This document shows positions 1 through 32,257 of a stretch of 32,257 nt of DNA, piece after piece. This stretch comes from a virus. A program made the position numbers and the translations under genes. The stretch is taken from positions 1 through 32,257 of IMG/VR virus record IMGVR_UViG_3300042569_001437; one strand, 5' to 3'. The notes below the pieces were generated by a model that saw nothing but the letters and a program-made list of their open reading frames with translations, had not been told where the DNA came from and searched no databases. Every line of letters starts with the position of its first letter. Positions within the stretch are counted from its first letter, which is position 1.

Positions 1-2
1 CC

Positions 3-590
3 ATTGTTCAATCTGGAATTGCGGCTCAAATGGTTGTTGCTCTTGACGTGGATGAAGGCGCTTACACGGTTATAGATCGTGGAAAACCGCGCCGCCTTAC
101 GGACGCTCTTGGAATGGGGCAAAAAACCGTGGAACCATGCGCGTTTATTTGCCGATTGCATGGCCTGAAAGGCGTTGAAGCGCATCACGTCAAAACAGTG
201 CTGTCAAGTTTTGAAGATCAAATAAATGATCTTTATGCGTCGTCGGCACACACGCCAAAAGGAAGAGCAACCGCTGGAGTTAAGGCGGCAGTAATTTTGC
301 GTCTAAAGCAAAATCCAAATCGATATTATGCAGACATTCTTGATCAGTGGCGCGCGTTTGTGTTGTCAGATTTCGACGCAATGTGGTCATCAGTAAAAGC
401 CTTTTACAAGCAGATTATCGATGAACCACAGAGAGGTGGCGGGGAAACTCAAAAAGACCGGGCCGCAAGGGCTTGGATTTCTTTTGATCCAGATCGCAGG
501 AATATCAGCAAGATTATTGTTCGAGATCATGAAACTTCGCTCCAGGAAATGCGCGAAGTTTGGCAGCCATCATGGGTTTCGTCCCCATGA
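3..590 (+). CDS. 5'-truncated phage protein of unknown function
   Basis: The frame is open to the left edge, and the first ATG (position 30) has no convincing ribosome binding site, so the true start is probably outside the window. The visible part is about 195 residues. It is mixed alpha/beta in character, with a Trp- and aromatic-rich stretch in the second half (DILDQWRAFVLSDFDAMW) and a basic C-terminus. I do not recognise the family. Its stop overlaps the start of the next gene in an ATGA, so it heads or sits inside the plus-strand early operon. Base composition looks more AT-rich than the structural genes. A DNA-binding or host-takeover role would be a guess. Confidence 0.6.
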   Translation: MVQSGIAAQMVVALDVDEGAYTVIDRGKPRRLTDALGMGQKTVEPCAFICRLHGLKGVEAHHVKTVLSSFEDQINDLYASSAHTPKGRATAGVKAAVILRLKQNPNRYYADILDQWRAFVLSDFDAMWSSVKAFYKQIIDEPQRGGGETQKDRAARAWISFDPDRRNISKIIVRDHETSLQEMREVWQPSWVSSP

Positions 591-718
591 GCGGCGGCTT
601 TTACCCCGGACCTGGCCCTGATCGGCAATTCACGCCGATCACGCGCGGGCAAGCGGCGGCAATTCTGGCAATCTGCGGCGCTATTCTGGCGCTGGCGATA
701 TTGGGGGCTGTGATATGA
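587..718 (+). CDS. 43-aa single-span membrane protein
   Basis: This small ORF starts at an ATG overlapping the upstream stop (ATGA, 587-590) and stops at 716-718, overlapping the next start (ATGA, 715-718). Translation therefore looks coupled on both sides. The N-terminal 22 residues are Gly/Pro-rich and polar (MSGGFYPGPGPDRQF). Residues 23-43 are uninterrupted small and hydrophobic residues (Ala, Ile, Leu, Gly), long enough for one membrane span ending at the C-terminus. Function is unknown. Small membrane proteins in phage early operons can act in superinfection exclusion or host inhibition, but nothing in this sequence decides that. Confidence 0.6.
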   Translation: MSGGFYPGPGPDRQFTPITRGQAAAILAICGAILALAILGAVI

Positions 719-1113
719 AAATCCGTGAAGGCAAGTATTACCTGACGCGGAACGGGCGCGTGATTGGGCCTATGCGGGAAATAGTTTCCCGCTTTGCTGA
801 AAAATGGAAATTTTGGGCTATTGGTTTTAATGACGGCGCGCCTTGTTGGACCGATGAAGGCCGCTGGTCTGATGTTGACAATATGCACGAAATGGACCTA
901 ATCCGCGAAGTCTATGTCAGCGACACGCCGCCAGATGCACCCGCGCCGGAAGCCAAAACCCTGCGCGATGATTTTGCGATGGCGGTTGTTTCTGGCGTTT
1001 ATATTCATTGGCGAACATCATTGGATAAAACGGACAGCGGTGTTGATTTTTTTGACATAGCTGAAATGGCTTACGGAATTGCCGACGCGATGATGGAGGT
1101 GCGGAATAAATGA
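715..1113 (+). CDS. Phage hypothetical protein with LRDxFA/ADAMM C-terminal domain
   Basis: This is a 132-aa cytoplasmic-type protein in the early operon, joined by ATGA overlaps on both sides. The N-terminal 60 residues are rich in Trp, Tyr and Gly (KYYLTRNGRVIGPM) and look like a small beta module of the kind found in phage accessory proteins. A Pro/Ala linker (about residues 72-80) leads to a helical C-terminal unit beginning LRDDFAMAVVSG and ending AYGIADAMMEVR. The same LRD-FA ... ADAMM pattern occurs in the gene at 31998-32210 at the other end of the window. No catalytic motif is evident. Confidence 0.65.
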   Translation: MKIREGKYYLTRNGRVIGPMREIVSRFAEKWKFWAIGFNDGAPCWTDEGRWSDVDNMHEMDLIREVYVSDTPPDAPAPEAKTLRDDFAMAVVSGVYIHWRTSLDKTDSGVDFFDIAEMAYGIADAMMEVRNK

Positions 1114-1415
1114 CCATAACCACGGAACAAGCCGAACAGTTGGCGCTGACTGCGGAAACGCTAAACCGACCAGTAACTGCCGCCGCCCTCCGCTCCCTTG
1201 CCGCCGATCGTGATGCGTGGCGGGCCGAAGTCGAAAGCCTGTTAGGTCCGCCTATTGACAAAGCAGAGCGAAAGAAAAACCTCGTGGCGGCAGGTGTGTC
1301 GGAAAAAACTGCCGATGAAATGCTGGAAAGCCCCGTGTATGACAGGCATTCCGAAATGGAAGCGCGCGTTTCTGAGGCGCGGCGCGTTGCTTTGGTGAAG
1401 GGAGAAACACAATGA
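1110..1415 (+). CDS. Small helical phage protein, unknown
   Basis: This 101-aa, Ala/Glu/Arg-rich, predicted all-helical protein starts in an ATGA overlap with the previous gene and ends in an ATGA overlap with the next. Its central LVAAGVSEKTADEML segment resembles a short helix-turn-helix or UBA-like unit, but I cannot assign it. The tail EARVSEARRVALVKGE carries the GAAGGGAGAA sequence that serves as the ribosome binding site for the next gene. The ending VKEARRDALEEAG in the gene at 2070 is similar, suggesting reused gene ends in this operon. Confidence 0.6.
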   Translation: MTITTEQAEQLALTAETLNRPVTAAALRSLAADRDAWRAEVESLLGPPIDKAERKKNLVAAGVSEKTADEMLESPVYDRHSEMEARVSEARRVALVKGETQ

Positions 1416-1681
1416 GCGACATTGTGGAAAACCTACGCCAAGGCAAGGCAGGGTATCAAAGTTACTCTGCCTTTGTGCAGGTTACGCCGACACACTTGGA
1501 AGCCGCCAATGAAATTGAAAGACTACAGGCCGAGAACGCGCGGCTGCGGGAGGCGTTGAAATTTTATGGAGACGTCAGCAAATACCCGGCCCCGCTTACC
1601 GGGGGAGTGGGCGCGCTTTGGTCTGACTGCGGTCAGAAAGCCCGCGCCGAGCTAGGAGAAAAAGACAATGCCAAAGTATAA
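1412..1681 (+). CDS. Small leucine-zipper protein (first of three)
   Basis: This 89-aa protein has a clear coiled-coil heptad stretch at about residues 31-48 (AANEIERLQAENARLREAL), followed by a Gly/Pro-rich region and a charged tail. Coiled-coil proteins with a similar core are frequent among small temperate-phage early proteins. DNA encoding the zipper (1529-1547) is identical over 19 bp to 1960-1978, two genes downstream. It overlaps the previous gene by ATGA and the next by 14 nt; the shared tail provides an AGGAG-type ribosome binding site for the next start at 1668. Function is unknown. Confidence 0.6.
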   Translation: MSDIVENLRQGKAGYQSYSAFVQVTPTHLEAANEIERLQAENARLREALKFYGDVSKYPAPLTGGVGALWSDCGQKARAELGEKDNAKV

Positions 1682-1883
1682 TGTTGGCGAATTGATTACC
1701 GCATTGAACGAAGCGGTGAACAAACTGAACAACCTACGCACCAAGTATGATGATCTTGAAAAAGAGAACGCTCAACTGCGGGATGTGCTACGCGCATTTC
1801 CAGGTTTTGTTGATGACGCAACAATCGGCGATGTGTGGATTAAACGTAAAAACGCCGCGCTAGGAGGGGAAGGCGATGAATGA
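1668..1883 (+). CDS. Small leucine-zipper protein (second of three)
   Basis: This 71-aa protein is mostly one amphipathic helix: residues 8-42 form heptads ending in YDDLEKENAQLRDVL, the same zipper signature as its two neighbours. It begins 14 nt before the preceding stop, preceded by CTAGGAGAAAAAGACA, a strong Shine-Dalgarno placement. It ends GGEGDE, a tail repeated at the end of the gene at 2070-2498. It overlaps the next gene by 8 nt. Dimerisation with the neighbouring zipper proteins is plausible but is inference. Confidence 0.6.
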   Translation: MPKYNVGELITALNEAVNKLNNLRTKYDDLEKENAQLRDVLRAFPGFVDDATIGDVWIKRKNAALGGEGDE

Positions 1884-2073
1884 TGATATAATCAGCCGGT
1901 TGCGAGAGGTTCCAGGTGGGGTTGCGGAGGACGCTATTGTTGAAATCACCAACTTGAAAGCCGAGAACGCGCGGCTGCTGGGGGCTATGGAGATGGCGCG
2001 AGATTGCCTTGAAGACAAGGACGTTATCGGTGCGCGCCTAACCCTGACAAAAACGCTAGGAGAAACAAAATGA
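1876..2073 (+). CDS. Small leucine-zipper protein (third of three)
   Basis: This 65-aa protein has the core ITNLKAENARLLGAMEMA (about residues 24-41), the third consecutive copy of the ENARL/ENAQL zipper signature. The start at 1876 overlaps the preceding stop by 8 nt and follows AGGAGGGGAAGGCG, a good ribosome binding site. The gene ends CTAGGAGAAACAAAATGA, which contains both the ribosome binding site and the start of the next gene. It looks like a diverged duplicate of 1412-1681: the zipper-coding DNA shares a 19-bp exact match. Function is unknown. Confidence 0.6.
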   Translation: MNDDIISRLREVPGGVAEDAIVEITNLKAENARLLGAMEMARDCLEDKDVIGARLTLTKTLGETK

Positions 2074-2498
2074 CCGACAACAACGACTGGACCGACAAGC
2101 CTGGGGTGCCGCTGAACCCGGATTGGAGTGGGTGGCATTGGGTTAAGCGTGAAGGTTGTGAACCTGAGTGCTTTCTTTGGTTAGTGTTTTACCGTGGATG
2201 GCGGGATGATGGGTCTATAATTGATGCGCCGCAAGCAGCCGATATTTTTCACTACCTCGGACCAGTCCTCACGCCCGCCGAAGTGGATGCGCGCGTCAAG
2301 GAAGCCCGGCGCGATGCGCTGGAAGAAGCGGGCGCGGTGGCGGAAGATTTGATTGGCCGCGCTTACAGGATTGGTTTTGGGGAAGGTATGAAAGAAGATC
2401 GTTCTTTTAAGGGCGGCATCCCATGGCATGACAGCGCAACAAAAAAAGAAGGTGCCGCCGCAATTCGTGTGCTGGCGAAGGGAGAAGGCGATGAATAA
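2070..2498 (+). CDS. Trp-rich phage hypothetical protein
   Basis: This 142-aa protein has seven Trp residues in its first 50 positions (TDKPGVPLNPDWSGWHWV), arranged like the short beta proteins often found as phage accessory genes. It is followed by a helical, charged C-terminal half (VDARVKEARRDALEEAG) and the tail KGEGDE. The start overlaps the upstream gene by ATGA and the end overlaps the next gene by 8 nt. The family was not recognised with certainty and no enzyme motif is visible. Confidence 0.6.
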   Translation: MTDNNDWTDKPGVPLNPDWSGWHWVKREGCEPECFLWLVFYRGWRDDGSIIDAPQAADIFHYLGPVLTPAEVDARVKEARRDALEEAGAVAEDLIGRAYRIGFGEGMKEDRSFKGGIPWHDSATKKEGAAAIRVLAKGEGDE

Positions 2499-2760
2499 CC
2501 CCATCCGCGCCGCGCTGGAGAAGGCGGCAGAAGCAATCCTGAAAAATCTCAAGGACCGTCGCGGCATTCGACAGGCGATTGAACAATGCGACGCTGACGT
2601 TCAAGCTGAAATTGGCCGGACACTGGCAGCCGTTGGAAACGCCGCGTTCCTTCGCGCGCTGCCGATAAATCATTCGCGCGTGCCATTTTATGCGTATTGG
2701 CATCCGCTGGCCCGTGCGGTGGAAGACGCCGCGAAGGAGGAACCTTCAAGCAATACTTGA
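2491..2760 (+). CDS. Last gene of the left plus-strand operon, unknown
   Basis: The 89-aa reading starts at the ATG at 2491, immediately after GGGAGAAGGCG. This reproduces the 8-nt overlap and ribosome binding site geometry of the 1876 start and is preferred over an in-frame ATG at 2428, which lies deep in the previous gene and lacks a Shine-Dalgarno. The protein is helical with a Tyr/Trp/His-containing segment near residue 65-72 (PFYAYWHPLA). It has no recognised domain. A strong intrinsic terminator follows 32 nt after the stop, closing this operon. Confidence 0.6.
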   Translation: MNNPIRAALEKAAEAILKNLKDRRGIRQAIEQCDADVQAEIGRTLAAVGNAAFLRALPINHSRVPFYAYWHPLARAVEDAAKEEPSSNT

Positions 2761-2792
2761 CACCTGAACAATCCGGAATTTCCGGAATGTTC

Positions 2793-2833
2793 GACCATTT
2801 TCCTGACATCAGGAAAATGGTCATTGTATTTTT
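2793..2833 (+). terminator. Intrinsic terminator of the left operon
   Basis: A perfect 14-base inverted repeat, GACCATTTTCCTGA / TCAGGAAAATGGTC, lies at 2793-2822 with only 2 nt between the arms (so effectively 12 bp with a small loop). It is followed by ATTGTATTTTT. It is 32 nt downstream of the last early gene. A second small palindrome, CCGGAATTTCCGG, precedes it at 2773-2785. There is no U-run on the minus side, so it reads as a plus-strand terminator. Confidence 0.85.
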
Positions 2834-2852
2834 AAGCGGGATCAATTAGATT
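2824..2852 (+). promoter_or_regulatory. Candidate sigma-70 promoter of a small RNA
   Basis: TTGTAT (2824-2829), a 17-nt spacer and TAGATT (2847-2852) match the sigma-70 pattern at 4 of 6 bases in each hexamer with ideal spacing. Transcription would start near 2859. It lies inside an AT-rich island between two otherwise GC-rich, convergent operons, and a terminator with a T7 run ends about 110 nt downstream, so the two ends frame a short transcript. The -35 overlaps the U-run of the preceding terminator. Confidence 0.45.
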
Positions 2853-2858
2853 AATTCT

Positions 2859-2968
2859 CGACATGGCCGGCCCCTCTGCATTTCGGTGTACGGGTCGGCC
2901 TTCGCGCCTTTCGTAACTGGATGGCACCGGCCCCTTCCGCGCGCCAACGCGGGGGGGGGCCTTTTTTT
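2859..2968 (+). ncRNA. Candidate phage small RNA of about 110 nt
   Basis: The region between the plus-strand operon and the endolysin gene has no convincing ORF (the only one, at 2863, would be 17 codons without a ribosome binding site). It contains two stable hairpins in plus orientation. The first pairs GGCCGGCCC (2865-2873) with GGGTCGGCC (2892-2900, one G-U). The second is the terminator at 2929-2968. With the promoter-like element upstream it has the layout of an independent small RNA. The RNA would end on the stop codon of the endolysin gene, on the opposite strand. This is an inference from structure only; no RNA family was recognised. Confidence 0.4.
2929..2968 (+). terminator. Intrinsic terminator with T7 run, facing the late operon
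   Basis: GGCCCCTTCCGCG (2929-2941) pairs with CGCGGGGGGGGGCC (2948-2961) through a GC stem with two G-U pairs and one bulged G. It is followed directly by seven T residues (2962-2968). The U-run is only on the plus strand. It would end transcripts coming from 2859, or read-through from the left operon, just at the 3' end of the minus-strand endolysin gene. The nine-G run is unusual. Confidence 0.75.
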
Positions 2969-3419
2969 ACGGATAGAACGCCCGCGCCAATTCAAAGTGC
3001 GGCCCGTCTAGGAACGGCTTCACGCCTAGCGCTTTCATGCGGGCCTTGTAGCGGTCCTGCCCGGCCTTTGCAGTAGTATAGTCCGACATCAGCAGGCCCC
3101 AAGCGCCGCCCCATATGATCGGCACCTTCTCGGCAATGGTTGCCGCCCGGAAGGCGTCGGCCATCGGGTAGTAGTATTTCCAGTCCCATGTTGGTTGCTC
3201 GTCCACCAAAGGCAGAAGGTCCACCGCATGGCCCGTGATGTGCCGGCTGTTCATGGTTTGCGACGCGCCCGCCGCCACAAGCTGGCGCTGGCGTTCCACC
3301 GTCCGCAAGCCCTCATGCACCCGAAACACCGCGCCGCCTGCCGCGAGGTTTCGCACCACCCGCACCAGGTCAGGATGCACCCCGGCTAGGCGCGTTTCGC
3401 AACGGGCGGAAAGGGTCAT
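2967..3419 (-). CDS. Endolysin, M15-type peptidase
   Basis: This 150-aa protein is likely an L-alanyl-D-glutamate/D-Ala-type peptidase that cuts peptidoglycan cross-links at lysis. The metal-binding signature SRHITGHAVDL (residues 58-68, H60 and D67) and the downstream GPHFEL (H141) match the zinc ligands of the M15 (VanY/T5 endolysin) family, and the length is typical of single-domain M15 endolysins. There is no signal peptide, so export would rely on a holin. It overlaps the upstream 3TM holin gene by ATGA and is the last gene of the late operon, as expected for lysis. Confidence 0.9.
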   Translation of the reverse strand: MTLSARCETRLAGVHPDLVRVVRNLAAGGAVFRVHEGLRTVERQRQLVAAGASQTMNSRHITGHAVDLLPLVDEQPTWDWKYYYPMADAFRAATIAEKVPIIWGGAWGLLMSDYTTAKAGQDRYKARMKALGVKPFLDGPHFELARAFYP

Positions 3420-3829
3420 TGCCGGGCCACCCCGCGCATTTTCTCGAAGGTTCGCAGCCCGCCCATGCCGAGCATCGCAATGACCAGCTCCAACAGGTAA
3501 TCCGTTTGAATATCCGGCAATTCCGCCTTAGTCCCGGAAACCACCAAAGCCCAGGACGCAACCGGCGCCAATACGAAAGCCCATGCCAGGCCCGCCGCAC
3601 ATACCCAACCGATAGAAGGACGCCAGCCTGCCACGAATACGCTGGAATGCCCGGCCTCGATCTTGTTCACCTCAACTTGCGCCAGCGCGGCTTCATTGGC
3701 CGACGCCACAAGCTGCGCTTCGATTTCCAGCTTTGCCTTTTCAGCCGCCGCCCGGTCAGGGATCAGGCGGTCAATCAAGGTGCCCAGCGCGGGCAGAAGC
3801 GCCGGAACAAGTGCGAGCAATGGTGCCAT
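3416..3829 (-). CDS. Holin, gene-transfer-agent 3TM type
   Basis: This 137-aa protein has an N-terminal hydrophobic segment (residues 4-20), a charged Ala/Glu/Lys helix (about 27-60), then the family-typical AGWRPSIGWVCAAGLAW followed by a hydrophobic stretch to about residue 97. A final hydrophobic segment (about 110-125) contains LLELVIAMLGMGGLRTFEK. This matches the 3TM holin family described for gene transfer agents and related phages. A good ribosome binding site (AAAAGGAATAGACCG) precedes the ATG at 3829. It lies directly upstream of, and overlaps, the endolysin gene. Confidence 0.85.
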   Translation of the reverse strand: MAPLLALVPALLPALGTLIDRLIPDRAAAEKAKLEIEAQLVASANEAALAQVEVNKIEAGHSSVFVAGWRPSIGWVCAAGLAWAFVLAPVASWALVVSGTKAELPDIQTDYLLELVIAMLGMGGLRTFEKMRGVARQ

Positions 3830-3843
3830 CGGTCTATTCCTTT

Positions 3844-4131
3844 TTAACGCTTCATCCTTGGAATTGGCCCGCCTTGCATAAGGAACCCCTCAAGCGTGGC
3901 CATGATTGGCTTTTCAGCTTCGGTCAATTCTTCTGGACGCTTATTCATCATCGCCATCAGCCCCGCGCTTTGCTCGCGCATGGTTGGCGCCATCGGCCCG
4001 GCCTGTTGCATGACAGGGTAGCGCTCGCCGCGCATGTCGGGCGTGCCCATGAGAATGCGCGCCAAGACTTCGCAATCCTCATTGCTCATAGGGCCGCGAT
4101 TTTTCAGCGCGGCGGCCATTGCGTCATTCAT
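3844..4131 (-). CDS. Small protein of the lysis cassette, unknown
   Basis: This 95-aa protein is Met-rich (14 Met) and contains an acidic helix (NEDCEVLARILMG) and a C-terminal ELTEAEKPIMATLEGFLMQGG. There is no signal peptide or membrane segment. It overlaps the upstream holin-like gene by 8 nt and precedes the 3TM holin by 14 nt. It may be a small virion or lysis-associated protein, but no family was recognised. Confidence 0.6.
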   Translation of the reverse strand: MNDAMAAALKNRGPMSNEDCEVLARILMGTPDMRGERYPVMQQAGPMAPTMREQSAGLMAMMNKRPEELTEAEKPIMATLEGFLMQGGPIPRMKR

Positions 4132-4417
4132 TGCCAGCGCGCTTCTTCAGCCAATTGATGATGAATGCCATCATGACCGCGCTGCCAATATGGCCGGCCA
4201 CAGAAGCGCAAGCTGCGATTGCCAGGGGATGCGTCCAGCCTGCCATGATCGCAATGCCGCCGCCAATCACCCCGCAGGAAATGGCGCTTGGCGTTTCTAG
4301 CGCGACTAGCTTCCAATTTAAACGGCGCCGGTCGTTTTTCAATTCTCGTCCAAGCGCCGCAATCCACCCCGACGCGGCGGCCAAAATAACGCTGATAAAC
4401 ATTTCTTCCTTGTTCAT
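4124..4417 (-). CDS. Putative holin (LydA/superfamily III-like)
   Basis: The 97-aa reading starts at the ATG at 4417, which overlaps the upstream stop (ATGA); an in-frame TTG at 4429 is less likely. A first hydrophobic segment lies at about residues 7-22, followed by a basic cytoplasmic loop (GRELKNDRRRLNWK). Two more hydrophobic segments cover about residues 43-65 and 70-90, and the end is positively charged (WLKKRAGNE). Three spans, small size and position in the lysis cassette fit a class I holin; the loop and Gly-rich spans resemble LydA-type phage holins. A second holin candidate lies 0.3 kb downstream, so one of the two may be an antiholin. Confidence 0.65.
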   Translation of the reverse strand: MNKEEMFISVILAAASGWIAALGRELKNDRRRLNWKLVALETPSAISCGVIGGGIAIMAGWTHPLAIAACASVAGHIGSAVMMAFIINWLKKRAGNE

Positions 4418-4629
4418 CGGAACGGCCAAAGCGGCAAGACTTTAATGGCAAGCACGGTAATGGCGCTGGTCAAGCCCGCGACCGCGACAATGACTTGCCA
4501 TCCGCCTTTGGTGTGATCCAGCAAAGACCGGACGGCGCGCATGTCTGCCGCCATTGCGGCCACTTGCTTTTGCAGGCTCAAGACTTCCGCCTCAAGCCTG
4601 CCAAAATCGCGGGGGTCAATCGGTGCCAT
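4414..4629 (-). CDS. Coiled-coil plus single-span lysis-cassette protein
   Basis: This 71-aa protein has an N-terminal coiled coil (residues 8-38, with RLEAEVLSLQKQVAAMAADM) followed by one hydrophobic segment (about 45-67) ending PLWPFR. Helix-then-membrane architecture next to holin genes is typical of XhlA-like haemolysin or accessory lysis proteins. A spanin role is possible but would need the opposite topology. It starts at the ATG at 4629, four bases after the tail-fibre stop, and overlaps the next gene by ATGA. Confidence 0.65.
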   Translation of the reverse strand: MAPIDPRDFGRLEAEVLSLQKQVAAMAADMRAVRSLLDHTKGGWQVIVAVAGLTSAITVLAIKVLPLWPFR

Positions 4630-4633
4630 GTGG

Positions 4634-5647
4634 TCAGAACTCCCACGCTATATCAATGTTACCCGCATCAAAGGTGTCTGTTCCGTTCACCGTTGTCAGG
4701 CGTATCCGATCCAGTGCGCCCGACAAAACCGGGCTTGCTGCCACGCCTAAGTGAAGCCGTGGATTGGCGCCCCCGAAAACAAACAGCTTATGCTTACTAA
4801 ACCATTCATTTGGTGCGCGAGCGAAAAGCTCCACAAAGCCACTGCGCGAAAGAATCGCGGCGCCGCCAGGATCAATAATGTGCCCTGACCCTAATTGGGT
4901 GCTGCCGACCGAAGTGCCGTCAATCGCGTGAGAATTTGCCACGTATCCCGATGTCGTGAAAGTCGTTGATCCAATCTGTATTTGCACAATCGAACTTCCA
5001 TTTGTGCTGACATCACTGAGGATCAAAGTGATGCGCCGCACACCCACCGGAATGCCGGTGAAATCATACTGGACCTGCCCCGTATTGGTAGCGACTCGCA
5101 CACCTCTGTTGATCCCGAGCGAAGCAGCGCGCGTGTAGCTGGTAATAATCCAATTACCAGAACCGAGGCTGACAGCCGTAGCAGTGTCGCCAGCCGCCGT
5201 TGTAATGTTGGCGAGGCCGGGAAGTTGTAAACTGGTCGCGTTGTGTGTCAGCGTTAGCGCCGCCGCAAAGCGCAACTGGCGCGTAACGCCGTTTGCCGCC
5301 GTGCCGAAGCTGGTAATCGTGGTGGTGCCGGTAATCCGCACGTTGTCGGATTGTTGCGCGCCAATGTCAGTCGTGCTTGCGCTGGCAAGGTCAATTTCTG
5401 CCCGCCCGTCAACTTGACCCAGCGTTGCGGCATCCGTCGCGGAAGTGCCATTACCCAGCCCGGTAATGCGAAACCCGCCTAGCGGAATATTTGCGGTTGG
5501 CGTTGTCTGACCGTCTCGCGCAAGCGATGCGGTAAGGGCCTGCGCCATGTCGTTTAGGTCAGAATTGACTGACGTGGCCAGGATCGTAGTGCCAGGAACG
5601 TAATCAGCCTGCGGGCGGGTGTAGGTGCCGGAACCATTGCGGGGCAT
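4634..5647 (-). CDS. Tail fibre / receptor-binding-type protein
   Basis: This 337-aa protein begins with a conserved-looking virion attachment segment, NGSGTYTRPQADYVPGT (residues 4-20), seen at the N-terminus of short-tail fibre proteins. The PLGGFRITGLGNGTSATDAATLGQV motif (about residues 56-80) is a classic phage fibre linker. The remainder is Thr/Ser/Gly/Asn-rich beta sequence, likely trimeric, with an apparent C-terminal head domain (about 180-337) that could bind the host surface. A good ribosome binding site (GAGGAAAACCT) precedes the ATG. It sits between internal-virion genes and the lysis cassette, as expected. Confidence 0.8.
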   Translation of the reverse strand: MPRNGSGTYTRPQADYVPGTTILATSVNSDLNDMAQALTASLARDGQTTPTANIPLGGFRITGLGNGTSATDAATLGQVDGRAEIDLASASTTDIGAQQSDNVRITGTTTITSFGTAANGVTRQLRFAAALTLTHNATSLQLPGLANITTAAGDTATAVSLGSGNWIITSYTRAASLGINRGVRVATNTGQVQYDFTGIPVGVRRITLILSDVSTNGSSIVQIQIGSTTFTTSGYVANSHAIDGTSVGSTQLGSGHIIDPGGAAILSRSGFVELFARAPNEWFSKHKLFVFGGANPRLHLGVAASPVLSGALDRIRLTTVNGTDTFDAGNIDIAWEF

Positions 5648-5748
5648 AGGTTTTCCTCATGACAAAGGGGACGCGACCGGGTATGGTGCGCGTTATGACA
5701 GGCTTAGAAAAAGCGATTGCAGTTTTTGGCGCTGTTTTTTTGGGCGGC

Positions 5749-7464
5749 TTATTGAGGCTGGCGATTGTTCGATGGTGCGAGAAGCGCCGCCGCAAGACTG
5801 GGGCCGCCGATGGGAGCCAATTGCCGCCCAGCGCCAGACACCATCGCGGGGCGATTTCCCAACAATCCAGCCTGCAAAAGCCGTTGCACAGGATTGAAAT
5901 AGAGCGCCGAAGCGCCAGCGCCAGCCGCGATGGCGCCCGGCCCAAGCCCTAAAGCTGAAGGGCCACCAAGTAAGGTCGCCGCAATCAATGCCCTTTCAGT
6001 CGTCCCGCTGTCGGGTAGCGTCCTGGGCATAACTGCGGCGGCGGGATCGCTCAGGTCTTGCATGAGCGCATCACCGCGCGCATATTGTGACCGGCGCGGT
6101 CCGCCGCTGGTCATGGCCACCGCTTGATTGAATTGCAATGGCGTGAAAACGCCTTCCCGCGCGCCGGTTGACCCTGCCGCGCGCTCCATGCGGATATACT
6201 GCGCGTATGCCTGATCTGCGGCTTTAACTTCTGGCGCGATTTGTGGATTTGACCGAGAAAGCAGCCCGCGAAATGCGCTTTGCGCTTGAGCTAAAGCTTC
6301 TCCAAGGTCTTGGTCGCTTGGATCAGATGAACGCAAATACCGACGCACTTGGAAGCCCAACTCTTCATCAATGGATTTCCAGGTATCGCCATCAATCACG
6401 CCCCCTTTAATGCGCGGCGCAATCTTGTTGTTAAAAATTGAGACAAAGTTATCCTGCGCGCCTTTTGTGGTCGCCGATTGAAAGGCTTGCGCAAAATCTT
6501 GGTAAAGCTGCTGATCAGGCCCAAAAGCCTGAATGCGCGGTAATACCGCGTTATATGCCCCGCCGATCCGCTTATAGACATCATCAACCAATTCCCGCCC
6601 AACCGGCGCGGCGTCGTCTACCTTTTGCCCAATCGGTTCCAAAACGCGATTGGCAACCGCGCGATTAAAGGACGCCACGCCTTCCGCCTGCTGCCCGCGA
6701 ATTTGCGCGCCAACAATCGGGATAGACCCAAGGCCCTCTTCAATGCGTTGCCCGTATCCGCCCGCTATTTGGCCAGGCGTCAAAGACACGCCAGCGTCAG
6801 AAAGCGCAACGGCTTCCGGTCGCGCGGAAGGCGCTTGCCTGCCTTGCAGCAACCGCCCAAGGCCATAGCTGGCAGCGCCACCGGCTGCGCCAGCGCGAGC
6901 GCCTAAAAGCACGTTGCCCGTAACGCCTTCACCATAATCGCCTTCCGTCACCGGCTGCAAACCCCCCAGCGCGGCGCCTTGCAAGGAACCGCTTGCAACC
7001 GCCGGCAATAGGCGCGTCGGGGCAGCCGCCATGCCAACAGGAAGGGTAGAAACCACCTGCCCGCCGATGCGCGCCCAATCAATGCCGGGATCAGGGCCGC
7101 GTGATGCCTGATAGGTTTTTTCACGCTCGGCAATGCGCGTGTTAGCTTCTGCCGCTGTTTCCATCGGGACGGTGGCGGCGGCTTGTTCCATGATCGGCGC
7201 AATGTTTGGATTTTGGCGCAGAAAATCCATAACCCTGTTTTGCCTGCCGTCATTGACATTGGCGGTAAGCTGTTCGGCACCCCGGAAGATGTCGCCCAAG
7301 CCCGTAGCAAAACGCTGCCCAAAGGATGCGCGCGGCGCGGCGGGCGCTTGCGGTTGGGCGTTTTGCACCGGAATAAATCCCGCCCAAGGATCAGCGATCT
7401 CTTCCGTTGCCGGGGCGGGCGAAACCACCGTAAAATTGGCCCATGGATCAGCCGTGCCGCTCAT
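5749..7464 (-). CDS. Large internal virion / DNA-ejection-type protein
   Basis: This 571-aa protein has no enzymatic motif. Its N-terminus has repeated DPWA(N/G)F units (residues 6-10 and 25-29) of the kind seen at the start of podovirus ejection proteins. It then has Gly/Ala-rich amphipathic or membrane-active stretches (about 145-200 and again near 505-560) flanking a helical core (about 250-440). Proteins of this size and composition between the tail genes and fibre are usually packaged in the capsid and ejected to form a trans-envelope conduit. It overlaps the next upstream gene by ATGA. Assignment is by context and composition. Confidence 0.6.
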   Translation of the reverse strand: MSGTADPWANFTVVSPAPATEEIADPWAGFIPVQNAQPQAPAAPRASFGQRFATGLGDIFRGAEQLTANVNDGRQNRVMDFLRQNPNIAPIMEQAAATVPMETAAEANTRIAEREKTYQASRGPDPGIDWARIGGQVVSTLPVGMAAAPTRLLPAVASGSLQGAALGGLQPVTEGDYGEGVTGNVLLGARAGAAGGAASYGLGRLLQGRQAPSARPEAVALSDAGVSLTPGQIAGGYGQRIEEGLGSIPIVGAQIRGQQAEGVASFNRAVANRVLEPIGQKVDDAAPVGRELVDDVYKRIGGAYNAVLPRIQAFGPDQQLYQDFAQAFQSATTKGAQDNFVSIFNNKIAPRIKGGVIDGDTWKSIDEELGFQVRRYLRSSDPSDQDLGEALAQAQSAFRGLLSRSNPQIAPEVKAADQAYAQYIRMERAAGSTGAREGVFTPLQFNQAVAMTSGGPRRSQYARGDALMQDLSDPAAAVMPRTLPDSGTTERALIAATLLGGPSALGLGPGAIAAGAGASALYFNPVQRLLQAGLLGNRPAMVSGAGRQLAPIGGPSLAAALLAPSNNRQPQ

Positions 7465-9149
7465 TGCCGGGGAACCTCCAAAACGCGCCCATCAGGCGTG
7501 CGGAACCGCGTGCCAGGCGGCAGGCGTTGTGCATCGGCGGGGTTCTGGATTACCGGCATATCGCCGCCTGCCGGCGGCTGACGCGGCGGCGGCGAAGCTT
7601 GGCCCCTACCACCCGGCCCAGTTGTGCTTGGCAATTCCCCGCGAAGCTGGCCACCCGGCAATTCCGCCGCAATTGAAGAAATGATCTGCTGACGGGCGCG
7701 GGCTTTTTGCTCAATGACCTGCGGCCTATCAAACGGCGTCGGGAAGAACCTTTCTGCAACGTCCAATACTTCGCCCGGCGTCATTGCTGCGCCGGTTTCC
7801 TTGCGAAGCACGCCAGCCGCAAACAAGCGCGCGGCATTGAAATACATCTGGTCATTCGCGCTAGCGCCATAATTGACTGGAACCGATGGCAAATTGCGAT
7901 AGGCAAGCAGCATGGCGTTGCTCGGCACATTCACGCCGCGCAGCACTTCATCGCCCATTTTCATTTGCGCGCCGAAGAAATTGCTTCGGGATTGCGCTTC
8001 GGTTAGCCCTTGCGTCCGGGGATCAGCCGGGCCACCGGGCATCGGTTCAATCAAGCCATCGGCGCGCCACTGGTAGCCCGCTGGCGCCGCGCGCATCCGT
8101 TCAAAGCCCGGCACGGCGGCAGGGGCGGTAGGCATGGCGTCTTGCCCCATAGCAGGGACCGCCGCGCCACCTTGCGGCGCTACGGCGCCCGATGGCCCGC
8201 CCGGTTGTGATACCGGCGCAGTCATGCCTTGCGGCGCAGAAGGTGCCTGCCCGCCGCCCGGTTGCGGGAGGTCTCCCATGTTGCGCGGCACCCTCACCGC
8301 CACTTGCCGATTGCCTGTCGGGTCTGCCGGGTCATTCACGAATTGAATTTGGCCCTCTGAAAGAGCTTGGAACGCGCGCTGATACACGGCCTGTTCTTGC
8401 GGCGATGCTTCGCCTGACCGAATGCGCGGCGCCAGCCTCAAGACGGCGTTGTTGTATTGCGCGTCCATGCTGGTACCGGCGAAAGGCCCCTCGTTGCCGC
8501 TAGGCGCCGGTTGCCGCGTGGCATTAGCGGCCCGAAATGCCGCCGCTTCCGCGCGCCGTGACGCGGCCTCTTGCATGGAAATCTGCTGCTGAAACCGCCG
8601 CTCGGCGCGGTCATCGTCAATTGACCGCCGCACGCCCGCCGCCGCAAGCCTTACGCGCTGGTTTGGCGATGCCTCGGCATTCTGCAACACGTCAAGGTTG
8701 ATTTCCTGCCCATTGGCCAGCCGCACCATACGCGGCGCGGGCGGTTCCGGGCCTTGCGCGGGCGGTTGCGCGGGCATCGGCGCAGGCATGGCCATGCCAC
8801 CGGCTGGCGCAGGCTGCCCGGTCATTTCAGGGTTTGGCACGGGCGGCGGCAGGCTGCCAGGCGTAACCGGCGCGGCACCACCCGGCCCGACAGGCGCAGG
8901 ACCGCGCCCATACAACGCCGCAATCTGCGCGTTAGCGTTTTCGTTATCTTCCCGAAAAAGGCGCTCAAAGCGCTTGTCATCTTCCCCGGCGAAATAACCG
9001 CTCACAAGCGCCGTGCCCAATTGCGCCAAGCCTCCAACGTGCCCGCCCACGGCGCGCGGCTTTAGGCTATCGGCAAGCAATTGATCGGAAAGCCTGCCAC
9101 GGCGCAGCGCCATGGCAAGGGCTGGATTGGATGCGTAGGATTCAGACAT
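7461..9149 (-). CDS. Pro/Gln/Ala-rich internal virion protein
   Basis: This 562-aa protein starts with a helical segment containing LGTALVSGYFAGEDDKRFERLF (about residues 43-64). It continues through a long low-complexity Pro/Ala/Gly/Met region (about 80-140), a helical Arg/Ala/Gln region (about 150-240), another Pro/Gly/Gln region (about 285-365), and a C-terminal end NPADAQRLPPGTRFRTPDGR (about 536-555) common in phage virion proteins. No catalytic signature is present. The three neighbouring genes of the same style at 5749, 7461 and 9153 likely form the ejection set. Confidence 0.6.
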   Translation of the reverse strand: MSESYASNPALAMALRRGRLSDQLLADSLKPRAVGGHVGGLAQLGTALVSGYFAGEDDKRFERLFREDNENANAQIAALYGRGPAPVGPGGAAPVTPGSLPPPVPNPEMTGQPAPAGGMAMPAPMPAQPPAQGPEPPAPRMVRLANGQEINLDVLQNAEASPNQRVRLAAAGVRRSIDDDRAERRFQQQISMQEAASRRAEAAAFRAANATRQPAPSGNEGPFAGTSMDAQYNNAVLRLAPRIRSGEASPQEQAVYQRAFQALSEGQIQFVNDPADPTGNRQVAVRVPRNMGDLPQPGGGQAPSAPQGMTAPVSQPGGPSGAVAPQGGAAVPAMGQDAMPTAPAAVPGFERMRAAPAGYQWRADGLIEPMPGGPADPRTQGLTEAQSRSNFFGAQMKMGDEVLRGVNVPSNAMLLAYRNLPSVPVNYGASANDQMYFNAARLFAAGVLRKETGAAMTPGEVLDVAERFFPTPFDRPQVIEQKARARQQIISSIAAELPGGQLRGELPSTTGPGGRGQASPPPRQPPAGGDMPVIQNPADAQRLPPGTRFRTPDGRVLEVPRQ

Positions 9150-9152
9150 AGA

Positions 9153-9953
9153 TCACCTCGCGAAACCGCTGCGCGCCCAACCACCAAGCGCTGCCGATCC
9201 CAGGCCATACATACCCGAAAGCTGCGCCTGATAGCCCTGGTTTCGCGCGTTAAACGCATTGTTCTGCGCCGCCTGTTGCAGCCCTACGGCTTGCATGTAA
9301 TCGGTCGGCGCCACATTGGTCTGTGGCGTGTTCACATAGTTCGGCGCCTGCACTTGCTGCCCGGAAAGCAACGCCGCCGCTTCATTCAAAGGCACCGCGC
9401 GTTCGGTCAGCATCTCATTTACCGCTTGGCCGCGACCAGTCAGCAACAGTTGGTTGTAGGCGTCATTTTCGGCCTCGCCAACCCCGCGCATTGCCACGTC
9501 ATAGGCTTGCGTTCCTGGCATCAAGCCCTGTTGGCGCAGGCGCGTGTCCATAGCGTTGCGCCGTTCCGTCAGTACCGGATCAAGACGCGACCGGCCCAAT
9601 TGCATCAGGCGGCTTTCGGTTGCCTCATTGCCCAATGTCAAAGGCGTGGCCAGCCTTTGCCGCACCGCGCCAAGCTGTTGCAGCGCCGTTTGCCCGTAAA
9701 TGTCCTGCGCCTGGCGCGATTGGTTCAAGGCGCTTTGCTCTTCCGGCGCCAGCGTTTGCGTGGCCTGAAAGCGCGGCGTGCCATCTTCCCAAGTGCCGAT
9801 CTGCTCGTAATTCAAGCTGCCGTAGGGGTCGCGCTGGTTTACCGCATTTATGCGGAAATTCGTGATGGCAGTATCGCGGTTCATCTGCGATTGCGCGTTT
9901 GCCGTCGCCACTGGATCAGGCGCGGCGGGCGCGCGGGGAGCTTTCTTGCCCAT
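9153..9953 (-). CDS. Internal virion protein, first of the ejection set
   Basis: The 266-aa reading starts at the ATG at 9953, which overlaps the upstream stop (TGATG); a TTG one codon earlier is less likely. The sequence carries features I recognise from podovirus virion proteins: a MGKKAP... opening, DPYGSLNYEQIGTWEDGTPRF (part of residues 41-62), a LGNEATESRLMQLGRSRLDP block, GTQAYDVAMRGVGEAENDAYN and a final GMYGLGSAALGG. These proteins are generally annotated as tail or DNA-ejection proteins. Gln/Asn/Ala-rich helices dominate. Confidence 0.75.
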   Translation of the reverse strand: MGKKAPRAPAAPDPVATANAQSQMNRDTAITNFRINAVNQRDPYGSLNYEQIGTWEDGTPRFQATQTLAPEEQSALNQSRQAQDIYGQTALQQLGAVRQRLATPLTLGNEATESRLMQLGRSRLDPVLTERRNAMDTRLRQQGLMPGTQAYDVAMRGVGEAENDAYNQLLLTGRGQAVNEMLTERAVPLNEAAALLSGQQVQAPNYVNTPQTNVAPTDYMQAVGLQQAAQNNAFNARNQGYQAQLSGMYGLGSAALGGWARSGFAR

Positions 9954-10381
9954 CAATTTTTCCTTGTGAAAAGCCGGTCAAAGTCACGGCGCAGGAAACC
10001 CATCACCGCGCCATGCACGCGCGGCGCGAACCAATCTCGCAAAGTGCCTTCCTGCTTAAACCCGACACCGCGCAAAAAGCGCAGCGTGCGGGCCGCGTCA
10101 TGCGGCACCATGGCAGTCACCCGGCGCAATTCGCATTGCACCAAGGGGTAATGCAGCAAGGCCCGTATCACCCCGCGCTGCGCCCATCGCGGTGTTTCAG
10201 CGGCAATGCTCATTTCGCAATTGTCCTCAGTGAACCCGGAATAAACCACGCCCGCCACCAGCGCCGCGCCATCATGTACGCCAATGGCGTACCCATCCCC
10301 GGCAACACCCGAAGCGTGCGGAATGCGCGTCATCACCCAATCGGCCACGGCGCGATCTTCACCAAAAACCAGTTGCATCAT
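9953..10381 (-). CDS. GNAT-family acetyltransferase
   Basis: This 142-aa protein follows the GNAT fold order: an early strand pair with GYAIGVHDGAALVAGVVYSGF (about residues 30-50), a central ALLHYPLVQCELRRVTAMVP strand, and a C-terminal block AARTLRFLRGVGFKQEGTLRDW (about residues 98-119). That block is the usual N-R-LE-GF-xEG motif of acyl-CoA N-acetyltransferases. GNAT genes occur within the tail modules of several podovirus-like phages; the substrate is unknown, and a virion or host protein is possible. It is joined by ATGA/TGATG overlaps to the tail protein upstream and the ejection protein downstream. Confidence 0.8.
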   Translation of the reverse strand: MMQLVFGEDRAVADWVMTRIPHASGVAGDGYAIGVHDGAALVAGVVYSGFTEDNCEMSIAAETPRWAQRGVIRALLHYPLVQCELRRVTAMVPHDAARTLRFLRGVGFKQEGTLRDWFAPRVHGAVMGFLRRDFDRLFTRKN

Positions 10382-11916
10382 AGACCCAAGGCTTGCGCCG
10401 GTTCAAACACGATGTCGAAGGCGGAAAGCTGCATGGTAAAGCCGCGCGTTTGGCCGGCCATTCGCACCGCCCCGACATAGCCGATCTTGCCAAGCGAAAC
10501 CCAAGGGCGCAGCGTTTGCGTGCCGCCCCATTGGGATGCGTCCCATACCGCGCTATCCCAAACCCCTGACGTATTCGTGAAAGACGGGATATTTTGTACC
10601 GTCATGTCGCCATAATCCACATCAAGCGCAATGCTGGCGTTTGGGTTATCGGTCGCCTGGATCAGCGGGCGCAGCAACGTAAAGCGCTTCAACCGGCTCG
10701 GCACCTTGAAATCAGAGAAGGCAGTTTTTAGCCCCCAGGCAATATCGGCGCCGTTGTCACTCGTTCCGAAATCCGCCCGGTAGACAATGCCGCCGGCCTG
10801 CCCGCCGAAATACAGATTGCCTTGCCAAGTCGCCCAACATGCCGCGTTGTGATTGGTAAAGCGGCACCACGCGCCCGAGAGCGTATTCATCACATACTGA
10901 ATGGCTTGCGTGGTGGACACCGGCACATTGACAATGACGCGATGGCCCTCGGGATAGACCGTCAGGGACCATCCGAAGTTGCCGCTATATTGCTGGACCG
11001 CTTCCGTAAATAGGCGCGTAATCTTATCAGAGACAGACGTCCGCGCCGCCACGCTGCGATCAAGGCCAAGCGCTTGCGTCAGGCTGACAACGCCGTCCAC
11101 ATTCAGCAGCGCGAAATCGCCGCCCGTTTGGACAAAGAACCGCCGGCCAATCGGCGCACCAAGCAAAAACACACCCTGCAACTGGAACGTGGTGGCGCTG
11201 CTAGGATCAGTGCCGCGATACAAAGCCAATTCGCCGCGCGTCGAAATGAAACCGATATAGTCCTCAAGGCCAATTGCGGCGCTGTCAAAGGTTGGCGCAA
11301 TCATGCCCGCGATAGTCCCGCCGTGGCGCCACACGCCGCCAAGGTCAATCGCATTGGCCGCGCCCGAAATCGCGTCAGTCGCCAGATACCAAGCTTTTGT
11401 GGTGCCTTGCTCGCCAAACCAAACCCGGCGCTTCCATGTGGTGACGCAAAACAAATTGGCAGCCGTGACGCCCGTGATTGTTTGCGTCGCCCACGTGGTG
11501 CCGTTCCATGTGCGGACCCCATCGGCGCCATTGACCGCAATCAACCAGCTTGCCGCCGTATTGGTGAAATTGACGAATTGAAAGCGGTTATTGGTCAAGC
11601 CGGTGACAACCGCCGTCCCCACCGCGCCCGCGCTGGATGCGTCAAAGATGCTACCATTCGCCACCGCGAATAGCTTTGGCGTCGGGCCGTTGTAATCCAT
11701 CAGTGTTTCAACGGCGCCGGTCATGCCGGTCGCGTGCGATGTGTAGCCGCGCCGCACTTCCACCCAAGACCGCTCGGGGAAGATGTTGTCTAGGATCAGC
11801 GCATCGCTTGCGGGCATGTTCGCCACGCTATCGCGCGCATTAAGGCCGCCAACAGGCGCCGGGAATTGCCGCGCCACACCGCGCGAAATGCGTCTGACGG
11901 GTTGCCGGCGGATCAT
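10378..11916 (-). CDS. Tail (nozzle-type) structural protein
   Basis: This 512-aa protein is beta-rich and opens with a basic segment and FPAPVGGLNARDSVANMPASDA. The opening PAPxGGLN-(A/T)RD...MPxxDAxxLDNxFP is shared with podovirus tail proteins occupying the nozzle or stopper position. Repeats of aromatic and Gly-rich beta blades (RRVWFGEQG, GNLYFGGQAGG) suggest a propeller-like ring. Position between the adaptor and ejection proteins supports a tail-tube or nozzle role. It overlaps the ART-like gene upstream and the GNAT gene downstream by 4 nt. Confidence 0.75.
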   Translation of the reverse strand: MIRRQPVRRISRGVARQFPAPVGGLNARDSVANMPASDALILDNIFPERSWVEVRRGYTSHATGMTGAVETLMDYNGPTPKLFAVANGSIFDASSAGAVGTAVVTGLTNNRFQFVNFTNTAASWLIAVNGADGVRTWNGTTWATQTITGVTAANLFCVTTWKRRVWFGEQGTTKAWYLATDAISGAANAIDLGGVWRHGGTIAGMIAPTFDSAAIGLEDYIGFISTRGELALYRGTDPSSATTFQLQGVFLLGAPIGRRFFVQTGGDFALLNVDGVVSLTQALGLDRSVAARTSVSDKITRLFTEAVQQYSGNFGWSLTVYPEGHRVIVNVPVSTTQAIQYVMNTLSGAWCRFTNHNAACWATWQGNLYFGGQAGGIVYRADFGTSDNGADIAWGLKTAFSDFKVPSRLKRFTLLRPLIQATDNPNASIALDVDYGDMTVQNIPSFTNTSGVWDSAVWDASQWGGTQTLRPWVSLGKIGYVGAVRMAGQTRGFTMQLSAFDIVFEPAQALGL

Positions 11917-13073
11917 TCGCTTGTCCCTGCTGTCGCCGCCGCGCCACCGCCAAGCGTTCCGGCGACACCGTAGCGGCGCAGAATGTCAATTAGCTTGTCA
12001 TCGAACATGACGTAGTTTCGGGAGCCGTCACCAGCAGCGCGAGAACCGCCGTCGAGGTATTTGATGCCGTCGATGCCCCGTTCGCGGAGTGCTTCAGCAG
12101 TTAATGCAGCATTGCTTGTGTTGTTTGGGTTTTTGCCAGCGGGCCAAAGTTTGTCGGTTGTTTCAAACAATTTTCTTATTTGATGATGAGCGCCTTCGCC
12201 TGTCAGATTTTCATTTCGAGCCGCAAGCATTGCATTTCGGCCCGCATTACGGGCTTCAGGCCAATCTGCCACAATAGCCTTATTTGCGTTTTCTGCGATT
12301 AGGTCACGCAATGGGTTTACGTTTGGCAGCGGCTTATCCCAATCCAGCAGCCTATCCGGCGTGGTGTTTAGGTTGACTTCGTACATGGAGCCCTTTGGAG
12401 AGGCGCGCGTAATTAGCGTGTCCAATCGAGACAGCGCATTAACGGCATCACCGGACAAATCTCCTGCCGCCGAATAGTTTGGCGCAAGGCGGCTAATTGA
12501 TTCTGCTATTTCTGGAATTGCAAAAGGCCGCAACGCTTCATCTTGTTGAAAAAGGCGCATCACATCATCAGTGCGAACATTAGTGCCCGCTCGTTCTAAT
12601 AAAAATCTTTCAACATCGCCGTGCGCTTTGCTTATCGGGCTCAGCGCATCTCGATAACTCCGCGCCACGCCTTCATTCCCGGCAAAATACAGCCCATGCC
12701 CGTAAGCCTGCGCGCCCTCGCCCGTGCCAATGCGCGACATGTCAAACCGATCAAACCTATGCGGCGAACCGTGAAACGCGCGGATAGTCGCCGGGCCTTC
12801 TGTAAAACCGCGCACTACGTTCATGCCCATTTGTTCGCCCGGCGTCGGCTCAACATCGCCGCGCAACACGGCGGCCATGCGCTGGAAGCCTTCGCCTTGA
12901 AATGGTATTGGCCTAAAGCCGCGATCTTCTGCCGATTGCATCACCGGGTAGCCCGGCAGGCCAGGGTCAGGATTGCCGCGCAATAGCCGCGCCAGCATGT
13001 CTTGCTGTCCCATAGGCTGGGCAGCCGGCGCCAGTGCATACAGCCCTTGCGGCCTGTCTAGCGCCCCGCTCAT
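11913..13073 (-). CDS. ADP-ribosyltransferase-like virion-module protein (ART-PolyVal type)
   Basis: This 386-aa protein has an N-terminal 95 residues resembling a virion-anchoring or disordered segment (Pro/Gly/Met-rich). From residue 98 it has an ART-like core: IRAFHGSPHRFDRF (H101), then YGHGLYFAGNEGVARSYR (Y129), then the MYEVNLN strand, and finally GIDGIKYLDGGSR and NYVMFDDKLIDIL. This order matches the ART-PolyVal family (H-Y-type ADP-ribosyltransferases from polyvalent phage proteins). Such domains transfer ADP-ribose from NAD to host targets and are often carried in the virion. The codon pattern of residues 150-330 appears more AT-rich than its neighbours, consistent with separate acquisition. 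Catalysis is inferred. Confidence 0.75.
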   Translation of the reverse strand: MSGALDRPQGLYALAPAAQPMGQQDMLARLLRGNPDPGLPGYPVMQSAEDRGFRPIPFQGEGFQRMAAVLRGDVEPTPGEQMGMNVVRGFTEGPATIRAFHGSPHRFDRFDMSRIGTGEGAQAYGHGLYFAGNEGVARSYRDALSPISKAHGDVERFLLERAGTNVRTDDVMRLFQQDEALRPFAIPEIAESISRLAPNYSAAGDLSGDAVNALSRLDTLITRASPKGSMYEVNLNTTPDRLLDWDKPLPNVNPLRDLIAENANKAIVADWPEARNAGRNAMLAARNENLTGEGAHHQIRKLFETTDKLWPAGKNPNNTSNAALTAEALRERGIDGIKYLDGGSRAAGDGSRNYVMFDDKLIDILRRYGVAGTLGGGAAATAGTSE

Positions 13074-14005
13074 CAGGAACCAAACCCCGTATCAGGCACA
13101 TTCCCCGGCCCGATCAGCAGCGGCCAATTTCCGCCTGCCATGTTTAAGGTTGGGCTGGCGCCGTCCGTCGCCTCGGCCTGCTCCACCTGGCGCATCCAGT
13201 CATCGCGGAAGGCGGCATATTCCATGCCTTTGCTTTGCAGCCAAAGCCATTTCACGCCCATCAGCATCAGGTCATCGGCAAAGATGCAGGTGTCAGCGTC
13301 AGCCGTAAAGCGGTCCTTTGGCGTGCCGTCCGCCGCGGTGGCCCAATGGGCGGACGTGTATTCAAACGACAAAACCGATGGACTATCAAGCGAAGTCGGC
13401 GGGGGCCAGATGCGGAAGGTATTGCTCCCGCGCCCGACAAACCGAAACCGCCTGCGCGGCCCGGTCGCCACAATGCCGGAACGCATCCACTGATCTTCTT
13501 GCGGCGACATTGGGCCGATCAATTCCCACCGCCGGGAACGATCCCACATCGTGCGATTGATCGGCGCCAGCAAGTCCGCCGGCGTCGCATAGGTATCCTG
13601 CCCAAAGGCCAGCGTGGCGCCCGCAAGCGTAGCCGTGGCGGGTTGCGTGAGCGTGACGGTATTCGCGTCCACCACCGCCGCAAGCCGGGTCGCCTGGACC
13701 AGATAATCGCCCGTTACGGCCATCTGGCCGGCCAATAGCCCTGCCGTGCTGGAAAGGCCCGTCACCGTAGCCGATCCAAGCGTCAGGTCGCCCGTCAGCG
13801 TGATCGGCGTGGTTACAGAAATTTCCCACTCGGCTTGCAGCGCAATCCACTCGCGCGTGCGAAGCAGCATTTCGCCGCACCGATTGGCAAGCGCGCCAAT
13901 CTGCCGCGTCTGGTCATCGGTTGCGCCGGCCACCGTGGCAGGGATGGAGCCAAGCCCCATTTCCGCCGCCACGGCCTGGCCAAGCTGAAGCCAAGTGTAA
14001 GGCAT
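13073..14005 (-). CDS. Head-to-tail adaptor protein (SU10-adaptor-like)
   Basis: This 310-aa protein starts YTWLQLGQAVAAEMGLGSIP. The N-terminal helical part (DQTRQIGALANRCGEMLLRTREWIAL) is characteristic of phage adaptor proteins that sit under the portal. A beta insert (about residues 65-135, Thr/Val/Ala-rich) separates it from a second helical half with PINRTMWDRSRRWELIGPMSP and DDLMLMGVKWLWLQSKGMEYA. These are family-typical features: the ring joins portal and tail nozzle. It is joined to the ART gene by a TGATG overlap. The context of portal, capsid, adaptor and tail protein is coherent. Confidence 0.75.
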   Translation of the reverse strand: MPYTWLQLGQAVAAEMGLGSIPATVAGATDDQTRQIGALANRCGEMLLRTREWIALQAEWEISVTTPITLTGDLTLGSATVTGLSSTAGLLAGQMAVTGDYLVQATRLAAVVDANTVTLTQPATATLAGATLAFGQDTYATPADLLAPINRTMWDRSRRWELIGPMSPQEDQWMRSGIVATGPRRRFRFVGRGSNTFRIWPPPTSLDSPSVLSFEYTSAHWATAADGTPKDRFTADADTCIFADDLMLMGVKWLWLQSKGMEYAAFRDDWMRQVEQAEATDGASPTLNMAGGNWPLLIGPGNVPDTGFGS

Positions 14006-14008
14006 GGC

Positions 14009-14380
14009 TTAGGCGCCGTATTGCTTCAGCCACTTGGTGGCGCTGACCCGCACGAAAGACGCCAAACGGCCTTGCGCGACAGATGTGGAAGCATTGGCTG
14101 ACAATTCGTTGATGGCACCGCCAACCGGGGGAAACACCAGCGCCGCAGTCGCGGTGCTGACATAGACATGCACCGCAGTGCCAAGCGGTTGCGTGGAAGG
14201 CAACACCACCGCCGTCTGCCCCGATGCAGTCGTCACTTGGTTAATCGTGCCAGTAAGCGACGGGGCGCCACTCTGCGCCGTGCCCACGCCCGCGACGGCT
14301 GCCGGGATGCTTTCGCCTACCAAATTGGCAAGCGCGGAGGGCATCCCAAGGCCCATCATATCAGAACCAAGACCGTTCAT
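14009..14380 (-). CDS. Small virion protein, unknown
   Basis: This 123-aa protein has an N-terminal Met/Gly-rich helix (MNGLGSDMMGLGMPSALANL) followed by a Thr/Ser/Val/Ala-rich beta region (residues 45-123) with a C-terminal aromatic block (ASFVRVSATKWLKQYG). The C-terminal part resembles small beta proteins used for capsid or tail decoration. It lies 3 nt upstream of the adaptor gene and 4 nt downstream of the coiled-coil head protein. The exact role is unknown. Confidence 0.6.
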   Translation of the reverse strand: MNGLGSDMMGLGMPSALANLVGESIPAAVAGVGTAQSGAPSLTGTINQVTTASGQTAVVLPSTQPLGTAVHVYVSTATAALVFPPVGGAINELSANASTSVAQGRLASFVRVSATKWLKQYGA

Positions 14381-14384
14381 TGTA

Positions 14385-14987
14385 TTAATCCTCTTCCTGC
14401 GCCGACCGGCGACGCTTTGGGTTAGCGGCCAATTCCGCCTTCAATTGCTCAAGGGCCGTCTTGAGCGTGGCAATTTCGTCTTTTTGCGCTTCAATCTGGC
14501 GTTGCATTTCATGCGCGCCCTTCATGTTGGACGCGGCGGCAAGGAAATTCTTGGCGCGTTCCACATGATCACGCCCGCCCATTCCAAGGCGCTTGATACC
14601 TTCCTCGCCAAGCCCGGCCAGGTGTTCCACCACATGAATTTTCAGCGCGCGGAACTGGTCGCAAATCTGCGGGTCTTGCGGAAACATCACCGCAAGCGGC
14701 GTTCCATCAGGAATTTGCGCTTGCTGGTTTTCATACGCCTGCCATTGCTTTGGAAAGCGCATCTTGTCCAAGTCCGTCACTTCGCGGACCATCTGGTCAC
14801 GCTCGCCCGGCTGGATGATCTTGATGTAGTCTTTCTTTTCGTAAATCGGGCGCCCTTGCTCTGCCGATTTCCACGGCTGATGCTCTGAATGGGCATAGAA
14901 CTCGACGTAAAGCCGGGCATCGCTGCCCATTGAAACCGCGCCGTCCGAGTGGACAACCCCACCCATGAACGCGAAATTTTCAGACAT
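14385..14987 (-). CDS. Conserved-type head-region protein with C-terminal coiled coil
   Basis: This 200-aa protein has a compact N-terminal half with aromatic and basic residues (YVEFYAHSEHQPW, YEKKDYIKIIQPGERDQMVREV) and a long C-terminal coiled coil (about residues 148-190) ending NPKRRRSAQEED. Proteins of this design often lie just downstream of the capsid genes in related podoviruses, but I cannot name a function. A good ribosome binding site (GAGAGGTTTCCC) precedes the ATG at 14987. A GC-rich hairpin separates it from the decoration gene. Confidence 0.6.
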   Translation of the reverse strand: MSENFAFMGGVVHSDGAVSMGSDARLYVEFYAHSEHQPWKSAEQGRPIYEKKDYIKIIQPGERDQMVREVTDLDKMRFPKQWQAYENQQAQIPDGTPLAVMFPQDPQICDQFRALKIHVVEHLAGLGEEGIKRLGMGGRDHVERAKNFLAAASNMKGAHEMQRQIEAQKDEIATLKTALEQLKAELAANPKRRRSAQEED

Positions 14988-15011
14988 TGGGAAACCTCTC
15001 GAAAGTGGAAG

Positions 15012-15034
15012 GGGCCGGGCGATATGCCCGGCCC
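15012..15034 (-). terminator. Hairpin between capsid and tail genes (possible attenuator)
   Basis: A perfect 9-bp stem, GGGCCGGGC / GCCCGGCCC, with a 5-nt loop, lies 7 nt past the stop of the decoration gene. It has no following U-run on either strand. As it comes after the capsid genes it may reduce downstream transcription or protect the 3' end of the capsid mRNA. This is the only clear intergenic hairpin inside the 23-kb late operon. Confidence 0.5.
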
Positions 15035-15040
15035 GTCCCG

Positions 15041-15541
15041 TTAGATCGTCACGCCAACGGCGGGATAGTTAAGCATGGCCGGAGCCAAGCCTTGCGAAGC
15101 CGCGCGGGCCGTGGTCAGGGCGATGCCAAGCACGTCCTTGGAACCTGCCGTGCCATCATCATCAAGCGCGCCAGCGGTCGCCGTGGTGTTCAAGCGCACG
15201 TTGGCAGCCGCAGAGGCCAGAACCTGCAAATTCGCCGGCCCTTTGATCTGCACCCAACCGTAAGAGTTGGCGGCAATATCAACCGCCGGCACGCCAACCA
15301 AAAGCCCGCGAAGGCCCGTGGTTGTGGTCATGTGCGCCACAGTATGGGTAACGCTGATAACGCAAGCGAAAGTCGCAGTGACCGCCGCGGAAGCCTGGAC
15401 GTAAATCCATTCCGTGCCGTTATTGCCAACGGCGCGAGTGCCAACGGCAAAAGGCGGCGCCGGATATTCCAGCGAGGTCGTTGTGACCGCATTGGTATCA
15501 AGTACCGCAGCGCCCAACATATTGGAGATAGAAAAAGACAT
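15041..15541 (-). CDS. Head decoration/stabilisation-type protein
   Basis: This 166-aa protein is Thr/Ala/Val-rich with an all-beta look and has repeated strands such as WIYVQASAAVTATFACVISV and GWVQIKGPANLQVLASAAANV. These are typical of phage capsid cement proteins or beta-tulip decoration proteins. It is encoded 15 nt downstream of the major capsid gene. A very strong ribosome binding site (GGAGGATAACAGA) precedes its ATG, consistent with high expression. Assignment is by fold impression and neighbourhood. Confidence 0.65.
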   Translation of the reverse strand: MSFSISNMLGAAVLDTNAVTTTSLEYPAPPFAVGTRAVGNNGTEWIYVQASAAVTATFACVISVTHTVAHMTTTTGLRGLLVGVPAVDIAANSYGWVQIKGPANLQVLASAAANVRLNTTATAGALDDDGTAGSKDVLGIALTTARAASQGLAPAMLNYPAVGVTI

Positions 15542-15556
15542 TCTGTTATCCTCCGA

Positions 15557-16564
15557 TTAAGCGCGCAACACGCCCTGAAGGCGCGCGTTGCTAAGGGTCA
15601 TGTTGCCGGCCCAGCCGATCAGCTTCACCATGGCGTCCTGGTTCACGCTGAAACGGTCAGGATCAAGCGGGACCATGTTGCGGTCGCTGTGCGGGCGGTA
15701 ATGGACGTAATTCGTATTCAGGAAATACATCCGATCCACCGGCGCACCACCAATCCCACCGGGATCAGTGCTGAAGCCCTGGAAACCACCGTCAAGCACA
15801 ACGTCAATGCTGCGGCCTGCGCCATAATATTTTAAGCCAGTGAAACCGGCACCGGCTTGCTGGTCATCCGTCACGCGCTGGATGGCTTGCAGGCTTTCCA
15901 GATACAGGCGGAAGTAGTTATTGTCCGCCACGATCAGGTCCGGCCCATCATTGCCGCGCACAAGCTGAAGCGCCACGCGGTTCATGTAGGACTGGATGTT
16001 CGCGCTGGTCGCAGCCGCGCCGCCGTCAGAGACGGAAGAGAAGCTGATATTGCGCCAGAACTGCCAGGTGCCGCGATCAATACCGCCAATGGTGCCGGAA
16101 CCCGGCGAGTTGGCAATAAGCGCTTGCAGGCCGGTAATCTGACCGGAAGCGGTCCCGTCCGAGTAAATATCGGCGGAAATGCTGTTCATAAAAGTGCGCT
16201 CGGCATTGCCGATGCGGCTTTCGAGAAGGTCAATTACCTGAGACTTGCCGCTGTTTTGCAGCATCTCAAGGCCAGAAATCGAAACCGCCACCGCCGCCTG
16301 GCGGATCGGGAACTCTGCCGCCGTCATCACGTCAGACGGCTGAATGTTCAGCACCTCGTAACCGGAATACCGGCGATAGGTGCCGTTCATGGCATATTCG
16401 ATTTCCTGCACAATCGACCTGCCACCGGAGAAAGACTTGGTCTTTCCTTTGGCGCGCAAGCGATTAAGCAGGGCGTTGTTGCGGGTCACGTTGTCGGCAA
16501 GCTTGCCGGAACGATTGCGGAGCGTAGTCGTCACGATCTCATTAAGGCCGGGAGAAATGGCCAT
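15557..16564 (-). CDS. Major capsid protein
   Basis: This 335-aa protein forms the shell. Features seen in capsid proteins of this phage type include the early ITTTLRNRSGKLADNVTRNN-like helix, an E-loop-like KTKSFSGGRSIVQEIEY, long spine-helix-type segments (ESRIGNAERTFMNSISADIY) and the late DRMYFLNTNYVHYRPH and GWAGNMTLSNARLQGVL. It follows the scaffold gene and precedes a decoration-type gene, with a strong ribosome binding site (TAGGAGATAACCC). An HK97 fold is assumed from the family. Confidence 0.85.
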   Translation of the reverse strand: MAISPGLNEIVTTTLRNRSGKLADNVTRNNALLNRLRAKGKTKSFSGGRSIVQEIEYAMNGTYRRYSGYEVLNIQPSDVMTAAEFPIRQAAVAVSISGLEMLQNSGKSQVIDLLESRIGNAERTFMNSISADIYSDGTASGQITGLQALIANSPGSGTIGGIDRGTWQFWRNISFSSVSDGGAAATSANIQSYMNRVALQLVRGNDGPDLIVADNNYFRLYLESLQAIQRVTDDQQAGAGFTGLKYYGAGRSIDVVLDGGFQGFSTDPGGIGGAPVDRMYFLNTNYVHYRPHSDRNMVPLDPDRFSVNQDAMVKLIGWAGNMTLSNARLQGVLRA

Positions 16565-16574
16565 GGGTTATCTC

Positions 16575-17603
16575 CTAAAAGGAAGCGCTAGACCAATTGC
16601 GCTCAAGCTCGTCGCGCAGGCTACCGGCGGGCGTTGCATTGGGGGCCATGCTCGGATTGCTTTTAACGCTCACAGCACGCTTGCGCGCATCCTCTGCCGC
16701 CTTGCGGGCGTCGGCCTCACGCTTGGCATCTTCTGCCTTGCGCTGGTTTGCCAGGATACGCTCGCGCAGGTCGGGACGTGCCCAAACCGCCATGTCATAG
16801 GCATCCTTCAAAGACTTGGCTTCGCCAGCCTGTAGAAGATTGCCCATGGTAATGCGCACTTGCTCAAAGTGCGGATAAGCCGCCGCGCCATCAGCCGTTT
16901 TCGTTTCTGCGAAATCGGAAATGATGCGTTGCTGGTCCGCCATTGTGGCGTCGTGCTGCGCGCGTTGCTGTTGCGTCAAATAGCCCCGTAGCGTCGCCAA
17001 TTCCTGTTGCATTTGCCCCAGAGGATCAGCCGAGTATTGCGGTGCTTGTGCGCCATTGGGGGGCGCGAGGGTTGCGGGGTCCACACCATAGGAACGGGCA
17101 AGCTGGCGCAGGGCCTCGACCGGGTTTTCGTCTAGCGCGCGCTGGGCTTCAAACAGGACTTTTACCGCCTGTTCGGGCGCCATGCCTCGCCGCGAGATTT
17201 CCGATTGATAGGCTCTCACCACTTCCTGCACCGGATCGGGTGCGGTTGTGCCCTGCGCTTGCTTGCCAATGGTAATGCGCCCAGCGTCCAAGTCCGCCCG
17301 AAAGGCGTCTTGTGCAGCTTTAGAAAGGCGATCCCAGGCTATGCTTGCGTCGGACGGCCAGCCTTCGGGCGGTGCAACCTTTGCGGTGCTGTCGCCTTCT
17401 GTCTGACGGGCTTCGTCCTTGGTTCCTTCCGCCAAGGGCGCTTGGCCTTCGGCGGATTGTTCATCGGCGGGCGCGGCGTCATCGCGCGGCGGCTCCGCTT
17501 CTTTGGTATCGGCGGGCGCTTCATTGCCCGCAATGCTGTCAAACGCGGCGTCAAGATCGGCGCGCAGATCATCGGCAGGAGCTGCTTCTATGGCTTCAGA
17601 CAT
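16575..17603 (-). CDS. Capsid scaffolding protein
   Basis: This 342-aa, highly charged helical protein has an acidic, disordered N-terminal third (Ala/Asp/Glu/Pro). A middle block contains PPEGWPSDASIAWDRLSKAAQ and a Gln-rich coiled coil (about residues 195-230). The C-terminus is basic and Ala/Lys/Arg-rich (READARKAAEDARKRAVSV) and could contact the capsid protein. Such EGWP...W...L motifs and composition are typical of podovirus scaffolds. It lies immediately upstream of the capsid gene. No protease signature was seen, so it probably exits the prohead intact. Confidence 0.8.
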   Translation of the reverse strand: MSEAIEAAPADDLRADLDAAFDSIAGNEAPADTKEAEPPRDDAAPADEQSAEGQAPLAEGTKDEARQTEGDSTAKVAPPEGWPSDASIAWDRLSKAAQDAFRADLDAGRITIGKQAQGTTAPDPVQEVVRAYQSEISRRGMAPEQAVKVLFEAQRALDENPVEALRQLARSYGVDPATLAPPNGAQAPQYSADPLGQMQQELATLRGYLTQQQRAQHDATMADQQRIISDFAETKTADGAAAYPHFEQVRITMGNLLQAGEAKSLKDAYDMAVWARPDLRERILANQRKAEDAKREADARKAAEDARKRAVSVKSNPSMAPNATPAGSLRDELERNWSSASF

Positions 17604-17880
17604 TGGCCCGGCCTACCTGAAACCCGTCAGCCATGTATAAAGCGGCCTCAATAACTTGGCTTGGATTTTCAGCCCGAAACCAAGGAGTATTCATCAAACT
17701 GCCAGCGTCCAACAAAAGAACGGGCGTTTTATTCGGGGCGACAATCACCATCTCTTGATGATGTGTGGCCGCAAAACCCTTTTTCTCTAGGGCGTCAACA
17801 ATCTGACGAATGACCGCTAAACGCGCATCATCGGCAGGCGCTGCATTAGCAGCCCCGCTTTCCGAAAACGTCATGCTCAT
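17596..17880 (-). CDS. Small head-module protein, unknown
   Basis: This 94-aa protein has an alpha/beta pattern: an N-terminal polar tail, helix RLAVIRQIVDALEKKGF, strand QEMVIVAP and a C-terminal helix with PSQVIEAALYMADGF. There is no membrane segment or metal motif. It overlaps the scaffold gene by 8 nt and has a clear AAAGGAAA ribosome binding site before the ATG at 17880. Function is not recognised. Confidence 0.6.
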   Translation of the reverse strand: MSMTFSESGAANAAPADDARLAVIRQIVDALEKKGFAATHHQEMVIVAPNKTPVLLLDAGSLMNTPWFRAENPSQVIEAALYMADGFQVGRANV

Positions 17881-17886
17881 TTTCCT

Positions 17887-18234
17887 TTAGGTGAAAAGTC
17901 TTGTTTCCACGCTCGCCCCGTCAAGAGTGCCGGCACTTTCGACCGGCGGCGGCGTGTAGCCCTGTTCGAGCATCTGGTAAGCCTGCGCCACGTCATGCGC
18001 GACACCGTTTGGCGCGGGCGCAGTCATGGCCGGCGCGTCATTGCCGACTTCCGTTAAGCCATGGTCGCGCGTGACGCGGCGGAAGGCGCTTTTGCTGTCC
18101 ATCATCTCGCCCGTGGCGGGATGAAAGCAAGCCTTCATTCCGTCGGTCACAATGTAAGGCCCGACACGCGGGGCGCGCTTGGCGTTTGTCACGTCGCGCC
18201 ATTCGCCGCCGTGCCAGATGAATTTGCGTTTCAT
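17887..18234 (-). CDS. Small phage protein with TRDHGLTEVGND motif
   Basis: This 115-aa protein opens with MKRKFIWHGGEWRDV, then VGPYIVTDGMKACFHPATGEMMDSKSAFR (residues 26-54) and TRDHGLTEVGND (55-66). It ends with a Pro/Ala-rich linker and helix. The H-P-x-TG and TRDHG...VGND pieces look like a small structural motif reported in head-region proteins of many phages, but I cannot name the function. It is in the same tight operon as scaffold and capsid. Confidence 0.65.
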   Translation of the reverse strand: MKRKFIWHGGEWRDVTNAKRAPRVGPYIVTDGMKACFHPATGEMMDSKSAFRRVTRDHGLTEVGNDAPAMTAPAPNGVAHDVAQAYQMLEQGYTPPPVESAGTLDGASVETRLFT

Positions 18235-18235
18235 G

Positions 18236-19048
18236 TCACCCTATCAGCATCAGCACGGTTTCATCATCATCAGCGTCGGCTTCCGCCCTCGCCTGAATGG
18301 CCGCGATGCGTGTTACTACCCGCTCAATCTGCGCCAGCGTTTCGGCCTGCCGGGCCAGGTCGCGCAGCTTTTGCACTTCCGCCCGGTAAGGCTCTGGCGC
18401 CGCTTGCGCGGCCTCTGCAATGGCTTCCCGCACATCGGCGCGGGTTTCTGCCGCTGGTTCATCCACAAGCCCCAGGGCCGCGTCGTATGCGTCCTCTAGG
18501 GCGCTTCTGAATGCGTCTTGCTCGTCGCGCTGCTTATCGCGGCGCTGCACCGCCAATTCAGACAGGCGCTTGTGACGCTTTCGGTCCTCTTTGGTATAGA
18601 ACCCACCGCGCGTTTGCTCGCCTGCCTCGGGCGTGGCGGTTGCCGAAGCCGTGAACGTGAGCGTTGTCGCGCCGGAAACAATACTTGCGCCAACCAGCGC
18701 GCCCGATAGGGCAAACGTGAGCGATGTCGAACCGGCTATATCGCCGCTGGCACTGCCTGATCCGGTTAGGTCGCCCGCCGTGGTAAACGTGACGGTAGAA
18801 GCCGCTTCAATTACCGCGCCACCAAACGCCGTAGCGCTTGGCGTAAAGGTTATCGAGGTCGCGCCTTCAATGTTGGCGCCCGCGCCGCCGGACCCGGTAA
18901 GGTCTGCCGCCGTGGTAAAGGTTAGCGATGATGCGCCGGTAAGCGCGCCGTCGCCAAGCAACGCACCGGCTGGCGTAAATGTAAGCGCAGCCTGACCGGC
19001 TATAAATCCGCCCGCCCCGCCAGACTGAAGGAGCGTTAGCAGCGTCAT
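18236..19048 (-). CDS. Beta-repeat virion protein with helical tail
   Basis: This 270-aa protein falls into two parts. Residues 10-145 contain about six imperfect repeats of about 20-24 residues built on the pattern (G/A)(A/S)(T/S)(S/T)(L/I/V)TFT...(A/S)(G/A). Each has an LTFT/ITFT/VTFT strand and a Gly-rich turn, as in a beta-solenoid or a repeated surface domain. Residues 150-270 are charged and helical (TKEDRKRHKRLSELAVQRRDKQRDEQ), with coiled-coil character at the C-terminus. The repeats suggest an exposed head or whisker fibre. The gene lies in the capsid module rather than the tail, which is unusual for a receptor-binding protein. Confidence 0.6.
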   Translation of the reverse strand: MTLLTLLQSGGAGGFIAGQAALTFTPAGALLGDGALTGASSLTFTTAADLTGSGGAGANIEGATSITFTPSATAFGGAVIEAASTVTFTTAGDLTGSGSASGDIAGSTSLTFALSGALVGASIVSGATTLTFTASATATPEAGEQTRGGFYTKEDRKRHKRLSELAVQRRDKQRDEQDAFRSALEDAYDAALGLVDEPAAETRADVREAIAEAAQAAPEPYRAEVQKLRDLARQAETLAQIERVVTRIAAIQARAEADADDDETVLMLIG

Positions 19049-19053
19049 AGGAT

Positions 19054-19224
19054 TTACTCGCTAGGCGGCGAAAGCTGCTCGTTTAACAGGGCTTGGGTCT
19101 GGTTGATCTCGATCTCAACTTCCTGCGCCTGCTGCAATTCATTCAGCCTCTCAAGTGACCCCTTCAGGGTGACAAGGCTGTTGATCTTTGCCTCAAGCAT
19201 GGCGATCAATTCTTCTTTGTCCAT
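19054..19224 (-). CDS. 56-aa coiled-coil protein
   Basis: This small gene has its ATG 2 nt beyond the upstream stop, a GCAGGTGAT ribosome binding site, and a stop at 19054-19056, 5 nt before the next start. The product is one continuous charged helix with heptads (LIAMLEAKINSLVTLKGSLE followed by RLNELQQAQEVEIEI) and a short Pro-containing tail. It lies between the Kelch-like and beta-repeat virion genes and may be a small structural or chaperone protein for them. No family is recognised. Confidence 0.7.
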   Translation of the reverse strand: MDKEELIAMLEAKINSLVTLKGSLERLNELQQAQEVEIEINQTQALLNEQLSPPSE

Positions 19225-19226
19225 GA

Positions 19227-20657
19227 CTAGATCACCTGCTGTCTGAGATGGATGTTGAGCGTATTCAGAACCATGTGGATGTAGTAGATTTCCGTAGCGC
19301 CATCTTTATAGACCACATCAAACGCGGTATCGCCAACCACGGCGGTGCTTTGGGGATAAAGCATCATCCCCCACGGAAACATCTCCGACCGGGCAAAATC
19401 ATACGCATACCAGCGGCCAATCTGGTCTTTTTGGATATACAAAATGCCCTTAACCAGCGCATATTTGGTGCCGGTGCTGAGTGTGTCGGCATTGGGCGAG
19501 TAGGTGATGGTCGCCCAGGTATTGCCCGCGATGTCGTAGCGATGTAGGTTTACAGTATTGCCCCCCTGGAACGAGTAGATATAGCGCCCGTTCAGGATGG
19601 CGCTCTCGTTGTTCCAATCGCTTTCTGGGACTGAATGCACCCAATGCCCGGACATCCCAGCTTGAGGTGCGGCCGCCCGCGCCGCTATCGGGGATAGCGT
19701 TGACCATGTGTTTGCCGTGATGTCATAGCGATACATTGTAACGGCGTTGTTGCCGATGTAGTAAAGGAAATTGTCGTTTCCCTCGATTGCGTAGGTGCTG
19801 GTAGCGTCGGGGTTTGTGGTCCAAGTGGCGACAGTCAACGTGTCCGCCGTGTTGGCGGTGATGGTCCTAATTTGGCCTGCGCCCGTGCCACCCGTAATGC
19901 GAACCTGCGAATTGATCCATTGCGATGCGGTCCAAGTCTTGCCCGTTTGCGTCATTGTGGTGCTTGTAGCGCTGGTCGCGGTGCCGGTGGCGAAGCTTTT
20001 GAAATTATCATCAACAATCGAAGGTGTGGAAATAAGCTTTCCGTCAGTGCCTAAAGAAGCGGGCAGGCCCGTTTGAGTAAGCGTTGTCCACGTGTTGGTG
20101 GCAAAGTCATAGACGCGGAAAGACGCTGTCGTTAAACTGCCCGCGCCCACCACATACCAGCGCGGCGTCAGCAGGCGATATACCGTCGAAGCGGTGAAGG
20201 CGCTGGCCTGCACCGGAACAGTAATAACCGCATTCGCGGCAATCGTGTTGGAAGAAATCGTAATTACGGCGCCCGCATTTGGGCCTGACAGGATGTGAAC
20301 CTTGTAGCCGCGCAAATCGCGCGCAAGGGTTTGGTTGGTGATGATCGTGGTTGTGCTGCCGCCTGTCGCGGTCAATGAAGCTGCACCAACCGTCGAGCCT
20401 GTTGACCACGCGCCTGCCACCCCAGCCGCGCCCGCGCCAAACGTACCGGCCAAGCCCGGCGAGGTAATAGGTATCCATCCATCCTCGAAGGGATTATAGA
20501 TAAAGGCTTCGGTGTTGCTGCGAACGCAAAGTTGCTGCTGTCTAAAATGGCGCGATGAAGCGATAAAGGTTCCGTTCTGCGTGGTGCTGGGCAGAATAGC
20601 GCAAAATTCCCACCGCTTTAGATCAAGAATTTTTCGATTGCCGTTTGTGGTTGCCAT
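19227..20657 (-). CDS. Kelch-like beta-propeller virion protein
   Basis: This 476-aa protein carries repeated Kelch-type blades: RVYDFATNTWTTLTQTGLPA (about residues 183-202), RYDITANTWSTLSPI (about 316-330) and RYDIAGNTWATITYSP (about 377-392). Each has the Y-D--(T/G)NTW signature after a hydrophobic strand. N-terminal and central inserts (about 100-150 and 235-290) are Thr/Ala-rich and repeated (GPNAGAVITISSNT versus GTGAGQIRTITANT). It is probably a surface-exposed head or tail protein; carbohydrate or protein binding is possible. It is flanked by other virion genes. Confidence 0.75.
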   Translation of the reverse strand: MATTNGNRKILDLKRWEFCAILPSTTQNGTFIASSRHFRQQQLCVRSNTEAFIYNPFEDGWIPITSPGLAGTFGAGAAGVAGAWSTGSTVGAASLTATGGSTTTIITNQTLARDLRGYKVHILSGPNAGAVITISSNTIAANAVITVPVQASAFTASTVYRLLTPRWYVVGAGSLTTASFRVYDFATNTWTTLTQTGLPASLGTDGKLISTPSIVDDNFKSFATGTATSATSTTMTQTGKTWTASQWINSQVRITGGTGAGQIRTITANTADTLTVATWTTNPDATSTYAIEGNDNFLYYIGNNAVTMYRYDITANTWSTLSPIAARAAAPQAGMSGHWVHSVPESDWNNESAILNGRYIYSFQGGNTVNLHRYDIAGNTWATITYSPNADTLSTGTKYALVKGILYIQKDQIGRWYAYDFARSEMFPWGMMLYPQSTAVVGDTAFDVVYKDGATEIYYIHMVLNTLNIHLRQQVI

Positions 20658-20658
20658 C

Positions 20659-21093
20659 TTAGCTCACCGTAATGTTGCGGCGGAGGTTGTCCACCTGAAG
20701 GTGCATTAGCGCGGGAATTTGATCGTTTGACGCAAAGCCGCCCATCTGCGCTTGATTGGTCAGGGTCGCCAAAGATTGACCGCCAGCCAAAGAAGCCGTC
20801 ATTTGCAATTGCCCGGCGGTCCCCTGACGCGCCTCAAAGATCGGCTGGCCAAGCGCATTCGGAAGCGCGAAGCCGATGGTTTTGGTCAGGGCAGCAATCG
20901 CAATCCGCATGGCCTCGATTGCTTCAATCAATTCGCCATATGCGGCAACCGGAAGCGGCGTGGTTGCCGAAGCGTCCACCGCCTCGCCGTCCGCACCGAC
21001 GCTGATCTTGACCCGCTGATGCAGATTGCCGCCGACATTATCAGCCGCGATTGTCGCCCCGCTGCCGGGCGTATAGCCAATATTATCAGACAT
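20659..21093 (-). CDS. Small virion protein with GADGEAVDAS motif
   Basis: This 144-aa protein has VKISVGADGEAVDASATTPLPV (about residues 29-50) and a helical middle (ELIEAIEAMRIAIAALTK), with an extended end VDNLRRNITVS. The V-GADGxAVD pattern is common in small phage head or tail proteins near portal genes. It is joined to the gp80-like gene by a TGATG overlap and lies 1 nt before the propeller gene. The exact role is unknown. Confidence 0.65.
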   Translation of the reverse strand: MSDNIGYTPGSGATIAADNVGGNLHQRVKISVGADGEAVDASATTPLPVAAYGELIEAIEAMRIAIAALTKTIGFALPNALGQPIFEARQGTAGQLQMTASLAGGQSLATLTNQAQMGGFASNDQIPALMHLQVDNLRRNITVS

Positions 21094-21539
21094 CAGTCAA
21101 CGTCCACATCAAGCGCGCCAATGGCGAAGGTCTGCGTGGCGTTTGAACTTGTCGTGACAGAAATCGAAGCGGTCAAAGCGCCCTTGAAAAGCAAGTTTCC
21201 CGCGCCGCTTGACGCCGTTCCAATGCCAAAATGCGTAAGGGTCGCGCTGCCTGCCGTGCAAGGCCCAAACGCCACCGCCGCCGCGTTTGATGCGTTGTTG
21301 CCCGATACCGTCCAGCCAGAACCAGAACGGGCAACAGCCTGACGCGCATAGCCGGTATAGGCAGCCTCACTGGTATTCTGCGCCCCAGCCTCGCCGGGGT
21401 CCGCCGTGTGTAATGACACATACAATGAACCTGCCGTAGTCGATCCGCGCAAACCCGTCGCATCGCCAATGTTGGCAATGTCAGCATTTTGGAAAATATG
21501 CTGCAAAAGGCTTGTCTCAAAGGCATTGGTTGCTGACAT
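21093..21539 (-). CDS. gp80-like virion/tail fibre-associated protein
   Basis: This 148-aa protein is a good match to a widespread phage family: FETSLLQHIFQNADIANIGD, then GLRGSTTAGSLYVSLHTADPG, EAAYTGYARQAVARS and a Thr/Ala-rich beta end. In that family the LHTADPG...YTGYAR core is diagnostic, and members are usually annotated as phage tail fibre or gp80-like. Here it lies directly after the portal gene. Expressed with the head genes, it may be a minor head or fibre component. Confidence 0.8.
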   Translation of the reverse strand: MSATNAFETSLLQHIFQNADIANIGDATGLRGSTTAGSLYVSLHTADPGEAGAQNTSEAAYTGYARQAVARSGSGWTVSGNNASNAAAVAFGPCTAGSATLTHFGIGTASSGAGNLLFKGALTASISVTTSSNATQTFAIGALDVDVD

Positions 21540-21551
21540 GGGATTTCCCGA

Positions 21552-23795
21552 TCAATTCAAGACGGTTTCGACGCCCATGGCGCGGCCATCAGGGCCTCGC
21601 ACCACGCGCTTAGGTGCTGACATGGTTTGGGCAATCTGCGCCAGCGCCTGCATTTGGACTTGCGCCGCGTCGGTTTGCTGTTGCTGCATCGCTTGCAGGC
21701 TCTGCCCCAATGCGGCCAAGGCCGCTGCCAATTCGCGCATGTTTTCCTCGTTTTCGCTCATTAAGGCTTCACGCTCGGACACCATCGCATCCTTGCGGCC
21801 TTCGGCCCTCGCCGCTTGGCCATCCTGCAAACGCTGCGCCTCAAGGTTTGCGTTCTGCGCCATCTCGGCCTCGCGCAAGCCCATCTCGCGCGCTTTCAAT
21901 TCCGCGTTGAACGTCAACTCTTGCTCGCGCAAAGCCAACTCACGCGCCTTGAAATCGCCTTCCATGGCAAGACGCTGTTCATCAGCCTGCGCCTTCAGTA
22001 TCGCCGGGTCAGGCGCTTGCTGTTGCGGCTGCTGCGCCATCTGTTGCGCGCGTTGCTCTAGCGCCTGGAATGACGCTTCGATAGACCCTTCCAACTGCCG
22101 CCCGGCCCGGAAGCGCCGCGCAAGGAATACCGCGCCCTGCCCAATCACCGGCAGAAGCTCCGGCGCTTGCTGCGCCATGGGCAGGCTAGACGCCATGTAA
22201 TTGCCCATCGCGGTCAGGAACTCAGTCGCGGCCTGCTTATCGGCGGTTTCATCAACCGCAATCGTGCTGTCCGTCTCGATGTCAATGCGGAAACTCCGCA
22301 TCCGATCATTACGCAATAGCTGCACCGCCGGCATGAAATTCTGCTGAAACTCTGGCGCCTGTTCTGCTAGGCCAGACATCAGCGCAATCGTTTGCGGCTG
22401 GAAATGCTCGGAAATGATCTCCGCCGTCATGGCGATCAAATCACGCGCAAACCGCGCCACCTCGGACTGTTGCTCCTGCAACCGCAGGGCCGCAAATTGC
22501 CCCTTGATCTGCTGCGCCGTGGCGGTTTCTGACGGAGCAGAATAGCCCCGCACAATGTCAGAAATGCCCGTGATCTCGTAAATTTGCGCCTTCAAGGTCT
22601 GCTCGCGCGCCGTCAATTCGCGGATCGTGGCGATAATGCCATCCAGCGGCACGAAATCCATAACGCCGCGCAGCCCGCCCTTTTCAGAAAAAGCGGCCCA
22701 GGTATTCACCGGGATCAACTGGTTATCGCTTGCCTCGGAAAACAACCGGCCAACACTCGCGTCCTGCGATGCGTCATAAACACCGGCAACGCGGCAGGCT
22801 TCCGTCAGCATGGAAAGGCGCAGCGTTACGCTATCCAAGTCGTCAGCCTGATCCTTATACATCAGATAGTCGGGGATCGGGATTAGGCTGTCTGTGGTGA
22901 CGGTCGCAAACATCGGGCGCGGGCACGGAAAGAAATCACGCAAGCGCAGCGGGTCATCGCGCTCGTCAAGCAAGCCTTCATAGCCGCGCGCAAGCCAACA
23001 CACCTTGCGCTCTGCCTTGCTCCAAATCTCAAACACGTCAGCACGGGCGGAAAGCCCATCACGAAAGCGCACCTCGGCAGAATCATTGCCGTTTTTGTCG
23101 GCCCGCTCATTTAAGGGGACCGCGCTGCCAATCTCTTTGCCGAAACGCTCCACCAATTCGGCGCGCGTCATCTGCACCTTGCGGGCAACCCATGACACCT
23201 CGCGCCAAGTCTTGGCCGGGGACATGAGGTAATCTTCCCACGCCACATAGTCATGCGCGACTTCTTCAAACACCAGCGCCTCAGCTGGCGCCTGGGCTTG
23301 CGTTTCCGCCTCATATTCGGCGGCGTCATCCGTCACGCTCACGCCATCGGCTGGCGTCGGGGGCTGCATCTCTTGGAAGTGCGGCACATAGCGCAGCCAA
23401 GCCGTGCCACGCCCGACAATCAACCGATCATCGCGCGCTTGCCGGATCACTTCGTCAAACTGGTCCGAATCCGTGGCGAAAGTGGTAGCGCGTTCCAGCG
23501 TTTCCGCCGCCGCCTTGCCGATAGGGTCAGCATCGCGGAAACGCCGCTCAACCACCGGCTTCGCGCGCCGCGCATAAAGCGCAGGCTTCAGGGTTTCGAC
23601 GTTTGACCAGAAAATATTGATGCGGCGTTGTGTTTTCTGAAGCTCATTCCGGTCGTCGCGGTAGCGCTTCAAGCACTTCTTGGCAGTCTCATGCCAATCG
23701 CGGCACCACTTCTCGGCCTGATCAATCTCGACCAACCAGCGGCGATATTTGCCCTCTGCCGTCTTGTATTCGAGATCGTCCAATTCGATTGACAT
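21552..23795 (-). CDS. Portal protein (SU10-like)
   Basis: This 747-aa protein forms the dodecameric DNA gate. An N-terminal helical region has RYDDDRNELQ-like sequences and INIFWSNVETLKPALYARRAKPVVERR (about residues 59-85). The core contains AHDYVAWEDYLMSPAKTWREVSWVARK and VFEIWSKAERKVCWLARGYEG, and the helical barrel-type region contains EITGISDIVRGYSAPSETATAQQIKGQF. The C-terminal 170 residues are Gln/Glu/Ala-rich coiled coil. These are features of podovirus portals of the SU10/epsilon15 type. The ribosome binding site is weak (GC-rich, no clear SD). Confidence 0.85.
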   Translation of the reverse strand: MSIELDDLEYKTAEGKYRRWLVEIDQAEKWCRDWHETAKKCLKRYRDDRNELQKTQRRINIFWSNVETLKPALYARRAKPVVERRFRDADPIGKAAAETLERATTFATDSDQFDEVIRQARDDRLIVGRGTAWLRYVPHFQEMQPPTPADGVSVTDDAAEYEAETQAQAPAEALVFEEVAHDYVAWEDYLMSPAKTWREVSWVARKVQMTRAELVERFGKEIGSAVPLNERADKNGNDSAEVRFRDGLSARADVFEIWSKAERKVCWLARGYEGLLDERDDPLRLRDFFPCPRPMFATVTTDSLIPIPDYLMYKDQADDLDSVTLRLSMLTEACRVAGVYDASQDASVGRLFSEASDNQLIPVNTWAAFSEKGGLRGVMDFVPLDGIIATIRELTAREQTLKAQIYEITGISDIVRGYSAPSETATAQQIKGQFAALRLQEQQSEVARFARDLIAMTAEIISEHFQPQTIALMSGLAEQAPEFQQNFMPAVQLLRNDRMRSFRIDIETDSTIAVDETADKQAATEFLTAMGNYMASSLPMAQQAPELLPVIGQGAVFLARRFRAGRQLEGSIEASFQALEQRAQQMAQQPQQQAPDPAILKAQADEQRLAMEGDFKARELALREQELTFNAELKAREMGLREAEMAQNANLEAQRLQDGQAARAEGRKDAMVSEREALMSENEENMRELAAALAALGQSLQAMQQQQTDAAQVQMQALAQIAQTMSAPKRVVRGPDGRAMGVETVLN

Positions 23796-23804
23796 GCGCG
23801 CGGC

Positions 23805-24098
23805 TTACACGCCCTGGCCGGCTGTCGCGTAAAGCGTGGTCGTTTGCGCCGCATTGCAGATAGCCGCGAATTGCACCACGCCGGCAGGCTTGGAGATCAG
23901 TCGCCGCTGCCCGGCGCCAATAGGATAACCCGCCGTTGTCGCGGTTGCGCCAAACACCACAAAACAGGGGTTTGTCCCGGCATTCAGAAACTCGACCGCA
24001 GTCGCGTCAGAATTGGCGGCGTTAAAGCTGGCATTGGCGCTCGCCGCCGTAACCGCCAGCGTCAAGGTCTGGCCAGGCGTAAATGGGACATTCAGCAT
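23805..24098 (-). CDS. Small head protein between terminase and portal
   Basis: The 97-aa reading starts at the ATG at 24098, preceded by GTAAGGAAATCCGAC; an earlier in-frame ATG overlaps terminase and lacks a ribosome binding site. Sequence features are FTPGQTLTLAVTAASANASFN, NPCFVVFGATATTAGYPIGAGQ and a beta-rich Thr/Ala composition. This is a compact beta-sandwich type seen as a small conserved gene between terminase and portal in related phages. Function is not known; a decoration role is plausible. Confidence 0.7.
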   Translation of the reverse strand: MLNVPFTPGQTLTLAVTAASANASFNAANSDATAVEFLNAGTNPCFVVFGATATTAGYPIGAGQRRLISKPAGVVQFAAICNAAQTTTLYATAGQGV

Positions 24099-24109
24099 GT
24101 CGGATTTCC

Positions 24110-25558
24110 TTACCAGCGCGCGGCTTGCGGCGCGGTTTTCCAAAGATCATTGAAAGTCGCTGTATTCGTGCCACCAACTGACACAATATTCCCCGGCTTT
24201 TGCACCGGCTTCTGCCGCACCCAAGGGCGGCTCATGCAGGCGTAACGGGCTTCATCCGGCGCGTGGTCTTCGCCGTCACTGTCCACATCTTCCGGTCTAT
24301 CCGGATCATGCTGCAACGCCGGCAGAGTGCGGATTAGGTCGCGGCATGTGCTGAATATCAGCAGGCCCGGCCCTGTTTCATCGCCGCGCAACCTGGCCCG
24401 CACCTGATCCCACCCGCCAAGCGCACCTTGGCGCGCGACGCGGGCATTATCGGCAGGGCGGAAGAACACCTTGGCCGAACGCGCCATGCGCTCGCCGATG
24501 CTAGGCCCACCGTCACTCGAAAAGATGGCCGGATCTGCCACGCCATGAAGGCCATTCTCAGGCTTAGGGTCGCCTGCCTCACGTTGCGCGATACCAAGCG
24601 CCACTTCCTCGGCAGTCATCCGCAAGCCCTCGTTTGGCTTGCCGGTGCTGCCATACCATTCCCGGTAGCGCACCAGCGCACCACGCGGGATGTCAGGCAA
24701 TTCGCCGTCAGACACGGCCCACCACCCGACACTGAAAGGCTTCGCGCTGCCCCAGTCCAATGACCGGAACCGGAACCAATGCTGAGGCAATTCGCGCGGC
24801 GCGATGACGTGCCGGCCCATGTCAAACTCGGGGAAGAACGCCCCGGCAATGACTGACCAATCGCCTTCTAGCCAAGCCCGCACCAATTCAGGCGAACCGC
24901 TTGCCCGCAACCGGGCCACATAATCATCCCCAAGGTGGCGATTATCGCCAACCCGCGACGGGATATAAACCCGCTCAAGGCCGCTCACATCATCCTTCAT
25001 GACGCGCCAGCCCATCGGCTCCGGGTCAATATAGCGCGCCCTTACCCATTGGTGCCCAGGCCCGCCCGGATTGCCCGTCAGCCTTATCCGGCACGGAACG
25101 CCCGCACCGCTTCGCAACGTGGCGAATAGCTTCAGGATCGGCGCCGGGCTTGGGAAATTGCCCGCCTCTTCCACATAAACCCGCGTGTAGCTGTGGCCCT
25201 GATAGCCCTCGGCGTCCGCGTCGCGCTCAAGATAGGCGAAACTCAGTCTTGCCCCGCCTGGCATCACGCATCGCATCGGGACGCTGGTAAATTGCGCGCC
25301 TATTGGGGTGAACAAGATTTTGGCGCGCTCAAAAGTCTCAGTCAATTCGGTCCTGGTGCGGCGCACCATCAGGCCGATAGCGTCTTTCTTGTAGCGATTG
25401 GCGTGTACCGCCCATTCGCCAAGCATTCCGTCAGTCTTGCCGCCGCCGCGCGCCCCACCGAAGAAAACCTCAAAGACCGGGCAGGTCAGCAGCGCCGTTT
25501 GCGGGCCTGCCTGGGGGCGCCAGACTACGCTTGGGGCGGCTGATGCTGCTTCGCCCAT
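24110..25558 (-). CDS. terL: Terminase large subunit
   Basis: This 482-aa ATPase/nuclease drives DNA into the prohead and cuts it at the end of packaging. Walker A is GGARGGGKTD (residues 34-43), Walker B is RVYVEEAG (126-133), and the coupling motif LTGNPGGPGH lies at 160-169. The RNase H-type nuclease has its acidic residues in SLDWGSAKPFSVGWW (D268), GVADPAIFSS (D342) and DHAPDEARYA (D435). The length is typical. It overlaps the small-subunit gene by 34 nt with a GGCGGAGGACG ribosome binding site inside it. All key residues appear intact. Confidence 0.95.
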   Translation of the reverse strand: MGEAASAAPSVVWRPQAGPQTALLTCPVFEVFFGGARGGGKTDGMLGEWAVHANRYKKDAIGLMVRRTRTELTETFERAKILFTPIGAQFTSVPMRCVMPGGARLSFAYLERDADAEGYQGHSYTRVYVEEAGNFPSPAPILKLFATLRSGAGVPCRIRLTGNPGGPGHQWVRARYIDPEPMGWRVMKDDVSGLERVYIPSRVGDNRHLGDDYVARLRASGSPELVRAWLEGDWSVIAGAFFPEFDMGRHVIAPRELPQHWFRFRSLDWGSAKPFSVGWWAVSDGELPDIPRGALVRYREWYGSTGKPNEGLRMTAEEVALGIAQREAGDPKPENGLHGVADPAIFSSDGGPSIGERMARSAKVFFRPADNARVARQGALGGWDQVRARLRGDETGPGLLIFSTCRDLIRTLPALQHDPDRPEDVDSDGEDHAPDEARYACMSRPWVRQKPVQKPGNIVSVGGTNTATFNDLWKTAPQAARW

Positions 25559-25914
25559 GCGTCAGCGTCCTCCGCCTCTGCCGGCGCCATTATGACATAG
25601 CCTAGCCGCTCGCCATTCGTGGTTACGTCCGTCTTGCTCTCAGGCGGCGCGATACGGTCCAGCAAGTCCTTAGCAGCCGCGTGGCCTTGCGGGTGCGCCG
25701 TGTCCAGCGCCCGCGTAAATTGCGCGGCGAGTATCTCTTCCCTGCGCGCGGCGATCTTGGCCTTGATGTCGGCTGCGACTTCCTTACCGGCAGACTTGGC
25801 CTCGCCGGTCGGCTGGTTATCGGCGGTGAAAGGCGGCGCGCTTGGCCCAGCGCCTGGCCCGTAGCCCGGCCCCTTGCCTGCGCCATTGCCGACACGTGTG
25901 GTCTTGGTGTGCAT
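25525..25914 (-). CDS. terS: Terminase small subunit (putative)
   Basis: This 129-aa first gene of the late operon has a disordered Gly/Pro-rich N-terminus (about residues 8-40), a central helical part (ADIKAKIAARREEILAAQFTRALD, residues 48-71) and a C-terminal piece, LLDRIAPPESKTDVTTNGERL (about 84-104), typical of small terminase proteins. It would recognise packaging sites and feed DNA to the large subunit. The helix-turn-helix expected for DNA binding is not obvious. Position and the LLDR-APPESKTD tail support the assignment. Confidence 0.75.
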   Translation of the reverse strand: MHTKTTRVGNGAGKGPGYGPGAGPSAPPFTADNQPTGEAKSAGKEVAADIKAKIAARREEILAAQFTRALDTAHPQGHAAAKDLLDRIAPPESKTDVTTNGERLGYVIMAPAEAEDADAWAKQHQPPQA

Positions 25915-25929
25915 TGCGCCCCGGCCATG

Positions 25930-25961
25930 AAAAAGCCCGGTAGCCTTGTGAGGCTCCGGGC
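25930..25961 (-). terminator. Intrinsic terminator upstream of the late operon
   Basis: On the minus strand GCCCGGAGCC and GGCTACCGGGC form a stem around a TCACAA loop, followed directly by TTTTT (plus 25930-25934). It lies between the early operon, ending with the HTH gene at 25997, and the small terminase start at 25914. Any late transcription starting upstream of it must pass through it, which makes it a candidate point of antitermination control. Confidence 0.8.
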
Positions 25962-25981
25962 GCAGAAATACAGAATATGCT

Positions 25982-26004
25982 CCCCCTACAAATAAATCAG
26001 GGGG
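25982..26004. promoter_or_regulatory. Inverted repeat next to a TTGACA box, late-promoter candidate
   Basis: CCCCCT (25982-25987) and AGGGGG (25999-26004) are exact inverted repeats with 11 nt between them, overlapping the stop codon of the HTH gene. A minus-strand TTGACA box lies at 26006-26011. The best -10 candidates are poor (TAGGGG at ideal spacing), so a promoter is uncertain. An operator or activator site for late transcription is possible. Confidence 0.3.
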
Positions 26005-26179
26005 CTGTCAAGCGTTGTTTATCCATAATCTGAAGCAACGCCACCACCGGGCCAGGGACAGTCCGCGTCCCGTCGCACCAGCGGCGGACGGTGCGGGCGT
26101 CAACCATGGCTAGGCGCGCGAAGGCAGCTTGGGAATAGCCCAGATCGGCAAGGGCGGCGCGAAATTGGTCAGGGGTCAT
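25997..26179 (-). CDS. Small HTH transcriptional regulator (XRE-like)
   Basis: The 60-aa reading starts at the ATG at 26179 (MTPDQFRAAL), chosen because it aligns with its paralogue at 30572. The helix-turn-helix is YSQAAFARLAMVDARTVRRW (residues 15-34) with recognition helix DARTVRRW and a conserved tail VPGPVVALL. It is about 50 percent identical over 52 positions to the product of 30572-30763, by eye. It is the last gene of the early operon and overlaps the preceding zinc-type gene by 11 nt. It probably binds as a dimer and may regulate early or late transcription. Confidence 0.8.
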   Translation of the reverse strand: MTPDQFRAALADLGYSQAAFARLAMVDARTVRRWCDGTRTVPGPVVALLQIMDKQRLTAP

Positions 26180-26309
26180 GGGTTTGTTCCGGGAAGCATG
26201 GCGCGGGCAATGCGCCAAGCATTCCGTTTGCCTTGCGCCAAGCCAAGCTTTCAGGGCAAGGCTGGCCAGCTTTACGCCCGCAAAAACCGCAAATGGTTTC
26301 TGCTTTCAT
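26169..26309 (-). CDS. 46-aa zinc-finger-like protein
   Basis: This ORF starts at an ATG that overlaps the stop of the upstream small ORF (ATGA) and runs to 26169. It carries ICGFCGRKAGQPC (residues 6-18), a C-x2-C-x7-C pattern with the Gly-x-Pro-Cys ending seen in small phage zinc-binding domains. The C-terminus is Pro-rich with one further Cys and a His (APCFPEQTHDP) that could supply ligands. It overlaps the HTH gene start by 11 nt, so translation is likely coupled to that regulator. Metal binding is inferred from spacing only. Confidence 0.6.
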   Translation of the reverse strand: MKAETICGFCGRKAGQPCPESLAWRKANGMLGALPAPCFPEQTHDP

Positions 26310-26380
26310 GAAGCAAGCGCCTTTGTGCCAAGGTCCACCAGCTTGCGAAAACGTACAGCAGCAGCGCCATCAGGGGTCAT
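26306..26380 (-). CDS. Tiny ORF (24 aa) bridging two genes
   Basis: MTPDGAAAVRFRKLVDLGTKALAS is read from an ATG inside the last codons of the gene at 26370-26564, and its stop overlaps the next start (ATGA). Its opening MTPD and the 14-bp sequence around the start are identical to the HTH gene start 201 bp downstream. Either it is a real coupled micro-ORF, or a frameshift in or near 26370 splits one gene in two. Support is position and coupling only. Confidence 0.3.
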   Translation of the reverse strand: MTPDGAAAVRFRKLVDLGTKALAS

Positions 26381-26564
26381 GGGGAAGATCATCCGCCCAA
26401 GCGAAATAGTGATGTTCTGGATTTCCTGTTGCACCCCAATAGCGAACGCGAACACGATCACCTTCTGAAAGGGTTCTGGCCCATTGCTCAAAAAGTGCGT
26501 CTTGCAACAAAGACCGCGGCAGGAAAGACAAAATAAATGGCAACACCCAAACCTTGCTTTTCAT
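26370..26564 (-). CDS. Small early protein, unknown
   Basis: This 64-aa protein has a strong GCGGAGGCGCGG ribosome binding site and an ATGA overlap with the preceding gene. The N-terminus has a basic-hydrophobic opening (KSKVWVLPFILSFL) that could be a short membrane anchor or signal. The rest has GDRVRVRYWGATGNPEHHYFAW, a beta-type segment rich in aromatic and charged residues, ending DDLPHDP. No family is recognised. The alternate frame over the same bases (TTG start at 26491) was considered and is weaker. Confidence 0.5.
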   Translation of the reverse strand: MKSKVWVLPFILSFLPRSLLQDALFEQWARTLSEGDRVRVRYWGATGNPEHHYFAWADDLPHDP

Positions 26565-26761
26565 CCGCGCCTCCGCACCAAAACCGCGTTTTTGGTGTCA
26601 CGCCATTCGCGGCGCAGTTCAGGCTCACCAACGTTCATGAACGAAAACCACCGCTCAACAAAAACTCGTCCGTTTTTGGCTACTTTCAGAACATAACCCT
26701 TGAATGCGATGTTTTCGCCAGGGTAAAATTCAATCAAATCGTTTTTCTGAAAAGCGCTCAT
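26561..26761 (-). CDS. Small SH3-like beta protein, unknown
   Basis: The 66-aa reading starts at the ATG at 26761, preceded by GGAAGATAGACAG. It opens MSAFQKNDLIEFYPGENIAF, followed by KGYVLKVAKNGRVFVERWFSF and a basic end. Alternating hydrophobic and polar residues with a KNDLIEFYPGE opening resemble small beta-barrel (SH3-like) phage proteins. A well-placed promoter lies 51 nt upstream (26812-26840), so this may be the first gene of a separately started mRNA that ends in the HTH regulator. Confidence 0.55.
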   Translation of the reverse strand: MSAFQKNDLIEFYPGENIAFKGYVLKVAKNGRVFVERWFSFMNVGEPELRREWRDTKNAVLVRRRG

Positions 26762-26787
26762 CTGTCTATCTTCCGTGTCAGCCGGGC

Positions 26788-26874
26788 TTAATTGCCCTTG
26801 CTGATAACGGGAACATAGGACCATTGGCCCGCATTGTCAACAGGAAAAATGCGCGGCGCGCGAATTATTTTCAC
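26788..26874 (-). CDS. Tiny ORF (28 aa) with GTG start
   Basis: GTG at 26874 overlaps the preceding stop (GTGA), and the frame stays open for 28 codons (MKIIRAPRIFPVDNAGQWSY and eight more residues). It shares DNA with the promoter at 26812-26840, so either the promoter or the coding role dominates. The sequence is protein-like but has no recognised domain. Low confidence. Confidence 0.25.
   Translation of the reverse strand: MKIIRAPRIFPVDNAGQWSYVPVISKGN
26812..26840 (-). promoter_or_regulatory. Strong sigma-70-type promoter
   Basis: On the minus strand TTGACA (plus 26835-26840) is separated by exactly 17 nt from TATGTT (plus 26812-26817). A perfect -35 and a -10 close to consensus at ideal spacing are typical of housekeeping promoters in Alphaproteobacteria. 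Transcription would begin near 26805 and give a leader of about 44 nt before the ATG at 26761. It could uncouple expression of the genes ending in the HTH regulator from the primase operon. Confidence 0.7.
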
Positions 26875-27338
26875 ATCCCCCACGCATCCGCCACCCGCTG
26901 CATCGCCGCCTTAAAATCCCGCACGGTCAAATCCGGTGGCCAGATATTCCAGCCGATGACCGTCCGCACCCCTGCCACAAGCGGCGCCGGCCCTATCGCC
27001 GCGTCCGCCACTCGCAGATCGGCCAGCGCTGCCACCTGGGCAGCCGTTGGCCCATAGGACGCCGCCCCATGCCCGCGCGTGTCCACCTTGGCGCCGCTCG
27101 CCACCTCTAGCCGCGTCAGGTAGCGATCTGCCGCCTCGTGCTGTTCATGGGTTAGGTGGCCCGCCGCCCATAGCTCGTGATAAATCACTTTGGCCTTCCC
27201 AGCCCTCACAGAGGGCCGTGAGGGGTTTTCAGGGTCCGCCCGGTAGGCGAGCCAGGCCGTGCCGTTGACAAGCCGCTGTGCGGGGCCAAAATCAAGGGTT
27301 ATGGGCTTCTCAGGTCGCCCGCGCGCGCGTGGTTTCAT
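26871..27338 (-). CDS. Early-operon phage protein, possible DNA-binding
   Basis: The 155-aa reading starts at the ATG at 27338, which overlaps the preceding stop (ATGA) and follows AAGGAGCGCCAACC. The N-terminus is basic (MKPRARGRPEKPITLDFG, possibly AT-hook-like RGRP). A helical C-terminal domain contains GHLTHEQHEAADRYLTRLEVA (about 92-112) and VTDWN-like VIGWNIWPPDLTVRDF. The layout resembles small helical DNA-binding proteins such as DUF6456-type, but this is uncertain. No catalytic motif is seen. Confidence 0.55.
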   Translation of the reverse strand: MKPRARGRPEKPITLDFGPAQRLVNGTAWLAYRADPENPSRPSVRAGKAKVIYHELWAAGHLTHEQHEAADRYLTRLEVASGAKVDTRGHGAASYGPTAAQVAALADLRVADAAIGPAPLVAGVRTVIGWNIWPPDLTVRDFKAAMQRVADAWGM

Positions 27339-27571
27339 GGTTGGCGCTCCTTTGGACGTCGCTTCGGGGGTAGCTCTACGGCGGCTACAGGCAAGGGCAT
27401 CCACTTCACCGGGTCGTAATCTGGACAATCATGGTTATCATCAAGCCAAGCGTCACTCGCCAAAACGGTCTCGCCCCAATGACAAATGAATACCCACCCG
27501 GTTGCGTCCATTGCTAAAAAGCGCGATTTCCAGCCGTCCTTCGGCGCCGTTGCTATAGGTTGCCAGGTCAT
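27335..27571 (-). CDS. DUF551-like phage protein
   Basis: This 78-aa protein opens MTWQPIATAPKDGWKS, the signature of the DUF551 family (W-PI-TAPKDG) widespread in phages and prophages. It is followed by FLAMDATGWVFICHWGE and CPDYDPVKWMPLP, which fit the aromatic-rich end of the family. Function of the family is unknown; members occur in early regions. It overlaps neighbours by ATGA at both ends. Confidence 0.8.
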   Translation of the reverse strand: MTWQPIATAPKDGWKSRFLAMDATGWVFICHWGETVLASDAWLDDNHDCPDYDPVKWMPLPVAAVELPPKRRPKERQP

Positions 27572-27768
27572 GCCTTGCGCTCCTGCCTATGGGCCGTCTT
27601 TTTCCATTTCTGAAATCGCTCCACCTTGCCGGCCAGATATTCCCGGTCTTCCTCAAGCGCGGCCTCGGCTATGCCCGCCTTGGTCCAGAACGCCATGCGC
27701 TCGGCATAGTCCTTGATGGCTTGGTCCGCGTGATAGGCGCCAATCTGCCGTGGCGTCATTTCCGCCAT
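27568..27768 (-). CDS. Small helical early protein, unknown
   Basis: The 66-aa reading starts at the ATG at 27768, preceded by GGGGGGCAAGCC. An upstream in-frame ATG would overlap the preceding gene by 58 nt. Helical segments are RQIGAYHADQAIKDYAERM and EALEEDREYLAGKVERFQ-like, with a very basic C-terminus (WKKTAHRQERK). No known domain. The basic tail could contact nucleic acid; this is speculative. Confidence 0.55.
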   Translation of the reverse strand: MAEMTPRQIGAYHADQAIKDYAERMAFWTKAGIAEAALEEDREYLAGKVERFQKWKKTAHRQERKA

Positions 27769-28181
27769 TGGCTTGCCCCCCGCTTGCCCGAATAGGTTGC
27801 ACCCTCGCGCCATAGCTTCGGCCCGGTGGATAGGTAGCCGGGCGGCAGGGGTGGCACTTCATCCTGCCGGCCTGCCGCGTCATACGCTTTGCACTCGGCC
27901 AGCCATGCGTCGAAAATTGCCTTTCGGCTTTCGTTTCGCTTTGTAACTCCTTCAGCCGGGACGGGACGGGACCGGGACATTCCCAACCCTGTCCCGGCGG
28001 GACATTGGACCCCCCCCTTTAGGGGGGGGGTTCCAAATTGTCCCGACTGCGGGGCATCAGCCGGGGGGTAATTGTCCCGATTTGTCCCGATTTGTCCCGG
28101 CAATGTCCCGGCAGAAACACCCCTAAAAAGAGGCATGTCATTACAATTTTGCATTGGTTTAGACCGCCCAAACTGTGTCAT
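27756..28181 (-). CDS. Protein downstream of the primase, start uncertain
   Basis: The C-terminal part (about 75 codons from the ATG at 27980: SRSRPVPAEGVTKRNESRKA) is clearly coding: IFDAWLAECKAYDAAGRQDEV and PPGYLSTGPKLWREGATYSG. From 27980 to 28181 the frame stays open but runs through a dense cluster of repeats and a long C/G hairpin with poor protein character, so the true start could be at 27980 (74 aa) rather than 28181 (141 aa). A GGGTTGGGA sequence precedes the 27980 ATG. Function is unknown. Confidence 0.5.
   Translation of the reverse strand: MTQFGRSKPMQNCNDMPLFRGVSAGTLPGQIGTNRDNYPPADAPQSGQFGTPPLKGGVQCPAGTGLGMSRSRPVPAEGVTKRNESRKAIFDAWLAECKAYDAAGRQDEVPPLPPGYLSTGPKLWREGATYSGKRGASQWRK
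27990..28004. repeat. Perfect palindrome TGTCCCG-G-CGGGACA
   Basis: Fifteen bases with 7-bp arms around a central G, containing the same TGTCCCG word as the nearby direct repeats. Further CGGGAC copies lie at 27957-27962, 27962-27967 and 27973-27978. This is a natural two-fold site for a dimeric DNA-binding protein. Confidence 0.8.
28005..28036. repeat. Long C8/G9 hairpin
   Basis: TTGGA + C8 (28005-28017), a TTTA loop and G9 + TTCCAA (28022-28036) form a stem of about 13 bp with one bulged base. It could extrude as a cruciform or fold in single-stranded DNA. It has no U-run, so it is not a normal terminator. It lies between the palindrome and the direct repeats beside the primase gene. Confidence 0.75.
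28037..28110. repeat. Iteron-like direct repeats of (A/T)TTGTCCCG(A/G)
   Basis: Five copies of a TGTCCCG word occur: 28037-28046, then 28071-28080, 28081-28090, 28091-28100 and the copy at 28103-28111. The middle three are head-to-tail at a 10-bp period, one turn of the helix, so bound proteins would stack on one face. The period is not a multiple of three, which argues against a coding cause. Arrays like this mark replication origins or operators. They lie 50-120 bp past the primase stop. Confidence 0.7.
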
Positions 28182-30171
28182 GATGCACCCCAATTTGTCC
28201 CTTTTGCGCAAGCCCATCGGCTGCCCGGTTGAAGGCTTTCTTCTTCGCCTCATGGCTATCTGCGGTTGAACGCGCAAAGAATGTCTCACGCCACGCTTGC
28301 TTGCTTGCCGCCACGGTCACGCCCGCTTGCGAGGCTTGGTAGGGGGGCTGGACGGGCTGTGTGGCCATCACGTCATGAAGGATGCGTAGCGCCATGGCCT
28401 CACCATTGGTGAGGCTCACACGGGCCTTGGCAGGGCCTTCCTCTGCCGGCTGCACCACGCATGAGGTGACGGGCTTGCCGCGCTGGTTTAGGCCTAACTC
28501 GACGCGGTGCAGGCTGAAGGTAAACGTGCCGTCAATCTCAAGCTCGCGCTGTTTGGTGACGCGGGCGGTTGACGGGCTATCGGCGTCGGGGCGGGAAATC
28601 TCTATCTCGGTGTCAGTCGCGGCGCGAAGTAGGCTATGGCCACGGGCGCCTAGGGCTTGATCCTTGCCGGAGTGATGCACCCAAGCAATATGCGCGCCGG
28701 TCACTTGGCGGATTTTGTCCGAATTAGCGACCAGCCGGCCCATATCTTCCGGGGAGTTTTCGTTGCCGCCCGCGATGGCTCGGCTGAGGGTATCCATCAC
28801 CACCAGGGCGACGGGCATTCCAAGCTTCGCAGCGGCTTCCTCAATCGCGGCTATCAGCCGGTCAGTGTCCGCCTCCGGGTCCAGGATATTCAGGGCGACC
28901 GGGATGATGGCGAACGGGATTTCCTGCCCGTCTAGGCCGTGATGAAGCGCGAAGGCTGCCACGCGGTTGCGGATGCCAAAGGCACCTTCAAGGGCGCAAT
29001 AGATCACCGCGCCTCGCGTCACGTCCCGGCCCCACCATTTCCAGCCAAGCGCGACATGCAAGGCCAGGTCGGCCATCAGGAACGTCTTGCCGCAGTTCGA
29101 CGGGCCATAAATGACTGACATCGCGGCCCGGATCAGCAGGCCCTCGACAAAATCATCGCCGGTAAGCGCGGGCTTGATGTCGCCAAAATAGACAAGCGGC
29201 AGGCCGGTCTTGTCTGGCGTGAAGCGTTCCACCTGCATGATGTCCGGCTCTATGTCCGGCTCTGCCCCCCAATGCTCGGGCACTTCTGTCAGGGGCGGCG
29301 GCTCGGGTCGCGTGGGGGCGTATTCTTCCACCACGCGACGGATAAGCCGGGGCGGCGCCTCGCGGGGCTTGGCCATGCCTGCCCGAAATGCCGCGCCAAG
29401 CGTTTTCTGCGCCGCCGGGTAATCCTCGCAGCGTGACGCTATGCCGGCCAATGCGGACGCCAGCGCGTGAAGCGCCGGGCCTTCCGCCAATTCACCCGCT
29501 GCGACCAGCCCGCCAATTGAAAACGCCGCCCGGTTTAAGGTGTCATGCTTGCCGCCGTCCGGGGCGCTCAGGATGGCCTGGCACTCATTGTCCAAGGCTT
29601 GCAAGCCGTAGCGCGTGCCGTCGCCGGATTGGCGGGGCGCGGGTAATGGCCTTGGCGCATCTGTGGCACGCGGCGCGGCAGGCGGGTCTATCAGGTCCAG
29701 CAACCATGCCGGCGCCTCTGCAAGCGCGCTGTGGTCGGCAATCTCGTAATCCGGGGAAGGCGGAGCAATTATGTATCCGCCGTTGCCCCGCACGTCCACA
29801 CCTGGGGCAATGCGTGACGCGCTGTTGCGGACGGTGCGGCCCTCTGGCCATTGGAAAAGAAGATGCTGCCCGCCGGATCGTGTCTTATGCGTCCGGGTCC
29901 GGGGAAGCCGGTGCTGGTTTGCCGCCAGCCATTCCAGGCCCTGCCCGCCGTTCTTAACGTCCAAGTCCACCACGAAAAAACCGGCGCCTTGGCCGGTCGG
30001 GACGCCGATCATGGCCGCGCCTGGGGTGCCGAATTGCGTCCGGATTTCTGCCGGGTCGCGCGTGGCGTCATGGAAGCCGTGTTGTGTCACGGGCCGCTTG
30101 TCCGGCCCACAGGCAAAGACCGGCAGGCGCATTTCTTCGGCAAGCCATAGGGCGGACGCTGTTAGGCTCAT
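28159..30171 (-). CDS. Bifunctional primase-polymerase / RepA-like helicase
   Basis: This 670-aa protein is the only large replication enzyme in the window. Residues 1-165 are a prim-pol domain: GAGFFVVDLDVKNG (D69, D71) and SGGQHLLFQWPEG (with H103), then GVDVRGNGGYIIAPPS. A linker leads to a RecA-like ATPase (AAA_25/RepA type). Walker A is GPSNCGKT (356-363), Walker B is LVVMDTLSRA (456-465), followed by WVHHSGKD (497-504) and GHSLLRAATD. A C-terminal segment (about 590-670) may bind DNA. It would open the origin, unwind and prime. It is joined to the preceding 47-aa gene by ATGA. A repeat cluster follows its stop. Confidence 0.9.
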   Translation of the reverse strand: MSLTASALWLAEEMRLPVFACGPDKRPVTQHGFHDATRDPAEIRTQFGTPGAAMIGVPTGQGAGFFVVDLDVKNGGQGLEWLAANQHRLPRTRTHKTRSGGQHLLFQWPEGRTVRNSASRIAPGVDVRGNGGYIIAPPSPDYEIADHSALAEAPAWLLDLIDPPAAPRATDAPRPLPAPRQSGDGTRYGLQALDNECQAILSAPDGGKHDTLNRAAFSIGGLVAAGELAEGPALHALASALAGIASRCEDYPAAQKTLGAAFRAGMAKPREAPPRLIRRVVEEYAPTRPEPPPLTEVPEHWGAEPDIEPDIMQVERFTPDKTGLPLVYFGDIKPALTGDDFVEGLLIRAAMSVIYGPSNCGKTFLMADLALHVALGWKWWGRDVTRGAVIYCALEGAFGIRNRVAAFALHHGLDGQEIPFAIIPVALNILDPEADTDRLIAAIEEAAAKLGMPVALVVMDTLSRAIAGGNENSPEDMGRLVANSDKIRQVTGAHIAWVHHSGKDQALGARGHSLLRAATDTEIEISRPDADSPSTARVTKQRELEIDGTFTFSLHRVELGLNQRGKPVTSCVVQPAEEGPAKARVSLTNGEAMALRILHDVMATQPVQPPYQASQAGVTVAASKQAWRETFFARSTADSHEAKKKAFNRAADGLAQKGQIGVHHDTVWAV

Positions 30172-30311
30172 TTCTTCGCGCCTTTGGCCTTGTGTGTCTC
30201 AAAGTGCGCTTCACGTTCCAGCGCCTCCACCGGGTCAGGCTCGCGGTCCACAAGCGCGCGGTATCGGGCCATCACCCATTCGATATAAACGGGGTTAGGG
30301 GTTTCAGACAT
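30168..30311 (-). CDS. 47-aa first gene of the replication operon
   Basis: This small ORF has an AGAGG ribosome binding site before the ATG at 30311 and ends in an ATGA overlap with the primase start. The product is a charged helix (IEWVMARYRALVDREPDP then EALEREAHFETHKAKGAKK). It is the leader gene of the primase operon, just behind the divergent control region. It may serve translation coupling or be a small DNA-associated protein. Family not recognised. Confidence 0.65.
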   Translation of the reverse strand: MSETPNPVYIEWVMARYRALVDREPDPVEALEREAHFETHKAKGAKK

Positions 30312-30322
30312 GAAAAAACCTC

Positions 30323-30373
30323 TTGACACTTAGGCCCGATGGGCCTAGATACAATCCATGTTCAAGCCCGCAA
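30323..30373. promoter_or_regulatory. Divergent overlapping promoter region
   Basis: On the plus strand TTGACA (30323-30328), 17 nt, then TAGATA (30346-30351) would start transcription at about 30358. The same hexamer read on the minus strand is TATCTA and pairs at 16-nt spacing with TTGCGG (plus 30368-30373), which would start leftward transcription near 30340 toward the primase operon. The -10 elements share the same bases, so the two promoters should exclude each other. The plus element is the better supported. Confidence 0.5.
30331..30347. promoter_or_regulatory. Palindromic operator TAGGCCC-GAT-GGGCCTA
   Basis: A perfect 7-bp inverted repeat with a 3-nt centre lies between the -35 and -10 elements of the plus promoter. 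A bound dimer would block RNA polymerase in both directions. The nearest candidates to bind it are the HTH proteins encoded at 30572 and 25997. Confidence 0.65.
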
Positions 30374-30585
30374 CCCGCCCCGCCCTTCCCGCCGATGCTC
30401 TCGGCTTCATCGCTTGCCGCGACGACCGGCCCGAGCGCCTGGCGCTGTTCGACGCCAAAGGGAAGCTGTCCAACACCTTCGCCTTTGATCAAGACATAGC
30501 TGACGTTGCCGAGGTATTGCTGAAGGCTGGCCTCATCATGGATGAGAAGGGTATCGTTCGATATAACGGCAGTGCTGGCCGCTGA
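30358..30585 (+). CDS. Small switch-region protein, unknown (probably leaderless mRNA)
   Basis: This 75-aa protein starts at an ATG only a few bases after the -10, with no Shine-Dalgarno, so its mRNA could begin at the AUG as for lambda cI. The sequence has RPALPADALGFIACRDDRPERL, an alpha/beta middle (LALFDAKGKLSNTFAF) and an acidic C-terminal helix (DIADVAEVLLKAGL). It is followed by, and overlaps by 14 nt, the HTH gene. It may be a co-regulator or antagonist. Family not recognised. Confidence 0.6.
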   Translation: MFKPATRPALPADALGFIACRDDRPERLALFDAKGKLSNTFAFDQDIADVAEVLLKAGLIMDEKGIVRYNGSAGR

Positions 30586-30763
30586 TTTCAGAGCCGCGAT
30601 TGCCGCCCTTGGGCTATCGCAACGCGCGGCGGCAACGGCGCTTGAGGTGGACGAGCGCACGGTGCGGAAATGGGCGCTTGGTGAGCGCGCCATTCCAGGG
30701 CCGGCTAGGGTGGCGCTACGCTTCATGGCAGCGCTTCACAGTCCGGGCAATCGAAAGCAGTAA
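30572..30763 (+). CDS. Small HTH regulator, paralogue of the 25997 protein
   Basis: I take the GTG at 30572 as start (63 aa). The N-terminus ADFRAAIAALGLSQ then aligns residue for residue with MTPDQFRAALADLGYSQ of the gene at 25997. A longer ATG-started reading from 30542 would add ten residues with no match. The HTH is LSQRAAATALEVDERTVRKW with RAIPGPARVAL following. It is in plus orientation, opposite to its paralogue, and its 3' end overlaps the convergent gene at 30716 by 48 nt. It is a likely repressor acting at 30331-30347. Confidence 0.75.
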   Translation: MLAADFRAAIAALGLSQRAAATALEVDERTVRKWALGERAIPGPARVALRFMAALHSPGNRKQ

Positions 30764-31381
30764 ATCCCGAAACTCTGGCGGCGTGGCGTTGCGAATTGCC
30801 TTCTTGTGCTTTCCGCCGATCATGCTGACCATGCCCTTGCGGCGCGCGTATTCGTAGCCGTGGCGTTCCACCATCTTGGGGTCTAGGCGTTGCAAGCCCC
30901 GGCCCCAGCGAAGCGTATGCAACGGCAGATTGAAGCCCGGGTTGATCACTTTGCAGGCATAAAGCCATGTCGCCTTGCGCGCTAGGTGACCATAAAATCC
31001 CTGCTCGACGTAGCAGGTCAGCCCGCCAAATTCATCGGCGGCAATCCATCCCGGATAACCGCGTTTTGGTTTGCGTAATCCAAAGGCGTCCCACGCTTTA
31101 CTGTCGGCGGGATGCTCCAACACGCCGCCGTAAAGCCGCACCGCTTCAAGCGCCGCCGCAAAACACCCGCCATCATCCCCTAGCTTAAATTGATGCGGCT
31201 TGCGCGGGCTACCATGCCAGAAGCGCCCCCACCGCTCGCACGGCGGATGCGCTACAACGGGCCAAGGCCCGGCATATAACCGCGCATCGCGCGCCTGGTC
31301 CCATGGATCAACGCCGGGAAGGCCGTAATATGCGCCGCCTGGCTCGACATAAAGCGCAGCGATTGTGGAATGCTCAATCAC
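30716..31381 (-). CDS. Phage HPPC protein, possible DNA cytosine-modifying enzyme
   Basis: This 221-aa protein starts at a GTG (31381) overlapping the previous stop (GTGA). Key blocks are VVAHPPCERWGRFWHG (residues 42-57), GGVLEHPADSKAW (85-97), EQGFYGHLARKATWLY and TPPEFRDLLLSIAR. HPPC in a Rossmann-like setting resembles the catalytic PC motif of cytosine-5 methyltransferases, but the SAM-binding FxGxG motif is not obvious. I regard it as a known-looking phage family of uncertain chemistry. It pairs with a VRR-NUC nuclease gene. Its end overlaps the convergent HTH gene. Confidence 0.6.
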   Translation of the reverse strand: MIEHSTIAALYVEPGGAYYGLPGVDPWDQARDARLYAGPWPVVAHPPCERWGRFWHGSPRKPHQFKLGDDGGCFAAALEAVRLYGGVLEHPADSKAWDAFGLRKPKRGYPGWIAADEFGGLTCYVEQGFYGHLARKATWLYACKVINPGFNLPLHTLRWGRGLQRLDPKMVERHGYEYARRKGMVSMIGGKHKKAIRNATPPEFRDLLLSIARTVKRCHEA

Positions 31382-31761
31382 TTAATCCACCCCCATTCCC
31401 TAAGCGCTGCCAGCGCTTCATCTACGCTTCGCACCACGGCGACCGGAAACCCGTCCGCCCGTAGCAGCGCGATTTCTTCCACCTGCGAAGGCGTCAATCG
31501 CCCGGTTGCAGACTTCACTTCGAGAAACCCGACAAGCGGCCCTTCAAAGCTAGGCTTCCACACACGCAAGTCAGGATCACCCGCCACCATGCCAAGGCGC
31601 TTCAACCGCATGGCGCTGGCAATGCTGCGCTTGCCGTCATTGGCCGCGTGACGGCTGCGAATGCCGTGCAAAACCAGCGCTGCCCGGATGGCAATGTGGA
31701 TAGCGTCTTCACTCGGCTGGGGCGCCTTTGGCTTGCGGGCGCGTGGCAAGGCGCGGGTCAT
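31378..31761 (-). CDS. VRR-NUC domain nuclease
   Basis: This 127-aa protein has the VRR-NUC nuclease order: ED residues in PSEDAIHIAIRAAL, the metal-binding GDPDLRVW (61-68, D62/D64), then GFLEVKSATGRLTPSQ (78-93, E81 and K83, with Q93), then FPVAVVRSVDEALAAL. These match the PD-(D/E)XK fold of this family, small stand-alone members of which occur in phages. It probably cuts branched or foreign DNA. It overlaps the preceding gene by ATGA and the HPPC gene by GTGA. Confidence 0.85.
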   Translation of the reverse strand: MTRALPRARKPKAPQPSEDAIHIAIRAALVLHGIRSRHAANDGKRSIASAMRLKRLGMVAGDPDLRVWKPSFEGPLVGFLEVKSATGRLTPSQVEEIALLRADGFPVAVVRSVDEALAALREWGWIK

Positions 31762-31913
31762 TGGCCAAGCACCACATCAAGGCGCCGCGACGCATCCGTA
31801 AGCTCTTGCTCGGCAATCATCAGGCGCTCAAGCAATCGCAGCATATCGTCCTTCGCCACCATAACCACGGCAGGCCCGGCTTCCACAAGCGCGCGGTATT
31901 CGTCTGTGTTCAT
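31758..31913 (-). CDS. Small helical protein, unknown
   Basis: The 51-aa reading starts at the ATG at 31913, which overlaps the stop of the membrane micro-protein upstream (ATGA). An earlier in-frame start at 31988 would lie across that gene and is rejected. The product is one charged helix-rich unit (MNTDEYRALVEAGPAVVMVA and DMLRLLERLMIAEQELTDAS). No domain is recognised. Confidence 0.55.
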   Translation of the reverse strand: MNTDEYRALVEAGPAVVMVAKDDMLRLLERLMIAEQELTDASRRLDVVLGQ

Positions 31914-32005
31914 AGCCCCATCGCCCTTTGCAAGAATAACATGACACCCCAGATGACGGTAATTGACAGGCCGACAACAACGTACCAACCCAAAAAATTA
32001 AACAT
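31910..32005 (-). CDS. 31-aa single-span membrane micro-protein
   Basis: The ATG at 32005 follows AAGGAACGCGACA, and the stop overlaps the next start in an ATGA. The sequence is a single hydrophobic span: MFNFLGWYVVVGLSITVIWG then VMLFLQRAMGL, with a positive C-terminal end. It overlaps the gene at 31998 by 8 nt. Its size and tight coupling make it a likely real micro-gene of the right-hand operon. Function is unknown; membrane-acting phage micro-proteins can modulate host envelope proteins. Confidence 0.6.
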   Translation of the reverse strand: MFNFLGWYVVVGLSITVIWGVMLFLQRAMGL

Positions 32006-32210
32006 TGTCGCGTTCCTTCATCATGGCATCAGCTTGTTTCCATGCCTCAACCGCCGCTCCCGTCGTGCCACCCTGCCCCGCCAGCAACCCGATCAGCGCA
32101 TACCCGGCAAAGCGGTCGCGCAATTCGGCGCGGGCTTTTGCCTCTTCGGCAAGCCTTGCCTCTTCACGCGCCTGCGCGCATTGCGGAAAGTCATCATGCA
32201 AAGGGGTCAT
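31998..32210 (-). CDS. Small phage protein with LRDxFA/ADAMM domain
   Basis: The 70-aa reading starts at the ATG at 32210, preceded by GGAGGCGAAGAA; an in-frame ATG seven codons upstream is less likely because it lies in the previous gene. The N-terminus is charged (PQCAQAREEARLAEEAKAR). The rest has LRDRFAGYALIGLLAG and AVEAWKQADAMMKER, the same pattern as the C-terminus of the gene at 715. This family is frequent in phage genomes and its function is unknown. Confidence 0.65.
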   Translation of the reverse strand: MTPLHDDFPQCAQAREEARLAEEAKARAELRDRFAGYALIGLLAGQGGTTGAAVEAWKQADAMMKERDNV

Positions 32211-32257
32211 TTCTTCGCCTCCGTTGTGCAAACAATGTCCTTAATCATCAGCGACGG
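32207..32257 (-). CDS. 3' end of a gene cut by the right edge
   Basis: The minus-strand frame from the edge reads PSLMIKDIVCTTEAKK and stops in an ATGA overlap with the next gene (TGA at 32207-32209). The gene ends and ribosome-binding-site placement resemble the 47-aa gene before the primase. Only 16 codons are visible, so no function can be given. Confidence 0.5.
   Translation of the reverse strand, partial: PSLMIKDIVCTTEAKK

Follow-up and report, generated by a model that had tools for sequence, protein, structure and literature searches.

In SaPI elements, the C-terminal domain of the Rep protein reads iterons that lie directly downstream (PMC7581432), and the rep-ori of a Gram-negative PICI supports plasmid replication (PMC6092414). 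A related arrangement is known from pRN1, in which a stem-loop on the 3' side of the prim-pol gene is required (PMC4234260). An iteron origin beside a self-loading initiator is a known kind. The repeat array described here is probably a phage replication origin of this sort, situated directly 3' of the gene for its initiator. This reading is proposed because of the layout of the array, the co-variation of its repeat word with the C-terminus of the adjacent replication protein, and the precedent of SaPI, Gram-negative PICI and pRN1.

The whole stretch of DNA analysed, hereafter the window, is a 32,257 bp IMG/VR virus contig with a terminase gene at 24,113-25,558. The features of the array and its surroundings are as follows.

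28159..30171, minus strand: replication protein of 670 aa, Prim-Pol / helical bundle / RepA-like helicase / predicted winged helix (Pfam, AF2 model)
29704..30153, minus strand: Prim-Pol (AEP) domain, residues 7-156 (Pfam PF09250, 1.6e-34)
28447..29184, minus strand: RepA/RecA-like helicase domain, residues 330-575 (AAA_25 PF13481, 3.8e-35, residues 340-506; AF2; Foldseek)
28162..28419, minus strand: predicted C-terminal winged-helix domain, residues 585-670 (AF2), the proposed reader of the repeat word
27957..28110, minus strand: iteron array of 154 bp, directly past the stop codon of the 670 aa primase-helicase gene
28104-28110, 28093-28099, 28083-28089, 28073-28079, 28039-28045 and 27990-27996, gene strand: CGGGACA
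27973-27979 and 27998-28004, plus strand: CGGGACA in the opposite orientation
starts at 27990, 28039, 28073, 28083, 28093 and 28104, plus strand: TGTCCCG, the plus-strand reading of the six gene-strand words
27957, 27962 and 27967 (span 27957-27972), plus strand: partial words, three overlapping CGGGAC
27990..28004, no strand assigned: 15 bp palindrome TGTCCCGGCGGGACA, made of two opposed words
28005..28036, no strand assigned: central hairpin, C8-TTTA-G9 on the plus strand, core CCCTAAAGGG on the gene strand
27756..28154, minus strand: open frame of 132 aa that crosses the array, N-terminus 'M...LF', C-terminal part conserved among relatives

The array contains eight exact copies of TGTCCCG/CGGGACA. 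Along the gene strand, the stop codon is followed after approximately 48 bp by four CGGGACA words at 10-11 bp steps and by a fifth 34 bp further on, after which come the C9-TAAA-G8 hairpin (the sequence at 28010-28030 being CCCCCCCCTTTAGGGGGGGGG), the TGTCCCG-C-CGGGACA palindrome and an opposed TGTCCCG/GTCCCG group. An earlier sequence-only reading of the window had reported the repeat cluster, the palindrome and the C8/G9 hairpin, and its coordinates and words were found to be correct. It had counted five TGTCCCG where the plus strand carries six, and the 10 bp spacing that it described is present as steps of 10, 10 and 11 bp at 28073-28104. The best 7-mer of the array, at eight copies in 154 bp, compares with a mean of 2.4 and a maximum of 5 in 2000 dinucleotide shuffles, none of which reached eight. 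When 1460 segments of 154 bp were scanned over the contig, at least five copies of a 7-mer were present only in those overlapping the array. Folded as single-stranded DNA, a 171 nt stretch yielded -56.3 kcal/mol against -34.2 ± 3.3 kcal/mol for shuffled sequence (z -6.65).

In the AlphaFold2 model of the 670 aa protein, residues 187-267 form a four-helix bundle and residues 270-324 a disordered linker, and the C-terminal domain, at approximately 585-670, is separate. Modelled alone, the C-terminal domain adopted a winged-helix topology with a pLDDT of 84. Its structural neighbours were winged-helix chains at Z of about 8-9, including the MCM C-terminus, ORC and CRP; Foldseek matches were weak (best E 0.08), and no credible match came from searching PDB sequences with a profile of the C-terminus. 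For the helicase part, RSF1010 RepA was the only solved relative by sequence (1g8y, E 4e-4) and was among the top Foldseek matches by fold (1nlf, E 2.8e-10). The replication block also encodes a 221 aa protein of PHROG 12600, of unknown function (30716-31381, minus strand), for which no relationship to the single-strand binding protein of Roseobacter phage CRP-823 was detectable.

Homologues obtained from viral, genome and phage searches ranged from 95% to approximately 25-30% identity and represented 163 distinct non-redundant loci. A locus was scored as carrying an array when one 7-mer was present at least four times within 250 bp downstream of the helicase stop codon. The sequence-only reading had pointed to related phages as the place to look for the repeats; among related phages and mobile elements, arrays were found at 84% of the 163 loci, compared with 3-6% for control regions (gene end, upstream and +600 bp). 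The best 7-mer averaged 6.9 copies downstream of the stop codon and 2.2-2.3 in the three control regions, and at other places in array-bearing loci at least five copies were reached in just 18 of 3391 segments. Every close relative whose sequence extends to the array has kept it, and an array follows the replication gene in distant lineages that include phages, prophages, plasmids and phage satellites.

The repeat word is lineage-specific, with 37 classes among 131 loci. Examples are CGGGACA, CCGGACA, GGAGACA, ATCGGGG, TGTCGGAA, CCGACGC, ATGTGAA and CGTACCA, and among named phages GCGTGACA in Rhizobium phage 16-3, ACTACAAA in CRP-823 and TGTATAAA in Roseobacter phage CRP-821. While the words differ, a central hairpin of the CCTWWAGG type recurs across lineages: the core CCCTWWAGGG was present in the downstream region of 69 of the 163 loci, compared with 1/163, 0/150 and 0/131 controls, and the looser CCWWWWGG in 95 of 163, against 20, 2 and 4. 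A tally of word orientation (550 vs 193) was discarded, the better orientation having been picked for each locus, which biases the count. In one marine group (L068-L085), closely related to the CRP-type protein (57-60% identity to CRP-821, for example in L070-L085) and with a similar C-terminus, no array was found behind the gene. The origin of this group must lie elsewhere or be differently built.

The word changes together with the C-terminal domain of the replication protein. Among pairs with helicase identity of at least 90%, C-terminal identity was 0.90 where the word was the same (n = 223) and 0.57 where it was different (n = 40), and the observed partial correlation between word and C-terminus was reached in none of 500 Mantel permutations. 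When near-identical helicases were clustered, a difference in word was present within 8 of the 22 clusters. The loci L039 and L044 are 91.7% identical over 5,572 bp, up to a point 97 codons before the stop codon; the following 427 bp, comprising these last 97 codons and 137 bp past the stop, are unrelated, and beyond them 90% identity resumes over 5,880 bp. Within 11.8 kb around the gene no other segment is replaced, and CGGGACA gives way to TGTCGGA as the word. Same-word control pairs retained 88-100% identity across the corresponding stretch, with no dip. What has been exchanged between L039 and L044 is, as judged from the alignment, exactly the predicted winged helix and the array. Between CRP-823 and CRP-821, the N-terminal primase part and the helicase are 98-99% identical and the tail 67%, and the word is changed throughout the array; all ten copies of ACTACAAA in CRP-823 lie within the array. 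From L188 to L190, copies at matching positions share a single base change (CGTACCA to CGTAACA). Parsimony gave 44 word changes on the C-terminal tree and 49 on the helicase tree, a weak discrimination. Taken together, these data suggest that the putative winged helix and its target array, side by side in approximately 430 bp, are inherited and exchanged as one specificity cassette.

Further variation was seen in two sets of loci. The pair L183 and L185, with C-termini 93% identical, was rejected as a case of word change, both arrays sharing a mixed GT(A/C)GGAA word. The array of L185 (downstream positions 29-239) is approximately 98 bp longer, with GTCGGAA copies ahead of an array of the L183 type, possibly as the result of a recent array duplication or recombination. 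The proteins of L033, L035, L038 and L105 are 71-83% identical to the window protein (up to residue 376 for L033, L035 and L038); their C-terminal half is unrelated, and their word differs (ATCGGGG). This pattern is a second, deeper kind of apparent module exchange.

If the array is an origin, the 7 bp words would be bound by the winged helix at the C-terminus of the Prim-Pol/RepA-like protein, with words in both orientations on either side of the centre serving to assemble the RepA-like hexameric helicase and load it. The region at the central hairpin would then be opened and primed, with replication starting nearby. An origin had been put forward in the sequence-only reading, and the proposal is well supported by the presence of the array behind the replication gene in distant lineages and from the co-variation of its word with the predicted C-terminal winged helix. 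GC skew, suggested at the same time as a line of evidence, adds no support: in neither CRP-823 nor CRP-821 does the skew turn at the array, its detrended minimum lying in a region of divergent transcription, and the linear contig of the window had no clear turn.

Because co-variation identifies the binder and not its purpose, an autoregulatory operator is retained as a candidate, albeit an unlikely one. In that case the array would be bound by the replication protein's own winged helix, which would control the downstream gene or genes, without any origin function; the coupling of word and C-terminal domain would fit this as well. In the lineage of the window, moreover, the inverted words overlap the upstream part or internal start codons of the next frame. 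The array, however, keeps its place behind the helicase gene, downstream and not upstream of it, even where the genes that follow differ by lineage; a promoter/terminator scan found no promoter-like site in 27600-28500, and the experimental precedents for such a layout are origins.

An operator array for another HTH protein, of phage or host, had been given equal weight in the sequence-only reading and is now disfavoured. The separate HTH/wHTH proteins of CRP-823 and CRP-821 are 92-98% identical although the word of the whole array has changed, and nothing else was replaced between L039 and L044 in the 11.8 kb spanning the gene. Such an operator is thus very improbable, even though 10 bp phasing of words is typical of operators and HTH genes lie nearby in relatives. 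To a similarly small degree of probability, the array might act at the RNA level, as a stem-loop in the transcript serving as a terminator, attenuator or RNA-processing site. An element of this type would predict neither 10 bp direct repeats in one arm nor the coupling of word to winged helix; the gene strand near the array has no T-run terminator, and an Rfam search returned no match. The hairpin does lie on the gene strand between genes, and its fold is strong, the z-score of -6.65 having been computed for DNA.

The open frame across the array is continuous in the window and in 21 close relatives, beginning just past the primase stop codon and closing with a tail that is conserved. Within the array, pN/pS was 1.03 and pS 0.20, compared with 0.66-0.69 and 0.39-0.47 outside, and in the alignment of close relatives the word columns were more conserved than the remaining array columns. 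The words occupy several codon phases, a 1 bp insertion within the hairpin of the close relative L034 shifts the frame, and 36 of 137 arrays have no covering open frame. Because pN/pS in the array is 1.03 and pS is low, the constraint appears to act on the DNA word and not on the peptide; at the level of sequence the DNA word is what is kept, the open frame being tolerated or secondary. The earlier view that the repeats are not accounted for by coding agrees with the pN/pS value and the several codon phases, with the amendment that the array does sit inside a continuous open frame. That the array is merely part of a downstream gene, as this continuous frame might suggest, is the least probable explanation and, on the substitution pattern, codon phases, L034 insertion and arrays without a frame, already largely refuted.

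In the window (27756-28154) and in the relatives L005-L030, the frame through the array opens with a conserved short motif, for example NQLSLF or MPLF. We take this motif to resemble a beta-clamp-binding motif, and it might serve in recruitment of the host clamp near the candidate origin.

In plasmids and satellite-like elements, word arrays also lie behind the genes of RepA-like helicases that are not fused to a Prim-Pol. Examples include Methylobacterium plasmid pMRAD08 (word GACCGGAC), a plasmid of M. currus with a separate Toprim primase (word CGCAACA, CCCTATAGGG present) and Xanthobacter (CGGGACA and CCCCTTTAGGGG). Two are satellite-like: a 17 kb element of K. pneumoniae with capsid genes (L225, pKp_Goe_795-4; word TGCCGCA), and one of E. 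coli that carries genes for integrase, AlpA, SSB and capsid (L231, p1RM9154-C1, 34138-35738; word AAGTGAG). The array therefore belongs to the helicase/winged-helix unit. No comparable array was found for the related helicase domains of Salmonella phage Jersey, Escherichia phage Bas72 and Mycobacterium phage Acadian. The hairpin was also considered as a Prim-Pol-specific start site and rejected, the 8 nt start site of the NrS-1 Prim-Pol, 5'-TTTGGTTA-3' (PMC8718748), being unlike the CCTTTAGG core. Since the hairpin occurs in the M. currus element with its Toprim primase, and since the NrS-1 site differs, it is not tied to Prim-Pol.

In the open-licence papers searched, no described origin was found for this phage family and no description of a phage Prim-Pol/RepA-like/winged-helix fusion with a constant hairpin, many private words and cassette exchange. 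Whether a large family of proteobacterial tailed phages, phage-plasmids and satellites shares one replicon design, with an exchangeable winged-helix/array cassette in 37 word classes to date and a constant hairpin, is in our estimation evenly balanced. If they do, cassette exchange would let related phages change the identity of their origin while keeping the replisome, with a possible gain such as avoiding cross-firing with co-infecting relatives or satellite parasitism.

Several known replicons share parts of this design. The alpha protein of phage P4 has primase and helicase parts together with a winged helix for binding repeats in the origin (PMC4234260). The alpha primase is of the bacterial Toprim type, whereas the primase here is a Prim-Pol. 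The origin layout of P4 also differs from the array described here. In SCCmec, the C-terminal domain of Cch2 is by itself able to bind repeats that lie downstream of the gene for Cch2 (PMC7581432), but unlike the present system Cch2 has a D5-type helicase, a separate A-family polymerase primase and three iterons only. RSF1010 (IncQ) has a RepA-family helicase in common with the window, and its oriV contains iterons and hairpin primase (ssi) sites, as the array contains iterons and a hairpin. RepA, RepB' and RepC of RSF1010 are, however, three separate proteins, of which RepC binds the iterons, whereas here the predicted winged helix is fused to the helicase; no match to the RepC family was found among the subset of window proteins scanned.

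ORF904 of pRN1 and phage BIP-1 likewise combine prim-pol, helicase and winged helix (here predicted) in a single protein. On the 3' side of the gene lies a large stem-loop whose sequence varies, comparable to the fold at z -6.65 in the window. Their helicase is of SF3, in contrast to the AAA_25/RepA-like motor, and iterons, the main feature of the present array, were not found there by the authors. There is a close likeness in layout to the rep-ori of SaPI and PICI (SaPIbov1, SaPI5 and EcCICFT073), in which an initiator helicase carries a C-terminal DNA-binding domain, predicted also here, and the 3' end of its gene is directly followed by iterons with element-specific words, arranged in sets on either side of a centre (PMC7581432, PMC6092414). 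That centre is AT-rich in SaPI and PICI, whereas here the iteron sets flank a GC-rich hairpin of the CCTWWAGG type. C-terminal recognition of iterons, a trait of SaPI and PICI, is suggested here by the strong co-variation and the winged-helix prediction. The SaPI Reps are DUF927/D5-type helicases, in place of which a RepA/RecA-like motor (AAA_25) is here fused to Prim-Pol, in tailed phages. Among phage-plasmids and the tailed phages of Alphaproteobacteria, a layout close to the SaPI type but built around an unrelated motor is widespread.
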